This document shows, one piece after another, positions 1-64,000 of a stretch of 64,000 bases of DNA (position 1 is the stretch's first letter; every line of letters begins with the position of its first letter). The position numbers were made by a program, and so were the translations under genes. The stretch comes from Vibrio tarriae (lineage in GTDB: Bacteria; Pseudomonadota; Gammaproteobacteria; Enterobacterales; Vibrionaceae): the NCBI RefSeq assembly GCF_002216685.1, contig NZ_CP022352.1, forward strand, positions 248,001 to 312,000, in the 5' to 3' direction. Under the pieces are notes generated by a model, which saw only the letters and a list, made by a program, of their open reading frames with translations, made no database searches and was not told the origin of the DNA.

Positions 1-3000
1 TTGAGCTGCTCAGTGGACGTGTCCTTGTCATAATCGGTCGCCGTCACATCTACTGTGAAATTGATGTCGTTCCCGTCAGCATGATCCAACTGCGCAACCG
101 GAGTGAAACGCGCCTCGCCATTCGGTTGAATGGTTAGCGTACCAAGATCGCGACTCACGCCATTAACAATTTCCACCACAGTGACAGTTTTCACTGCGCC
201 ATTGAGCTCAATATCATTGCTCAGCACACTACCTTCACGGAACTGGATATCACGCCCCGCTTCGTCTACTGCGCTAAAGTGAGTCACTACTCCGCGATCA
301 GCGCCTTGCGTATCTGGGCTTAAGTTATTGTCTCGCGAGAACAGGTTCACCGACGATGCCGCCGCCCCCTCCTGCACGGCGATATTTTTATCATGCAGGA
401 TCGGTACATCATCCACGATAGTGACAGGCAAGGTGATCGGTGAGGTATCGCCGTCCACATCTTGCGCGAGCACCGGAATATTCAGCGTTAGCTCATTGGC
501 ATTGAGTGGATGATCCACCACGCCATTTAAGGTAAAGCTGTAACTGCCATCGGCTCTTAACACGAGAGTAAATATCACTGCGCTATTGGCGATACCTTGA
601 TAGGTATAGACTTGACCACTACTGGTTGTAGTTATACTAGGCGCGCCCCATACCACAGGCTGACCTTGTGAAGTGAGCCCGGTGTCGCTACTTGTGCTGG
701 TATCAATCTGATAATGGGCAATGCCATCTGCACCTTGGGCGGTCGTAAATTGGCCATTGGCGGTGGTTGATTCTTTGCTCTGATCTGTACCAGTGGCTAA
801 ATCATCTTCATTGACCGACAAGGCTTGCGCGCTGATCACTGAAGGCTGGTCATCAACCACGGTCACCGGCAATACAATGCTTGAGGTATCGCCATCGTAA
901 TCCGTCGCCACCACTTTGAAATTCAACAGCAATTCATCACTGCTTGCGGCGTGATCCAGTGGTCCTGACAAGGTGAACTGATAACTACCATCAACATTCA
1001 ACTGTAATGTGAAAATCACGCTACCATCGGGTTTAGTTGCAGTGTAATTGTGGTTGCCACTGGCATCGATACTGTCTGCCAAGGTGAGCGCTTGCCCGCC
1101 GGAAGTCACTCCAGCTAACGGATTGCTGGCAAGATTCAGCGTGTAGGAAACCACATGATCCGCGCCTTGCGTTGTCGTGAAATGACCTGTAGCGGTTAAG
1201 GATTCTTTACTGGTATCCGAGCCTTGAGTCAGATCGTCTTCATCAACCGACAGCGCTTGTACAGCGGTAATGGTCGGTTTGTCATCGGCAATCGTGACGG
1301 GCAGATTGACACTGGCTTTGTCACCATCAAAATCCACCGCCAATACTTTAAAGTTCAGTTGTTTACTGTCACTGCCTACGGCGTGGTCAATCGTTCCTGA
1401 CAGAGTAAAGGTATAGCTGCCATCAGTATTCAGCACTAAGGTGAAAATTGGATTACTACCCGCCGTTGCCGTGTACGTGAGATTGCCGTTACCATCATCT
1501 ACAGGTGCAGAGAGCACCACTGCAACACCATTTGACGTTAGCCCTTGCACCGGATTGACGCTGCTATCGAGCGCAAAGCTCGCGACTGTATCTGCCCCTT
1601 CCACCAACTGGAATTGGCCATTAACGGAGACTGGCTCTTTAGTCGTATCCGAGCCTTGCGGCAGATCGTTTTCATGTACGTACAAGCCCTGCACATTGGT
1701 GAAGTAAGGCTTGTCGTCATTGATTTTGACGGGCAACACGATACTGTCGCTGTCGCCATCATAGTCGGTGGCAATCACTTGGAAGTTGAGCGTTAAATCG
1801 TTGCTATTGAGCGCATGGTCAACCGGCGCCGCCAACGTGAAGCTGTAGGTGCCATCGGTATTCAGAGTCAAGGTAAAGACGGTGACTGAACCTGCCGTCG
1901 CGGTGTAAGTCAGGTTACCATTGCCATCATCGACAGGCGCTGACAGCGTCACCGCCACGCCATTCGACATCAGTCCTTGAACTGGATTGACGCTGCTATC
2001 GAGCGCAAAGCTCGCGACCGTATCTGCCCCTTGCACCAACTGGAATTGGCCATTAACGGAGACTGGCTCTTTAGTCGTATCCGAGCCTTGCGGCAGATCG
2101 TTTTCATGTACGTACAAGCCCTGCACATTGGTGAAGTAAGGCTTGTCGTCATTGATTTTGACGGGCAACACGATGCTGTCGCTATCGCCATCATAGTCGG
2201 TGGCAATCACTTGGAAGTTGAGCGTTAAATCGTTGCTATTGAGCGCATGGTCAACCGGCGCTGCCAGCGTGAAGCTGTAGGTGCCATCGGTATTCAGAGT
2301 CAAGGTAAAGACGGTGACTGAACCTGCCGTCGCGGTGTAAGTCAGGTTACCATTGCCATCATCGACAGGCGCTGACAGCGTCACCGCCACGCCATTGGAT
2401 GTCAGTCCTTGCACAGGATTGACGCTGCTATCGAGCGCAAAGCTCGCGACCGTATCTGCCCCTTGCACCAACTGGAATTGGCCATTAACGGAGACTGGCT
2501 CTTTAGTCGTATCCGAGCCTTGCGGCAGATCGTTTTCATGTACGTACAAGCCCTGCACATTGGTGAAGTAAGGCTTGTCGTCATTGATTTTGACGGGCAA
2601 CACGATGCTGTCGCTATCGCCATCATAGTCGGTGGCAATCACTTGGAAGTTGAGCGTTAAATCGTTGCTATTGAGCGCATGATCGACCGGAGCCGCCAGC
2701 GTGAAGCTGTAGGTGCCATCGGTATTCAGAGTCAAGGTAAAGACGGTGACTGAACCTGCCGTCGCGGTGTAAGTCAGGTTACCATTGCCATCATCGACAG
2801 GCGCTGACAGCGTGACCGCCACGCCATTCGACATCAGTCCTTGTACAGGATTTACGCTGCTATCGAGCGCAAAGCTCGCGACTGTATCTGCCCCTTCCAC
2901 CAACTGGAATTGGCCATTAACGGAGACTGGCTCTTTAGTCGTATCCGAGCCTTGCGGCAGATCGTTTTCGTGCACGTACAAGCCCTGTACATTGGTGAAG

Positions 3001-6000
3001 TAAGGCTTGTCGTCATTGATTTTGACGGGCAACACGATGCTGTCGCTATCGCCATCATAGTCGGTGGCAATCACTTGGAAGTTGAGCGTTAAATCGTTGC
3101 TATTGAGCGCATGGTCAACCGGCGCCGCCAGCGTGAAACTGTAGGTGCCATCGGTATTCAGAGTCAAGGTAAAGACGGTGACTGAACCTGCCGTCGCGGT
3201 GTAAGTCAGGTTACCATTGCCATCATTGACAGGCGCTGACAGCGTGACCGCCACGCCATTCGACATCAGTCCTTGAACTGGATTTACGCTGCTATCGAGC
3301 GCAAAGCTCGCGACTGTATCTGCCCCTTCCACCAACTGGAATTGGCCATTAACGGAGACTGGCTCTTTAGTCGTATCCGAGCCTTGCGGCAGATCGTTTT
3401 CGTGCACGTACAAGCCCTGTACATTGGTGAAGTAAGGCTTGTCGTCATTGATTTTGACGGGCAACACGATGCTGTCGCTATCGCCATCATAGTCGGTGGC
3501 AATCACTTGGAAGTTGAGCGTTAAATCGTTGCTATTGAGCGCATGGTCAACCGGCGCCGCCAGCGTGAAACTGTAGGTGCCATCGGTATTCAGAGTCAAG
3601 GTAAAGACGGTGACTGAACCTGCCGTCGCGGTGTAAGTCAGGTTACCATTGCCATCATTGACAGGCGCTGACAGCGTGACCGCCACGCCATTCGACATCA
3701 GTCCTTGAACTGGATTTACGCTGCTATCGAGCGCAAAGCTCGCGACTGTATCTGCCCCTTCCACCAACTGGAATTGGCCATTAACGGAGACTGGCTCTTT
3801 AGTCGTATCCGAGCCTTGCGGCAGATCGTTTTCATGTACGTACAAGCCCTGCACATTGGTGAAGTAAGGCTTGTCGTCATTGATTTTGACGGGCAACACG
3901 ATGCTGTCGCTATCGCCATCATAGTCGGTGGCAATCACTTGGAAGTTGAGCGTTAAATCGTTGCTATTAAGCGCATGGTCAACCGGCGCCGCCAGCGTGA
4001 AGCTGTAGGTGCCATCGGTATTCAGAGTCAAGGTAAAGACGGTGACTGAACCTGCCGTCGCGGTGTAAGTCAGGTTACCATTGCCATCATTGACAGGCGC
4101 TGACAGCGTCACCGCCACGCCATTCGACATCAGTCCTTGAACTGGATTGACGCTGCCATCGAGCGCAAAGCTCGCTACGCGATCCGAACCCTGCACTAAT
4201 TCAAACTGACCACTCGCAGTGAGTGGTTCTTTCGTCAAATCAGAACCTTGCGGCAGATCGTTTTCGTGCACGTACAAGCCCTGCACGTTAGTGAAATAAG
4301 GTTTGTCGTCTTTTACCGTCACTGGCAAGGTTATGCTTGCCGTATCGCCATCAAAATCGGTCGCGACCACGGTGAAGTTGACCAACAACTCATCGCTGTT
4401 GACCGCGTGATCGAATGAGCTTTGTAAGGTAAAGCGGTAGCTGCCATCTTGGTTCAGCAGCAGAGTAAATACCGGCTCACCGCCAGCCATCGCGATGTAA
4501 GTGTAATTGCCGTTGGCATCAACCGATTCGGTTAACGTCACCGCCACACCACCTGACGTAATACCTGCTACGGCATCGGTTAAGCTGTCTAAGCGGTAGG
4601 ACACTACTCCATCTGAGCCTTGGGTGGTGGCAAAGTTGCCATCAGCAATTAAATCTGCTCCACCACCAATCGAACCGTCATCCAAAGTTTTTTCAGCAAC
4701 AGTGAGCGACTCTGCTCCAATAATGATCGGCTTGTCATCTTGAATTTCGATGTTCAAGTTGCCCGGCTCTGAGCTGTCGTTATCGTAATCTATCGCAACA
4801 ATTGGCAAGCTAATGGTCAGAGCATCACTGCCCGCAGCATGATCCAGTGTGCCTTGTAACACAAACTGGTAACTGCCGTCAGCATTGAGCGTCAGTTGGA
4901 AAATATCACGCCCACCCGCAGTGGCTTGATAAACGCGGTTGCCATCAATCAGAGTTGGCTCGCCTAATATGACCGCGTCACCTTGCGAAGTAAGCCCAGC
5001 GATAGGATTAGCAGTGCTGGGATCAATTTGATAGAACGCCACCTGATCGGAGCCTAACTGAGTATCAAACTGGCCAGACACGGTCAGTGGATCCGCGCCA
5101 TCCGATCCGGTTGGCAGATCATTTTCATTCAGACTTAGGGTAGGTTCATCGACCATCACCGGCGCGCTACCATCATTAATGGCAACAACAATATCAATCG
5201 GTGCTTGGATCGGGTTGCCGTTACTGTCGGTGCCAGTAAGTTGTAAGGCAATCGAAATTTGATCGCCAGTGATCGACACTAAACCGCCCCCTACAGAAGG
5301 CAAATGGTCAATCGGCTGATTCAGTGTTGTGGTGATCGTCAGGTTTAGATCTCGCCCAACAGATTCGGCGCCAATCGCGATATTCAGTACTTCGCTGCCA
5401 TTTTGCTCACCAATAATACTGTTCGTCGCCGCATCATAACGGAAAACCACAGGCTGACCAGACGAGGTAATGTCTTGGTTCAGCTCGGCGAGCAGTGAGG
5501 TCAAAAAGGCCGCTTCAGGTACAAAGGAAGCAGGTAACAACGCAAGGCTACCCGCAGTAATAAAACTGGTCACGATAGATGTTTGGGGGTATGTACCAAG
5601 CGACAAGGAGCCTTCGGTAACTTGCGCGCTCAAGCTTTCACCACCAGCTGCAAAACGTAGTGGGTTAACCAGAATTTGAGTCGTCGAAAAAGCTTGGCTA
5701 TAGCCTTGAGTGTCAAAAGCAGTACTGGCGAGCACTTCCAAAAAATTATAAGCGATAGTAATCGCGCCACCGTTAGCCGAACCTCCCGCACCCGCACCTG
5801 CGCCTGCAGCGGCCGCTTCTAATGCGGTAGTTGGATCGACACCGTCTAAAATCGCTTGCTGAATCGCTGCGATGGCTTGCTCATCAAAGTTCGCGGTATC
5901 CAGTTGGGTTAAATCTACGTTGATTTCCCCTTGAACGGGTGTGGCTTGCACTTCAGGTTGCCCATCTGCCGCGAACTCTGGCAGGCAAGCAACGCAGTTA

Positions 6001-6191
6001 GCATCAACCTGCACAGCACCTTGTGTGGTTTGTAGCGTAATCCCGGACTCATTCACCGTGATGATGATGTCACCAGGCTGCAATGCATCTCCTGCATTCA
6101 CAATCCGTGCTTGGCCTTGCGCATTCACAACAACAACATTGCCAGACAAGCTTGTGACTGTTACAGGTTGAGTGACGACTTGAGACTCCAT
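1..6191 (-). CDS. craA: Giant repeat-containing surface adhesin (CraA-like), 5' part only
   Basis: An open frame runs from an ATG at 6191, preceded by a GGGGG-containing ribosome site, to the left edge: about 2063 codons with no stop, so the C-terminus is missing. The first ~100 residues resemble the retention module of LapA/FrhA/CraA adhesins (VVNAQGQARIVNAGDALQPG, then VQVDAN). An Ala/Gly stretch follows at about residues 120-145 (ALEAAAAGAGAGAGGS) containing a possible LapG-type AAAG cleavage site. The rest is VCBS/cadherin-like ~144-residue modules, each with an ATDYDGD-like Ca-binding motif and an LxxNxDGSYxFTL strand. The type I secretion signal and RTX repeats expected at the C-terminus lie outside the window. 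By family, these proteins are exported by type I secretion, held in the outer membrane and released by LapG when c-di-GMP falls. The CraA identity rests on remembered V. cholerae gene order and domain layout, so the symbol is tentative. Confidence 0.85.
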   Translation of the reverse strand, partial: MESQVVTQPVTVTSLSGNVVVVNAQGQARIVNAGDALQPGDIIITVNESGITLQTTQGAVQVDANCVACLPEFAADGQPEVQATPVQGEINVDLTQLDTANFDEQAIAAIQQAILDGVDPTTALEAAAAGAGAGAGGSANGGAITIAYNFLEVLASTAFDTQGYSQAFSTTQILVNPLRFAAGGESLSAQVTEGSLSLGTYPQTSIVTSFITAGSLALLPASFVPEAAFLTSLLAELNQDITSSGQPVVFRYDAATNSIIGEQNGSEVLNIAIGAESVGRDLNLTITTTLNQPIDHLPSVGGGLVSITGDQISIALQLTGTDSNGNPIQAPIDIVVAINDGSAPVMVDEPTLSLNENDLPTGSDGADPLTVSGQFDTQLGSDQVAFYQIDPSTANPIAGLTSQGDAVILGEPTLIDGNRVYQATAGGRDIFQLTLNADGSYQFVLQGTLDHAAGSDALTISLPIVAIDYDNDSSEPGNLNIEIQDDKPIIIGAESLTVAEKTLDDGSIGGGADLIADGNFATTQGSDGVVSYRLDSLTDAVAGITSGGVAVTLTESVDANGNYTYIAMAGGEPVFTLLLNQDGSYRFTLQSSFDHAVNSDELLVNFTVVATDFDGDTASITLPVTVKDDKPYFTNVQGLYVHENDLPQGSDLTKEPLTASGQFELVQGSDRVASFALDGSVNPVQGLMSNGVAVTLSAPVNDGNGNLTYTATAGSVTVFTLTLNTDGTYSFTLAAPVDHALNSNDLTLNFQVIATDYDGDSDSIVLPVKINDDKPYFTNVQGLYVHENDLPQGSDTTKEPVSVNGQFQLVEGADTVASFALDSSVNPVQGLMSNGVAVTLSAPVNDGNGNLTYTATAGSVTVFTLTLNTDGTYSFTLAAPVDHALNSNDLTLNFQVIATDYDGDSDSIVLPVKINDDKPYFTNVQGLYVHENDLPQGSDTTKEPVSVNGQFQLVEGADTVASFALDSSVNPVQGLMSNGVAVTLSAPVNDGNGNLTYTATAGSVTVFTLTLNTDGTYSFTLAAPVDHALNSNDLTLNFQVIATDYDGDSDSIVLPVKINDDKPYFTNVQGLYVHENDLPQGSDTTKEPVSVNGQFQLVEGADTVASFALDSSVNPVQGLMSNGVAVTLSAPVDDGNGNLTYTATAGSVTVFTLTLNTDGTYSFTLAAPVDHALNSNDLTLNFQVIATDYDGDSDSIVLPVKINDDKPYFTNVQGLYVHENDLPQGSDTTKEPVSVNGQFQLVQGADTVASFALDSSVNPVQGLTSNGVAVTLSAPVDDGNGNLTYTATAGSVTVFTLTLNTDGTYSFTLAAPVDHALNSNDLTLNFQVIATDYDGDSDSIVLPVKINDDKPYFTNVQGLYVHENDLPQGSDTTKEPVSVNGQFQLVQGADTVASFALDSSVNPVQGLMSNGVAVTLSAPVDDGNGNLTYTATAGSVTVFTLTLNTDGTYSFTLAAPVDHALNSNDLTLNFQVIATDYDGDSDSIVLPVKINDDKPYFTNVQGLYVHENDLPQGSDTTKEPVSVNGQFQLVEGADTVASFALDSSVNPVQGLTSNGVAVVLSAPVDDGNGNLTYTATAGSNPIFTLVLNTDGSYTFTLSGTIDHAVGSDSKQLNFKVLAVDFDGDKASVNLPVTIADDKPTITAVQALSVDEDDLTQGSDTSKESLTATGHFTTTQGADHVVSYTLNLASNPLAGVTSGGQALTLADSIDASGNHNYTATKPDGSVIFTLQLNVDGSYQFTLSGPLDHAASSDELLLNFKVVATDYDGDTSSIVLPVTVVDDQPSVISAQALSVNEDDLATGTDQSKESTTANGQFTTAQGADGIAHYQIDTSTSSDTGLTSQGQPVVWGAPSITTTSSGQVYTYQGIANSAVIFTLVLRADGSYSFTLNGVVDHPLNANELTLNIPVLAQDVDGDTSPITLPVTIVDDVPILHDKNIAVQEGAAASSVNLFSRDNNLSPDTQGADRGVVTHFSAVDEAGRDIQFREGSVLSNDIELNGAVKTVTVVEIVNGVSRDLGTLTIQPNGEARFTPVAQLDHADGNDINFTVDVTATDYDKDTSTEQL
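1553..4175. repeat. Tandem array of ~6 nearly identical 432-bp repeats in the adhesin gene
   Basis: The same sequence recurs exactly every 432 bp. For example, the GATTTTGACGGGCAAC block is near 1720, 2152, 2584, 3016, 3448 and 3880. The unit is 144 codons, so gain or loss of a unit keeps the frame. Units differ at only a few sites. Units 4 and 5 share CGTGCACGTAC where the others have CATGTACGTAC, while units 2 and 3 share CTTGCACC where the others have CTTCCACC. Homology decays abruptly after about 4175. More divergent repeats of the same family, with a 426-432 bp period, continue from 1 to about 1550 and from 4175 to about 5130. Confidence 0.95.
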
Positions 6192-6381
6192 ACTGCCCCC
6201 ATTTCTCGCGGTAGATAATCGGTAATACGTCTATTTTTATTGGAATAGTATTTATTGTTTTGTAACTAAACTTCCTGCTTAAGTTATAAGCGAAACATAA
6301 CTAAATAACTACTGACAAGATGGTTAAATAACACAAGTCTCAATTGTGAAATGACTCGCAAGCCCTGATGTAATTTAAATT

Positions 6382-6585
6382 TTACCCCCCCCCCCCCAAC
6401 GACTTGGAGTTGCAGGTAGGCAGAACATGAGTGGCAAATTGGCCTGAAACAAATTTGCACTGCCGTCGGTTGGCCTTTGGTGAGAACCAAAGATGGCTCT
6501 GATGGTCCATGAGCATAAACAAACTATGTGATTGAGGTGAATGAAGGTAACCAACACCGCTGTAGCTTCAGGTAAGAAGGGGATA
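6382..6585 (+). repeat. ERIC element with ~65-bp internal insertion
   Basis: Both flanks match the other ERIC copies here (GACTTGGAGTTGCAGGTAGG on the left, CCAACACCGCTGTAGC and GGGGATA on the right). About 65 bp of foreign sequence, roughly 6432-6506, interrupts the element before CCATGAGCATA. The terminal TATACCC is altered to TTTA followed by 13 C. The element fills the middle of the 436-bp gap between the LytTR regulator gene and the adhesin start. The rest of the gap (6192-6380) is AT-rich and should hold the adhesin promoter. ERICs with internal insertions are known in enterobacteria and vibrios. Confidence 0.85.
6385..6397. repeat. Homopolymeric C13 tract upstream of the adhesin
   Basis: Thirteen consecutive C residues (G on the adhesin sense strand) at the end of the ERIC element, 194 bp upstream of the adhesin start codon. 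In other copies the same place reads TACCCAAAC, so the tract expanded from an ACCC seed. Tracts this long normally vary in length by slipped-strand mispairing. Sequencing error in its length is also possible. Confidence 0.95.
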
Positions 6586-6627
6586 GACGACAGGGAAAGG
6601 ACAAAAATAGGACGGAGTTCCGTTAGG

Positions 6628-7413
6628 TTAGCTCGCTTTAAACAGGTGTTGCAGTGCTCGGCTCACTGGCAGTTGAACCCTCTCAATATGTACCCACATT
6701 TTGCCGCCGAAATCGCGGGTAACCTTATCGATTTTCGCTACATTGACCACAATAGAACGGTGGATTTGCCAAAACTGGTTAGGATCGAGCTGCGCAAGCA
6801 GCTCTTTCAAGGATGAACGTAACAAATATTCCTGCGTTGTCACACCATGCATTTTGTACAAAGAAAGATACTTATCCTCCGCTTTCACGTAGAGCAGCTC
6901 ATTCACGGCAATAAGGTGAATCTCCTCGCCTTTACTGGCCTTTAACCAGACTTGATATTCTGGTTTAACACTACGAGTCAGTTGTTCAAATTGACTCAGC
7001 AACTGAGCTAAGTCGCTGCTTGGGGTGATATTTCGCCGCAACTGTTGCCGCAGTTTTTCGCAACAGATCGCTAACCGAGAAGATGAAAGTGGCTTTAGCA
7101 GATAGTCGATAGCATGCGTTTCAAACGCGCTGACCGCGTACTCATCATACGCGGTGATGAAAACTACTAATGGAACTTTCGATTGTTGAAGTAGACGCCG
7201 AGCCACTTCGATGCCATCGATTTTCGGCATTCTAATGTCTAAAAAAACCACATCAGGCTGATGCTGTTCAATTGCCTGCAGAGCGATTTGACCATTTTCC
7301 GCACTGGCCACAATCTCCAGCGCTGGCCATAACTCAGCCAAGAGCTTATTGAGATGATGGCGCAGTAAAGGTTCATCATCCGCAAGAACCGCTGTATAGG
7401 TCTGATTCATCAT
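6628..7413 (-). CDS. LytTR-family response regulator
   Basis: 261 residues. The receiver domain spans about 7-125, with acidic pocket D12-D13, phospho-acceptor D59 in VVFLDIRMPKIDG, and the Thr and Lys switch residues (FITAYDEY, LLKPL). The LytTR DNA-binding domain covers about 155-258 (YVKAEDKYLSLY, RSSLKELLAQL, RSIVVNVAKI). It is the last gene of a minus-strand operon, 128 bp downstream of its probable partner kinase. LytTR regulators bind imperfect direct repeats. Candidate targets are the operon's own promoter and the adhesin gene directly downstream, but this is inference. An adjacent second Met (7410) could be the true start; neither has a strong ribosome site. Confidence 0.9.
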   Translation of the reverse strand: MMNQTYTAVLADDEPLLRHHLNKLLAELWPALEIVASAENGQIALQAIEQHQPDVVFLDIRMPKIDGIEVARRLLQQSKVPLVVFITAYDEYAVSAFETHAIDYLLKPLSSSRLAICCEKLRQQLRRNITPSSDLAQLLSQFEQLTRSVKPEYQVWLKASKGEEIHLIAVNELLYVKAEDKYLSLYKMHGVTTQEYLLRSSLKELLAQLDPNQFWQIHRSIVVNVAKIDKVTRDFGGKMWVHIERVQLPVSRALQHLFKAS

Positions 7414-7491
7414 TCGACGTCTCTTTTTCTATTTTTATTCCCAAGGGTGGCTGAATTAACGAGCAGTCATTTCAGTTCCAATTGGACAAGT

Positions 7492-7532
7492 AAACTGGAG
7501 TGTAGGAATGTAGCCAACGCCACTTCCAGTTT
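7492..7532 (-). other. Hairpin in the kinase-regulator spacer, possible ERIC remnant
   Basis: AAACTGGA-GTG pairs with CACTTCCAGTTT, with one bulge, just after the kinase stop codon. The inner sequence (GTGTAGGAATGTAGCCAACGCC) resembles the ERIC segment GGTGAACGAACGTAGCCAACACC, so it may be a degraded ERIC fragment. It could modulate expression of the regulator relative to the kinase. No T-tract follows on the minus strand. Confidence 0.4.
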
Positions 7533-7541
7533 AGTGCAACT

Positions 7542-8609
7542 TCAACGAGTAAGAGGATAAGCATAGAAGGAGCGCTGCAATGTCTGCAAATGATGCAAAC
7601 GGATACGAATTGTGGCCGTAACACCGCCAGAGCAATTTTGCGCCACCGTCAGCAAACCTTCATGCCCAAAGAGTCCGGACAGCCGATCACGAACATTCTG
7701 CAAAGCAATACCGTTGCCCTTGGGGGTATCACTTAACCCCATACCATCATCTTCAACCGATAGATCAAACCAGCCATCGACCACTTCAATATCGATCCGG
7801 ACCGAGCCGCCCTCGGCTTTAGGTTCAATACCATGTGACACCGCATTTTCCACCAAAGGTTGGATCAGCATAGGCGGCATGCCGAGTGTGCCCCATTCAG
7901 ACAACTCGGGCAGGGTGTATTCCAACCTGTCTCCTAAGCGTATCTTCTGAATGCCTAGATACGCGTCAATAAGTTGTATCTCTTCACGCAAATCCCCTGT
8001 ATTGCCGCGTCGCAAGCGCATAGTTCCGCGCAGTAACTCGGTGAGTTTTTCCAACATTAACTGAGCTTTGTAGGGTTCTACCGCAATCAAAGCATTTATA
8101 TTGGCCAATGTATTGAATAGAAAATGGGGCTCCATCTGGCTTTGTAGCTGCTTGAGCTGGCTCAATAACAGGGCTTTTTCTTGCTCCGACTGACGGCGGC
8201 GAGCCGCTTCTAATGCGCCTTGAGCCAAGATTTTTTGCTCGTGAGAATAGAAATACAGGAAACAGACTGCCGAGAAAATAAAACCCAAAAAAATGATTGG
8301 CTTATAAGCGGAAAATTCATCAAAACCGGGGTAGTTGTGCAGCCACAAATAGGCACTACCTGTGCCCAGTACCACCGCACAGCTTAAGGCTAAGATATTC
8401 ACTAAACGTTTTGATAATTCAGGCCAGCGTCGTGCAATCCATTGTGCTGAGATAAAAGCACTGTAACCATAACTAAAACTAATGGCGAGATGCTCTCCAA
8501 ATAGCCCGCCCCAAATTGACATAGTCGCGAGGGCGATCACGATGCAAAACAGTGTGGTAAAACCAAAACTTTTCAAATCTTGTGCTGAAATATCAAAGCG
8601 CTCCATCAT
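7542..8609 (-). CDS. LytS/YehU-type membrane sensor histidine kinase
   Basis: 355 residues. Four hydrophobic segments lie in the first ~130 residues. A coiled coil (about 135-155) and the His_kinase domain follow, with the phospho-acceptor in SQMEPHFLFNTLANINAL. The HATPase domain has its N box at ENAVSHGIEP and G boxes at DDGMGLSD and GNGIALQNV. This is the usual partner of a LytTR regulator, which is the next gene. The ATG directly abuts the stop codon of the outer-membrane protein gene upstream (TAGATG), so translation is probably coupled. The signal sensed is unknown; because the upstream genes encode envelope transport proteins, a transport or envelope state is plausible. Confidence 0.9.
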   Translation of the reverse strand: MMERFDISAQDLKSFGFTTLFCIVIALATMSIWGGLFGEHLAISFSYGYSAFISAQWIARRWPELSKRLVNILALSCAVVLGTGSAYLWLHNYPGFDEFSAYKPIIFLGFIFSAVCFLYFYSHEQKILAQGALEAARRRQSEQEKALLLSQLKQLQSQMEPHFLFNTLANINALIAVEPYKAQLMLEKLTELLRGTMRLRRGNTGDLREEIQLIDAYLGIQKIRLGDRLEYTLPELSEWGTLGMPPMLIQPLVENAVSHGIEPKAEGGSVRIDIEVVDGWFDLSVEDDGMGLSDTPKGNGIALQNVRDRLSGLFGHEGLLTVAQNCSGGVTATIRIRLHHLQTLQRSFYAYPLTR

Positions 8610-9854
8610 CTAGAATTTTCCTTTTAGATTGAACAAAACCCTAACGCTATCGGGCAAGTTGGCATACGCCGAATCCGTTTCACCACCAAAGAAACGCGCG
8701 GCCAGTTCCAGTTCCAAAGAGGCAGAGCCCGTGTCGTAAGCCTGCCAATTGATCCATTGGGTAATCATCCAACCGCCATCTTCTGGCGACCACAAAACAT
8801 CAAGAGTTGGTGTGAGGTCATCAATTCCAAGCAGTTGACCATTACGGCTATCCCATGTCCAATGCAGCATAAAATTATGCGCCATCAGGTTCGTTGCTTG
8901 ATAGCCTTGTGCATACGCAAAAGCCATTGACGACCGTCCCTGTTGATGCAGCAAAGTCGCGTCAGCCAGTGTTTGCTGCCATTCATCGGCATTCCAACTG
9001 CGTCCGTCGTACCAATATTCGGCTATGACATTGTGCCCCTCTGGGTTTGCCCAGTTTACGCCAAACAAAAACTGCGCCGCATGTTGTTGTTTAACCAATT
9101 CGATCGGCTGCTCAGTTTGTCTCTGGTATTGCCAATATTCTCGTTGATAAAGCCAAGAGCTGTGCATGCCCCATGCGCTATTGAGTACAGAAACCCACGA
9201 GCCGCCTACTAAACCGCGCCGGACATTGTCGTAATAGACGATGCCTTGGATTTCACTGTCTCCGACTAAGCGATAATGGCGTAATCCAATGCCTTGTTGT
9301 TCATTTTGAGTCACTAACTGCGCTTCGCTCGAACGCCCCCAAGCACTATCCGTGGCGATCAAAGTCCATTCACCTAACTCTTGATAGGAGGAGAGCGCGA
9401 GCACACCAGCCCCTTCTTCCACTTGAATACCTAATGGATTGCGCCGATAGGGTAAAAAAAGATCCAGCGGTCGATAACCATAGCCCACCCCCCAATCGAG
9501 GCGAATTTTTCCGGCGGTAATATCTAGCGTTTGTCCAGCAAGCGTGCTTTCTCCTTGCCAAAACAGTTCACTGAGTGTCAGCCTCGTTTCTTTTGCCTGC
9601 TCATCACTTCGATAGAGCGCGCGGCTAGTGAACGCCAAACTCGCCGTCCAACCTTGCCAACGAGACTGTAAATCGAGCCCGATATCCACTTGCTGCTGTT
9701 CATCATCTTGAGCAGCAGCCCACACCAAGGAGTCATTACGTTGAGCATGCGAAGCGCTCACCATCCAATCCCAGTCTAACTTGAGCGGCTCTTGTGTCCA
9801 TGCAGGAGGACAACTCAGTAGCCCAATAATTCCTAACGCCTGAGCACACCTCAT
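8610..9854 (-). CDS. Predicted outer-membrane beta-barrel protein
   Basis: 414 residues with a short N-terminal signal peptide (LGIIGLLSCPPAWTQ). Alternating amphipathic strands rich in aromatic girdle residues (GWTASLAFTSRALY, GLRHYRLVGDSEIQGIVYY) fill the rest. The C-terminus ends in Phe (VRVLFNLKGKF), the usual signature of BamA-assembled barrels. No specific family was recognised; general similarity to porin-like or DUF1302-type proteins is only an impression. The start lies 4 bp after the stop of the LolA-like gene and the stop abuts the kinase start, so it is an integral operon member. It may be the outer-membrane end or receptor of the transport system encoded upstream. Confidence 0.75.
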   Translation of the reverse strand: MRCAQALGIIGLLSCPPAWTQEPLKLDWDWMVSASHAQRNDSLVWAAAQDDEQQQVDIGLDLQSRWQGWTASLAFTSRALYRSDEQAKETRLTLSELFWQGESTLAGQTLDITAGKIRLDWGVGYGYRPLDLFLPYRRNPLGIQVEEGAGVLALSSYQELGEWTLIATDSAWGRSSEAQLVTQNEQQGIGLRHYRLVGDSEIQGIVYYDNVRRGLVGGSWVSVLNSAWGMHSSWLYQREYWQYQRQTEQPIELVKQQHAAQFLFGVNWANPEGHNVIAEYWYDGRSWNADEWQQTLADATLLHQQGRSSMAFAYAQGYQATNLMAHNFMLHWTWDSRNGQLLGIDDLTPTLDVLWSPEDGGWMITQWINWQAYDTGSASLELELAARFFGGETDSAYANLPDSVRVLFNLKGKF

Positions 9855-9858
9855 AGCA

Positions 9859-10602
9859 TTACTCCAAGGCAGGATTTTGAATCAAATACGCGGGGTTGTA
9901 GAACTTATCCTCCAAACGTTTCGGCAGTACGGATTGATATTCGATCACGGTTCGTCGCAAGGGTTGAATTTTATCCAGCAACGTCATCTCAACCACCCGA
10001 TCACCTTGCACGGTAAACCAAGCCACCTTGGCCAGTTTGCCGGAATGCAGATAGAGTTCAGCTTTGACTGGTGAAGCATCCGCACGATTAAGCCATAAGG
10101 TGAGCGCTTGATAGCTGGCCCCTGCGGTTTTCGCTTTGAGCGCCAAACGGTACGTTTCAACGCTGGATTGATCTTCACGTTGCACCGAGTCTTCTCCCTC
10201 CAAACTCGCTTGATAATCATCACTCCAAGTCAGTGTTGAAATATCACCGACTGAAGCTTCACCGAGCAGTTTTTGCATCGGTGTAATACGGATTGGGCGG
10301 CGACTTTTCGGCATCAGTAACCAGTAGTTATCTCCGAGCATCAACATTTTTTGTCCCGCTTCTGTCGCCGATTGAAACAGCACTAGCGATTCGCGATTTT
10401 CACGCACATAGACATCATACTGATTGGTTTTTTCCAACTGGCCATCATGATAAAGCTGCACCACAGAGACGACTTTCGCTGCCGCTTCTTTAAGCCGATA
10501 CTCATCGGCACGCTGCACCATGCTGCTCACATCCATCTCGACCGCGAAAGATCGACCCATCACCACAAGCCCTAAAACGGCCATAAAAATGAGTTTATAC
10601 AT
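9859..10602 (-). CDS. LolA-like periplasmic outer-membrane (lipo)protein-sorting protein
   Basis: 247 residues, with a signal peptide (MYKLIFMAVLGLVVMGRSFA). The body is a LolA/LolB-like half-barrel pattern: KVVSVVQLYHDGQ, YDVYVRENRESLVLFQS, KMLMLGDNYWLLMP, then YQALTLWLNRADASPVKAELY. This matches the family annotated as outer membrane lipoprotein-sorting protein, which carries lipidic cargo between membranes. It overlaps the end of the permease gene by 8 bp and precedes the barrel gene by 4 bp. The inferred role is a periplasmic shuttle between the ABC permease and the outer-membrane protein, in the manner of LolCDE to LolA to LolB. Confidence 0.8.
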   Translation of the reverse strand: MYKLIFMAVLGLVVMGRSFAVEMDVSSMVQRADEYRLKEAAAKVVSVVQLYHDGQLEKTNQYDVYVRENRESLVLFQSATEAGQKMLMLGDNYWLLMPKSRRPIRITPMQKLLGEASVGDISTLTWSDDYQASLEGEDSVQREDQSSVETYRLALKAKTAGASYQALTLWLNRADASPVKAELYLHSGKLAKVAWFTVQGDRVVEMTLLDKIQPLRRTVIEYQSVLPKRLEDKFYNPAYLIQNPALE

Positions 10603-11854
10603 ACGCTAACGCCTCCGTAATTGGCTTGTTCACACCTTTGCGTGCAGAAAACCACGCCGCCAGTACACAAATCAGCACTGTGCCTAGGGTGCAAAACCCA
10701 ACCAGAGTGAAGGAAAAATAGAGATCGAGCGGATAGCCTTCGGTTCTTCCCGGTGGAGGTGGCATTTGAATCTTAGCCACTCGCACTACTGCGATAGTCA
10801 GCAGATTCAGTAACGTGCCGCATACACTGCCACACAGCGCCAACAGCGTCGCTTCGCGCACAAAACCCGCCAAAATGTCGCTTGGGTACGCGCCAAGGGC
10901 CGACAAGGTTCCGATTTCACGAGTTCGCTCACTGACCGACATGGTTAAGGTATTGAAGAGCGCAACAAACACCACCATCGCCATCACGGTTCCCATCACG
11001 CCAAACAGTCGGTCATACAAATCTTTCACTCCGGCGTAGAAGAAAGCGCGCTGCGGCCAAGGTGTCACTTGCAGATCTTGTGCTAAGGACAACTGATTCA
11101 GTTGATTTTCCACCCACGTTTGTAGCGTTTGAGTATTCTCGGTGTTAAACAGATACACAGACAAGGTGCTGACTTTACTGGAGTTGAGCAGCTCTTGAGC
11201 CGATGCTAAGTGCAAATAGAGCTGCCGTTTATCCAACTCAGGCACTCCTGTCGAATACAGACCACGCACTTGAAAATCCAGTGCGTTCAGTGCGCCATCC
11301 GCCGTGGTGGCGAGCAGCGTCACCCAATCACCAACGGCAACATTGAGGTTGCGAGCCAGATCCACGCCAAGCATCACCTGAGGTTGAGTCGGGTCAAAGC
11401 GCGGAGACTTAGGATCTTGCAAGGTTTGCCCTGCTCGCAGATCCAAAAACGGGCCTTTCATATCAAACTCTTTGTCATCCACACCAAGACCAACAAAAAT
11501 CGTTGATTTTTGGCCATTCGAAACCAGCCCTGTTAACTCAATACGTGGCTGGATGCCACGAATCGCCGGATTCGCCAGCAACACTTGGCGAATGTGGTCG
11601 CTGCCTTCTAATCCATTCGCCAAAGGTGTCTCTTCCTCTTGTGCAAAATAGCCACGCTGGCTCAGCGTTAAATGTCCGACATCCCGCGCGGTCGATTCAC
11701 GTAGCGAATCATAGGTATAAAGACCAAAGCCGCCTGCAGATGTTAATGCCAATACTGCAATCGCGATGATCGAAATAGAGAGTAAACTGCGGCGACGATT
11801 ACGCTGCAGGTTTAACGCCGCCAATCGCCATGCTTGTGAGATCAACTTGCCCAT
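10595..11854 (-). CDS. ABC transporter permease, FtsX/MacB/LolC type
   Basis: 419 residues from the ATG at 11854, chosen because GGAGG lies 7 nt upstream. An in-frame start further upstream would intrude deeper into the ATPase gene. Architecture: TM1 at about 20-45 (SLLSISIIAIAVLALTSAGG), a large MacB-PCD-like periplasmic domain (about 45-270), then three C-terminal TM helices in an FtsX domain (VMAMVVFVALFNTLTMSVSERTREIG...). The SERTREIGTLSALGA motif is the coupling region of MacB/LolC-type mechanotransmission transporters. It overlaps the ATPase gene by 13 bp. The substrate is unknown; envelope lipids or lipoproteins are suggested by the LolA-like neighbour. Confidence 0.9.
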   Translation of the reverse strand: MGKLISQAWRLAALNLQRNRRRSLLSISIIAIAVLALTSAGGFGLYTYDSLRESTARDVGHLTLSQRGYFAQEEETPLANGLEGSDHIRQVLLANPAIRGIQPRIELTGLVSNGQKSTIFVGLGVDDKEFDMKGPFLDLRAGQTLQDPKSPRFDPTQPQVMLGVDLARNLNVAVGDWVTLLATTADGALNALDFQVRGLYSTGVPELDKRQLYLHLASAQELLNSSKVSTLSVYLFNTENTQTLQTWVENQLNQLSLAQDLQVTPWPQRAFFYAGVKDLYDRLFGVMGTVMAMVVFVALFNTLTMSVSERTREIGTLSALGAYPSDILAGFVREATLLALCGSVCGTLLNLLTIAVVRVAKIQMPPPPGRTEGYPLDLYFSFTLVGFCTLGTVLICVLAAWFSARKGVNKPITEALAYV

Positions 11855-12525
11855 TGCATCGCCTCCAATGAAATTTGTCCGTCCACCAGATTGAGGGTGC
11901 GATCGCACTGAGCTGCCATGCGCCCGTCATGAGTGGCAACCACAAAAGTCGTGCCTAACTCATGGCCAAGACTTTTCATTAAATTGATCACAAGGTTGGC
12001 TGTTTGACTATCCAGACTCGCGGTCGGCTCATCCGCGACCACCAATTTCGGGTTGTGAACCAAAGCCCGAGCTATCGCCACACGCTGCTGCTGACCACCT
12101 GAAAGATGATCTGGCCGCTGCTGCATCACCGCTTCTAATCCAACCTTGGTTAGCATGTCATGTGCTAACTTGTGCTGATCACGACGGCTAAAACCGTTAA
12201 GCATCAAGGGATATGCGACATTCTCTAGTGCCGTCATCACGGGTACTAAGTTGAATTTTTGGAACACAAAACCAAACTGGGTACGACGCAGTAAGGCGGC
12301 AGACTTACCATTGCGCGGGTATACGCATCCCTCTAACGCCACGTCACCTTGGTAATTAGGGTCAAGTAATCCCAAGATGTTGAGCAACGTGCTTTTACCT
12401 GAACCGGAAGGGCCACACAGCGCTAACATCTCACCTTGCTGTACCACACCGCTCACACCACGTAGAGCTGGCACGCTTTGGACTCCCAATGAGTACTGTT
12501 TTTCTATACTTTGAAAATGCAGCAT
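11842..12525 (-). CDS. ABC transporter ATP-binding protein, LolD/MacB type
   Basis: 227 residues from the ATG at 12525 (GGAGGG five bases upstream). A longer in-frame start lies inside the upstream gene and is rejected. Walker A is GPSGSGKSTLLN at about residues 39-50, the Q-loop is FGFVFQKFNLVP, the signature is LSGGQQQRVAIARAL, Walker B is LVVADEPTASLD and the H-loop is VVATHD. The family energises FtsX-like permeases such as the overlapping downstream gene. Confidence 0.93.
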   Translation of the reverse strand: MLHFQSIEKQYSLGVQSVPALRGVSGVVQQGEMLALCGPSGSGKSTLLNILGLLDPNYQGDVALEGCVYPRNGKSAALLRRTQFGFVFQKFNLVPVMTALENVAYPLMLNGFSRRDQHKLAHDMLTKVGLEAVMQQRPDHLSGGQQQRVAIARALVHNPKLVVADEPTASLDSQTANLVINLMKSLGHELGTTFVVATHDGRMAAQCDRTLNLVDGQISLEAMQWAS

Positions 12526-12533
12526 GCGCCCTC

Positions 12534-13184
12534 CTACCCCTGACTCAGCAGGGCTTGTACTTGCTGGGTATCGGGATGTTGAGCATCTGCTTGCTGCATG
12601 GTTTCTAGCCAAAGGCGGGCTTGCGCTTCATCTTTGGCGCGCAAGGCAGCAACAATAGCTAAACGATAGATCCATGCGGTAGCCGCAAACGGCTGTGTTT
12701 GAAATTGCGGGTCGGCCAATAGATTCAGGTAGAGATCGTATCCGCGTTCAAAGTGGTTAAACATATCCGGCATCGAAGTATAAGTGGCCGCCGCCACTGC
12801 CATAGCAAGCATTTGAACTGGTAAACCGTTGCGTATCTCTTCTGAATTTGACGTGTTGGCACTTAATAAAGAAAGCCCTTTTTCTATCATGGCAAGCCCC
12901 TCTTCGCTATAACGCATTTTCTTCCACGGTAAAAAAGCATCGCGTCCCATCAAGGTGCGTGTACTGCCCAAATAGACCAAGCTCAGTGCTGTCGCCCCTT
13001 CTTGCGCAACCAATTTTTCTAAATCGGCGTACAAGGGTTCTACTAACTTTTCATCACCTTGTGCGGCTTGGTTATAACGTTGGATCATGGCTTCGCTTGG
13101 CAGCGCAAATACAGGCCAAGCAGATAAGGTAAACAACAAAACGGCGACATAAGCAGTCAAGCTTAACGAAGTTCGAATTTTCAT
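12534..13184 (-). CDS. Predicted periplasmic helical (TPR-like) protein, first gene of the export operon
   Basis: 216 residues from the ATG at 13184 (AAGGAC upstream). A start 30 codons further upstream would add an unlikely leader ahead of the signal peptide. Signal peptide: MKIRTSLSLTAYVAVLLFTLSAWPVFA. The remainder is all-helical with Ala-rich repeat-like pairs (EPLYADLEKLVAQEGATALSLVYLGS; FAATAWIYRLAIVAALRAKDEAQARLWLETMQQ), typical of TPR folds. No enzyme motif is seen. The stop lies 8 bp before the ATPase start. A partner or scaffold role in the export system is inferred from position only. Confidence 0.75.
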   Translation of the reverse strand: MKIRTSLSLTAYVAVLLFTLSAWPVFALPSEAMIQRYNQAAQGDEKLVEPLYADLEKLVAQEGATALSLVYLGSTRTLMGRDAFLPWKKMRYSEEGLAMIEKGLSLLSANTSNSEEIRNGLPVQMLAMAVAAATYTSMPDMFNHFERGYDLYLNLLADPQFQTQPFAATAWIYRLAIVAALRAKDEAQARLWLETMQQADAQHPDTQQVQALLSQG

Positions 13185-13199
13185 GTGAACGGTCCTTTT

Positions 13200-13225
13200 C
13201 AGTAACGTAATTGTCAGTAACGTAA
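13200..13225. promoter_or_regulatory. Short direct repeat upstream of the export operon
   Basis: CAGTAACGTAA occurs twice with a 15-bp period, 16-41 bp before the first start codon of the operon. Direct repeats are the kind of site LytTR regulators use, although their typical period is longer, so this may instead be a small tandem duplication. Confidence 0.3.
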
Positions 13226-13389
13226 ACGTCCTCAACTGCTCATCGTGTTTGTGCCACGACGCAGCAGCCATCAAGAATGGAGTGAGCTTACTGAACTTCG
13301 TCTGTCGTTATCGAGCTTTGCGACCAATGGTCTTTATGGGGCGTGAATGGACAATATCGGGAGCGAATGGGTGGCAAGAAGTGAAGAGC

Positions 13390-13517
13390 TATACCCAAAC
13401 TACTTGGAGTTGCAGGTAGGCGGCAAGTGAGTTCATCCCCATGAGCATAGATACACTATGTGATTGGGGTGAACGAACGTAGCCAACACCGCTGCAGCTT
13501 CAAGTAGGAAGGGTATA
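13390..13517 (+). repeat. ERIC element (128 bp)
   Basis: Full-length copy bounded by TATACCC and GGGTATA, with the conserved core CCCCATGAGCATAGATACAC and GATTGGGGTGAACGAACG. It lies between the export operon promoter and the aldo/keto reductase gene. Confidence 0.92.
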
Positions 13518-13529
13518 GGATGACTTGAG

Positions 13530-13560
13530 AAAAACTGCGCCAGTACAAAGACTGGCGCAA
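13530..13560 (-). terminator. Rho-independent terminator of the aldo/keto reductase gene
   Basis: TGCGCCAGT / ACTGGCGCA 9-bp stem with a 6-nt loop. On the minus strand a GTTTTT tract follows. Confidence 0.8.
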
Positions 13561-13621
13561 GAGTATCTCCTCAAACAACGTGGAGCTGCAGGGTGGAAGA
13601 AGATTGAGCCGTAATAACCCG

Positions 13622-14545
13622 TTATGGCACGCCATGACCTTTGGATGCGACCCACACCCGATACCACTGCTCACGAGAAAGCTCTAACGACAAGGCTGCT
13701 ATTGCACTTTGAACTCGCTCGATTTTTCCGGATCCGATAATCGGTAATGGTTGGCTCGGTAAACGACGCACCCACGCATAAATCACCTGCTCAATCGACT
13801 CTGCGCCGAGCTCAACTCGGATCTCTTCCAGCACAGCTCGTACGCGCTGCGTTTGCTCGGTTTGGCCTGAGAAAATCGCGCCGCCACCGAGGCATGACCA
13901 TGCCATTGGGCGAATGCGCAGACGCTGCAGTTGATCCAAGGTGCCATCGTGTGCCACATCAAAATTGAGTGGATTGATTTCGACTTGGTTAGTCACCAAT
14001 AGCTTACCTAAGCGTGACTGCAGCAAATCAAACTGCGCTGGGCTGAAGTTTGAAACACCAAAGTGTTTCACTTTACCGACCTTGTGCAGTTCAGAAAACG
14101 CTTCCGCGACTTCATCAGCATTCATCAGTACATCTGGGCGGTGGATCAGCAAGACATCAATCTCATTGACTCCCAAACGCTCAAGCGAGTGATTGACCGA
14201 TTGATAGATATGCGCCGCGCTGGTGTCGTAGTGATTAATTTTGCGCTCAGGAAAGCGATCGCTACACAGTTTAATGTCGCATTTGGTCACAATCTCGATC
14301 TGCTCGCGCAGTGAAGGTTCCAACGCGAGGGCTTCACCAAACAGTGTTTCACATTGATAGTTGCCGTAAATGTCCGCGTGATCAACGGTACTGATCCCCA
14401 GCTCAATATGCTGCTTCAAAAAGGTTAAGCGCTGCTGAGGCGTCATGTTCCATTCCGCCAGTCGCCAGTAACCTTGAACCAGTTCAGACAGCTCTGGCCC
14501 TTGTTGCGCCATGGTCACTTTCTGTACGGTTGCTTGTTGTTGCAT
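13622..14545 (-). CDS. Aldo/keto reductase, YdhF-like
   Basis: 307 residues from the ATG at 14545 with AGGAGA seven bases upstream; a start seven codons earlier lacks a site. The TIM-barrel AKR tetrad is visible: Asp and Tyr in DHADIYGNY (about residues 53-60), Lys in VTKCDI and His in LLIHRPD. The NADPH-binding end is PLPIIGSGKIERV. Length fits the ~300-residue YdhF group. It should reduce carbonyl compounds with NADPH in the cytoplasm; the natural substrate is unknown. It is monocistronic and divergent from the amylase gene. Confidence 0.9.
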   Translation of the reverse strand: MQQQATVQKVTMAQQGPELSELVQGYWRLAEWNMTPQQRLTFLKQHIELGISTVDHADIYGNYQCETLFGEALALEPSLREQIEIVTKCDIKLCSDRFPERKINHYDTSAAHIYQSVNHSLERLGVNEIDVLLIHRPDVLMNADEVAEAFSELHKVGKVKHFGVSNFSPAQFDLLQSRLGKLLVTNQVEINPLNFDVAHDGTLDQLQRLRIRPMAWSCLGGGAIFSGQTEQTQRVRAVLEEIRVELGAESIEQVIYAWVRRLPSQPLPIIGSGKIERVQSAIAALSLELSREQWYRVWVASKGHGVP

Positions 14546-14835
14546 GGTTATTCTCCTGTTTTTCACTCAGCACATCCTATGCAGCTGGCCGTCTATGTGC
14601 AAAAACTATCAATATCGAACCATAAAGTTGTGACTTGAATTAGATTTTAGACGATAACGCATGGCGGCAACATGGCTTTCTACGCCCTATCCTGTTGGGT
14701 TGTGACGCAGTGCAAATTAACAAGGCGTAGCGCTAAGAATGATGTTGAGTGACGCGGTGCAATTTATCCTTTATCGATACAAAAATCGGCGCCATTTGGG
14801 TAGGAAAGCCGAATCAATAATAAGAAGGATAGACA

Positions 14836-16908
14836 ATGAAACTGAACGCCTTGACCCTATCGCTGCTCTCAGCTCTAGCTTTGCCAGCGCTGGCCTCGCC
14901 AGCTTCCACTGCGAATTTAACGGTAGCAACCACCACCAACAGCCGCGATTTTCCGCTGCAAGCCGATGAACCACTGGTGATCCCGCTCACTAAGGGCGAC
15001 TACACCTTGACCATTAGCGGGATTGGCGGTGATTGCCCACCTGCCCCCGAACAAGAGATCAAATTCAATACGCCAATCGCTCTCAATTGCCATGTCCCGA
15101 CTCAGTTACCTTTGAGTATCCGTTTTACCGGGGATTACGCATTTCAGTGGCAAGCGCAAAACAATACGCTCACCTTCGTGCGTCAAACCACTAAGGCAGC
15201 CAAAACTGAGTTTCGTCGCCCGATCCCAAACGTCAGTTGCGAAGTGTATCAAGGCGGTGAAGTGACTTTAGATCTGGCGAGCAGCTTTGCCGATGGAACC
15301 GAGTTGCAAGATGCTATGACTGGGCAAGTAGTGACCGTCGAGCAAGGCAAAGTGCGCTTAACCCCTTCCGCTAACAGCGGCGGCTTGGTGTTGTTGGAAC
15401 CCAAACAGACAGCAAAAGCCGAGCCCAAACAGCCCTTTACCTATCGAAATGCCAATATTTATTTTGTGATGGTTGATCGCTTCTACAACGCTGACCCAAG
15501 CAATGATGGCAGTTATGGTCGTCACAAAGATGGCCAAGAGGAGATCGGAACGTTTCATGGCGGCGATCTCAAGGGTGTGATTGCAAAACTTGACCATATC
15601 CAAAGCTTAGGCACGGATGCTATCTGGCTCTCTCCGATTGTCGAACAGGTACATGGGTTTGTCGGCGGTGGTGAGAAAGGATCATTCCCGTTTTATGCCT
15701 ATCACGGCTATTGGACCCGCGATTTCACCAAGATCGATGCCAACTTTGGGAAAGATGAGGATTTACAAACCTTAGTGCGTGAGGCGCATCGTCGCGGCAT
15801 TAAAATTTTGATGGATGCGGTGATCAATCATGCAGGTTACGCGACACTCGCTGATTTACAGCAAGATGCGGTACAAGTGGTGAACGCACCTATGCTGCCT
15901 GAACGTTGGAATGACTGGAAACCCAGCGCCGACGAAAACTGGCACAGTTTCCATCAAGCCGTTGATTACCAGAGCAAGAATTGGCAACAGTGGTGGGGGC
16001 CAGACTGGGTACGCGCAGGCTTACCGGGCTATCCTGCGCCGGGCAGCAGTGACATCACCATGAATCTCGCCGGTTTACCGGATTTTCGCACTGAATCCCC
16101 CCAAGCCGTTACCCCGCCACAGTGGCTACTCAACAATCCCGGCACACGAGTGGTGAGCAAACCCAATTACACTGTCGCTGACTATTTAATTGAATGGCAA
16201 AGCGATTGGGTACGCCGCTTTGGGATCGACGGTTTTCGCATCGACACCGTCAAACATGTGGAAGGGGAAGTGTGGCAACGCTTAAAACAGCGCGCGACGG
16301 AAAGCCTTGCAGCGTGGCGTAAAGACAATAATCAAAGCGGTGAGCCGTTTTGGATGATGGGCGAAGTGTGGGGGCACGCTGCCTATCGCAGCCCTTACTT
16401 TGATGATGGCTTTGATGCACTGATTAACTTTGATATTCAAAAACGTATGGATAACGGCGCAGCCTGTTTGAGCCAGATGGCGATGGTGTATCGCGATTAC
16501 GCGCAAACCCTCGCCAAATATCCCGACTTTAACCCCGTCAGTTATATGTCTTCGCACGATACTGAGCTGTTTTTCGGACGCTTTAAATCACTGGATATGC
16601 AGCGTAACGCCGCCAATGCCCTGCTACTGACACCGGGTGCTATCCAAGTGTATTACGGCGATGAAGTCGCCCGCGAAGCGGGACCGTACGCAGACGATTT
16701 CCATCAAGGCACTCGCTCTGATATGCCTTGGGAATGGAATACCGAACGCCAAGCACTGCTCAAGCATTGGCAAACCTTAGGTCAATTCCGTCAACGTCAC
16801 CCTGCGATAGGAGCGGGAGATCATCGCGAAATCGCCCAATCCAACGCTTATGTTTTCACTCGCACATTGGGTGAAGATAAGGTGGTCGTGGCGTTCGTTG
16901 GCCGCTAA
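14836..16908 (+). CDS. malS: Periplasmic/secreted alpha-amylase (GH13, MalS-like)
   Basis: 690 residues. Signal peptide (MKLNALTLSLLSALALPALA) and AAGGAT ribosome site. Residues 30-180 form an N-terminal beta-sandwich-like region. The GH13 barrel starts near 205 (NIYFVMVDRFYNADPSND). The four conserved regions are DAVINHAG, GFRIDTVKHV (nucleophile Asp), MGEVWG (acid/base Glu) and SSHDTE. The layout and length match MalS of enterobacteria (about 680 residues), which hydrolyses maltodextrins in the periplasm. The C-terminus stops at VVVAFVGR. I saw no clear MalT box in the 290-bp upstream gap. Confidence 0.88.
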   Translation: MKLNALTLSLLSALALPALASPASTANLTVATTTNSRDFPLQADEPLVIPLTKGDYTLTISGIGGDCPPAPEQEIKFNTPIALNCHVPTQLPLSIRFTGDYAFQWQAQNNTLTFVRQTTKAAKTEFRRPIPNVSCEVYQGGEVTLDLASSFADGTELQDAMTGQVVTVEQGKVRLTPSANSGGLVLLEPKQTAKAEPKQPFTYRNANIYFVMVDRFYNADPSNDGSYGRHKDGQEEIGTFHGGDLKGVIAKLDHIQSLGTDAIWLSPIVEQVHGFVGGGEKGSFPFYAYHGYWTRDFTKIDANFGKDEDLQTLVREAHRRGIKILMDAVINHAGYATLADLQQDAVQVVNAPMLPERWNDWKPSADENWHSFHQAVDYQSKNWQQWWGPDWVRAGLPGYPAPGSSDITMNLAGLPDFRTESPQAVTPPQWLLNNPGTRVVSKPNYTVADYLIEWQSDWVRRFGIDGFRIDTVKHVEGEVWQRLKQRATESLAAWRKDNNQSGEPFWMMGEVWGHAAYRSPYFDDGFDALINFDIQKRMDNGAACLSQMAMVYRDYAQTLAKYPDFNPVSYMSSHDTELFFGRFKSLDMQRNAANALLLTPGAIQVYYGDEVAREAGPYADDFHQGTRSDMPWEWNTERQALLKHWQTLGQFRQRHPAIGAGDHREIAQSNAYVFTRTLGEDKVVVAFVGR

Positions 16909-16917
16909 GTCAGTCCA

Positions 16918-16950
16918 TCAGGAACATACACTGTATGCTCCTGAACTTTT
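16918..16950 (+). terminator. Probable terminator after the amylase gene
   Basis: TCAGGAACATAC pairs with GTATGCTCCTGA with one mismatch, followed by a short ACTTTT. It lies in the 81-bp gap between the convergent amylase and hapA genes. Confidence 0.6.
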
Positions 16951-16989
16951 ACTGTACTAAGGGTTTTGCGTTATACGGCAAGGAAGTTC

Positions 16990-19205
<2,216 letters not shown>

Positions 19206-19253
19206 GCTAACTCCTATCACTTAACGTGTTTGGAACGAACAGGGTAGCGAGTT

Positions 19254-19514
19254 TTACTCATACGAACCTAAAGAGTTAGATAGTTTTAGATCTAACTTCT
19301 CCAAAACATCAGTAGTAGGTCTATCGCGATACAAGCCAATACCGACTAGTAGCCAAACGACCAACTCAGCAGGTAGCTTTCGTCTTCTCATGCTGGCTTT
19401 ATTCGTTTCATCAAGCGCTTGATTTATCCATTCTAATGGAAGCTCTTTTTGAAAAAGCGCAAGTGAATCAGGAGAAGCGAAGTCATCAACATCAATAAGC
19501 CAGTGAGCCAACAT
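19254..19514 (-). pseudogene. Truncated IS4 transposase (N-terminal domain only)
   Basis: 86 residues matching the IS4 transposase N-terminal domain pattern: PLEWINQALDETNKASMRRR, then KLPAELVVWLLVGIGLYRDR and DVLEKLDL. The DDE catalytic domain is absent. The ORF ends in LSNSLGSYE and stops 48 bp before the left terminal repeat, so the central and 3' parts were deleted. The remaining ATG and hairpin leader look intact. Confidence 0.85.
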
Positions 19515-19517
19515 AAA

Positions 19518-19554
19518 AAAATACCCTCAAACATGAAATGCTTGAGGGTATTTT
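19518..19554 (-). promoter_or_regulatory. Hairpin sequestering the transposase ribosome site
   Basis: AAAATACCCTCAA pairs perfectly with TTGAGGGTATTTT (13 bp). On the minus strand the downstream arm contains GAGGG, 10-14 nt before the transposase ATG. Read-through transcripts entering the IS would fold and hide the ribosome site, or terminate on the U-rich arm. IS10 and IS50 are known to use such leader hairpins. Confidence 0.6.
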
Positions 19555-19668
19555 CAACCAACCACAGGATCGTTCAACTGATCATTTGCTTAACTGATCG
19601 GAGTTAACACTTAGACAGCATTTTTTGATAGGCTAAGGCCACGATTTGCTATTGACCACTTTCGTTTT

Positions 19669-20511
19669 ATGAAACTCACCCTTCGCAAAAAGCTGTTAGA
19701 AAAAGTAGAAAACACGACAGAAACCCCGATGCTGATCCTTTCTGTCGTTTATGTTGTCGTCGCGTTGCTGCCTGACATTGCCGTTTTATCTCCCGACGAT
19801 CTTGAGTTTCTTGATGGCTTACTCTGGATTGTGTGGGGCATTTTTGCGACAGAGCTGTTAGTCAAAATCTTCGTCAGCCCTAAACCACTGCAATATATGA
19901 TGCAGAATTGGCCGGACGTACTTATCGTGGCGATGCCGTTTCTGCGTCCCCTGCGTTTCCTACGTATTTTGTTGGTACTGCCCAAAGCGTGGAGACAAAC
20001 CAAATCGGTTCTGCGCCAAAAAACCTTCAGCTTTATCGGTCTGACGAGTCTTTCTACTGTGCTGCTCTCTGCAGCGTTTGTGTATCTGGTTGAGAAAGGA
20101 ACGCCTAGCCCCATCAATAGCTATGCCGATGCGCTGTGGTGGGCGATGTCGACCATTACCACGGTAGGTTATGGGGATATGTACCCGGTAACTGGGTTTG
20201 GACGTGGAGTGGCGGTGTTTTTGATGCTGACAGGGATCACCCTGTTCGGGCTATTAACCGCGAGTGTGGCTTCTTTTTTTGTTGAGGATGATACGGCCAA
20301 GCAAGACCATGTCTCCCTCAATCTCTTGCTTGAAAAAAACCAGCAGTTGGAAACACAGTTGAATCAATTGGTTGAAACTCAGCAACCTAGAAAGCGTTTT
20401 CATCTAGCGAGCTACCGTCGGCAGCTCGCGGAACGTGAAACAGAACGGAAAAATCAGAAACCAAAGCGTCGTCGATTAAAACTTCCGTCGCAAGACAATC
20501 GCAACTCCTAA
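19669..20511 (+). CDS. Voltage-gated-type potassium channel protein
   Basis: 280 residues, ion-transport fold. Transmembrane helices lie at about 20-40, 50-70, 85-110 (Arg-rich LRPLRFLRILLVLPKAWR, an S4-like segment) and 125-145. The pore helix and selectivity filter STITTVGYGDMYP (about residues 164-176) and a final TM (FLMLTGITLFGLLTASVASFF) follow. A basic coiled-coil tail (LLEKNQQLETQLNQLVETQQ, then KPKRRRLKL) ends the protein. TVGYGD is the K+ filter. The first gene right of the IS remnant, it is convergent with the NhaC gene, only 1 bp apart. Confidence 0.92.
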   Translation: MKLTLRKKLLEKVENTTETPMLILSVVYVVVALLPDIAVLSPDDLEFLDGLLWIVWGIFATELLVKIFVSPKPLQYMMQNWPDVLIVAMPFLRPLRFLRILLVLPKAWRQTKSVLRQKTFSFIGLTSLSTVLLSAAFVYLVEKGTPSPINSYADALWWAMSTITTVGYGDMYPVTGFGRGVAVFLMLTGITLFGLLTASVASFFVEDDTAKQDHVSLNLLLEKNQQLETQLNQLVETQQPRKRFHLASYRRQLAERETERKNQKPKRRRLKLPSQDNRNS

Positions 20512-20512
20512 T

Positions 20513-21856
20513 TCAGGCGTGACGCATGGTGTGGCGGCGAAATACCGCCACTGATGCGGCAACCGCCAAAAAGAAGCAGTAATAAGAGTAACTCACCACA
20601 CTCAATGGCGACATTTGAAAAATAGAGCCAAGCAATAACGCTTGTGCACCATAAGGCAACACACCTTGCATGATGCACGAGAAGATATCCAGCAAGCTGG
20701 CAGAACGCTTTGCGGTCACGCCATTGTGTTCAGCCAGCTCTTTAGCCACTCCGCCACTCACAATGATGGCAACCGTGTTGTTCGCCGTGCACACATTAGT
20801 CAGTGCCACCAAGCCTGCAATCCCCAATTCACTGGCTCGCATTTTTTGTACGCTGCTGCGTGAGCGAGCAAATTTATTGATCAATCGACTAATTTGGTGA
20901 GTGAGGAACGCCAATCCGCCTTGCTGTTTCATCAGTTCACCCATACCACCGATCAGCATCGATAATAGGAAAATCTCCTGCATGTTGCCAAAACCCGCGT
21001 AAACATCTTTGGTTAATGCTGACAAGGAGTAACCGTCACTCAAACCACCGACACCTGCGGCCATTAAAATGCCCACCAGCAGTACAAGGAACACATTCAA
21101 CCCCATCACGGCCAGCACGAGAATGGTGAGGTAAGGCAGCACTTTTAGCCATTCAATGTCACTGGTTTGCGGTGATTGTGCCGTTTGGCTACTGAAGGTG
21201 AACACCACAAGCGCCAACAGCGCCGCTGGCAAAGCAATGCGGATATTCTCTTTAAATTTGTCACGCATATGGCAGCCTTGTGAACGGGTCGCCGCAATGG
21301 TGGTATCCGAAATGATCGAAAGATTATCACCAAACATGGCTCCGCTCAGCACGACCCCAGCCGTTAAACCAAGATTCAAATCCGCCGCTTGGGCAATACC
21401 TAACGCCACGGGTGCAATCGCTGCAATCGTCCCCATTGAGGTGCCCATTGCTGTGGCAACAAAGGCTGAAATGACAAACAGCCCCGGCAGAATGAGACTC
21501 GCTGGCAGCAATGCTAAACCAAGATTCACTGTGGCATCCACGCCACCAGTGGCTTTGGCGACGGCGGCAAAGGCTCCGGCAAGCAGATAAATGATGCACA
21601 TCGCCATAATATCGCTGTGACCCACACCACGTAAAAACTGCTCGATAGCTCGATTGAGCGACTCTTTGCTCAAGGCAATTGCCAAAACGACCGCTGGTAT
21701 AACAGCGACAGGGGCAGGCAGTTGATAGAACGCAAACTCAACCCCTTGCCAAGTGAGATAGCTACCCACCCCCATAAAGAGCAGTAAGAAAACCATGAGT
21801 GGCAATAGGGCAAAGGCATTCGGTTGTTGAGGCTTTGAAGACGGAGTGTAGTGCAT
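20513..21856 (-). CDS. Na+/H+ antiporter, NhaC family
   Basis: 447 codons from the ATG at 21856. An in-frame TTG at 21892 is possible, and neither start has a strong ribosome site. About 11-12 hydrophobic segments. Typical NhaC sequences: ATAMGTSMGTIAAIAPVALGIA, SGAMFGDNLSIISDTTIAATRSQGC, and TNVCTANNTVAIIVSGGVAKELAEH. It should exchange cytoplasmic Na+ for H+ or an organic counter-ion at the inner membrane; the substrate within the family cannot be read from sequence. It is divergent from ldhA. Confidence 0.88.
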   Translation of the reverse strand: MHYTPSSKPQQPNAFALLPLMVFLLLFMGVGSYLTWQGVEFAFYQLPAPVAVIPAVVLAIALSKESLNRAIEQFLRGVGHSDIMAMCIIYLLAGAFAAVAKATGGVDATVNLGLALLPASLILPGLFVISAFVATAMGTSMGTIAAIAPVALGIAQAADLNLGLTAGVVLSGAMFGDNLSIISDTTIAATRSQGCHMRDKFKENIRIALPAALLALVVFTFSSQTAQSPQTSDIEWLKVLPYLTILVLAVMGLNVFLVLLVGILMAAGVGGLSDGYSLSALTKDVYAGFGNMQEIFLLSMLIGGMGELMKQQGGLAFLTHQISRLINKFARSRSSVQKMRASELGIAGLVALTNVCTANNTVAIIVSGGVAKELAEHNGVTAKRSASLLDIFSCIMQGVLPYGAQALLLGSIFQMSPLSVVSYSYYCFFLAVAASVAVFRRHTMRHA

Positions 21857-22038
21857 ACAAATAACAAATTGTGGTCTCGAAATTGGGCGCAAAGCCTAAA
21901 GGTAAGCCGAATGCATGTCAACAGTCTAGACGTCCAAACATCCATTTGTTGCACATTTATACCTAATGATTTTGGGGTTTATTTTTCCCACTAATGGGTA
22001 TATCTATAGGCCAGATACTCTAAGAGACAGGAATTACT

Positions 22039-23034
22039 ATGCTCAACGTCATTTTTTTTAGTGCAAAACACTACGATATCGCCTCTTTCAACAAGTTGGT
22101 TGATCCCACAAAACTGTCTTTACACTTTCATGATTTCCGATTGACCGATAAAACGGCTCAGATGGCAAAAGGCTGCGAAGTGGTCTGCGCTTTTGTCAAT
22201 GATGAGCTTCACGCCAGCGTATTAGAACAGCTTTACCAAGGGGGAACTCGTCTTATTGCCATGCGCTGTGCTGGCTTTGATAAAGTCGACCTTGAAGCGG
22301 CGAAGCGACTTGGAATGCAAGTCGTCAGAGTGCCAGCCTATTCGCCAGAAGCGGTGGCTGAACATACGGTGGGGATGATGCTGTGCTTGAATCGCCGCTT
22401 CCATAAAGCGTATCAGCGTACCCGTGATGCCAACTTCTCTCTTGATGGCTTGGTGGGTTTTAACTTCCACGGCAAAACGGTCGGGGTGATCGGCTCAGGC
22501 AAAATCGGGGTGGCAACCATGCGCATTCTGCAAGGGCTCGGTATGCAGATCCTCTGTTTTGACCCTTATCCCAATCCCGATGCGATTGCACTGGGTGCGC
22601 GCTATGTAGAGTTGTCCGAACTTTTCGCGCAAAGTGATGTGATCACCCTGCACTGCCCGATGAGCAAAGAGAACTATCATTTGCTCAATGAGTCAGCGTT
22701 TGAACAGATGAAAGATGGGGTGATGATCATTAACACCAGCCGAGGGGAATTGCTTGATTCTGTGGCAGCGATTGAAGCATTGAAACGGGGGCGAATTGGC
22801 GCGCTAGGCTTGGATGTTTACGACAATGAGAAAGATCTGTTCTTCCAAGACAAGTCTAACGATGTGATCGTCGATGACGTATTCCGCCGCCTTTCTGCTT
22901 GTCACAACGTGTTGTTCACCGGTCACCAAGCTTTCTTGACCGAGGATGCACTGAGCAATATTGCGCAAACTACGCTCAATAACATCCAGCTCTTTTTTGA
23001 CAATCAAGCATCGGGTAATGAATTAATTCAATAG
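22039..23034 (+). CDS. ldhA: D-lactate dehydrogenase (fermentative)
   Basis: 331 residues, the size of E. coli LdhA. Substrate and NAD domains of the D-2-hydroxyacid dehydrogenase family: Rossmann GVIGSGKIGVATM (about residues 150-163), catalytic Arg in NTSRGELLD, Glu in GLDVYDNEKD and His in FTGHQAFLT. An ACAGGA ribosome site precedes the ATG. It reduces pyruvate to D-lactate with NADH under fermentation. Its 3' end overlaps the convergent nnr gene by 12 bp. Confidence 0.95.
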   Translation: MLNVIFFSAKHYDIASFNKLVDPTKLSLHFHDFRLTDKTAQMAKGCEVVCAFVNDELHASVLEQLYQGGTRLIAMRCAGFDKVDLEAAKRLGMQVVRVPAYSPEAVAEHTVGMMLCLNRRFHKAYQRTRDANFSLDGLVGFNFHGKTVGVIGSGKIGVATMRILQGLGMQILCFDPYPNPDAIALGARYVELSELFAQSDVITLHCPMSKENYHLLNESAFEQMKDGVMIINTSRGELLDSVAAIEALKRGRIGALGLDVYDNEKDLFFQDKSNDVIVDDVFRRLSACHNVLFTGHQAFLTEDALSNIAQTTLNNIQLFFDNQASGNELIQ

Positions 23035-24495
23035 CTCACGCAGGTGAGGCAATAAATCGCTGGCCAGAAGTCCTCTCTGGCCATGCGATTTGGTATTGAG
23101 ATCCGCAGCGCTACTGTGTAGCCAAACCCCGAGTTTTGCCGCATCCGCTAAGGGAATTTTTTGCGCTAATAGCGCCACAATAATGCCGGTAAGTACATCG
23201 CCCATTCCCCCACTGGCCATTCCTGGATTCCCCTGTAAGCAGACCGCGATCTCTTTCCCATCATCCACTAAAGTCCCCGCACCTTTGAGCACGACAACAC
23301 CTCCATAGCGTTGCTGAAGCTGACGAATAGCCGCAAAACGATCTCGCTCCACCTCTTCCACTTCACAGCCCAATAAACGCGCCGCTTCGACGGGATGCGG
23401 TGTAATGATCCGCTGTTCATCATAGCTGGGGTTATGCGCTAGAAAATAGAGTGCATCCGCATCCCACACTTTCGGAACCTTCAAGCTACTTAAGCGCTGC
23501 ATAATCTGCTGCGCTTGAGCATCTCGCCCTAATCCGGGGCCCAAAGCAAGGGCATCACACCATTCAATGCGCTCTTCAAATAAATGATGTTTGTTCCAGC
23601 TCGTGCTCATCACTTCCGGTGTAATCGTCAGCATAGCGGTAACGTTATCGGGATGGGTCATTGCCGCGCTCAGCCCTGCTCCCGAATGAGCACAAGCGGA
23701 AGCACACAAAATCAAGGCTCCGCCCATACCTTCATTGCCCCCGACAATCAAAGCTTTACCATTTTGGCCTTTGTGAGTACAAGCTTGACGTGGCGGCAGT
23801 AAACTGTGTCTTAGCTTGCCTTCTATCGCGACCAAAGATGGCGAATTGTGCAGGGCAAACACTTCTTCAATCCCTAATCCCGCATAGTGTAGCGTGCCGA
23901 CATAGCAGCGCGCTTGTCCAGTCACCAAGCCTTGCTTCAAACCAATCAAGCTCACCGTGTGTTGCGCTTTAATGCAAGCGCCCATCACTTGGCCAGTATC
24001 GGCACACAGCCCTGAAGGCACATCGACCGCCACAATCGGCTTGCCGCTTTGATTGAGTAACTCGACTAACGGCACAACCTGCGGCCGTAACGCCTCTTTC
24101 AAGCCAATGCCAAATAACGCATCAATAATCACATCTGTCGATGGCGGCAGTTCAGATTGTGGGGCATAGACAACACCGCCCAACTCTTTCCATTGCAGAT
24201 AAGCACGATGGGCATCGGCTGGGAATTTTTCAGGGTCGCCTAACTGCCATACCGTGACATCAATCCCCATATGCCTGGCTAATACCGCAACGATATAGCC
24301 GTCCCCACCATTATTTCCACCACCGCAACAAATTAACCAGTGATGACTGGTTGGAAACTGAGCAAAAGCAATGGTAAACACCGCTTGTCCTGCGCGCTCC
24401 ATTAAATGAAAGAGCTCAAGACCTCGCTCACTCGCGGCATCTTGTTCACCCTGTTTGAGTTGCTGCGTAGTATAAAAATGGCTGGGTAACGGCAT
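23023..24495 (-). CDS. nnr: Bifunctional NAD(P)HX epimerase/dehydratase (YjeF type)
   Basis: 490 residues from the ATG at 24495; a TTG five codons earlier is also in frame. The N-terminal epimerase domain (about 1-215) has CCGGGNNGGDGYIVA and VIIDALFGIGL, with AVDVPSGLCADTG. The C-terminal ADP-dependent dehydratase domain (about 225-490) has GKALIVGGNEGMGGA, AGLSAAMTHPDNV, ALGPGLGRD, TPHPVEAARLLG and GNPGMASGGMGDVLTGIIVALLAQ. It repairs hydrated NAD(P)H. The main chromosomal copy in Vibrio is usually elsewhere, next to tsaE, so this may be a second copy. Confidence 0.92.
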   Translation of the reverse strand: MPLPSHFYTTQQLKQGEQDAASERGLELFHLMERAGQAVFTIAFAQFPTSHHWLICCGGGNNGGDGYIVAVLARHMGIDVTVWQLGDPEKFPADAHRAYLQWKELGGVVYAPQSELPPSTDVIIDALFGIGLKEALRPQVVPLVELLNQSGKPIVAVDVPSGLCADTGQVMGACIKAQHTVSLIGLKQGLVTGQARCYVGTLHYAGLGIEEVFALHNSPSLVAIEGKLRHSLLPPRQACTHKGQNGKALIVGGNEGMGGALILCASACAHSGAGLSAAMTHPDNVTAMLTITPEVMSTSWNKHHLFEERIEWCDALALGPGLGRDAQAQQIMQRLSSLKVPKVWDADALYFLAHNPSYDEQRIITPHPVEAARLLGCEVEEVERDRFAAIRQLQQRYGGVVVLKGAGTLVDDGKEIAVCLQGNPGMASGGMGDVLTGIIVALLAQKIPLADAAKLGVWLHSSAADLNTKSHGQRGLLASDLLPHLRELLN

Positions 24496-24515
24496 AATGG
24501 TGTCCAACAACTGAC

Positions 24516-24541
24516 AAAACGGCCATATCCATGGCCGTTTT
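24516..24541 (-). terminator. Hairpin between the PAS gene and nnr
   Basis: AAAACGGCCAT / ATGGCCGTTTT, an 11-bp perfect stem with a 4-nt loop. It has a UUUU end on the minus strand and lies 21 bp before the nnr start. It probably terminates PAS-gene transcripts. No separate nnr promoter fits downstream of it, so it may act as an attenuator. Confidence 0.65.
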
Positions 24542-24548
24542 GAATTTA

Positions 24549-24992
24549 TTAAGAAGATGCTTGTAGCGAAACAAGGGCTTCACTTGTTGCATCCTGAATC
24601 GATAAGAATAGTGAATTTATCGCGCCTGTTGGCGTACGCATTGGGTTAAGCGTAACGTTTTGATACATAAATTTGGCTTGCTGAGTCACAGGACGCACAT
24701 TACGGCAATGGAACAAATAAGGGCGCTGCTGCCAAGTAATAAAACTACGGCAACCCAGATCGTACACAGGTTTGGTTTTTAACTTAAACCACTCCACAGG
24801 GATCTCTGGAAAAATCTCGAACAGAGATTTACCAATAACATCATGAGCTTGCTTACCGCTATGATGGGTCATAAACCCATTCCACACTTGCACGTTATAG
24901 TCTCGGTTAATCACAATCAATCCCATATCGACATTCTGAACCATATCGACCATCCAATGGAATTGCTCAAACTCCGCAGGTAACGCTAGCAT
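24549..24992 (-). CDS. Single PAS-domain protein
   Basis: 147 residues. One PAS fold occupies most of the protein: DMGLIVINRDYNVQVWN, then SGKQAHDVIGKSLFEIFPEIP and FKLKTKPVYDLGCRSF. There is no kinase, GGDEF or HTH domain. Its ATG overlaps the last base of the REC-CheC gene (ATGA-like junction), so the two are co-translated. It could be a sensory partner of that response regulator. The ligand is unknown. Confidence 0.8.
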   Translation of the reverse strand: MLALPAEFEQFHWMVDMVQNVDMGLIVINRDYNVQVWNGFMTHHSGKQAHDVIGKSLFEIFPEIPVEWFKLKTKPVYDLGCRSFITWQQRPYLFHCRNVRPVTQQAKFMYQNVTLNPMRTPTGAINSLFLSIQDATSEALVSLQASS

Positions 24993-25996
24993 CAGAAGTC
25001 CTCCATTAAATAGGAAAGTTTGTTATCCAGCAGCGGTAACGATTCATCGACAAACATAAACAGTAAATCACAACGAATCGAGGTGCCTTCAATGTTATAA
25101 CTCACCTCAAAGGTCATGGTTTTTCTAAATGCCCCTTCAGTCGACTGAATCACAGAATCAATGGAGATGTGCTGCCCCAATAATACGGGCGAGCTTTGGA
25201 AAAAACGCACTTCAGCTTGGTGGCCTAAACCATTTAAAAATGAGCCCACCAGAATATTAGAAACATCCATCAGCAGCTCTAACTCTTGCAAGTCTTCACT
25301 ATCGACCGGCACCTTCATCAGTTTTTTGAGATCCGCAACGCTAGAATCGCTCAATAACACCAGAGCTTCACCCGCAATCCCTTCGCCGCTAAAACCCTGA
25401 CAAACGCCCGAAACTTGACTGTTTTCAGCCAAATCACGAAGTGCCATGTGTAACTCACTCACCTCAAAGATGTTCACATTGGGCAGAGGTAATTGGACAA
25501 ACACATCAAAGTGGCGCGCCAAGGCATCAGCAGCTCGACCAATCGACACGTTAGCGACTTCCATGTAAATATCGCGTCGTTTTAAAATCGGCAACTCAAG
25601 CGAAACTGGCGTGACAATGCGTGGCTGCGTGGGCGGTTCCACCAACATTTTCAGCACATCATTGAGCACATTCTTATCGATGGGCTTTTGAATGAAGGCT
25701 TTGGCTCCGAGCGCTAACACCCGCTCTTTGGCTTTCGGTTGAATATCCCCCGATACCACCACTACAGGCGTCGTGTAGCCTTTTTTCCCCATTGCTTCTA
25801 ATGTCTCGAAGCCGTCTAACTCCGGCATCGTGAGATCCAAAAACATGAGCTTAAAACTTTGCTTCTCTAAAATGCCCATCGCATCCAAACCATGTACCGC
25901 AAAGGTAATGTCTGCGTTAAGCGATGCAGGAAGCGAACGCGCCATCTGTTTGCGCGCGAGTGGAGAGTCATCACAGATGAGAACAGGGAAAGACAT
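24992..25996 (-). CDS. Response regulator with C-terminal CheC/CheX-like phosphatase domain
   Basis: 334 residues. Receiver domain 1-120: ICDDSPLARKQ acidic pocket, phospho-Asp in LMFLDLTMPELDG (about residue 54), Thr/Ser in VVVSGD and Lys in FIQKPI. The second half (about 140-334) resembles CheC, with helices ELHMALRDLAENSQVSG and LQELELLMDVSNILVGSFLN. CheC proteins dephosphorylate CheY, using an acidic residue and Asn on each such helix (ELxxxxxxxxN); E-L-L-M-D-V-S-N fits. It probably acts in chemotaxis or a related phosphorelay. A fused receiver could control the phosphatase. Confidence 0.82.
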   Translation of the reverse strand: MSFPVLICDDSPLARKQMARSLPASLNADITFAVHGLDAMGILEKQSFKLMFLDLTMPELDGFETLEAMGKKGYTTPVVVVSGDIQPKAKERVLALGAKAFIQKPIDKNVLNDVLKMLVEPPTQPRIVTPVSLELPILKRRDIYMEVANVSIGRAADALARHFDVFVQLPLPNVNIFEVSELHMALRDLAENSQVSGVCQGFSGEGIAGEALVLLSDSSVADLKKLMKVPVDSEDLQELELLMDVSNILVGSFLNGLGHQAEVRFFQSSPVLLGQHISIDSVIQSTEGAFRKTMTFEVSYNIEGTSIRCDLLFMFVDESLPLLDNKLSYLMEDF

Positions 25997-26082
25997 GCCA
26001 CCACCTTATTGGTTTTATCAGTAACTAAAGTGTATACCCAAAATTCACACTACAGCTAGGTAAAAGGTGGTGGGATCGTAAA

Positions 26083-26322
26083 TCAAATGGCTGGCCAGAA
26101 GGTCATAAGAGCAATTCGTAAGATAACAGCAAACACAATACAACTCACTCCGAGCCGATACCACTTATACTCTTCAATTGTCATTGGGATGCGTTTATAG
26201 AACATAGTCACCACCCCTTTCCAATCTTGACTGCGACGGCCGTAACGCATAACTCCGGTCAACACCAATAAAATTCCGCCAACCAGGATCATTTTTTCCA
26301 CCCAAAACAGTACGACTTCCAT
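26083..26322 (-). CDS. Small two-TM membrane protein of unknown function
   Basis: 79 residues from the ATG at 26322 (AGAGGAA with 7-nt spacing; upstream in-frame ATGs are worse placed). Two hydrophobic helices, VEKMILVGGILLVLTGVMRYG and LGVSCIVFAVILRIALMTFW, are joined by a basic, presumably cytoplasmic, loop (RRSQDWKGVVTMFYKRIPM). The family was not recognised. It is isolated on the minus strand. Confidence 0.65.
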   Translation of the reverse strand: MEVVLFWVEKMILVGGILLVLTGVMRYGRRSQDWKGVVTMFYKRIPMTIEEYKWYRLGVSCIVFAVILRIALMTFWPAI

Positions 26323-26534
26323 GATCATTTCCTCTGATTCAGTTTTCCTCAGTGTAATCATTGTGCTGAGATTTGGCTGTTGTACAAAAGTCTAAGGTTT
26401 ACGCTACCTTGACCTGATGGTGAGATGAACAAAGTGAGGTGATTAGGATGAGCCAAGCCAGTAAGCGTGGCGACAGTTTCAAGTCGGCGTCGAAAGAGAA
26501 TAGACAATCCATCGAATCGCTACGCAAAACAATC

Positions 26535-26555
26535 ACCACCGCTAAAAGCGGTGGT
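26535..26555. other. Perfect REP/IS200-end-like palindrome
   Basis: ACCACCGCT-AAA-AGCGGTGGT, a 9-bp perfect stem followed by TTAAGGATG. Such CCACCGC/GCGGTGG hairpins are typical of REP sequences and of the ends of IS200/IS605-type elements. A 61-codon frame (26439-26624) spans it but has no recognisable product. Confidence 0.45.
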
Positions 26556-26569
26556 TTAAGGATGACAAT

Positions 26570-26597
26570 CAAAAAGCAGAGCTCAGTGGCTCTGCTT
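26570..26597 (-). terminator. Terminator of the 125-residue membrane protein gene
   Basis: AGCAGAGC / GCTCTGCT stem with loop TCAGTG. A run of five T follows on the minus strand. It lies 40 bp past the stop of the 26636-27013 gene. Confidence 0.75.
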
Positions 26598-26635
26598 AAT
26601 TGTTTGGTAAGTGCTGTTAATTAAAAAGCTAATGG

Positions 26636-27013
26636 TTAGTGAGAGTGCGATTGGTGCTGCGTCGCGCTAATTTTGGCTTTGAGCTTTGCCACCAACTCAC
26701 GATAGCGAAACCAGAAATAAGTCGCGACAATCGAGAAGAAGAGATAAGACAACGCAAAGACAAACGGTGAGGTCATCAGTTCATTTGAAATTCCCCACAT
26801 CACGCCCACGACGGTCACAGCAACCTTAGCAAAGAAACCGCACAGGAGCAGAAAAACGGCGAGTTGCGGAAAACGCGTACTGCGAAACGCAAGCCAGTAA
26901 CAGCTACCAACGGCTAAAGAAGCCACACCGAAACCGAGAATAAATGATTGGATGTGATCCGCTGATGCGATGCCACCCGATACAGAAAGCATGAGAATTA
27001 AAAACAGTTTCAT
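26636..27013 (-). CDS. Multi-span inner-membrane protein of unknown function
   Basis: 125 residues with an AGGTAGGTG ribosome site. An N-terminal hydrophobic segment (LFLILMLSVSGGIASA, possibly a signal) is followed by three further TM helices (FILGFGVASLAVGSCYWLAF; LAVFLLLCGFFAKVAVTVVGVMW; VFALSYLFFSIVATYFWFRY). The tail is basic and His-containing (ATQHQSHSH). No family was recognised. It is transcribed alone and ends at a clear terminator. Confidence 0.7.
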   Translation of the reverse strand: MKLFLILMLSVSGGIASADHIQSFILGFGVASLAVGSCYWLAFRSTRFPQLAVFLLLCGFFAKVAVTVVGVMWGISNELMTSPFVFALSYLFFSIVATYFWFRYRELVAKLKAKISATQHQSHSH

Positions 27014-27385
27014 GATGCACCTACCTTAAATTACCACTAAAAGCATCCATTCATTTTTGAAAACTCATTTTTAGTTAATTTTGAACCTTCAAAAAATTAT
27101 TTCAAGCTCAAAAAACATGCAGAATTTGTATCCAAATTTTAATGAAACCTATTGTTACACAATGGTTAAATGCAAATAGCTTGAGAATACTAGGCAAATG
27201 ACAAGGCAAAGCGCCAGAAGCAACAAAACTAAACATTTGAAACAAGATTGTTACATTTCAGAATTGCCAGAATTTATCTATTTTGAGATGTAAGACTAGT
27301 TTCACAGCATCGATAGCAGATGCGTTACATCAAAGAGAAATGACTTAAAAGGAAAAGAGGAGGAAAGAGGCAAAACACAGACTAG
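27014..27385. other. AT-rich gap between two minus-strand genes
   Basis: About 370 bp of low-GC DNA downstream of arfA and upstream of the 125-residue membrane protein gene. It should contain that gene's promoter. I see no gene or repeat in it. Confidence 0.5.
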
Positions 27386-27434
27386 AGAGCCTTACGCAAA
27401 CACAACGAAATCCGTAAGGTTTGCGTAAGGCTCT
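27386..27434 (-). promoter_or_regulatory. Hairpin across the arfA stop codon
   Basis: A perfect 16-bp stem (AGAGCCTTACGCAAAC, 27386-27401, with GTTTGCGTAAGGCTCT, 27419-27434) and a 17-nt loop. The arfA TAA (27392-27394) is inside the 3' arm. In E. coli arfA, an equivalent hairpin causes RNase III cleavage or termination and makes a non-stop mRNA. Confidence 0.85.
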
Positions 27435-27619
27435 TTGCCTTTGTACTTCATTTTACGTGAATAGCTACCTTTACCTTTTTTCGCCTTTTCCACTCGGCAG
27501 CGAAATAAGGTACTGGTGACGACGGCTTTCAAAGCATTGTCTTTCACTACACCACGCCCACACTCCGTATCCCCTACGGATGAAGTCGATACTGGTATTA
27601 CTTCTGGTTTGTTTTTCAT
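27392..27619 (-). CDS. arfA: Alternative ribosome-rescue factor A
   Basis: 75 residues from the ATG at 27619 (GGAG upstream; a start six codons earlier is weaker). The core [20 protein letters not shown] plus [12 protein letters not shown] is the ArfA signature (E. coli: [32 protein letters not shown]). ArfA binds stalled ribosomes lacking a stop codon and recruits RF2, backing up tmRNA. The basic [10 protein letters not shown] segment is the part that enters the empty mRNA channel. The last codons and the stop lie within a strong hairpin, as in E. coli, where the truncated message makes the protein a tmRNA target under normal conditions. Confidence 0.9.
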
Positions 27620-27801
27620 TGATAGAACTCCATACAATTTACTGCCACATTTCGGCAGTCACGACATTTTGTGCGCAATTTAAGCAGTGTCAACTCATAA
27701 ATGAGCGGAACAAAGAGAAAACTTAGTTACATAGAAATGGCATTCACTGCAAAAATTTGGACTATTTTTGTTAACGGGTTTCGACTCTGTTCAAGATTCG
27801 A

Positions 27802-27829
27802 TTGACAACCCAAAGGTTTACACTAGACT
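27802..27829 (+). promoter_or_regulatory. Probable sigma-70 promoter of the cold-shock gene
   Basis: TTGACA (27802-27807), a 16-bp spacer and TAGACT (27824-27829). This gives a 5' leader of about 140 nt before the csp start, as expected for a cspA-type thermosensing leader. The rest of the 358-bp gap (27620-27977) also holds the divergent arfA promoter. Confidence 0.6.
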
Positions 27830-27977
27830 CGATCGCGGCTAGAAAGAGTTCTTTGTATACACATCGCTTGGTTGGATTATTCGTAACCGTCCGTGTCGTA
27901 CGCAATAGCAAGCTACTTTTCCACGCTATCCGCGCCGTAATCGGCCTACGTTAAAAAATGTTTTTAGGATATTTATT

Positions 27978-28187
27978 ATGTCTACTCCAGTTACTGGTAC
28001 CGTGAAATGGTTCAACGAAACTAAAGGCTTTGGTTTCATCAAGCAAGAAAACGGTCCTGACGTTTTTGCTCACTTCAGCGCAATCCAAGGTGACGGTTTC
28101 CGCACTCTGGCTGAAGGTCAAAAAGTGGAATTCGTGATCACTCAAGGCCAGAAAGGTCCACAAGCTGAAAGCATCAAAGTTCTGTAA
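27978..28187 (+). CDS. CspA-family cold-shock protein
   Basis: 69 residues, a single cold-shock OB fold. RNP1 KGFGFI and RNP2-like VFAHFSAI are present, after [15 protein letters not shown]. Family members bind single-stranded nucleic acids as RNA chaperones. The long AT-rich leader suggests post-transcriptional control by temperature. A clean terminator follows. It is a paralogue of the gene at 47159-47371. Confidence 0.95.
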
Positions 28188-28209
28188 TAGACTTGCCAAA
28201 GATTTTAAT

Positions 28210-28238
28210 AGCCAGCCTCACTAGGCTGGCTATTTTTA
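28210..28238 (+). terminator. Terminator of the cold-shock gene
   Basis: AGCCAGCCT / AGGCTGGCT 9-bp stem with CACT loop, followed by ATTTTTAT. Confidence 0.88.
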
Positions 28239-28331
28239 TGCTTCTTTTATATCGATTTTACAAAAGCTCCGATTAGAAAAGGGACATCAGCGGTTACTTA
28301 ATGGCTTAGATGCCTCAAAAGACAGAGACTC

Positions 28332-29516
28332 TTACGCCGCAAGCTGTGCATGTGGGCCAAACACTTCGTAGTGAATTCGCGCCTTATCTACCCCAAGCTC
28401 TAGCAACTGCTTAACCACATACTGCATAAAACCGATCGGACCACACAAATAGAAATCTCCATCCTCAATCGGCAGAGTAAGCTCGGCTAACTGCATTTCA
28501 CCTTGTAAAACATCATCTGCACTTTCATCACGGTACCACACTTGCTGCATCCAGCCCCGTTGCGCAATGAGCTGCGCGGTTTCCTGAGCAAAAGTATGTT
28601 CCTTAGCAGAATTACACGCATAAAGATAAGTCACTCCAGGCTTATTTTGCTTGGCTAAGGTGTGCAGGATAGCCTGCATGGGCGTTGCGCCAACACCAGC
28701 AGAAATCAGTACCACAGGCCGCTCACGCTCAACATAGAAAAAATCTCCGGCGGGAGCATAGAGTTTAACGCTGTCCCCAACTTTGACGTTGTTGTGCAGA
28801 TAGTGAGAAACCAGCCCCAGATTATCACTGCCCACCCCTTCGCGCTTAACCGAAATGCGATACTCACGACCATTCGATGCATGCGACAAGGAGTATTGAC
28901 GAATTTCTCGATAATCACTTCCCTCTGGCGTCACTTCAATCCCAATGTATTGCCCCGGTTGATAATCCAGTAGCGCACCACCATCAGCGGGTACGAGCAC
29001 AAAACTGGTCACGTAAGCAGACTCTACCTGTTTCTCGCGTACAACAAAGGTTCGGCCATCACGCCATCCACCTAAAGCTTGTTTGCGCTCTAAATAGAGT
29101 GCGCCTTCGCGGTCGATAAAAACTTGAGCCAAAAAGAAATACGCGGCTGTCCAAGCCTCTTCAACCGGTTGGGTAAAGGCATCTGGGGCTAATTCACGTA
29201 AAGTCTCCAGCAGATGATGCCCGACAATCTGATAATGCTCTGGCTGGATATTAAAACTGGTGTGTTTATGGGCGATACGTTCAACGGCACTGGTTAATGC
29301 GGCTAAATTATCGATATGCTTGGCATAAGCCGCAATGGCTTCAAACAGCGCAACACTTTGACGTCCTGTTTTCTGGTGGGTCATATTAAAAATATGCTTC
29401 AGCTCTGGATTATGGCTGAACATACGTTGGTAAAAATGTTGCGTCAGCGCAGGACCTGCAGACTCTAGCAAAGGAATGGTGCTTTTAATGATATTGATGT
29501 GTTCTTGGGTGAGCAT
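28332..29516 (-). CDS. hmp: Flavohemoprotein, nitric oxide dioxygenase
   Basis: 394 residues, the family's usual size. Globin domain 1-138 with distal Tyr/Gln region (FYQRMF) and proximal His near residue 85 (AHKHTSFNIQPEHY). The FAD domain has RQYSLSHA, and the NAD domain has ISAGVGATPMQAIL and LCGPIGFM near the C-terminus. It converts NO and O2 to nitrate in the cytoplasm using NAD(P)H. It is divergent from norR, with a sigma-54 promoter and NorR-type sites in the shared 190-bp gap, so NO induction through NorR is strongly suggested. Confidence 0.96.
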   Translation of the reverse strand: MLTQEHINIIKSTIPLLESAGPALTQHFYQRMFSHNPELKHIFNMTHQKTGRQSVALFEAIAAYAKHIDNLAALTSAVERIAHKHTSFNIQPEHYQIVGHHLLETLRELAPDAFTQPVEEAWTAAYFFLAQVFIDREGALYLERKQALGGWRDGRTFVVREKQVESAYVTSFVLVPADGGALLDYQPGQYIGIEVTPEGSDYREIRQYSLSHASNGREYRISVKREGVGSDNLGLVSHYLHNNVKVGDSVKLYAPAGDFFYVERERPVVLISAGVGATPMQAILHTLAKQNKPGVTYLYACNSAKEHTFAQETAQLIAQRGWMQQVWYRDESADDVLQGEMQLAELTLPIEDGDFYLCGPIGFMQYVVKQLLELGVDKARIHYEVFGPHAQLAA

Positions 29517-29576
29517 AACTTCTCCTCGATAGGCAAAACGGTGGCTTGAGCCACTCTACACAAGCCTTCTTAATGA

Positions 29577-29591
29577 GCAGATTGCATGCCA
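29577..29591 (-). promoter_or_regulatory. Sigma-54 promoter of hmp
   Basis: On the minus strand TTGGCATGCAATCTGCTC fits the TGGCAC-N5-TTGC consensus: the -24 GG and -12 GC are separated by exactly 10 nt. It lies about 60 bp before the hmp ATG. Confidence 0.8.
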
Positions 29592-29635
29592 AAATATAAT
29601 TTATTGAAAAATAACAATAAGCCATTTTTCAACAG

Positions 29636-29669
29636 GTCAATTTAACTCTTCTCACCATGTCGATTTGAC
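29636..29669. promoter_or_regulatory. Two NorR-type binding sites
   Basis: GTCAATTTAAC (29636-29646) and GTCGATTTGAC (29659-29669) both fit GT-N7-AC, the core of NorR enhancer sites. They start about 45-80 bp upstream of the sigma-54 promoter, 23 bp apart. NorR normally uses three sites; I did not find a clear third. Confidence 0.65.
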
Positions 29670-29706
29670 ACTACACTATCAAAAAATCCGAACCTAAGAA
29701 GCCAAG

Positions 29707-31299
29707 ATGCAAGAATTCTCCTTGAGTACTTTGTTAGAAATGACCGTCGGGCTCGCCAGCGGAGCCAACAACGAAGAGCGTTTTCATCGCCTATTGGATG
29801 CAGTACGTAAAGCGGTGATCTGTGACTGCGTCGTTCTAATGTCTCTGCACAACGACACCTTAACTCCTCTGGCGATGCAGGGATTAACTCGCGACACCCT
29901 AGGCCGCCGTTTCGTAGTCAGTGAACATCCTAGATTGGCTCGAATTTGCAGCGCGGATTTACCCGTCCGTTTTGCGGCGGATTGCCCACTCCCCGACCCT
30001 TTTGATGGACTGCTACTCGACAGCGAAGACGATCTGCCTATGCACTCATGTATGGGCTTACCCCTCCATTTTGGTGAGCAGTTACTGGGTATATTGACGC
30101 TCGATAGCTTAAAGCCCGATGCGTTTGATCATCTCTCACCTCGCAGTTTAGAAATGCTTGCGGCCATTGCAGCAGCAACGTTGAAAATGGCGCTCACCTT
30201 TTCTGAGCTGGAAAACCAAGCCAAACAGACACAATTACGGCTGGAAGAGCTCAACCAAGAAGCATGGAGCCGTGACAGTGTCGAAATTATTGGTAATAGC
30301 GGCCCCATGCTCGCCATGAAAGCGGATATTGATGTGGTTGCGCCCTCGCAATTCAATATTCTGATCCACGGTGAAACCGGTGTAGGTAAGGAGCTGGTTG
30401 CTCGCACCATACACCAGCGCTCAAATCGCAAACGGCAGCCTCTGGTGTATGTCAACTGCGCCGCTATCCCTGAAAACCTGTTGGAAAGCGAACTGTTTGG
30501 CCATGTTAAAGGGGCGTTTACCGGAGCTGACCGCGCGCGAATGGGTAAGTTTGCTCTGGCGGATGGCGGCACACTGTTTCTCGATGAGATAGGTGAATTA
30601 CCCCTCAGTGCGCAAAGCAAAATTCTGCGCGCACTGCAAAACCATGAAATTCAACCTGTTGGCCAAGATCGAGTACAAACCGTCGATGTGCGGATTCTAG
30701 CAGCCACCAACCGTGATTTGAAAAAAGAGGTCGAAGCTGGCCGTTTTCGAGCCGATCTCTATCACAGATTGAGCGTGTATCCGATCTACGTGCCGCCACT
30801 GCGTGAACGCAAAGGCGATCTCTCTTTACTCGCGGGATACTTCGTGGAACAAGCGCGACGTAAACTCGGCATCACTCAACTAAAGCTGCATAGCGATGTG
30901 TTAAGTCAGCTTATCCAATACCCTTGGCCGGGGAATGTGCGAGAGCTAGAGCATGTGATTAACCGCGCGGCACTCAAAGCCAAAGCACGCCAGCGGGGGC
31001 GCCCAGTCACGACATTAAAAGTTGAAGACTTAGGGGAATTACAAGGGCCAAGAGCAGCGATGGTTGAACCGACAGCGCAAGATGAACCTATGCTGGGTGA
31101 ATGGATTGGTGAGTTGGGTTTACGTGACGCGACGGATGAATTTCAACGCCACTTGATCAGCGAAACCCTCACCCAAGCTGACTTTAATTGGGCAGAGGCG
31201 GCACGCCGCCTCCAGACCGACAGAGCCAACCTGACACGGCTGGCCAAACGACTCGGCATTACTGTATCCCGCAGCCACTCAATAGAAAGGTCTCGTTAA
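29707..31299 (+). CDS. norR: NO-responsive sigma-54-dependent activator NorR
   Basis: 530 residues. An N-terminal GAF domain (about 15-170) would carry the non-haem iron NO sensor. The AAA+ domain (about 195-430) has Walker A GETGVGKE, the sigma-54 contact loop GAFTGAD, Walker B GGTLFLDEIGEL and the arginine-finger region RADLYHRL. The C-terminal Fis-type HTH is about 490-520 (NWAEAARRLQTDRANLTRLAKRLG). Being divergent from hmp, it makes hmp the likely target. It overlaps the convergent mscS-like gene by 4 bp. Confidence 0.95.
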   Translation: MQEFSLSTLLEMTVGLASGANNEERFHRLLDAVRKAVICDCVVLMSLHNDTLTPLAMQGLTRDTLGRRFVVSEHPRLARICSADLPVRFAADCPLPDPFDGLLLDSEDDLPMHSCMGLPLHFGEQLLGILTLDSLKPDAFDHLSPRSLEMLAAIAAATLKMALTFSELENQAKQTQLRLEELNQEAWSRDSVEIIGNSGPMLAMKADIDVVAPSQFNILIHGETGVGKELVARTIHQRSNRKRQPLVYVNCAAIPENLLESELFGHVKGAFTGADRARMGKFALADGGTLFLDEIGELPLSAQSKILRALQNHEIQPVGQDRVQTVDVRILAATNRDLKKEVEAGRFRADLYHRLSVYPIYVPPLRERKGDLSLLAGYFVEQARRKLGITQLKLHSDVLSQLIQYPWPGNVRELEHVINRAALKAKARQRGRPVTTLKVEDLGELQGPRAAMVEPTAQDEPMLGEWIGELGLRDATDEFQRHLISETLTQADFNWAEAARRLQTDRANLTRLAKRLGITVSRSHSIERSR

Positions 31300-32171
31300 T
31301 TGGCGCTAGGCACAGGAACTATCGGCGTGGGAGTTGAGCGTGGAAATGCCCGCTCATACTCCTGCATAAAATCACGCCGGATCAGTTGTTCAAGTTGGTT
31401 CGCGCGTTCGGTCGGGCAGAAAATCATCACATGCACCACTTGCTCTCCCGTTGATGAACTGCTGATTTCAATGTGCGGCTCAGCACTGGGCAAATCCACT
31501 CCAGCATGGCGCTCAATCACCGTATTGTAGCGGCGTGCCACTTCCATAAAGTGGGCAAAATGCCCTTCAATCCTTTCGTGCAGTATCGGCACCAGTGGGA
31601 AAAGATTCACAAATTCTGGCACCACAATCTTGAAGTTATGGAACACATAGCGCTTCATAAAATTGAGGTTTTTCACCGGATAAGAGAAAAACATACTGTT
31701 CGGTAACGTCGCGGTTTTTCCGGTGTAGTTATACTGGCCGTGGTGTAAATCGATCTCTTGGATCACGGTCGCCATGAGGTTGTGCTCAATCACCTCGCCA
31801 CACACACTCCCTACTTCAATCCAGTCCCCGATCCGAAATGAACGAGAACTCGCGCGCTGAATCGATCCGGTGAAACACAAAATGATCTCTTTTGAGGCCA
31901 CCACAATCGCTACTGCAATCGCCGTCACCGAGAGTGCAAATTCGCTAATTTCCGATTGCCAAAGCATGAACAGGGCAAGCAAAGTGACCGTAAATACGCC
32001 GTTTTTGGTACGTGACATCCATTTGCGTTGCTTTTCGGTGATGAGCGCCGCATCACCACGAATATGTTCTAAAACAAGGCGGCGCACTGAAATCACGCCC
32101 AATAAAATCAACGCTGTCAGCAGCAACTTATGGGTGAGCAAAAAATCGACCGCTATGCTCAGATGTTCCAT
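31296..32171 (-). CDS. MscS-family mechanosensitive ion channel
   Basis: 291 residues. N-terminal TM helices lie at about 8-25 and 55-75. The pore-lining TM3 (ALSVTAIAVAIVVASKEIILCFTGSI) is followed by the beta domain (FRIGDWIEVGSVCGEVIEHNLMATVIQEID, then TLPNSMFFSYPVKNLN) and an alpha/beta C-terminal domain. It should open under membrane tension for osmotic relief. It is monocistronic, with a terminator and pepT further downstream. Confidence 0.9.
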   Translation of the reverse strand: MEHLSIAVDFLLTHKLLLTALILLGVISVRRLVLEHIRGDAALITEKQRKWMSRTKNGVFTVTLLALFMLWQSEISEFALSVTAIAVAIVVASKEIILCFTGSIQRASSRSFRIGDWIEVGSVCGEVIEHNLMATVIQEIDLHHGQYNYTGKTATLPNSMFFSYPVKNLNFMKRYVFHNFKIVVPEFVNLFPLVPILHERIEGHFAHFMEVARRYNTVIERHAGVDLPSAEPHIEISSSSTGEQVVHVMIFCPTERANQLEQLIRRDFMQEYERAFPRSTPTPIVPVPSAN

Positions 32172-32302
32172 CTCTTTCTCCTACTACGGCTTAACCCGCC
32201 TCTTTATCTCGTGGTGTTGCGTGTCGCGCAATTTCAACATTGAATCCCCTTGCCTGACAAGCGCTATCCCCAAACTCTTGGCTGCTCGGCAAATTTCATC
32301 AT

Positions 32303-32328
32303 AAAAAAAGCCGCTTAAGCGGCTTTTC
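32303..32328 (-). terminator. Terminator downstream of pepT
   Basis: AAAAGCCGCTT / AAGCGGCTTTT, an 11-bp inverted repeat with U-rich ends in both directions, 14 bp past the pepT stop. Confidence 0.8.
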
Positions 32329-32341
32329 AAAGGAAAAACGT

Positions 32342-33574
32342 TTATTGCCGATAATGCAGTGCCGTTTTCTCTACAAGTTTCACAATCACTTGTACCGCAG
32401 CTTCCATCCCTTCAATGGTGATGAACTCATGAATGCCGTGGAAATTATAGCCACCAGTGAAAATGTTTGGACAAGGCAATCCCATAAATGACAACCGCGC
32501 CCCATCCGTCCCACCACGGATAGGTTTAATGTTCGGCTCAACATCGCAAGCCACCATCGCCTGTTTGGCCAACTCAATAATATGTGGATGCGGCTCAACC
32601 TTCTCCTTCATATTGGAGTAGCTCTGCTCGAAACTCACCTCGACACGACCTTTTTTAAGCTGCTGATTGAGCTCGGCTACTTTAGCTTGCATTAACGCTT
32701 GGCGAGCTTGTAAACCGCTCGCCTCAAAGTCACGCAAAATGTATTTGAGCTCTGATTTCGCAACACTCATGGTCGCGCCAGAAAGATGGTAGAAACCTTG
32801 GTAGCCTTCGGTATACTGAGGCGTTTCGTTTTCTGGCATCATCAGAATAAATTGCGCTGCAATGTGCATAGCATTGACCATTTTGTCTTTGGCTGTCCCC
32901 GGATGCACATTCACTCCATGACAAACAACGGTCGCAGTGGCGGCGTTGAAGTTCTCATACTCCAGCTCTCCAATCGGGCCGCCATCGATGGTATATGCCC
33001 ACTGCGCCGCAAATTTCGCCACATCAAAATGATTGGCACCGCGGCCAATCTCTTCATCTGGCGTGAATGCAATCGAGATATCGCCATGGGGAATCGAAGG
33101 ATCAGCAAGCAAGATTTCCATCGCGGTGATGATTTCTGCAATCCCCGCTTTGTTATCTGCACCCAATAAGGTTGTGCCATCGGTCGTGATGAGGTTATGG
33201 CCATGCAGCAGATGCAAGTCAGGGTATTGAATGGGCGACAACACTTCGTCCCCTTTACCAAGGGCAATATCACCACCTTGATAATCTTCAACGATTTGCG
33301 GTTTAACATGCTTACCGCAAGCATCTGGAGAGGTGTCCATGTGGGCAATAAAGCCAATCGCGGGCACTGGGTAGTTCACATTCGATGGGAGTTTGGCCAT
33401 CACATAGCCATGATCATCCAGCGAAACATCACTTAAGCCTAATTCAAGTAGCTCTTCATACAGCGCTTGGGCAAAGACTTTCTGACCCGTAGAGCTTGGG
33501 CAGTGATGGTTTTTCGGTTTCGATTGAGTATCAAAAGTGACATAGCGCATAAAGCGCCCAACAAGATTTTTCAT
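32342..33574 (-). CDS. pepT: Peptidase T (tripeptide aminopeptidase)
   Basis: 410 residues from the ATG at 33574. This start aligns [18 protein letters not shown] with known PepT N-termini; an upstream TTG adds seven residues and is rejected. M20 metallopeptidase motifs: AHMDTSPD (zinc His), GADNKAG (bridging Asp), TPDEEIGRG (catalytic and zinc Glu), dimerisation insert in the middle, [15 protein letters not shown] and the final His in NFHGIHEF. It is a cytoplasmic di-zinc enzyme that removes the N-terminal residue of tripeptides. Confidence 0.95.
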
Positions 33575-33757
33575 AAACAAGCACTCATCATTCAAATACG
33601 CAGCGTTGATTTAACCTCGCTGAAAGGGAGCATAAGCAGTGAATTGCACCCCATACTACGTATTCTCAGCGCCGATGAGTTGTTACAAATCAGTTTTTCA
33701 CCGATTAATCAAAATCAGCGATACCCAAACGGCTTAACAACCAAACGGCTTAGCAAA

Positions 33758-33785
33758 TAAAAAAGCCTATCCGATGGGATAGGCT
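33758..33785 (-). terminator. Terminator of nupC
   Basis: AGCCTATCC / GGATAGGCT 9-bp stem with GATG loop, followed on the minus strand by TTTTTATTTG. It lies 24 bp past the nupC stop. Confidence 0.85.
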
Positions 33786-33808
33786 CAATAGGTTGCTTGT
33801 TGAAGCGA

Positions 33809-35017
33809 TTATAGCGAGATGAAAATCCCCGCTAAGCAAGCGCTCATTAGGTTGGCTAAAGTGCCAGCAATGACCGCTTTAATGCCTAGGTTCGCCACTT
33901 CCGAGCGGCGCTCAGGGGCTATCACGCCAATGGAGCCTAATTGGATCGCGATAGAGCCAATGTTGGCAAAACCACACAATGCAAACGTGATGATGACTTG
34001 GCTATGCTCAGAAAGCAGCGCTTTATGCTCAACAAAGTCAATGAAAGCCACAAATTCGTTCATCACCACTTTCTGACCGATGTAGGAACCTGCCGCCAGC
34101 ACTTCGTGACTTGGAATGCCAATCACCCATGCCAGTGGAGCAAACAGATAACCGAACATGGCTTGTAAGGTAATGCCGCTAAACCCAACCAGATCGCCCA
34201 GATTTTCAAGGCCAGTGTTGACCATAGCGATCACGCTGACGAACGCAATCAACATAGTCCCCACTGCAACGGCGACTTTCATACCATTCATCGCACCGCT
34301 AGCGAGAGCATCAATCAAGTTGCTGTCTTGCGCTTTATCTAACTCGACTTGGCTTTGATCGATTGGCACACCACGCTCAGGAACGATGATTTTCGCCATC
34401 ATTAAACTGCCCGGCGCCGCCATGAAGCTCGCTGCAATCAGGTATTTCAGCTCAACCCCTAAACCTGCGTAACCACCCAGCACAGAGCCAGCTACCGATG
34501 CCATACCGCCTGCCATGACCGCAAACAGTTCAGAGCGTGTCATATTGGCAAGGAATGGGCGCACCAAAAGTGGCGATTCGCCTTGTGATAGGAAAATATT
34601 GCCTGTCGCGACCAGTGATTCCGCCTTACTGGTGCCTAAGAAGCGTTGGATGCCACCGCCGATCAGGGCGATCACTTTTTGCATCACACCAAGGTAATAA
34701 AGGGCAGAAATCAGCGCACTGAAGAAGATGATGATAGGTAATACACGAACAGCAAAAATAAAGCCCGTATCGGCAAGATCACCAAACAGAAAGCGAATGC
34801 CGACATCGGCAAAACCGAGCAAACCAGAAACCCCATTACTCAAGCTGCTTAGCGCGGTTTGCCCCAATGGGAAATAAAGCACAAGAGCCGCAAAACCAAT
34901 TTGCAACAACAAGGCTCGGGAAATGGTTTTCCAATTAATCGCACTGCGACTTTCAGAGAGCAGATACGCGCATAAGATCAGTACCGTAACACCGATGATT
35001 CCAAACAAAATCGCCAT
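33809..35017 (-). CDS. nupC: Concentrative nucleoside transporter NupC
   Basis: 402 residues, CNT family. Hydrophobic throughout, with the Nucleos_tra2_N domain (SNGVSGLLGFADVGIRFLFG), the gate domain and the C-terminal transport core containing GQGESPLLVRP-type (LSQGESPLLVRPFLANMTRSELFAVMAGGMASVAGSV) and EFVAF signatures. It imports nucleosides with H+ or Na+. The upstream region contains a PurR/CytR-like operator, fitting control by nucleoside or purine status. Confidence 0.93.
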   Translation of the reverse strand: MAILFGIIGVTVLILCAYLLSESRSAINWKTISRALLLQIGFAALVLYFPLGQTALSSLSNGVSGLLGFADVGIRFLFGDLADTGFIFAVRVLPIIIFFSALISALYYLGVMQKVIALIGGGIQRFLGTSKAESLVATGNIFLSQGESPLLVRPFLANMTRSELFAVMAGGMASVAGSVLGGYAGLGVELKYLIAASFMAAPGSLMMAKIIVPERGVPIDQSQVELDKAQDSNLIDALASGAMNGMKVAVAVGTMLIAFVSVIAMVNTGLENLGDLVGFSGITLQAMFGYLFAPLAWVIGIPSHEVLAAGSYIGQKVVMNEFVAFIDFVEHKALLSEHSQVIITFALCGFANIGSIAIQLGSIGVIAPERRSEVANLGIKAVIAGTLANLMSACLAGIFISL

Positions 35018-35250
35018 AATTTACCTAGAAAAATGTGAGTAAAAACAGGGAAACCCATGGCTTGATCAGTGTGTAGGCAGAGGCAACCTCAAAAGGAGGG
35101 AATAAAGTTTTATTGCTCACAGGCCATCAACATCAACAGACACAAGCTTGGGAAATAGCTGGTCCTGTCCTTGGGGTCATTCACATTTCCTTGTGACGGC
35201 TTGTACTGGCAGAGCAACCGGCTCTTAGCCGGGCGCAAAGTATAACGATA
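35018..35250 (-). promoter_or_regulatory. Long, GC-structured leader region of nupC
   Basis: About 230 bp between the nupC start and the operator region. Read on the minus strand it has a CCGGCT-AAG-AGCCGG hairpin near 35220-35235 and several purine-rich blocks. A TCCCTCC-like segment and AGGAGG (35093-35099 on the plus strand) were also seen. It may be a structured 5' UTR, but I could not match a known riboswitch class. Confidence 0.35.
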
Positions 35251-35277
35251 AAAAAATGAGTTTCATCACATTTTTTC

Positions 35278-35291
35278 GCGCAAACGTTTAT
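35278..35291. promoter_or_regulatory. PurR/CytR (LacI-family) operator-like site
   Basis: GCGCAAACGTTTAT fits the ACGCAAACGTTTNC consensus used by PurR, with which CytR half-sites overlap. A TGTGATGAAACTCA half-palindrome resembling a CRP site lies 10 bp away on the nupC side. CytR-CRP control is known for nucleoside genes. Confidence 0.5.
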
Positions 35292-35517
35292 TTCGGGTAT
35301 TTTTTATCTCATCGCTCACTAGGCGTGCAGCGCTTTACAAAAATGGCTCTTTATCATGACAGTTCAAGAACTTGTTACTTATTGAATGGAACACATATCA
35401 CAAAGTTGCATTCTTTTATCGATTGGTCGAAAAACAAGCTGGCATAAAAGTGCGAAGCAGCCTAGCTTTAATGCAATTTGATTATTCTGAATAACCATTA
35501 CTAACAACGTCAGTGTC

Positions 35518-35557
35518 AACGCCTCACGTGTTTCAAAGAAGCCGTGAGGCGTTTTTT
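35518..35557 (+). terminator. Strong orphan terminator on the plus strand
   Basis: AACGCCTCACG / CGTGAGGCGTT, an 11-bp perfect stem with a 14-nt loop, followed by TTTTT. No plus-strand protein gene precedes it; nupC runs the other way. It would end an unannotated transcript starting in 35300-35500. A 63-codon frame at 35256-35447 shows no protein-like features. Confidence 0.75.
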
Positions 35558-35572
35558 CAGCGCTATCCCCAT

Positions 35573-35600
35573 GACTCGGAGTTGCAAGTCACTCACACGT
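35573..35600 (+). repeat. Partial ERIC left end
   Basis: CTATCCCCATGACTCGGAGTTGCAAGT matches the first ~30 bp of ERIC copies in this window (TATACCCAAACGACTTGGAGTTGCAGGT). The rest of the element is missing. Confidence 0.55.
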
Positions 35601-35663
35601 CACTCGCTGTACATTTAATCAGAAAGCCTATACTTTTCATCAGCACTGATTAAGGAGGAAACG

Positions 35664-36318
35664 ATGCACAAGCTAACGATAGATCTTGTCTCAGACATCG
35701 TCTGCCCTTGGTGCGTGATTGGCTATTTAAGATTGCGCCATGCCCTCGCTCGGCTGCCAGAGGTCGATGTCACACTCAGGTGGCATCCTTATGAACTGAA
35801 CCCACGGTTAGCCATGGGCGGAGAGAACCTGCGCGAGCACCTGAATAAAAAATATGGCACCAGCCTTGAGGCGAGCCAGCAAGCACGTAAAACGCTGACT
35901 GAGCTTGGAAACGACGTGGGATTTGCGTTTCACTTTTTTTGATGAAATGCGCATCTACAACACGCGCAAAGCCCACCAGTTACTGCTATGGGCTCATCAG
36001 CAAGACAAGCAGTTGCCTCTCACCTTAGCCCTCTGGTCAGCCTACTTTCAGCAAGGCAAAGCGATAGATGAGGATGAGGTACTGCTGGAAATCGCGCAGA
36101 CGGTGGGTTTAGACCGTAGCGCCTGCCAACAGATCCTCGCCGATGAATCATGGGCGAACGCAGTAGCCAATACTGAGCAACAGTGGCTACAAGCAGGCAT
36201 TCATGCCGTGCCGACCTTGATCATTGAGCAGAAATATTTAATCTCAGGCGCACAAACCAGCGAGATTTTGCTGGATGTGTTGCAGCGCCTGACCATAAAA
36301 ACGGATCGCGAGCACTAA
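35664..36318 (+). pseudogene. FrnE/DsbA-like oxidoreductase gene with a frameshift
   Basis: The first frame (35664-35942) encodes MHKLTIDLVSDIVCPWCVIG with the thioredoxin-fold CPWC motif at residues 15-18. It stops at a TGA right after seven T residues (35934-35940). The second frame resumes from the same place (FDEMRIYNTRKAHQLLLWAH) to 36318 and ends with the cis-Pro segment IHAVPTLII. One T too many explains the break: with six T the frame is continuous at ~218 residues, the normal FrnE size. The cause could be a real mutation, a phase-variable tract or a base-calling error. AGGAGG-type ribosome site at 35654. Confidence 0.85.
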
Positions 36319-36397
36319 GCGCCTCTCACTTTCACTTCAACGGCTTGAGCGGAACCCTCACCTTGAGAAGCATGGTGCAGAACACAAATATTATGAA

Positions 36398-36524
36398 TAT
36401 ACCCCTCCTACTTGAAGCTGCAGCGGTGTTGGCTACGTTCGTTCATCCCAATACATAGTCTATCTATGCTCATGGGGACTTACTCACTTGCCGCCTACCT
36501 GCAACTCCAAGTGGTTTGGGTATA
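36398..36524 (-). repeat. ERIC element (127 bp), inverted
   Basis: Begins TATACCCCTCCTACTTGAAG and ends CCAAGTGGTTTGGGTATA, the reverse orientation of the 13390 and 38924 copies. It lies between the frameshifted FrnE gene and a small minus-strand gene. Confidence 0.92.
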
Positions 36525-36535
36525 GGACAAGCCGA

Positions 36536-36564
36536 TAAACATCGAGCCGCAAAGCGGCTCGATG
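36536..36564 (-). terminator. Terminator of the small acidic protein gene
   Basis: CATCGAGCCGC / GCGGCTCGATG, an 11-bp perfect stem with AAA loop, followed on the minus strand by a short TTTATC. Confidence 0.65.
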
Positions 36565-36593
36565 ATGACATCTGGACTAACTCGGTACCCACC

Positions 36594-36794
36594 TTAGTGA
36601 ATAGGCGTTTCCGTTTTCGCGTAATACTGACCAAAATAGGCTTCAAGCACTTCTGGGGTCAATTTGCCTTCGGCTTCCAACTGTTTGAGTTTTTCTGCAA
36701 TCGCTTTTTGCTCATCCAGACTGGGCAGTTGCGTTTCTGGCTCTTCTGCAACTTGCTGAGACATCAACTCCAGCTCTTTTTCGAAATCGTTCAT
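36594..36794 (-). CDS. Small acidic soluble protein of unknown function
   Basis: 66 residues from the ATG at 36794 (a GTG one codon earlier is also possible). Highly charged and Glu/Gln-rich, mostly helical (DFEKELELMSQQVAEEPET, then EQKAIAEKLKQLEAEGKLTP). No signal or TM segment. It starts 59 bp past the chemoreceptor stop and may be cotranscribed with it. No family recognised; codon usage and conserved-looking ends make it a likely real gene. Confidence 0.7.
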   Translation of the reverse strand: MNDFEKELELMSQQVAEEPETQLPSLDEQKAIAEKLKQLEAEGKLTPEVLEAYFGQYYAKTETPIH

Positions 36795-36853
36795 CACTCT
36801 GTACCTACTTGGTTTTTACTGGCCGGAAGTGTAACGAACTCCCGGCAAGGTTT

Positions 36854-38770
36854 CTAGAGTTTAAAGTTGCCCACCAACTTATCTAAACGGCCAGAGAGTT
36901 CACGCAATGATTTGCTCGCATCAGCCAGCTCTTCTGCCGTTGAGGTGGTCACTTCATTAATCGCGTTAATCTCTTCGATATTTTGGTTAATGGTGTGTAC
37001 AACGGTCGATTGCTCTTCGGTTGCTGTAGCGACTTGTGTGTTGCGATCTGAAATATCGTGGATTCGATCCGAAATACTCATCAGCACCTGTACTGCTTCA
37101 TCAGAAGCGGCAACCCCTTGATGAGTCACCGTTTTACCCGCATCCATTGCCGATACGGCATTCTTAGCATCATTTTGCAGTTGGTTAATCATCTTCTGAA
37201 TTTCTTCCGTCGAGGATGCCGTACGACTCGCTAAGTTACGCACTTCATCGGCCACCACCGCAAAACCGCGGCCTTGATCGCCAGCACGAGCGGCTTCAAT
37301 CGCCGCGTTCAGTGCCAGCAAGTTGGTTTGCTCTGAAATGCCGCGGATTGCATCCAAAATCGACCCAATCTCTTGAGTGGTCGACGCCAATTGTTCCACC
37401 ACTTTGCCCGTGTTTTCAATATCGTGAGCTAAGCGGCTGATCGCCTCTTTGGCTTTATTGACGACATTACGCCCTTGATCCGCATTACCAGACGCTTGAT
37501 TCGCCGTTTCGGCCGCAGTCGCCGCGTTAGAGGCGATTTCACTGATCGTCGCCCCCATTTGGTTGATGGCGGTAACCACTTGGATCGTTTGGTCGCGCTG
37601 CTGCTGGCTATTATCGTGGGTGACTAACGCTTTACGTGATACCCCTTCGGCGGCCACTTGCAACTCACGGCTGGTTTGGGCAACGTCTTTTATCGATTGA
37701 TGGATCTTGTCAATAAAGCCATTAAAGCCTTTGGAAAGCTGAGCGATTTCATCATTGCCTTTCACTTCAATACGCTGCGAGAGATCACCATCCCCTCTGC
37801 CCAAATCGGTAAAGCGTTTGGCTATCTGATTGATCGGCATAGCGATACTGTTAGCCAGGAAAATCCCCATAAAAATAAAGATGGCAGCTACCGCCAGCGT
37901 CGTGAGCATCATACGCTGTGCTACGGCATCCAATTCCGCAAACACCTCATGCACAGGCACGGTGCCGACCAAGAACCAGTCCATGCTGTCGATGTAGAGG
38001 CTGGCTACCATCACTTTTTGACCTTGATCGTCAGCCGAAATCAAATTGAAGCCCGATTTGTTCAGCAGCGCACTCGCGTCTGAACCATAAATTTGCTGCA
38101 AGCTCGATTTCACTTGCTCTTTCTGCCGATGGATTTGTACCTCACCCTGTGCATTGGTCAAAAACACAAAACCGGTGTCTTCAATTTTAAAACTGTTGAG
38201 CAGACGCACCATGTCATCCATCGACTTAGACATACCAGACATGGTATTGCCATTCACCAACTGGTAGTTGGCAAACATTTTGACTTCGCCATTCGCCTCT
38301 TGGAACATGCTGACCATGGTCGGCTTTCCTGAGCCGATAAAGCCAAAAAACCACCCGTCTTGCTGCTGATTCAGCTCGCGCAGAAAGCCGTTTTGGTTCC
38401 AGTAATACGCCGTTTTTCGGTTGGCTACCGACGCATCATTCAAGCGGTATTGATCGCGTAAGTTGTTCAACTGCTTCACTAATAACGCTTCTGTTGCCGG
38501 ATCTCTTTCTGTGGTAGCAATCGCTTGCTGCACAAACTCATTGCTGGCAATTTGCTGAGCAGAAGCAAGCAGTTGTAGCACTTCATGGTCAATATCACTC
38601 TTGATCAGCTTCAAAATATCGGGTAATTCCAAATTAACTAAGCGATGCTCTAGCACTTCTCGCGCTTGGCGCTGTGCCATCACACCCACAATCAGGGTGG
38701 ATGCCAGTACGGCGAGTGTGACCCCTAACACAACCTTTTGCTTAATACTCATCTGATGCAGTTTGAACAT
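36854..38770 (-). CDS. Methyl-accepting chemotaxis protein with periplasmic Cache-type sensor
   Basis: 638 residues. TM1 at about 10-30. A ~270-residue periplasmic sensor domain with Cache features follows ([56 protein letters not shown]). Then TM2 ([23 protein letters not shown]), HAMP ([30 protein letters not shown] region) and a signalling domain with hairpin tip [20 protein letters not shown]. The ligand is unknown; Cache receptors of this kind often bind amino or carboxylic acids. There is no C-terminal CheR-binding pentapeptide (it ends LVGNFKL). Confidence 0.93.
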
Positions 38771-38923
38771 ATTCTCCGCCTAATCATGGCTATCTACGAA
38801 ACCTCTACATTATCGACTTAAGATCACGCCACTTAAGAAAATTCTCACAAAATCCAGCTTCAAAGTTGCTATACATCACACTTTCGACTGAAAATATCCA
38901 AGTGCTGTTTATAAATCGCTGCT

Positions 38924-39051
38924 TATACCCAAACAACTTGGAGTTGCAGGTAGGCGGCAAGTGAGTTCATCCCCATGAGCATAGATACACTATGTGATTG
39001 GGGTGAACGAACGTAGCCAACACCGCTGCAGCTTCAAGTAGGAAGGGTATA
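38924..39051 (+). repeat. ERIC element (128 bp)
   Basis: Full copy from TATACCCAAACAACTTGG to AGTAGGAAGGGTATA, nearly identical to the copy at 13390. It sits in the 427-bp gap between the divergent chemoreceptor gene and the moxR operon, so it may lie in one of their leaders. Confidence 0.92.
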
Positions 39052-39197
39052 GCATTCACTAAAATAGTCGCTTTTTATGTTCAACCACATACAAATGCGC
39101 ATTTTTTCAACACCCATGCTGGCTGTGGGATTTTTTGTGGAACTTTCTGGATGTTACGCCACACTAACCGCTGAGAAATCTAGGAGTAGAAGTTTTC

Positions 39198-40154
39198 ATG
39201 TCGTTTCAATCCTTTCAAACTTTGCAGCACTACCTAAACCAACAAGTCATAGGTCAAATGGATTTAATCAACCAACTGCTGATTGCTCTGCTGGCTGATG
39301 GACATATTCTGGTGGAAGGCCCGCCGGGGCTGGCGAAAACACGTGCCGTCAAATCACTGGCTGATTGTATTGAAGGTGATTTTCACCGCATTCAATTTAC
39401 CCCTGACTTACTCCCAGCCGATCTAACCGGCAGCGATGTGTATCGTCCAGAAACGGGCGAATTTGTCTTTCAATCTGGCCCCATTTTTAACGCCTTGGTG
39501 CTGGCCGATGAGATAAACCGTGCCCCCGCTAAAGTGCAGGCGGCAATGCTCGAAGCGATGGCGGAGAAACAGATTTCTGCAGGCCGTAAAACCTATCGTT
39601 TACCTGAACTTTTTTTGGTGATGGCAACCCAAAACCCGATTGAGCAAGAGGGGACTTACCCGCTTCCAGAAGCTCAGCTCGACCGCTTTTTACTGCATTT
39701 AGAGGTGAACTACCCCAATGCGGAAGATGAGTTGGCGATTTTGCGCCTCAACCGAGGTGAGGCAAAAGGGCAACAAGCCATCAATAAACCTTTGCTAACC
39801 CAGCAGCAGGTGTTTAGTGCTCGCCAAGAGGTGCTCAATGTGCATATGGCTGAAGCGATTGAAAACTACCTCGTACGACTGGTGATGGCGACACGCCATC
39901 CTGCCAACTACGATGCCAAACTGGCACAATGGCTGACGATGGGAGTCAGCCCACGCGCGACGATTGCGCTGGATCGCTGCGCCCGTGCTCACGCTTGGTT
40001 ACAAGGACGCGATTTTGTCACGCCGGATGATGTACAAGTAATGGCATTCTCTGTGCTGCGCCATCGACTGTTGCTCAGCTATCAGGCGCAAGCGGAAGGA
40101 ATTCACCCAAATCAAATCATCTCACATCTGTTGTCACTGGTTGGTAGTGCATAA
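39198..40154 (+). CDS. MoxR-family AAA+ ATPase
   Basis: 318 residues. Walker A EGPPGLAKTRAV (about residues 35-46), Walker B VLADEINRAP, sensor 1 ATQNPIEQEGTYPLPEAQLDRF and the sensor 2 region GVSPRATIALDRCARA. First gene of a six-gene plus-strand operon with DUF58, DUF4381, two VWA proteins and a BatD-like protein, the classic MoxR/Bat layout. MoxR ATPases are thought to act as chaperones that load metal or remodel VWA partner complexes. Confidence 0.94.
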   Translation: MSFQSFQTLQHYLNQQVIGQMDLINQLLIALLADGHILVEGPPGLAKTRAVKSLADCIEGDFHRIQFTPDLLPADLTGSDVYRPETGEFVFQSGPIFNALVLADEINRAPAKVQAAMLEAMAEKQISAGRKTYRLPELFLVMATQNPIEQEGTYPLPEAQLDRFLLHLEVNYPNAEDELAILRLNRGEAKGQQAINKPLLTQQQVFSARQEVLNVHMAEAIENYLVRLVMATRHPANYDAKLAQWLTMGVSPRATIALDRCARAHAWLQGRDFVTPDDVQVMAFSVLRHRLLLSYQAQAEGIHPNQIISHLLSLVGSA

Positions 40155-40157
40155 ATC

Positions 40158-41090
40158 ATGACGATGCCACACGCCCTCCCCTTACATGCTAATGGGGTGT
40201 CTTTGTGTTTGGAAGAGTTGCTCGCTTATGAGCAGCAGACCGTGCATTTTTTACCCCCAGCACGTCAAATTTGGTCACAGCGCGTCGGCCAGCATCAGAG
40301 TCGGCGTTTAGGACGTGGGATGGATTTCTCGGAAGTGCGCCAATATCAAGCGGGTGATGACATTCGTTCGATTGATTGGCGAGTCACCGCACGAACAGGT
40401 AAACCCCATACTAAGCTGTTCAGTGAAGAGCGCGAAAGAACGGTGGTGCTCTATATCGATCTCAGTCCCTCGATGCAGTTTGGTTCCTGTTTACTGCTGA
40501 AATCGGTGCAAGCGGCGCATTTGGCAAGCTTGCTAAGCTGGCTTGCCGTGAAACAACAAGACCGAGTTGGCGCAGTGATTGATTTGGGGCATCGGCTGAT
40601 CGAAATCAAACCCGGTAGCCGCCAGCGCGGCGTGCTTGCCATCTTAGCGGCATGCGTTGAAGCGCAGCATATTCCACCCACACAACCCACGACGCGCACA
40701 CTGGCGCTGCATGAGGTGCTCAGTACCCTTAACCGTTTGTGCCCAAAAGGCAGTGAAGTGGTGCTGATCAGCGATTTTGTCGATTTGGATACCGAGCAAC
40801 ACGCACTATCGCTGCGTCAACTCTGTCGCCATAATCGCGTGCGGCTGGTACAGATTCATGATCCTTTAGAGCAAGGAGACACCTCATTTCGTGGTATTGA
40901 GCAAGTACAAAATAACCAAGAGACGCGCTGGCTCAACTTTTCGATAAATAGTACGCGGGCAGGTATCAAAAAAGCCTTTGAAACTCAAAAAGAAAAACTA
41001 AAATCACTCTGTCTATTATTGGAAATGGACTACCGCTCAGTTTCAAGCGGGATACCTTTGCTGCAACAATTATCGGACCATAAGAAATGA
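40158..41090 (+). CDS. DUF58 domain protein of the Bat operon
   Basis: 310 residues. Characteristic DUF58 block GRGMDFSEVRQYQAGDDIRSIDWRVTARTGKPHTKLFSEER at about residues 50-90. A VWA-like strand with partial MIDAS (VLYIDLSPSMQFG) follows. Starts 3 bp after moxR and overlaps the next gene by 4 bp. Presumed partner of the MoxR ATPase; biochemical role unknown. Confidence 0.9.
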   Translation: MTMPHALPLHANGVSLCLEELLAYEQQTVHFLPPARQIWSQRVGQHQSRRLGRGMDFSEVRQYQAGDDIRSIDWRVTARTGKPHTKLFSEERERTVVLYIDLSPSMQFGSCLLLKSVQAAHLASLLSWLAVKQQDRVGAVIDLGHRLIEIKPGSRQRGVLAILAACVEAQHIPPTQPTTRTLALHEVLSTLNRLCPKGSEVVLISDFVDLDTEQHALSLRQLCRHNRVRLVQIHDPLEQGDTSFRGIEQVQNNQETRWLNFSINSTRAGIKKAFETQKEKLKSLCLLLEMDYRSVSSGIPLLQQLSDHKK

Positions 41091-41575
41091 AGGAATCGTC
41101 AACCACATCACTGGATCTCAACGGCCTACATCTGCCTGAACTCCCTAGCTGGTTTCCATTGGCTTGGGGATGGTGGGCAAGTTTAGCCGGCATTCTTATC
41201 GTGATGCTTATTATCGGATTGGCAGTGCGTTGGCATCGCCGTCGGCTGGCCCCTAAAAAAACCGCATTACGCCTTTTGAGTTTGACAGTGACTCCGCAAA
41301 CGCCCTCTTCTGCTATTGAATTGGTTCGTCAGGCGGCACTGTGCTACTACCCTCGCGAGGAGATTGCGCATTTAACCGGTAAAGATTGGTACGCCTTTTT
41401 AGATGCCCAAGTGGGCCATCCACTCTTCGTACCCAACGAAACCTTGTGGCAGCAAGCCTTATACCAGAAACAAAAAGTGAACAATGCTGATGAGCTGGTT
41501 CACCACTGTTATCACTGGGTAGAAAGCGCCTTGCCGCCGAAAAAGCGGAGAAAATCAGGCATTGGCAAGTTTTGA
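41087..41575 (+). CDS. DUF4381 single-TM protein
   Basis: 162 residues. One TM helix (WWASLAGILIVMLIIGLAV) after a short N-terminal segment containing LPELPSWFPLAWGWW, followed by a basic cytoplasmic domain ending EIAHLTGKDWYAFLDAQ. This is the DUF4381 arrangement normally found between the DUF58 and VWA genes of Bat operons. Overlaps both neighbours, 4 bp upstream and 14 bp downstream. Confidence 0.85.
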   Translation: MKESSTTSLDLNGLHLPELPSWFPLAWGWWASLAGILIVMLIIGLAVRWHRRRLAPKKTALRLLSLTVTPQTPSSAIELVRQAALCYYPREEIAHLTGKDWYAFLDAQVGHPLFVPNETLWQQALYQKQKVNNADELVHHCYHWVESALPPKKRRKSGIGKF

Positions 41576-42518
41576 GTTTATTTGGTGGTGGATGCTGTTT
41601 TTTCTACCACTGCCTTGGGTTATCTATTTTTTTACTCCAGCCCTCAAACCTCGGGCGGCGATTAAGCTGCCCTACCTTCCCAGCACATCAGGTTCACGCC
41701 CCGCGACTTGGCTTCCTCGATTACTCGCGGTTGGTGTATGGTTTTTGCTGCTCACCGCTGCGGCAAGACCCGTGTGGTACGGAGATCCTATCAGCACCAG
41801 TACGTCACATCGCGACCTAATGCTGGTGGTCGACCTCTCCTACTCGATGAGTCAAGAGGATATGCAGTCCGGTCAGCAGATGGTGGATAGGTTAACTGCA
41901 GTCAAACAGGTATTGTCTGAATTCATCGCCAAGCGCGAAGGCGATCGCATCGGACTGATCCTGTTTGCCGATCACGCCTATCTGCAAACGCCTTTGACGT
42001 TGGATCGGCAAACCGTCGCCAACCAGCTTAATCAAGCGGTACTTAAACTTATCGGCACTCAAACTGCAATTGGTGAAGGGATTGGACTCGCGACCAAAAC
42101 CTTTATCGACAGTAATGCGCCGCAACGCGTGATGATTTTGCTCAGTGATGGCAGCAATACCGCGGGAGTGCTTGACCCGCTTGAAGCCGCCAATATCGCC
42201 AAACAGTACCACACCACGATTTATACCGTCGGCGTCGGTGCAGGTGAAATGGTGGTCAAAGATTTCCTGTTCAGTCGTAAGGTGAATACCGCGCAAGATC
42301 TGGATGAAAAGACACTGCAAACCATCGCGACCACCACAGGTGGACACTATTTCCGCGCCCGTAATCAACAAGATTTGCAAAACATCTATGACACCATTAA
42401 CCAACTGGAGCCAATTAGCCAATCCAATCAAACTTGGCGCCCACAAACCGAGTGGTTTTCCTATCCACTGGGTTTGGCACTGCTGCTCTCGGTCATTTTG
42501 GTTATCGTGAGGAGATAA
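41562..42518 (+). CDS. batA: BatA-type von Willebrand factor A membrane protein
   Basis: 318 residues from a TTG at 41562; the next in-frame ATG would remove part of the first TM segment (FIWWWMLFFLPLPWVIYFF). TM helices lie near the N-terminus (also ATWLPRLLAVGVWFLLLTAA) and at the C-terminus (PLGLALLLSVILVIV). The VWA domain, about 85-290, has an intact MIDAS: DLSYSMSQED, with T at TPLT and D in LSDGSNTAG. Probably part of a membrane complex in oxidative-stress or aerotolerance functions. Confidence 0.9.
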   Translation: MASFEFIWWWMLFFLPLPWVIYFFTPALKPRAAIKLPYLPSTSGSRPATWLPRLLAVGVWFLLLTAAARPVWYGDPISTSTSHRDLMLVVDLSYSMSQEDMQSGQQMVDRLTAVKQVLSEFIAKREGDRIGLILFADHAYLQTPLTLDRQTVANQLNQAVLKLIGTQTAIGEGIGLATKTFIDSNAPQRVMILLSDGSNTAGVLDPLEAANIAKQYHTTIYTVGVGAGEMVVKDFLFSRKVNTAQDLDEKTLQTIATTTGGHYFRARNQQDLQNIYDTINQLEPISQSNQTWRPQTEWFSYPLGLALLLSVILVIVRR

Positions 42519-42519
42519 C

Positions 42520-44399
<1,880 letters not shown>

Positions 44400-44406
<7 letters not shown>

Positions 44407-46052
44407 AGATACACGCACCGTTTCAATCCGTACTTTTTTGGCTAACGCTGCTGGTAAGTTTGCTGGCACTTCCCGCGCATTCCGCTGATTTAGTGGCCAG
44501 TGTCAGCAAAAATAAAGTGGTCAAAAATGAAGTATTTCAGCTGCGAATCGTCAGTCATGACAAAGTCTCTGCCGATGCCCTCGATTTTTCCCAACTGGAG
44601 CCTGACTTTTTTGTTGGTCAGCCGAGTTTTGCCTCCTCGACCAATATCATCAATGGCAACTACTCACAACGCAGTGAATGGACCGTTGCTCTTGCGGCGC
44701 AAAAAGTAGGCATAGTGACTATCCCAAGTTTCCAGTTAGGGAGTCACCAAACCTCCCCCATCGCGATCCAAGTGGCTGAAGATCAAGACCAACCTGCCCA
44801 AGAAGAGTTGGCGGAGGTACGCAGCCGTTTAGAACGAACAGAGCTTTATCCTGGTGAAAGCACACTATTCCACGCGCAGTTGATCATTAAAGAAGACATT
44901 CGTCGCCTGCGCGACCCCGACATTACCCCACCGAAAGTCGAGGGCATGCGTTTAGAATCGGCGAGCGAGCCGAAACAGTATCCGAGTGTGCTCAATGGGG
45001 TAGAAGTGACGATTGTCGAACAATCCTTTCGCGTCACCGCTGAACAGGCAGGCCAGTTTACCTTAAGTGAGCCTGTGCTTAAGGCCGGCTTACTGTATGG
45101 TAACCAATACAGTGGCAATACTCGCTTAATCACAATACTGACTAAGGCCAAAAACTACTCAATCCAAGTATTAGAAAAACCCAAACACTATCAGGGCACT
45201 TGGCTGCCCACCGCCAAGCTGAGCCTGACTCAAGAGTGGCAGGATGGGCAACAAAAGCTCGAATCAACCACTGCCTACTCGACTCAAGTTGGTCATGCCA
45301 TTACACGTGAGATTCGTCTGCAAGTCAGTGGGTTGACTCAACAACAATTGCCAAACATCCACATCCCATACCCAGAGAGCATCAGCGTCTATGCTGAGAA
45401 GCCGCAATTTAGTACGCTGGATAATGGCGATACCGTAATGACCTTCAAGCAAGTGCTGATCCCGCGTCAGGCAGGAGATATTCACTTACCCGAGTTCAGC
45501 CTCAACTGGTGGAACACCCAGACACAAGCGGAGCAGACCAGCCAAGTGGCAGGCATGACTTTGCAAGTCAAACCCAGCGAAGAAACGCCTGTATTACCCA
45601 CGCCGAGCCAGCCCAGTGCTCCTGAGATCCAGCAGGTCGTCGACGCTGGCTATTGGCCATATATCACTCTGCTGTTTACGCTGCTGTGGCTCAGTACGGC
45701 CCTCTTGGCTTGGATGTTGTGGCGTCACAAGCACACCGACTCTCAGGCGAACCATAAAACGAAAGCGGCCTCTAACGCACCGTCTTGCGCCTATCAAGCC
45801 GTGCTACAAGCTATCGAGCAACAAGACTTACTGGCTCTGAGCCCAGCGTTACGTACTTGGCAAAAGGAAGTGATACTGAATCAAGAAGAGGAGCAAACCC
45901 TGACGGCTCTTGTCCATACATTACAGCAAGCTTGTTTCTCGGAGCGGACAGAGCAACCGGATTTCAATCCCTTGAAAAATTGGCTTGTGGCTAAACAGAA
46001 ACAGCAAGGAAAAATGCAGCGCAGCCGCTCATCCACGTTACCGCCGTTATAA
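44400..46052 (+). CDS. batD: BatD-like membrane protein
   Basis: 550 residues overlapping the previous gene by 7 bp. Signal sequence (VLFWLTLLVSLLALPAHSADLVASVSKNKVVKNE), then several beta-sandwich domains in the periplasm with the BatD pattern (FFVGQPSFASSTNIINGNYSQRSEWTVALAAQKVGIVTIPSF; QELFRV-type ERTELYPGESTLFHAQLII). A TM helix near 440 (WPYITLLFTLLWLSTALLAWMLW) and a short cytoplasmic tail end it. Last gene of the Bat operon. Confidence 0.9.
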
Positions 46053-46212
46053 CTTTGGCTTTGACAGGAGGCTGACAATTTCATGTCCTCAAGGGATAGC
46101 TTGTTAAGCGTGGTAAGAGTAATTTAGAGCGCGATGAAAAATGGTGGAGAATGTGACTAGGTGTAATACTTCTCTGTCGTCAGTTAAAAGGTCAATCAAT
46201 GGGAGGACATCC

Positions 46213-46929
46213 ATGACCAATATCAATACCAAAGCCGCCACTGTGCTGGGACTGAGCCTGATTATCGGGCTTTCCGCACTGGGCTTCTTGGTACAACAAA
46301 TGGCGGTTAAGTTTAAAGAGTACGAGCGCGTTGTGACGGTGAAAGGGCTGTCTGAACGTGAAGTGGTGGCCGATACCGTCATCTGGCCCATTCAGTTTAC
46401 CGTTGCGGATAATCAACTCTCTTCTCTGTTTGCCACTGTCGATCAGCAAACTCAGCTTATTACCCAATTCTTAGTGGAAAAAGGCGTGGATCGCGCAGCG
46501 ATTTCCCTTTCAGCACCTGCAGTGATCGATAAAAAAGCTCAACAATATGGTGAAGATCGCGCTGAGTTTCGCTATTTAGCGACTCAAACCTTGACCGTGT
46601 ACAGCAAACAAGTCGATCAAGTACGAAAAATCATTAGCGAAATTGGTCAGCTGGGTAAGCAAGGCGTGGTTTTTAACCAAGATCCTTACAACAATCGCGT
46701 TGAATTTAGCTTCACCGGGCTCAATGACATCAAACCAGACATGATTGAAGAGGCGACGAAGCAGGCAAGAGAAGTCGCGCAGAAGTTTGCAAAAGATTCG
46801 CAAAGCACACTAGGTAAGATCAAAACGGCTTCACAAGGACAGTTTTCCATTACTGATCGTGATAACAATACGCCATACATCAAAAATGTACGCGTGGTCA
46901 CCACCGTTGAGTATTACCTGTCCGATTGA
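46213..46929 (+). CDS. SIMPL (DUF541) domain protein
   Basis: 238 residues from the ATG at 46213, chosen for GGAGG 6 nt upstream; a start 24 codons earlier lacks one. N-terminal signal anchor (AATVLGLSLIIGLSALGFLVQQMA). The SIMPL fold begins ERVVTVKGLSEREVVADTVIWPI and ends TEYYL-like VVTTVEYYLSD. Typical of periplasmic proteins of unclear function, sometimes linked to oxidative-stress tolerance. It lies 160 bp after the Bat operon on the same strand and may be in the same regulon. Confidence 0.88.
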   Translation: MTNINTKAATVLGLSLIIGLSALGFLVQQMAVKFKEYERVVTVKGLSEREVVADTVIWPIQFTVADNQLSSLFATVDQQTQLITQFLVEKGVDRAAISLSAPAVIDKKAQQYGEDRAEFRYLATQTLTVYSKQVDQVRKIISEIGQLGKQGVVFNQDPYNNRVEFSFTGLNDIKPDMIEEATKQAREVAQKFAKDSQSTLGKIKTASQGQFSITDRDNNTPYIKNVRVVTTVEYYLSD

Positions 46930-47106
46930 TACACCCTAACCACTTCTTGCAGCAACAGTGTGGGCAAGATGAGAATCGCGTCTTGTCTATGCTGATAAGG
47001 ATGAGGCTGATGGGGATGAACTCACTGACCAGCAACACTAGGGTGTTTGGGATAAGAGCGCATTCATCGAAAGCAAAAAATGAATGGAAAACCATTCATT
47101 AGAAAG

Positions 47107-47142
47107 TAAAAAGGGGCGTGGTTTTCACCACGCCCCTTTTAG
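47107..47142. terminator. Strong bidirectional terminator
   Basis: AAAAGGGGCGTGG / CCACGCCCCTTTT, 13-bp perfect stem with TTTTCA loop, 17 bp past the cold-shock stop on the minus strand. It also ends plus-strand transcription from the SIMPL gene. Confidence 0.88.
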
Positions 47143-47158
47143 AATCAATCTGAGCTAA

Positions 47159-47371
47159 TTACAGCGCAGTAACTTGAGCAGCTTGTGGGCCTTTTTTGCC
47201 TTGCTCAACGGTGAAGCTTACACGCTGGCCTTCAGCCAGAGTTTTGAAGCCTTCAGAAACGATAGACTTGAAGTGTACGAACACGTCTTGACCGCCGTTG
47301 TCTTGAGAGATGAAACCAAAACCTTTAGTTTCGTTGAACCATTTTACTGAACCAGTCATTTTCTGAGACAT
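47159..47371 (-). CDS. cspA: CspA-family cold-shock protein (second copy)
   Basis: 70 residues. [15 protein letters not shown] (RNP1 KGFGFI) and DVFVHFKSI (RNP2). About 60-70% identical by eye to the copy at 27978. In V. cholerae I recall the copy in this neighbourhood as CspA. A ~245-bp AT-rich upstream gap fits a long cold-shock leader. Ends at a strong terminator. Confidence 0.93.
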
Positions 47372-47616
47372 AGTAACCTCTGATATATATTTGCTATGAG
47401 TTTATTTGGCTGATAACGAAAGCTATTGAATGGTATATCAAGACAAAGTTGACGCAGGTTTAACGAGATATCGAAAACGATCTGAGATTGAACTTTCACT
47501 GAATTTAACATTAACAACTCTTACCTAAGAGCCGAGGTAAACTATACACGTATTTTTTCGAAACGCTACATTTATTTGTGTTATTTGCCAAAGCGTAAGA
47601 AATCTGCTGGATAATG

Positions 47617-49749
47617 CTACATTTCTGCCTGTATGCAGTCGATATTTTCAACAATAACGCCAATAACCTGATTCCGTCCTTGGCTTTTCGCTCTATACAA
47701 GGCTTTATCCGCCTCTGCATAGAGCTGATCAAATTGAATCTCTCGCGGTTTATAGCGAGAGGCTGCATAACCGATCGATACGGTCAGTAGCTCACCACTG
47801 GGATTTTCGCAGTGTTCAATACATTCTGCTTCAATACTTTTACGAATATTTTCAGCCAGTAAATGAATCTCTTCAGCGCTGCGATTCGCCACCAAGAGCA
47901 GAAACTCCTCCCCACCAATACGACAGAACAGTTCATGCTCAGATTGCGCATGTCGACTGAGGATATTACCAATCCGCATCAGAGCAATATCGCCTTCAAG
48001 ATGCCCATAGCAGTTGTTGAAAAGCCCGAAATGGTCAATATCGAGCAAGATCACGCCATAATTGACCACCTCTTTGATGGTCTGTTCGCAAGTTTGCTCC
48101 AGTTGGTGCTCAAGCATACGGCGATTACCTAAACGAGTCAGCGGATCTAATTTCGCCATTAAATCGAGTTTTTCGTTGGCCTTTTGCAAATCACGAGTGC
48201 GATTGCGCACCTCAAGTTCCAGCGTTTCATTGAGTACCGAGATCGCTTCTTGGGCTTTGGCTCGCATCAAGACTTCGGTGAGGTTTGAAGCAAACATACG
48301 AATCACTTCACGCAGTTGTGAAGTCAAGGGGGAACGTCGGATCAAATTATCAGCCGCAATAAAGGCAATCGGGGTGCCTTTGTCGGTGAGCATGGTCATC
48401 GCCGTCCAACCATAACCGACAATTTTACAGTCGTGATAGATGGGAACCCCCTCTTTAAACACCACTTCGTTTGGGTACACTTTGGCAAGGTCGACAATGT
48501 CATTTTCATGCGTTGAACCACGGAAATAGGATTCATCGACAATGTTGCCTTGAATATCCGTCCCCCACGTTCCCTGAATATAAGAGCAAGCTTCATCCGT
48601 CAAAAACACCGCCATGCGATCAATCCCCATTCGGTTGATCGCAAAGGTGACTGCCGATTTACACACTTCACTGACTGTCATACAGCGAGACAGTTCGACC
48701 ATGCTGGCATGCAGCATACGTACGTTTTGTTCCTGCTTTTTACGAATATAAATTTGCGCGAGCAGTGAGCCAAACGACTCAAGCATCTGTTTTTGATACT
48801 CGGTAATCGGCTGCCGATTGATATAGTTGTCGATGGCAATCCAGCCTATGGTGTCATTACCATCACGCAAAATCAGCATGGCGTTCCAGCCTTGTCCCAC
48901 CACCTGTCCGACGGTGTACAGAGGCACATCTTCCACCACCATCAAAGTGCACTCTTCATTGGATAAAGCTTCGAGATATTGAGGCTCTAATTGGTGCAGA
49001 TCATACTGGGTGTGCTGTTCATCAATCGTATTACCGTGCTCATCGGTACCATAAGTACCACTGAAGCAACGCTTTTTCATATCAAGCAACAATAGCGCGG
49101 ATCGATCAAACCCGAGACGATGTCGCATTACTTCGACCGATGCACGGTGTAACTCATCAAGATTGGCGGGGTTGGACAACTCGAGCGCGACTTGATGCAC
49201 CAGCTTCATGTTGTCAATAAACTGCTCTCGCTGACGAATTTCACTAAGGTACTGCGCCTCACGTAAATCACGATTTTTAAACTCTTTCGATGCTTCAATT
49301 TCCGCTCGTAAGCATTGCCATTTCGCCGCAATTAACTGTAAAAAATCCAACTCACCAGATTGGGTACTCAGGTGTATTTTTTCGACGCATGCCGCTTGAA
49401 TGATCAGGTAAGTCCGATGCTGAGGATGGTTATCCAGCATAAAAATAAACGAATCGCCGCCCATCACCGGCAAATAGTTCCAACGACAGGTATTGATGGC
49501 AAAAGGGATCAAGCCATCGGAAGTATCAAACTGCGCAGCCCATGCCCAAAAGGCTTCAGGGTACGCTTCTAGCGGCGTAAATGTGTTGGAAGAGAGTAAG
49601 GTGTGACCTGCCACGTCTTGAGATGGTGCTCGTACGATCCCTGCTGATTGCGATAATAAAAATGTCGTTAAGTACTCAAACGTGGTCTCGGCCAACATTC
49701 GATAATTACGACTTGAAGTAACTCTTTTGAGTAGGATTCGAGGAAACAT
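47617..49749 (-). CDS. GAF-GAF-GGDEF diguanylate cyclase
   Basis: 710 residues, no TM segments. An N-terminal ~160-residue region of unknown fold precedes two consecutive GAF domains (about 195-345, GFDRSALLLLDMKKRCFSGTYGTDEHGN; about 350-515, GIDRMAVFLTDEACSYIQGTWGTDIQGN) that look like an internal duplication. A short coiled coil links to the GGDEF domain (540-700): DPLTRLGNRRML and active site RIGGEEF. I see no RxxD inhibitory site upstream of it. It should make c-di-GMP in the cytoplasm in response to a ligand bound by a GAF domain. Adhesins such as the one at 1-6191 are a typical output of c-di-GMP. Confidence 0.92.
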   Translation of the reverse strand: MFPRILLKRVTSSRNYRMLAETTFEYLTTFLLSQSAGIVRAPSQDVAGHTLLSSNTFTPLEAYPEAFWAWAAQFDTSDGLIPFAINTCRWNYLPVMGGDSFIFMLDNHPQHRTYLIIQAACVEKIHLSTQSGELDFLQLIAAKWQCLRAEIEASKEFKNRDLREAQYLSEIRQREQFIDNMKLVHQVALELSNPANLDELHRASVEVMRHRLGFDRSALLLLDMKKRCFSGTYGTDEHGNTIDEQHTQYDLHQLEPQYLEALSNEECTLMVVEDVPLYTVGQVVGQGWNAMLILRDGNDTIGWIAIDNYINRQPITEYQKQMLESFGSLLAQIYIRKKQEQNVRMLHASMVELSRCMTVSEVCKSAVTFAINRMGIDRMAVFLTDEACSYIQGTWGTDIQGNIVDESYFRGSTHENDIVDLAKVYPNEVVFKEGVPIYHDCKIVGYGWTAMTMLTDKGTPIAFIAADNLIRRSPLTSQLREVIRMFASNLTEVLMRAKAQEAISVLNETLELEVRNRTRDLQKANEKLDLMAKLDPLTRLGNRRMLEHQLEQTCEQTIKEVVNYGVILLDIDHFGLFNNCYGHLEGDIALMRIGNILSRHAQSEHELFCRIGGEEFLLLVANRSAEEIHLLAENIRKSIEAECIEHCENPSGELLTVSIGYAASRYKPREIQFDQLYAEADKALYRAKSQGRNQVIGVIVENIDCIQAEM

Positions 49750-50006
49750 GCGCAGCCTGACTTAATATTTGTTTTATGCGAAATCATGGCCGAAATTCTG
49801 ATAAGCAATCAATTGGTTATCCTTCTGGCTGTTAACTACGCCGCACTTTTTTTAGATAACTGATCGCATCCTCGGCACAGCCAGCATTTTTGCGAGGTTG
49901 TTTCCATTTATTGCATCAATGATACATACTTTTTGAGTAATTTCTCATTATTGAATCATTTTTTATTATCACACCCTACTTGTAATAGGCACTGATTTCT
50001 TAAATC

Positions 50007-50124
50007 TATCCCCAAACAAACTCTTTGGAATTGCCTGTAGACAGCAAGTGAGTTCATCACAAGGAGCTTAGGCGAACAATGTAATTAGCCAACACTGCTG
50101 CAGCTTCAAGTAGGAAGGAGATAT
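50007..50124 (+). repeat. Degenerate ERIC element
   Basis: TATCCCCAAACAAACTCTTTGGAATTGCCTGTAGACAGC through AACACTGCTGCAGCTTCAAGTAGGAAGGAGATA, with a ~10-bp internal deletion and many substitutions. It ends 43 bp before the L,D-transpeptidase gene start and so lies in its promoter or leader. The rest of the 49750-50166 gap is AT-rich with no gene. Confidence 0.8.
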
Positions 50125-50166
50125 CTGCTAGAATTAGGCGCAGTTTGTTTCCATCTTGGGTCTCCT

Positions 50167-50649
50167 ATGCGTCTTTTCTCTGCCGTACTGCTGTTATTGC
50201 TGATTTTCCCTAACCTGAGTTATGCGCAAGTCGATTTAGTCAGAGTGGATAAATCAAAGCGGCGTATGTACTTACTCCAAGGCAATGAAGTCATTCGTGA
50301 GTATCGTATTGCTCTAGGAAAATCCCCTAAAGGACATAAGCAGCAAGAAGGCGATCAACGCACACCAGAGGGATACTATCTTTTAGATTTTATTATTGAA
50401 GATTCGAGCTTCTACCGTTCGATACACATTAGCTATCCCAATGCTCACGATCAGCAGCTCGCTCAATTGCGCGGCGTATATCCCGGTGGCGATATTAAGA
50501 TTCATGGCTTAAAAAACGGTGATGAGAGAGAGCCGGGTTTCGTACAAAGCTTTGACTGGACGAACGGCTGCATTGCAATTACCAATCAAGAAATGGATGA
50601 GTTTTTAAGCCTAGTTCAGCCCGGTGTGCCCATCCATATTGAGTGGTAA
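50167..50649 (+). CDS. L,D-transpeptidase-fold (YkuD) protein
   Basis: 160 residues. Signal peptide MRLFSAVLLLLLIFPNLSYA. YkuD domain: RMYLLQGNEVIREYRIALG, KSPKGHKQQEGDQRTPEGYY, HIHGLKN region His and the catalytic segment WTNGCIAI with Cys. The wide spacing of IHG and TNGC resembles the YafK/DpaA type, which in E. coli acts on lipoprotein-peptidoglycan links or as a murein hydrolase. It should act in the periplasm. Monocistronic. Confidence 0.9.
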   Translation: MRLFSAVLLLLLIFPNLSYAQVDLVRVDKSKRRMYLLQGNEVIREYRIALGKSPKGHKQQEGDQRTPEGYYLLDFIIEDSSFYRSIHISYPNAHDQQLAQLRGVYPGGDIKIHGLKNGDEREPGFVQSFDWTNGCIAITNQEMDEFLSLVQPGVPIHIEW

Positions 50650-50718
50650 ATGAGTTGGTCTCGCGCTGAAAGCGCTGACCAAGAGATCGCCACAACATGG
50701 CGCAGCAATCCAGTTTGG

Positions 50719-50931
50719 TTACTGTTTTAAAGGTTTGACTAAGGATTCTAGCCCCTCAATTTTGATCGCTAGGCAGAGCTCCAGTAACACGCCTAGCTCT
50801 CCTTCTGGAAAACCTTGTTTTTGAAACCAAAGTAAATAAGGTTCTGGCAAATCAATCAAAACTCGACCTGCGTATTTACCAAATGGCATTTTCATTTGTG
50901 CCAATTTTATAAGATGCGTTTTCTCAAACAT
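50719..50931 (-). CDS. DUF3820 protein
   Basis: 70 residues from the ATG at 50931, where MFEKTHLIKLAQMKMPFGKY matches the usual N-terminus of this family; the core is GKYAGRVLIDLPEPYLLWFQ. The frame stays open 63 codons upstream to 51120 (MKIAIRHLTNEQIENTL...), so a 133-residue form is possible. The short form's ribosome site is weak. Family function is unsettled; structures resemble small nucleic-acid or nuclease-associated folds. It converges with the Ldt gene. Confidence 0.8.
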   Translation of the reverse strand: MFEKTHLIKLAQMKMPFGKYAGRVLIDLPEPYLLWFQKQGFPEGELGVLLELCLAIKIEGLESLVKPLKQ

Positions 50932-51168
50932 TGTGAATATTGAATATCGTCGATAACTCAGCGGGCAGACTAAAGTGAAGCGTGAGAAAAGTAAATATCT
51001 TCCTGCATCTGGATGCAGAGAAAAATAGCGGAATAAATGTGATTCACCACCCACTGTTTTATTTTTTGTTAGCGTATTCTCAATTTGTTCATTTGTCAGA
51101 TGACGAATGGCTATTTTCATCCATAATCAAAGTGGGTTTGAAATGAATCATTTCAAATAGGTGAAAAT

Positions 51169-51240
51169 ATGAGAATGCACAACAACTCTAGTATCTGGTT
51201 TACCCTCGATTATAAAATCGCTTTCTTCTTTCCTGCGTAA
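51169..51240 (+). CDS. tnaC: TnaC-type leader peptide of the tryptophanase operon
   Basis: 23 residues: MRMHNNSSIWFTLDYKIAFF then FPA, too short for standard gene finding. AGGTGAAAAT precedes the ATG. Compared with E. coli TnaC, the key residues keep their spacing: Trp10 (W12), Asp14 (D16), Lys16 (K18), Ile17 (I19) and Pro22 (P24). In E. coli, free tryptophan stalls the ribosome after this Pro and so prevents Rho from terminating before tnaA. Here one Ala follows the Pro, and the stop is UAA rather than UGA, so stalling may be at Pro-Ala bond formation or at a later step. Confidence 0.88.
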   Translation: MRMHNNSSIWFTLDYKIAFFFPA

Positions 51241-51711
51241 TCCCTTCTCGCGTGAATGACTAGGCATGTTTTGCAGTCAATCGACTGCAATCCGGTTTTG
51301 TTATTCCGCTTTCTTACTCGCTTGACGCATGGCTTTATATACCCAAACCACTTGGAATTGCAGGTAGCTGGCAAGGGTGTTCATCCCCATGAGCATAGAT
51401 AAACTCTGTGATTGGAGTGAACGAACGTTGCCAACACCGCTGCAGCTTCATGTAAGCATGGGGACATCGCTTACTGCCAGATATCGACAATTTTAAGTCT
51501 ATCCAATGACTTATATTGGTATTTATCTGTGTTTAGTTAAGCCATTGAAGAAAATATAAATATGCGTTTTAAGCTTTGTAAGCATTAAATATGCATTCGC
51601 TTCGACGTAGATATTATTTACGTCATAGCTGCATAGTGAATCAATCTCAGCACAAGGAATTTAATTTATTCCTTGCACGACTTTATATTTTAATTTTTAG
51701 GAATACCCAGC
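51241..51711 (+). promoter_or_regulatory. tnaC-tnaA spacer, Rho-controlled leader enlarged by an ERIC
   Basis: 471 bp, compared with about 220 bp in E. coli. It begins with pyrimidine-rich sequence (CTTTCTTCTTTCCTGCG at the end of tnaC) and no intrinsic terminator is obvious, consistent with Rho-dependent control. An ERIC element fills 51338-51466. Without it the spacer is ~340 bp. A W-containing micro-frame at 51330 is an ERIC by-product. Confidence 0.65.
51338..51466 (+). repeat. ERIC element in the tna leader
   Basis: TATACCCAAACCACTTGGAA... to GCTTCATGTAAGCATGGGGACAT; the right terminus has diverged (GGGACAT in place of GGGTATA). It is transcribed with the tna leader and will form a long stem-loop in the RNA. 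Confidence 0.85.
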
Positions 51712-53130
51712 ATGGAAAATTTTAAACACTTACCAGAACCTTTTCGTATTCGTGTTATTGAACCTGTTAAACGTACCACACGGGAATATCGTGAAAAAGC
51801 GATTTTAAATGCCGGAATGAACCCCTTTTTGCTCGATAGTGAAGATGTATTTATTGACCTGCTCACCGACAGCGGCACTGGCGCTATCACCCAGGAGATG
51901 CAAGCCGCCATGTTCCGTGGTGATGAAGCCTACAGCGGCAGCCGAAGCTACCACGCACTCGCGAGAGCGGTTAAAGATATTTTTGGTTATGAATACACGA
52001 TTCCGACCCACCAAGGACGTGGTGCAGAGCAGATTTATATTCCTGTTTTGATTAAAAAGCGTGAAAAAGAGAAAGGACTCGATCGCAGTAAAATGGTCGC
52101 CCTATCTAACTACTTTTTCGATACCACTCAAGGCCATACCCAAATCAACTGCTGTGTTGCCAAAAACGTATATACCGAAGAAGCGTTTGATACTGGCGTA
52201 AAGGCCGATTTTAAAGGCAATTTCGACTTAGAAAAGCTCGAACAAGCGATCCTTGAAGCGGGCCCAGCAAACGTCCCATATATTGTCAGCACCATCACTT
52301 GTAACTCTGCTGGCGGCCAACCGGTTTCGATTGCTAACTTGAAAGCCGTGTATGAGATTGCCCAACGCTACGACATCCCCGTGATCATGGATTCCGCTCG
52401 TTTTGCTGAAAACGCGTATTTTATTCAGCAACGAGAACGCGATTATCGCAACTGGAGTATCGAAGAGATCACGCGTGAAGCTTACAAATACGCAGATGGG
52501 CTCGCGATGTCGGCCAAAAAAGATGCCATGGTGCAGATGGGCGGCTTACTCTGCTTTAAAGACAAAAGCTTCTTTGATGTGTACACCGAATGCCGAACTC
52601 TGTGTGTGGTTCAAGAAGGCTTCCCAACCTACGGCGGCCTAGAAGGCGGCGCGATGGAACGTTTGGCGGTTGGCTTGTATGACGGTATGCGCCAAGATTG
52701 GCTCGCATATCGCATTAATCAAGTCGAGTATTTGGTGAACGGTCTTGAAGCGATTGGCGTGGTTTGCCAACAAGCCGGTGGCCATGCCGCGTTTGTCGAT
52801 GCGGGAAAATTGCTACCTCACATCCCAGCAGATCAATTCCCTGCACATGCTTTAGCTTGTGAACTCTATAAAGTCGCAGGTATTCGCGCAGTAGAAATTG
52901 GCTCACTCTTGCTTGGCCGTGACCCGGCAACGGGCAAACAGCACCCTTGCCCTGCCGAATTGCTCCGTTTGACCATTCCTCGCGCGACTTATACGCAAAC
53001 CCATATGGATTTCATCATCGAAGCGTTTGAGAAAGTCAAAGCCAATGCGCATAAGGTCAAAGGGTTAGAGTTTACCTACGAGCCTCCAGTGTTGCGCCAC
53101 TTCACTGCGCGTTTAAAAGAAAAAGCCTAA
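51712..53130 (+). CDS. tnaA: Tryptophanase
   Basis: 472 residues, the E. coli TnaA size. PLP enzyme of the beta-eliminating lyase family: [26 protein letters not shown] near the N-terminus, substrate Tyr/Arg regions, and the PLP lysine in [19 protein letters not shown] (about residue 270). It cleaves L-tryptophan to indole, pyruvate and ammonia; indole is a biofilm and community signal in V. cholerae. Expression is expected to need tryptophan via tnaC and usually CRP. Confidence 0.97.
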
Positions 53131-53147
53131 TACGGTGTTTAAAAAGT

Positions 53148-53173
53148 GCAGCCTGCAAAGGCTGCCTTTTTTT
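53148..53173 (+). terminator. Intrinsic terminator between tnaA and the permease gene
   Basis: GCAGCC / GGCTGC stem with TGCAAA loop, followed by C and seven T. It lies 18 bp past the tnaA stop and probably attenuates, rather than abolishes, permease transcription. Confidence 0.7.
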
Positions 53174-53229
53174 GACCTAAACAACATAACAACAAAATCA
53201 ACAATAACGTGAAACCCAAGGATTTTATC

Positions 53230-54444
53230 ATGTCGAAACAACCCTCTCTGTTTGGGGGAGCCTGCATTATTGCCAGCGTCTGCGTAGGTGCTGGTATGCT
53301 TGGTCTCCCCAGCGCAGGTGCCGGAGCATGGACTCTCTGGTCTATGTTGGCGCTCGCTTTAACCATGGCGGTCATGACGCTTTCAGGCTGGATGCTACTT
53401 GAAGCCTTTAAACACTATGATCTTCGAGTCTCGTTTAATACCGTGACCAAAGATATGCTAGGCAGCCATATCAATCGCTTTAACAACCTGACCGTTTACT
53501 TTGTCGGCGGCATCTTGCTGTACGCCTACATCACCTCTTCTGGTTTGATTTTGCAGGATTTACTGCATATCAATAGCAAAATAGCCTCGATACTCTTCGT
53601 GGCGGTATTTTCCGCTTTCGTTTGGCATTCGACTCGCGCAGTGGATCGTATCTCGGTTATTTTGATCGTGTTTATGGTTCTGAGCTTTATTTTTGGTGTT
53701 TCAGGATTAGCGATCAATGTGAAAACATCCATCCTATTTGACACCCTAAATAAAAGTGGTGAGTACGCTCCTTATGCGATGGCAATGCTGCCCGTTGCGC
53801 TGACCTCGTTTGGTTATCATCACTCCGTTTCATCCATGCGTGCCTATTACGGCGAAGAGCACAAAGCCAAGTACGCGATTTTGGGAGGCACAGTGATTGC
53901 GTTAAGTCTTTATGCGCTTTGGCTGTTCAGCATTTTTGGCAATTTACCTCGTGCCGATTTTGCGCCTGTCATACAGCAAGGTGGGAATGTGGATGTGCTT
54001 TTAAAAGCCTTAGGTTCGGTGGTGGAGTCGGAGAAAGTCTCACAAGCGATCAACGCCTTTTCGATGGCCGCGATCCTATCTTCCTTTATCGGCGTTGGCT
54101 TAGGCGTATTTGATTTTCTGGCCGATTTATTTCAGTTCAGCAACTGTAAACAAGGGCGTACCAAAACTTGGCTGGTCACCTTTTTGCCACCTCTCATTCT
54201 CTCTTTGCTGTTCCCATTCGGCTTTATCATTGCGATCGGTTACGCAGGCGCAGCCGCCACTATTTGGGCCTGTATTATCCCAGTACTGCTTGCGCGTAAA
54301 TCGCGCACTTTAGCCAATGGAGCACAAGGTTTTGTTGTACCAGGTGGTAATGTGGCGCTGGGTGTCGTGTTGATCTTTGGTGTGCTGACTGCGGTTTTCC
54401 ACATGATGGCGATGGCCAATTGGTTACCGACTTTTACTGGGTAA
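53230..54444 (+). CDS. tnaB: Aromatic amino acid permease (TnaB/Mtr/TyrP family)
   Basis: 404 residues from the ATG at 53230 (AAGGAT upstream; an earlier in-frame start adds seven residues). HAAAP family with 11 TM helices: GGACIIASVCVGAGMLGLPSAG at the N-terminus is diagnostic, then ALTSFGYHHSVSSMRAYYG and SFIGVGLGVFDFLADLF. It imports tryptophan (or tyrosine) by proton symport. Placed after tnaA as in E. coli, so tryptophan uptake for catabolism is the likely job; tyrosine specificity cannot be excluded. Confidence 0.9.
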   Translation: MSKQPSLFGGACIIASVCVGAGMLGLPSAGAGAWTLWSMLALALTMAVMTLSGWMLLEAFKHYDLRVSFNTVTKDMLGSHINRFNNLTVYFVGGILLYAYITSSGLILQDLLHINSKIASILFVAVFSAFVWHSTRAVDRISVILIVFMVLSFIFGVSGLAINVKTSILFDTLNKSGEYAPYAMAMLPVALTSFGYHHSVSSMRAYYGEEHKAKYAILGGTVIALSLYALWLFSIFGNLPRADFAPVIQQGGNVDVLLKALGSVVESEKVSQAINAFSMAAILSSFIGVGLGVFDFLADLFQFSNCKQGRTKTWLVTFLPPLILSLLFPFGFIIAIGYAGAAATIWACIIPVLLARKSRTLANGAQGFVVPGGNVALGVVLIFGVLTAVFHMMAMANWLPTFTG

Positions 54445-54448
54445 AATG

Positions 54449-54480
54449 ATAACCACCTACTTAATAAGTAGGTGGTTATT
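54449..54480. terminator. Inverted repeat closing the tna operon
   Basis: ATAACCACCTACTTA / TAAGTAGGTGGTTAT, a perfect 15-bp inverted repeat with a minimal loop, between the convergent permease and ABC-F remnant genes. There is only a modest T-tract. Confidence 0.7.
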
Positions 54481-54486
54481 CACTTG

Positions 54487-55371
54487 TTACTCAAGACTCC
54501 AGCATTTTTCTACCTGCGCTTCTGCCACAAAATAATCATCATGACTGACGATAATCAATGCGCCTTGGTAATGCGCCAGTGCCTTGGCTAAGGCTTGTTT
54601 GGACTCCAAATCGAGATGATTATCAGGCTCCTCGAGCAGCAAAATAGGTTCATTGGCAACATGGCTGACCATGAGCATCGCCAATTTCATTTTTTCACCG
54701 CCACTGAGGTGTTTGGCAAGCCGATACACCGTGTCTCCCCGAAAACCAATCCCCGTCAAATTGTCGAGCAGTGACTGGTTTAAATCCACTAACCCATAAT
54801 GCTGATCGAGATACATCACAGGCGCGTTGCGCTGGATATGGCCTTGATATTCATCATGCAAACTCGCAACCGCTTTCAGAAAACGGCTTTTACCGCCTCC
54901 ATTGGCAGCCGAAAGACGGCAATGCTCTCCCTGCCTTAGAAGCAAAGTCAGTGGTAAATGGTTAACCCCGTCAGCGCGGTAATTCTCGACACTCAACAAG
55001 GTACGTTTTTTACCGTTACTGATCTCGGTAAGATAAAGTTTGGGATCCGACTCTCGCACCAACGTCGATTGCAACCCTTGCAATTGCTGCTGATTTCGCT
55101 GGCGTTGGTTGTGATCGTTCACTAACGCCGCAGAGCGGATTTTCTCGGTACTGTTCTTTTTCGCATCCATCAATATTTTCGGTTGGCTACCCGATTTCAG
55201 CGCTTTAGCACCTTGATTGGCACGCTTTTGCGCCTTTTCCTGACTCTTTTGTATTTCACGCTCAATCGCTTTCTGATCATTTTGTAATTGAACCACACGC
55301 CGACTCAGCGCCTCTTGTTGTCGCTGCCATTGCTGTTGATAGTGAGCGTAGTTTCCTTCAAACCAATGCAA
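54487..55371 (-). pseudogene. 5'-truncated ABC-F ATPase gene
   Basis: The frame encodes only the linker and second ABC domain of an ABC-F protein (about 294 residues; complete members are ~530). The first ~70 residues are the charged coiled-coil linker. Walker A is degenerate (ANGGGKSRF), the signature is intact (HLSGGEKMKLAML) and Walker B reads LLLEEPDNHLDLES. No credible start exists: the first usable codon is TTG with no ribosome site. The frame is continuous with the ferric-reductase gene across its stop (55378-55380). The first ABC domain was therefore lost by a deletion ending at about 55372. If translated it would depend on read-through or re-initiation. Confidence 0.85.
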
Positions 55372-55377
55372 AGGAAA

Positions 55378-56709
55378 TTAGCGCATGACAAATTGCTCTT
55401 CGTGGAACTGGCGCGGCAGGTCAACTTGGTACGGTTTAAGCGCTTTTTTCAGACTATTAGAAAATGCGATTGGCCCACAGAAATAGATTTCGAAACGGCT
55501 TAAATCTCCACATCGGCGCGCAATGTCATCCGCTGACAGATGAGGATCAACACTCGAATCTATGATGGTTAATAAAACTCCAGCCAACTGCGCTTTGTGG
55601 CGAAGTTCTGCGCACAAATTCGGATCCATTTGATGGCAACAGAAAAACAGATGTACTGGTGGATGTGCTCTCTCCGTCATTAACCAATCGAGTCCAGCCA
55701 TAAATGGCGCAATCCCAACGCCACCACCGATCCAAATCTGAGGTTGCTGAGTCGAAAAATCAAACTTGCCATAAGGGCCTTCGACTTCCAAAGTTTCTCC
55801 GTTTTGTAAGCGCTGATGCAGCCCCGTTGTAAAATCACCCAGCTCTTTAATCAAAAAGCGAAGTTGGGAGCCCTGATGAGCACAGGCGATGGTGAACGGA
55901 TGTGGTTCTTCACCGGCAAACTTTAAGTACGCAAACTGCCCAGCCTTGTGGCCTAACCAAGGTTTATCTAACTGAATGGTTAAATCCAAGGTTTGACTGT
56001 TAGGGCAGTAATGAAACGCCTCAACATGAGCCGGATAACGAGATTGTCGACCAACTAAACCGAGCAAGCTATAACATGCAGCCCATGAACCCACCACAAT
56101 AAACAGCATTGTTAGCCAGTAAATTGGCTCGCCCCAATAGGCTTTTTTCAGCAAGATCACACTGTGCAAAGCAATCAACAAATACACCACCGCCATCAAG
56201 CGGTGAGTCAGTCGAAACGGTTTGTATTTAATGGCCGACCAAAGCGAAACCACCAACAGCACAATCAAGGCGTAGAATCCCCACTCCCCGACTTCCATCG
56301 CCAAAGGCTTAGCCTCTTTCAGCCATAAAGCCAAACCAGATAGGTTACCATGTGGACCAGTGCCGTTAAGGCGGGCGGGTTTCGTCAGTAGTTCGAGTGA
56401 GATGAGCCATTTAGGAATCTGGTAAGCCAGCCAATGCAAGATCCCCAGTAAGAGCGCGGTGATCCCGAGCCATTTATGAATGCGATAGCCTTTGTCTATG
56501 CCACGCGTCCAGCGTTCTACCGAAGGTAAACGTAGCGCTAATAACATCGCCAACGACATCAACATGAGCGCCAGAATACCGGAGAACTGCACTAAACCTG
56601 ATCGCCACTGAAATAAGTTTGTTGACCCAAACAGTGTAGGTTCAGCCTGTACCCATAACAGAGTGACGATGCCAACCATTACCCAGAGAGTATATTTAAC
56701 CCTGCTCAT
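55378..56709 (-). CDS. Ferric-reductase-like transmembrane flavocytochrome
   Basis: 443 residues. Six TM helices in the ferric reductase-like domain (about 8-190), with paired haem-ligand His (YRIHKWLGITALLLGILHWLAY; FRLTHRLMAVVYLLIALHSVIL). The FAD domain has PHPFTIACAHQG and the NAD domain has WIGGGVGIAPFMAGLDWL and YFCGPIAFSNSL. It transfers electrons from NAD(P)H through FAD and haem across the inner membrane, perhaps to ferric iron or another acceptor. The C-terminus (QFHEEQFVMR) looks complete. Confidence 0.9.
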   Translation of the reverse strand: MSRVKYTLWVMVGIVTLLWVQAEPTLFGSTNLFQWRSGLVQFSGILALMLMSLAMLLALRLPSVERWTRGIDKGYRIHKWLGITALLLGILHWLAYQIPKWLISLELLTKPARLNGTGPHGNLSGLALWLKEAKPLAMEVGEWGFYALIVLLVVSLWSAIKYKPFRLTHRLMAVVYLLIALHSVILLKKAYWGEPIYWLTMLFIVVGSWAACYSLLGLVGRQSRYPAHVEAFHYCPNSQTLDLTIQLDKPWLGHKAGQFAYLKFAGEEPHPFTIACAHQGSQLRFLIKELGDFTTGLHQRLQNGETLEVEGPYGKFDFSTQQPQIWIGGGVGIAPFMAGLDWLMTERAHPPVHLFFCCHQMDPNLCAELRHKAQLAGVLLTIIDSSVDPHLSADDIARRCGDLSRFEIYFCGPIAFSNSLKKALKPYQVDLPRQFHEEQFVMR

Positions 56710-56800
56710 AACCTAATTCCGCTTTATCAATAAGGTTATTTTAGAGTAACAAACCTAATGTAAAGCGCTGTCGCAGAAGGGTAAAGTTGAGTAAAGATCA

Positions 56801-56833
56801 AAAAGGCCGCCCGTTATACAGGCGGCCTTTTTA
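56801..56833 (-). terminator. Terminator of the peptide deformylase gene
   Basis: AAAAGGCCGCC / GGCGGCCTTTT, an 11-bp stem with 9-nt loop, U-rich on both sides. It also protects the ferric-reductase promoter region from read-through. Confidence 0.85.
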
Positions 56834-56858
56834 TTTTGAAATAATCAAGGTGTCACGA

Positions 56859-57365
56859 TTAACGTGCGCGATTCTTCACATGTTTTTTGACTTTTTTCAT
56901 CGCCATTTGCTGTTTTAGTGGTGATAGATAGTCGATAAACAGATTGCCAGAAAGGTGGTCAATTTCGTGTTGCATGACAATGGCAAGGAAATCGCTCGTT
57001 TCGATGCGCAGTGGCTTACCCTCACGATCCAGCGCTTCCACCACGACAGAAGTATAACGCTCCACATCCGCGTAGTAGTCTGGCACCGATAGGCAACCTT
57101 CTTGACCCATCTCTTTATTGCTGCCACTGACCACTTTTGGGTTGATCAGCACAAGTGGCTGGTCACGATTGTCTGACAAATCAATCACCACAATCGCTTC
57201 TTCGCGGCCTACTTGCGGCGCTGCCAGACCAATACCGTTGTCCGTGGCGTACAGGGTATCAAGCAGGTCGTCAATTAAGGTTTGTACTGAGGCCACATCC
57301 GTGACCTGTTTGGATTGAACACGAAGTCTTGGATCGGGTGCAGTAAGAATCTCTAGAACAGCCAT
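56859..57365 (-). CDS. def: Peptide deformylase
   Basis: 168 residues. The three diagnostic motifs are intact: GIGLAAPQVG, EGCLSVP (Cys metal ligand) and QHEIDHLSG (HExxH). Removes the formyl group from nascent proteins at the ribosome. It is not linked to fmt here, so it is probably the second, chromosome-II deformylase (def2) that vibrios carry alongside the essential def-fmt locus. Basic C-terminal tail KKVKKHVKNRAR. Confidence 0.94.
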   Translation of the reverse strand: MAVLEILTAPDPRLRVQSKQVTDVASVQTLIDDLLDTLYATDNGIGLAAPQVGREEAIVVIDLSDNRDQPLVLINPKVVSGSNKEMGQEGCLSVPDYYADVERYTSVVVEALDREGKPLRIETSDFLAIVMQHEIDHLSGNLFIDYLSPLKQQMAMKKVKKHVKNRAR

Positions 57366-57469
57366 GGTTTCCTTGGAGCATTAGTTGAATAAAAATAACG
57401 CGGCGTAAGATAGTGTTTTCTCTCCCAGTTGTAAACCAAGGCCGATAGTTGCAAAAACAATGTTTGGCG

Positions 57470-57500
57470 AAAAAATAAAGCCAGTCAAACGACTGGCTTT
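57470..57500 (-). terminator. Terminator of the TagA-like protease gene
   Basis: AAAGCCAGTC / GACTGGCTTT 10-bp stem with a 4-nt loop, followed on the minus strand by TTATTTTTTC. Confidence 0.85.
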
Positions 57501-57512
57501 GCAATGAATAAC

Positions 57513-60500
57513 TTAAAACTGGCCTAGATATTCCCAGTGTCCATTGGTTGGATTGGGATCGGTTGGGTAAGGAAAATAACCGTATTTCGTCACTTTTAAG
57601 CGGTAGTAGTGGTAGCCACCTCTAAACGCATATTGATAAATATCGTTCACGTTGCCACGCTGACCATCACTGCCCCACACGCCCATAGTGTCTTGTTGAT
57701 ACCATTCCAGCAGCATCCGCTCAAAGCTGGCCAGATCGCGATTGAGCTCAGTAAGAGTCTCTTGAATAGAAGAGTCACTGCCTAGCCAAATCCAATCTTG
57801 GTTTGACGCTCCGCGCGTTGGGAATGCCTCCCCTTCGCCCGGACGTTTTTGGATGAAGTAATGGTTTTCCCCCTCGATTTGACCAACAAACACTGCGTTA
57901 GAAGCGTTGTCCCACGTGGTTGAGGTGCGTTCATCCCATGTCAGCAAGCGAGATACACCAAAGTAGCTTTGCACACGTGCTTCAACGCTCACACCCTCGG
58001 CTCTGTTGAGCTTGATTGGGTTGAAAGCAAAGTTAACGTGATCATCTGCCGAACCAAGGTATTTCCAACCTTGATCACTGGTTTGGTCGGTCGGGAACGC
58101 CCCAGCTTCAAGCGTGCGCATCACAAAGTAGTCGCGCGTGCCCGTTTCTGGATTCGGGTAAACATACAACGCCCCTGCACGGCGCTCCGCTTTTGTCACA
58201 CCATTGTTGAGCACGCCGCGCCCATAGTGTTCGGCCACAAACGCATCAAACTCAGCGATGGTCGCAAAATCCGTGTTCAGCAAAGTCTGGTTCTGGGCGA
58301 AGGTTTTCGTCATATCGATGACTTGGCTGTAACCGTATTCCTGACCGATGATGATTGGACCTTTGAGCTTATCCAGCGGCGGATTCTGATCTGGCGTCAT
58401 TCGAGTCAACTCCGTCTCACCCTCGCGGTTAGAACAGTGCAGGCTCACTTGCGTGGGAACCCCACGCTCCATCGATAAGTTAACGTGGAACTTGTTACTT
58501 TCATTACCAGCATGACGAGAGGCACTCAATTGCACTTGCTCACGCACACCGCCAGCAAACTCAACATCTAATTGGCACTGGCCCTGAGCCTGATAGGTTG
58601 GACGCAACACCTCATTGCCACGGAGCGCATATCGCCACGTTTGACCATTTTTATGCATCACCCCTGTGATCTGTTCACATTGGTTGCCGACAACAAATCC
58701 GGCGCCATCGTGATCCTGTCCTGACTTATTGAGTGTGCATAGGTTGACTTCACCAACATCGGCCGTCGGCGTGTACGTCACCGCACCACGACCATACTTA
58801 GAGAGCAGCTCATAATCGCCTGGCGCAGAAGTCATGTTCATATTGATATTCCACTTCACATCACGTCCAGCAGAACAGCGGTCAGTACTGGCTTCCACAC
58901 CACCAACAAACTGAGCGCGATCGCCATTGGCCGCTTGGAAAGTAAACTTACACAGCCGTTGCTGCTCACCATCCATGCGCAATGTTTGCCAAATATCGCT
59001 ATCGAGCTGTGCCTGAGTCAAGTGAGCTGCCGCTTGCCAACCTTCTAGCTGATACTCACCTTGCTCTGGCTGTGGCAGCTCAAACAGGTTGCCATAATTT
59101 GAATAAACCAGAGGATAGATTTGGCTAGGGTTCTCATTCTGCGGATCGTAAATCCCCAATAAGGTCACTACCGGCACACCCACTTGCTGGGGTTTGGCTG
59201 TATCCGTTTCGACGGCTTTATAACGTTGCGTCGCCTGATCCCATTGCACATAGCCGCTTGGGCTGCTGCTATCTAGGTTGAAGCCGTTGTTCATCCAACG
59301 CTGTGCTTTGCGCGACTGAGCCGGATGCTCCAAGGTAAAGCGGCTGATGGTGCCAACGTACTCTTGCTCTCCGCCATTTTGCGCATCACGTAAGAAACGG
59401 AAGGCATCTTTAAACGGTGGCACAATATCATCACCTTGCTGTTGAGTGTAAACATCGCCTTTCCAGTGTAAGTTACCAATAAAGCGTTGGTGGAACGCAT
59501 CCCAACCCCAGCCGGACTCCATATCGTGAATCGAGGCCATGTACGGCCAATGACCTAAGCCATAGTTATGCCCAAGCTCATGAGACCACTCGTTACCTGT
59601 CGTCGCCTCCAATGTCACGATGCCGCCGCCACCACTGCCGCCATGCACGACGACTTGCGGCAAATCCGTGTCTTTTTTGGTGTAGATGCCCACGTTGGTA
59701 TGGGCAGTGATGTGGTTAAAACGTCGATTGTACTGCTGCGAATAACCCGCACTGCTCACAATACCGACGTTGGCATTGTTGATACCCGTAGAGACCATGG
59801 CTTTACCGATCGCTTCACGCATATCACCGCTGTGCCAACCGCCCGTACTTGCACTCTTATCGGTATACACCACACCGTTTGGCATGGTCACGACTGGGAA
59901 ATGCGCAGGGGTATAATCGGCCATCACCAGTTTAGAGGCAGGAATTTTCTGGAAATAATCCGCCGCAAGCGTAGGCAAATTTTGGATCATGGTGTTGCGA
60001 TCCCGCGGTGGCATTAACATGCCGATATCGATGTTCTGGATCACCAACTCAGGCGCACCGCCAAACTGGATTTCACCTTGGCTGAGCACACCCTCACGGC
60101 CTAAGTTGTCAGTCAGGCGCAGCGATAGTCCCGGCTTCATCCAATCCCATTGCAGGGGCAGCGACCATGCATGATGCGAAAACACCACTTTCATGCGACC
60201 ATTCTCTGGCTGATCCGACGCAGCCAGAGCACTGGGCGGCAGCATCAGGGTGGTTTGCACTACTTCGCCATCGAGTAACACGTCGGCGCGGACTTGGTTA
60301 ATCTCCTCACCTTGCTGCGGCGTAAACAGCAGTAAAGCTTCACGATGCATGATCGCATCGAGATGGCCTTGCCCAGTCAGCTCATTGCCCTTGGGCGCAA
60401 CCGAAGTATGGGTTTGCGTGATGCTCAACCCGCCTTCTAAACTGCCTTGCAAATGGTTCGGGGTTGGGATCTCATCAGCAAAGCCAACTCGAGCTTCCTG

Positions 60501-61250
60501 AGTCGTGAAGCGCACCACTTTCGGCTCAGCGCAATCGACCTGACTGCAGGAACTGATGGCAATTTCATACTGGGTTTCTGGCTTAAGCCCACCCACAAAG
60601 AATCCCGCGGAAACATGGTCATAACGACGAACATCACTGTGATCACTGAGGTTGGTAACCGTGAGTGTCACTGAGTCCGTTTCGTTTTGCCCAAGCCAGT
60701 CAAATGACACACCAGCATCAGACAGGCTCGAAACGGTTAACGAGGCAATCTCTGGCTTGACTAACGCACCGCAATCATTGGTTTCGGTGCGATAGATGAC
60801 ATCGCGCTCCCAAATGTAGCTGCCATCGGCGCGCTTAGAGCCGTGTGACGCAGGAATGTATTCAATAAAGCAGCCTTGCTCGTCTGATTCGTAAACACCA
60901 AATTCGCGGCTCATGAGATAAAAACCGCCGTCATACATCATGAATTCCCAACTCTGATCGACAAAGTCAATCACGTTGCGATAAGGCGTATCATCGCCGC
61001 CTTGATAAGGCAGAAAAGGGAACTGCAGATCATTTTTGTAGCTCAGGCGATAGTCCGTCCCTTTGTAACGGATCCAGCGTTCGCCATTGCGCTCAAACAC
61101 CCCTTCTCCGCGTTCGGCCATCGCTTTAATCGATTCTAGCCGCTCAACGGTTTTTTCGCCGATCTGCACTAGCGTGAGCTCATGTTGCGCCCACGCCGAT
61201 GTGCTTCCCAATAGCCCAGCTATCAGAAGCGTTAATGGTTTCTTGTTCAT
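57513..61250 (-). CDS. TagA/StcE-related secreted M66 zinc metalloprotease
   Basis: 1245 residues from the ATG at 61250, giving signal peptide MNKKPLTLLIAGLLGSTSAWA. An in-frame start five codons upstream (MRNPTM) is about as likely; the frame open further upstream is rejected. A fibronectin III-like domain lies near 190-270. The M66 domain follows, with zinc motif NEWSHELGHNYGLGHWPY (HExxHxxGxxH). Beta-rich, Cys-containing modules come next. The C-terminus has three similar ~30-residue aromatic units (YFVM...FPT...WKYLGS, YFIQ...FPT...WIWLGS, YYRL...YPT...WEYLGQF), probably for binding glycans or the cell surface. By family it cleaves mucin-type glycoproteins. It is a relative, not the pathogenicity-island TagA itself. 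Confidence 0.9.
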   Translation of the reverse strand: MNKKPLTLLIAGLLGSTSAWAQHELTLVQIGEKTVERLESIKAMAERGEGVFERNGERWIRYKGTDYRLSYKNDLQFPFLPYQGGDDTPYRNVIDFVDQSWEFMMYDGGFYLMSREFGVYESDEQGCFIEYIPASHGSKRADGSYIWERDVIYRTETNDCGALVKPEIASLTVSSLSDAGVSFDWLGQNETDSVTLTVTNLSDHSDVRRYDHVSAGFFVGGLKPETQYEIAISSCSQVDCAEPKVVRFTTQEARVGFADEIPTPNHLQGSLEGGLSITQTHTSVAPKGNELTGQGHLDAIMHREALLLFTPQQGEEINQVRADVLLDGEVVQTTLMLPPSALAASDQPENGRMKVVFSHHAWSLPLQWDWMKPGLSLRLTDNLGREGVLSQGEIQFGGAPELVIQNIDIGMLMPPRDRNTMIQNLPTLAADYFQKIPASKLVMADYTPAHFPVVTMPNGVVYTDKSASTGGWHSGDMREAIGKAMVSTGINNANVGIVSSAGYSQQYNRRFNHITAHTNVGIYTKKDTDLPQVVVHGGSGGGGIVTLEATTGNEWSHELGHNYGLGHWPYMASIHDMESGWGWDAFHQRFIGNLHWKGDVYTQQQGDDIVPPFKDAFRFLRDAQNGGEQEYVGTISRFTLEHPAQSRKAQRWMNNGFNLDSSSPSGYVQWDQATQRYKAVETDTAKPQQVGVPVVTLLGIYDPQNENPSQIYPLVYSNYGNLFELPQPEQGEYQLEGWQAAAHLTQAQLDSDIWQTLRMDGEQQRLCKFTFQAANGDRAQFVGGVEASTDRCSAGRDVKWNINMNMTSAPGDYELLSKYGRGAVTYTPTADVGEVNLCTLNKSGQDHDGAGFVVGNQCEQITGVMHKNGQTWRYALRGNEVLRPTYQAQGQCQLDVEFAGGVREQVQLSASRHAGNESNKFHVNLSMERGVPTQVSLHCSNREGETELTRMTPDQNPPLDKLKGPIIIGQEYGYSQVIDMTKTFAQNQTLLNTDFATIAEFDAFVAEHYGRGVLNNGVTKAERRAGALYVYPNPETGTRDYFVMRTLEAGAFPTDQTSDQGWKYLGSADDHVNFAFNPIKLNRAEGVSVEARVQSYFGVSRLLTWDERTSTTWDNASNAVFVGQIEGENHYFIQKRPGEGEAFPTRGASNQDWIWLGSDSSIQETLTELNRDLASFERMLLEWYQQDTMGVWGSDGQRGNVNDIYQYAFRGGYHYYRLKVTKYGYFPYPTDPNPTNGHWEYLGQF

Positions 61251-61394
61251 GGTTGGATTTCTCATTTTGTTTTTCTTGTGGTTAGCGTGCGTGATGTGAC
61301 CTGAATTTCGGCCGCAGTAACCCTCGAAACCTAGGGTATTCACACCACAATAGGTTCCGGACATAGACAACCGAGTTACGGATTTATTATTAGT

Positions 61395-61414
61395 TACCGA
61401 ATGGCATTTCGGTA
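61395..61414. promoter_or_regulatory. Palindrome upstream of the TagA-like gene
   Basis: TACCGAA-TGGCAT-TTCGGTA, 7-bp arms, about 145 bp before the start codon in a 371-bp AT-rich gap. It could be a regulator site; I cannot name the protein. Confidence 0.35.
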
Positions 61415-61584
61415 GATTCACTACATCGACAACGAGATAAGGGTTCCAACTCTGTGAAGATGGTTTCTTAAAAATGAGAATCCGTGCCAAAAAACATGCA
61501 AATAACTACACATGAAATCAGCAAATAGTTACACAACAATCAATTAAAGATAATGATATGTAAGCACTTTACAATTCGAGGTGA

Positions 61585-61614
61585 AGAAAATGCCCACCTT
61601 CATTGATGGGCATT
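61585..61614 (-). terminator. Terminator after lhgO
   Basis: AATGCCCA / TGGGCATT 8-bp stem, followed by TTTCTTCACC on the minus strand, 8 bp past the lhgO stop. Confidence 0.65.
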
Positions 61615-61621
61615 GAGAGGT

Positions 61622-62833
61622 TCAAGCGAGCGATTTTTCCGCGATTTTGTCGCACAGATATTCGCCGATTGGCATTGCGGAAGTGGCCGCTGGAGAAGGC
61701 GCGTTACACACATGCAAACTGCGCGGACTTTCGGCAAACAAGAAATCGTGCACCAGCGTGCCATCACTTAATACCGCTTGTGCACGAATGCCCGCAGGGT
61801 AAGGTTCAAGATCGGTCAGTTCAATACTTGGGCAGTATTTACGTACCAACTGTAAATAGCCCGCTTTCCACCATGAGTTTTTCATTTCAACCATGCCGGT
61901 TTTAAAGTGCTTAGTGCTCACTTTCCAAAAGCCGGGGAAGCGAAGCATATCCCACACATCGCGTAGGCTAACATTCCATTTACCATAACCTTCACGCTTA
62001 AAACCTTGTACGGCATTGGGGCCAACGGTCACGCTGCCATCAATCATGCGGGTTAAATGTACGCCGAGAAACGGTAATTCAGGATCGGGGATCGGGTAGA
62101 TAAGATGGCGCACCACTTGGTTATGCTTGGGGGCCAAACGATAGTATTCGCCACGGTAAGGAATGATCTGAAAATCGGTCGGCAAACCGAGCATCTTGGT
62201 TAAGCGATCGGCCATTAAGCCCGAGCAGGTCACTAGAAATCGCGTCTGATAACTCACGCGTTGGTTCTTCTGTTGGCAAGTCAGCGTGACCAAGGATGGC
62301 GTTTCTTCCAAGCCCACCACTTCCGTGCCAATTTTCACGTCACCCCCCAACTGCATAAAGGCTTCAGCCATTTTCTCTGTCACCAGACGATAATTGACGA
62401 TACTGGTCGCTTTCACCAAGATCGCCCCCAAGCCACGAATATTGGGCTCCGCCAGCTTCAACTGCACAGCATCCAGCTTTTCAACATCAATCTGATTTTG
62501 TAAGCAGCGATCATAGAGTGCGTGCATGCGTTCGAGTTCTTGCTCATTGGTGGCCACCAGTAACTTGCCACAGTTTTCCACTGGAATATTGTTTTGTGCA
62601 CAAAACGCCAAGGTGCGTTCGACCCCTCGCTTACAAAAATCGGCCTTCAAACTGCCGGGAGCATAATAAACCCCCGCATGGATCACTCCGCTGTTGTGAC
62701 CGGTTTGATGGCGGGAAAACCCCGCCTCTTTCTCAATCAACAGCACCGATTTTTTCGGATAACGCTGTTTAAGCTGCCAAGCCGTGGAGACGCCGACAAT
62801 CCCACCGCCAACAATCACATAATCATAAGTCAT
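61622..62833 (-). CDS. lhgO: L-2-hydroxyglutarate oxidase/dehydrogenase
   Basis: 403 residues. FAD-binding N-terminus DYVIVGGGIVGVSTAWQL, then LLIEKEAGFSRHQTGHNSGVIHAGVYY, a segment highly typical of LhgO. The C-terminus has GIRAQAVLSDGTLVHDFLF and APSPAATSAMPIGEYL. It oxidises L-2-hydroxyglutarate to 2-oxoglutarate, passing electrons to the quinone pool. ATG overlaps the TRAP permease stop by 4 bp, so the two are translationally coupled and the transporter may supply its substrate. Confidence 0.92.
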   Translation of the reverse strand: MTYDYVIVGGGIVGVSTAWQLKQRYPKKSVLLIEKEAGFSRHQTGHNSGVIHAGVYYAPGSLKADFCKRGVERTLAFCAQNNIPVENCGKLLVATNEQELERMHALYDRCLQNQIDVEKLDAVQLKLAEPNIRGLGAILVKATSIVNYRLVTEKMAEAFMQLGGDVKIGTEVVGLEETPSLVTLTCQQKNQRVSYQTRFLVTCSGLMADRLTKMLGLPTDFQIIPYRGEYYRLAPKHNQVVRHLIYPIPDPELPFLGVHLTRMIDGSVTVGPNAVQGFKREGYGKWNVSLRDVWDMLRFPGFWKVSTKHFKTGMVEMKNSWWKAGYLQLVRKYCPSIELTDLEPYPAGIRAQAVLSDGTLVHDFLFAESPRSLHVCNAPSPAATSAMPIGEYLCDKIAEKSLA

Positions 62834-64000
62834 GCGGATTTTGCTCCCCGTACTGCGCTGTGGGCACGCTCAACACGCGCTGCCGTTTTTCCAGAGTAGA
62901 TAAAGATAGCGATAAACAGCGCCACACAGACTAAACGGATCCACATTGGCAAATTTGGCCACACCAGCAGCACACCAATCACCGCCAGCAGCAAACGCCA
63001 TAAGAGATTCAGCTGCCCTTCCAGATAGCCTTCAATCGCGCCAATCATGGCGTAAGTGCCAAAAATCGCAAAGATGCCGATGGTGACAACCGTGGTCGCA
63101 TCCCAACTGATGAGTTGGGTATAGGCAATCAACACGGGAACCAAATACAAGCCTTTGGCAATTTTCCACGCGGTAAATCCGGTGCGCATCGGCGGGGTTT
63201 TGGCGATGGTGGCCGCTGCAAAGGCCGTCAAACACACCGGTGGCGTCACGTTACTGTCTTGCGAGAGCCAGAAGATAATAAGGTGCGCCGAAAGCAGAGC
63301 CAGACCAATCGCTTCTAACCCTAAGCTTTGTTGTAGCAAGGTTTCCACAAAATCCGCGGGGACAAGACTAATCAGCTCATGGGCTTTTTCCGCCGCCATA
63401 GGTGCATTGAGCAAGCTCAATTGATCCGGCGCCGCCAGCATGAAAATCGCTTTGGCTTGTTCCGGTAATTGCCCCGAAACCATTAAGTCCACCAACTGGC
63501 TTTCGGCCAACAGTTTGTACAGCGCAGGGGCCGAAAGCGTACCCAAAACAATGTACGCTGCTGTTACTGGCAGCCCCATACCAAGCACCAAAGAGGCCAA
63601 GGTAATCAGCACCAACATGGTCAGCAGATCGCCATTCGCCCAGTTGTTGATCATCAATGAGAAGGTATTGCCGATGCCCGTTGTACTGATCACATTAATC
63701 ACCAAGCCGATACCGACCAGCAATACCGCGGTCGTCGCCATGTTTTTCGCCCCTTGCTCCAACGCTTCAATGATCGCTTTAGGACCCATTTTGTGATTTT
63801 TGGAAAACCACGAAGCAACAATCACCGACAGAATCGACAAGCCCGCCGCGTACGTTGGGGTAAAGCCTACCACCAATAAGGTCACTAACACGGCGAGCGG
63901 GATCAAGTTATGCCAACCCGACAGCAGCACTTTCATAAACGGCTCTTGGCTCGCCGCGACAATTTGCACGCCCATGCGTTTGGCTTCAATCCGCACGAAA
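62830..64000 (-). CDS. TRAP transporter fused permease, C-terminal part (5' end outside window)
   Basis: About 390 visible residues; the frame remains open at the right edge. DctM/TTT-type large subunit: NLIPLAVLVTLLVVGFTPTYAAGLSILSVIVASW, TTAVLLVGIGLVINVISTTGIG, and the signature GMGLPVTAAYIVLGTLSAPAL. It has about 10 TM helices, with DSNVTPPVCLTAFAAATIAKTPPMRTGFTAW near the end. In TAXI-type TRAP systems, small and large membrane subunits are fused into one ~850-residue protein, and a periplasmic binding protein gene usually lies upstream, here outside the window. Substrate unknown; dicarboxylate-like acids are suggested by lhgO. Confidence 0.9.
   Translation of the reverse strand, partial: FVRIEAKRMGVQIVAASQEPFMKVLLSGWHNLIPLAVLVTLLVVGFTPTYAAGLSILSVIVASWFSKNHKMGPKAIIEALEQGAKNMATTAVLLVGIGLVINVISTTGIGNTFSLMINNWANGDLLTMLVLITLASLVLGMGLPVTAAYIVLGTLSAPALYKLLAESQLVDLMVSGQLPEQAKAIFMLAAPDQLSLLNAPMAAEKAHELISLVPADFVETLLQQSLGLEAIGLALLSAHLIIFWLSQDSNVTPPVCLTAFAAATIAKTPPMRTGFTAWKIAKGLYLVPVLIAYTQLISWDATTVVTIGIFAIFGTYAMIGAIEGYLEGQLNLLWRLLLAVIGVLLVWPNLPMWIRLVCVALFIAIFIYSGKTAARVERAHSAVRGAKSA

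What the first reader, a model, noticed from the sequence alone, without database searches (positions are those of the whole stretch)
51169..51240. Unannotated tnaC leader peptide with an altered stalling end (Pro-Ala-UAA)
A 23-codon frame 471 bp before tnaA conserves the E. coli TnaC critical residues at identical spacing (Trp to Asp 4, Trp to Pro 12, with Lys and Ile in place). Unlike E. coli, the critical Pro is followed by Ala and the stop is UAA, readable by RF1 and RF2. The E. coli mechanism, tryptophan blocking RF2 at UGA directly after Pro, cannot apply unchanged. Stalling may block peptide-bond formation with Ala, or a different step.
Basis: partly seen in the sequence, partly recalled or inferred. 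Interest (0 to 1): 0.72.

Follow-up and report, generated by a model that had tools for sequence, protein, structure and literature searches.

The report
TnaC leaders with swapped stalling ends
The short peptide in the window is an ordinary, already named tryptophan sensor before the tryptophanase gene, but its relatives in other marine bacteria often lack the proline thought essential for stalling the ribosome, and some sit before other genes, which hints at a wider tryptophan-controlled gene set.

Summary
Window 51169-51240 encodes MRMHNNSSIWFTLDYKIAFFFPA-UAA, 471 nt before tnaA. The peptide is an ordinary TnaC: 43 bits against TIGR02616 (cut-off 23.55), and a 2015 paper names V. cholerae tnaC VCA0161.1. 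Pro followed by a sense codon is the Proteus vulgaris type, where tryptophan blocks elongation. UAA is not special: an E. coli-identical TnaC elsewhere ends in UAA. Best reading: free Trp stalls the ribosome with Pro22 in the P site and the Ala codon in the A site, shielding the spacer from Rho.

Following the family led further. Of 176 tnaA loci scanned, 174 have such a leader (shuffles: 1-5). The sensor half stays; the stalling end varies: Pro at W+12 79, Pro at W+11 21, Pro-less LSSE-stop 57, other Pro-less 6, two leaders in tandem 11. Another Pro-less end (SK) precedes a second tryptophanase type. TnaC-type leaders also precede ridA-porin-pdxY, a porin alone, a second pdxJ with epd, and yitT-aminotransferase genes; elsewhere ridA and the porin lie inside the tna operon. 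I infer exchangeable stalling ends and a tryptophan regulon. No stalling was tested.

The parts
51100..51127 (+). promoter-like ATGACG - 16 nt - CATAAT
   Evidence: 9 of 12 consensus matches, but 3 such sites found in the region against 3.3 expected in shuffles. Among the 7 rows printed (own plus 6 relatives), CATAAT is kept in 7 and ATGACG in 6.
51159..51164 (+). Shine-Dalgarno-like AGGTGA of tnaC
   Evidence: sequence
51169..51240 (+). tnaC leader peptide, 23 aa, Pro22-Ala23-UAA
   Evidence: TIGR02616 43 bits; only own-genome hit
51241..51711 (+). tnaC-tnaA spacer, 471 nt; the presumed Rho region
   Evidence: No terminator-like site in it. Rho use is inferred from E. coli and P. vulgaris.
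51338..51457 (+). copy of a multi-copy repeat inserted in the spacer (right end approximate)
   Evidence: 41 matches to window 51335-51490 in the own genome, itself included. A repeat start is absent from the spacers of 6 of the 7 other relatives and present at another offset in L104. Other copies in the window score as Rfam V_AS5; this copy did not reach the gathering score.
51712..53130 (+). tnaA, tryptophanase, 472 aa
53230..54444 (+). tnaB-like aromatic amino acid transporter
   Evidence: TIGR00837 438 bits, cut-off 350

Best explanation
The window holds a normal tna operon head. The nascent TnaC peptide, with W10, D14, K16, I17 and P22 in place, forms a site for free L-tryptophan in the ribosome tunnel. 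With tryptophan bound, the ribosome stalls with Pro22-tRNA in the P site and the Ala codon in the A site: a block of elongation, as in P. vulgaris, not of release as in E. coli. [quoted passage not shown] Phe before Pro (E. coli R23) should make it more tryptophan-sensitive. Shown: anatomy, family match, conservation. Inferred by homology: the stall, its codon, the Rho step.
For: TIGR02616 equivalog match. Critical residues and spacing, tnaA and tnaB-like gene behind. In 66 distinct Pro-12-with-extension sequences F precedes Pro in 65 and 29 different tails follow Pro, as expected if the stall is at Pro and the next residue is free. The P. vulgaris precedent (PMC3902921, passages). R23F in E. 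coli raises basal expression more than 20-fold and lowers the tryptophan needed (PMC8429421, passages). PMC4332508 (passages): V. cholerae tnaA needs CRP and has the E. coli-like leader layout.
Against: No toeprint, ribosome profile or tryptophan-induction datum for this leader was found. Rho use and rut in this spacer were not tested; in 90 nt after the stop C exceeds G in 89% of the 82 Pro-12-extension leaders scored, a weak sign only. A repeat inserted in the spacer could disturb the E. coli-like layout.
Confidence: 0.83

Rival explanations
1. One reading: Pro-Ala-UAA means a stalling step not covered by known TnaC mechanisms.
For: No E. coli-type stop directly after Pro; no experiment on this leader seen.
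Against: P. vulgaris precedent; UAA after an E. coli-identical TnaC; Pro-12 with extension alone in 72 of 174 leaders.
Confidence: 0.05
2. On the relatives: Pro-less leaders (LSSE, SK) no longer sense tryptophan by arrest; they are decayed, or act by another mechanism such as plain translation of the leader.
For: In E. coli P24C abolishes induction (PMC10941005, passages). LSSE scores 21.2 bits, under the TIGR02616 cut-off of 23.55, and Pro-11 forms get no hit. No functional datum.
Against: Strong protein-level constraint. LSSE is the only leader found at 57 of 174 loci. R23H partly rescues P24C, so Pro is not absolute.
Confidence: 0.27
3. LSSE conservation reflects an RNA or DNA element, not the peptide.
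For: S12 is TCT in 45 and S13 is TCA in 40 of 50 distinct sequences.
Against: Leu at W+11 uses all six codons, Glu both, stop UAA and UAG; pN/pS 0.21 on codons that were not search conditions.
Confidence: 0.07
4. Leaders away from tnaA are chance or dead leftovers of rearrangement.
For: Few cases: G504 is single, the pdxJ pair are close relatives, four porin cases share one site. The spacer contrast is weak in the pdxJ pair and mixed in the ridA pair. A 49% porin homologue in G227 and 11 more distant porins have no leader.
Against: Found by models that did not contain them at per-genome E 1.8e-11 (G504), 2.9e-8 to 2.0e-6 (five porin cases), 3.2e-4 and 4.2e-4 (pdxJ), 6.5e-4 to 2.8e-3 (G165, G200, G257). 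Porin set: core 85.2% identical, spacer 67.3 and 66.0%. ridA and porin lie inside the tna operon in G284.
Confidence: 0.2

Closest known systems
TnaC of Proteus vulgaris (elongation arrest)
   Same: W, D, hydrophobic at W+7 and Pro, then sense codons; Phe before Pro (recalled for P. vulgaris)
   Different: One residue after Pro (Ala), not Lys-Lys; shorter N-terminal part (P. vulgaris length recalled; 24 to 36 residues is the range in PMC3902921)
TnaC of E. coli (termination arrest)
   Same: Same critical residues and spacing, before tnaA, TIGR02616
   Different: Pro followed directly by UGA in E. coli; Phe instead of Arg before Pro in the window
V. cholerae VCA0161.1 (TnaC leader)
   Same: Probably the same gene: leader before tnaA on the small chromosome (PMC4332508, passage)
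   Different: Identity of the window's genome was not given, so not proved
SpeFL, L-ornithine sensor
   Same: Metabolite-bound arrest that blocks RF1 at a stop; a possible parallel for LSSE-stop, which never uses UGA in 67 rows
   Different: Other ligand, no sequence likeness claimed; known here from passages of PMC8429421

Membership tests
TnaC (TIGR02616), window peptide | Profile score over the curated cut-off | tested here: met
   43 bits, cut-off 23.55
TnaC (TIGR02616), window peptide | W12, D16, I19, P24 equivalents in order, short ORF before tnaA | tested here: met
TnaC (TIGR02616), window peptide | Tryptophan-dependent ribosome arrest | not testable with these tools
   no experiment possible
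TnaC (TIGR02616), window peptide | Rho-dependent attenuation in the spacer | not testable with these tools
   only composition was looked at; no intrinsic terminator-like site in the spacer
Proteus vulgaris-type TnaC, window peptide | Sense codon after the critical Pro | tested here: met
   Pro22-Ala23-UAA
TnaC (TIGR02616), LSSE leaders | Profile score over the cut-off | tested here: not met
   one peptide tested: 21.2 bits; three genomes hit with 19.6 to 21.1 bits, all under 23.55
TnaC (TIGR02616), LSSE leaders | Critical Pro at W+12 | tested here: not met
   Ser in 50 of 50 distinct sequences (the class was defined by a pattern that allows Ser or Thr there)
TnaC (TIGR02616), LSSE leaders | Sensor residues W, D and I/L at W+7, place before tnaA | tested here: met
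   W and D were search conditions; W+7 was not, and is L, I or V in 67 of 67. 18 of 19 hits with E 1.4e-9 or better lie beside a tnaA listed.

The most novel reading that the evidence does not exclude
TnaC is a two-part device: a fixed tryptophan-sensing half and a ribosome-stalling half that has been exchanged several times in nature: FP-x, LP-x, LSSE-stop without proline, SK-x without proline. LSSE-stop would be a termination arrest on Glu-tRNA at a stop read by RF1. Different ends work on the same ribosomes: seven genomes carry two kinds at separate loci, besides those with tandem leaders. The device has also been copied to genes outside tnaA that could serve tryptophan breakdown: a porin, RidA, the PLP kinase PdxY, a second PdxJ with Epd, and an aromatic aminotransferase, which together make a tryptophan regulon run by nascent peptides.
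Probability: 0.5. Interest if true: 0.78.

Novelty: new variant of a known kind. Interest (0 to 1): 0.5.

Why it matters
The window peptide itself adds little. The natural variants matter because Pro24 is treated as one of four essential TnaC residues (PMC8429421 and PMC10941005, passages), and here conserved leader families do without it. They are ready-made test cases for the proposal that TnaC has separate sensor and stalling domains (PMC10941005). If the leaders before porin, ridA and PLP genes work, one nascent-peptide sensor would control a set of operons and not a single one.

Tried and rejected
Considered and dropped: UAA as an oddity; an RNA-level reason for LSSE; an intrinsic terminator in the window's spacer (none); the long spacer as a regulatory feature (a repeat insertion). 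Rfam at gathering level found nothing at the leader. Pfam Tna_leader (PF08053) does not match the window peptide.

Led nowhere or against: the 15 tnaA paralogues of 69-74% identity, L182-L196, gave no leader pattern, although three others of a similar kind, G272, G015 and G288, do have leaders. L255, L256 and L257 (51, 51 and 46% homologues) gave no convincing leader. A porin homologue at 49% (L289) and eleven at 32% or less (L290-L300) have none. Own genome: no hit with the LSSE or the Pro-11 model. Ten weak hits (E 0.003 to 0.01: G098, G274, G268, G267, G111, G104, G169, G273, G186, G242) were not read.

Limits of counts: W, an F/Y/I/V/C after it and D at +4 were search conditions, and LSSE was defined by a pattern with Leu at W+11 and the stop at W+15; one search repeats the test without that. 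15 paralogue loci were left out; 3 loci had too little upstream sequence (L068 and L169 are the same stretch); L146 and L179 had no hit. L146 has a leader further up: the G140 hit ends 1371 nt before tnaA. The 'other' hits at L046 and L056 were judged noise by eye. L069 and L168 are the same stretch, both counted under Pro-11. More duplicate species between the two collections cannot be excluded. The strict-pattern control used loci chosen for their hits.

Full report
What is at the coordinates. The + strand holds a 23-codon frame at 51169-51240, MRMHNNSSIWFTLDYKIAFFFPA, stop UAA. AGGTGA lies four bases before the ATG. tnaA follows at 51712 and a TnaB-like aromatic amino acid transporter at 53230. 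W10, D14, K16, I17 and P22 match E. coli W12, D16, K18, I19 and P24 in order and spacing. The facts in the finding are right except 'unannotated'. The peptide is an equivalog match to TIGR02616 tnaC_leader, 43 bits. PMC4332508 (passages) says that the V. cholerae tnaA leader encodes TnaC, annotated VCA0161.1, with a predicted CRP site upstream; tnaA is activated by CRP and repressed by H-NS there. PMC3136459 (one passage) lists tnaC in a table. Its tnaA is 98% identical to those of V. mimicus and V. metoecus, so V. cholerae or a very near relative is my inference.

Is the mechanism new. For this peptide, no. PMC3902921 (passages) says that tryptophan blocks RF2 at P24 in E. coli but blocks transfer to Lys-tRNA at K33 in P. 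vulgaris. The window peptide is of the second kind. UAA is no problem: in L209 the full E. coli peptide is followed by UAA, and L211, L212 and L215 also end Pro-UAA. The residue before Pro is Phe. In E. coli R23F raises basal expression more than 20-fold and raises tryptophan sensitivity, and Phe is said to be common there in homologues (PMC8429421, passages). So this leader probably stalls in elongation and is sensitive. PMC10941005 was read in the first of seven parts and in passages.

The survey. I scanned upstream of 179 tnaA genes of at least 83% identity to the window's: 80 named loci, 79 unnamed Vibrionaceae loci with the window's own among them, and 20 from other families of the order (chosen from the list). 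Three had too little sequence. Of the other 176, 174 had a W...D leader within 700 nt. Ten mononucleotide shuffles gave 1 to 5 of 176, and the reverse strand 1 of 176. By stalling end, with two noise hits removed by eye: Pro at W+12 with an extension 72, Pro at W+12 then stop 7, Pro at W+11 21, Pro-less LSSE-stop 57, other Pro-less 6, two leaders in tandem 11. W and D were search conditions. W+7 was not: it is L, I or V in 183 of 187 hits, against 12 of 34 in shuffled hits. In 66 distinct Pro-12-extension sequences F precedes Pro in 65 and 29 different tails follow, so the residue after Pro is free.

The LSSE leaders. The class was defined by a pattern, so its Leu at W+11 and its length are conditions. 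Without that pattern, choosing leaders by the N-terminal part alone (M at W-17, Y or H, then L or Y), 62 of 69 have LSSE-type ends; the other 7 are five second leaders of tandems, one Pro-11 form and one other. In 50 distinct LSSE sequences W+12 is Ser in 50, W+13 Ser in 48 and W+14 Glu in 48; Leu uses all six codons and Glu both. pN/pS is 0.148 from W to the end and 0.208 on the eight codons that were not search conditions, with synonymous sites near saturation. The stop is UAA in 28 and UAG in 39 of 67 rows, never UGA; the rows are related, so this is only suggestive. A conserved run up to a fixed stop suggests a stall at the stop with Glu in the P site. That is inference. On a quick tnaA tree of 79 rows the label LSSE needs 6 changes, 4 of them forced by starred branches, and LSSE present at all, tandems included, also 6. 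The tool flagged long branches and uneven base make-up, and transfer of tnaA could add to the count.

Tandem leaders. In 11 of 174 loci a Pro-less leader is followed by a Pro-12 leader: eight named Photobacterium, V. tapetis, and two unnamed (L124, L134). In five of them (L020, L022, L024, L025, L124) both leaders share an N-terminal part like MNxYLKW, so the pair looks like a duplication there; in others the likeness is weak. More tandems were read at L225, L226 and L227.

A second tryptophanase type. The roughly 58% identical tryptophanase of other vibrios (NF009709 749.7 and 748.7 bits over a cut-off of 285, but under the stricter TIGR02617 cut-off; L229 and L232) has another Pro-less leader, WYNxDYxLSLxxKxx. 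Lys stands at the Pro position in 14 of 14 Vibrionaceae loci read (L229-L242). Nine were read because a profile hit lay there; five (L238-L242) were chosen for the gene alone and all five have it. The residue after Lys varies. Four loci of group f17 have other Pro-less ends (L246, L247, L248, L252), while L243, L244, L245, L249-L251, L253 and L254 have Pro at W+12 with a tail.

Leaders away from tnaA. In G165 and G200 a leader lies before ridA, a porin gene and pdxY; in G257, G233, G223, G212, G151 and G246 before the porin (names). In G289 and G260 a leader lies before pdxJ and epd, facing the tna operon a few kb away. These two genomes have a second pdxJ on their other contig, 82% identical, while G290 and the window's genome have one copy. 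In G504 an LSSE leader lies before yitT (PF02588) and an aromatic amino acid transaminase gene (NF006719 564.3 bits, cut-off 377); G504 is not among the genomes with a tnaA match at E 1e-100. In G284 the order is leader, tnaA, tnaB, ridA, porin on one strand; in G289 and G260 ridA follows tnaB. So genes that lie inside the tna operon in some species carry their own TnaC-type leader where they stand apart. That RidA clears reactive enamines and that PdxJ, Epd and PdxY make or recycle PLP, the cofactor of tryptophanase, is general knowledge.

Weak points of that part. G165, G200 and G257 were rows of the model used, but were first met with the LSSE model at E 6.5e-4 to 2.8e-3, a level where about one chance hit in 329 genomes is expected. 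The pdxJ pair stood at 3.2e-4 and 4.2e-4. G233, G223, G212 and G151 share one site beside a glmS-like gene (by eye), so the porin and ridA cases are perhaps three or four placements. In the porin set the W-to-stop stretch is 85.2% identical against 67.3 and 66.0% in the spacer; in the pdxJ pair the contrast is weak (93.8 against 86.0 and 85.1%), and in the ridA pair mixed (78.2 against 63.2 and 85.3%). Ten weak hits were not read.

Same genome, different ends. G246, G165, G200, G257, G289, G260 and G121 each carry two kinds of end at separate loci. In G165 the LSSE leader and tnaA lie on different contigs. So the ends are not matched to different ribosomes.

Conclusion. The finding is a true member of a known family with a known variant end. 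Following it across the family gives a claim that I did not find described: a constant sensor joined to exchangeable stalling ends, some without proline, at several operons. On print: nine paper searches were made, four answered and five timed out. No paper in the library holds both TnaC and Photobacterium. The 2008 and 2009 papers of the Yanofsky group were not held, so I cannot say that Pro-less leaders are unpublished.

Noticed in passing
window 51338-51457; other copies near 13390, 36494 and 38924: A multi-copy repeat (41 matches in the own genome) sits in the tnaC-tnaA spacer. Two of the window's copies score as Rfam V_AS5, so that 'antisense RNA' family looks like an interspersed repeat.
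   Followed up: partly
L104 spacer; L284, L285 and L326 leader-porin spacers: A similar repeat lies at a different offset in the tnaC-tnaA spacer of L104, and by eye also in the leader-porin spacers of L284, L285 and L326: repeated landing in leader spacers.
   Followed up: no
window 51137-51157: A 9-bp-arm inverted repeat, TTTGAAATG-AAT-CATTTCAAA, directly before the tnaC Shine-Dalgarno site; arms perfect in L104, L003 and L002 and nearly so in the other three relatives printed. Role unknown.
   Followed up: no
L329 1810-3224: tnaA of G248 is read in two adjacent frames behind an intact-looking leader WFTIDYKIAFHFPA; possibly a broken gene or a sequencing error.
   Followed up: no
L218 3355-4086 and 2242-3261; L219: Second copies of pdxJ, with epd, beside the tna operon in two vibrios: PLP genes duplicated next to a PLP enzyme.
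   Followed up: partly
window 47108-47536 (-): cspA thermoregulator RNA (RF01766, 111.9 bits).
   Followed up: no
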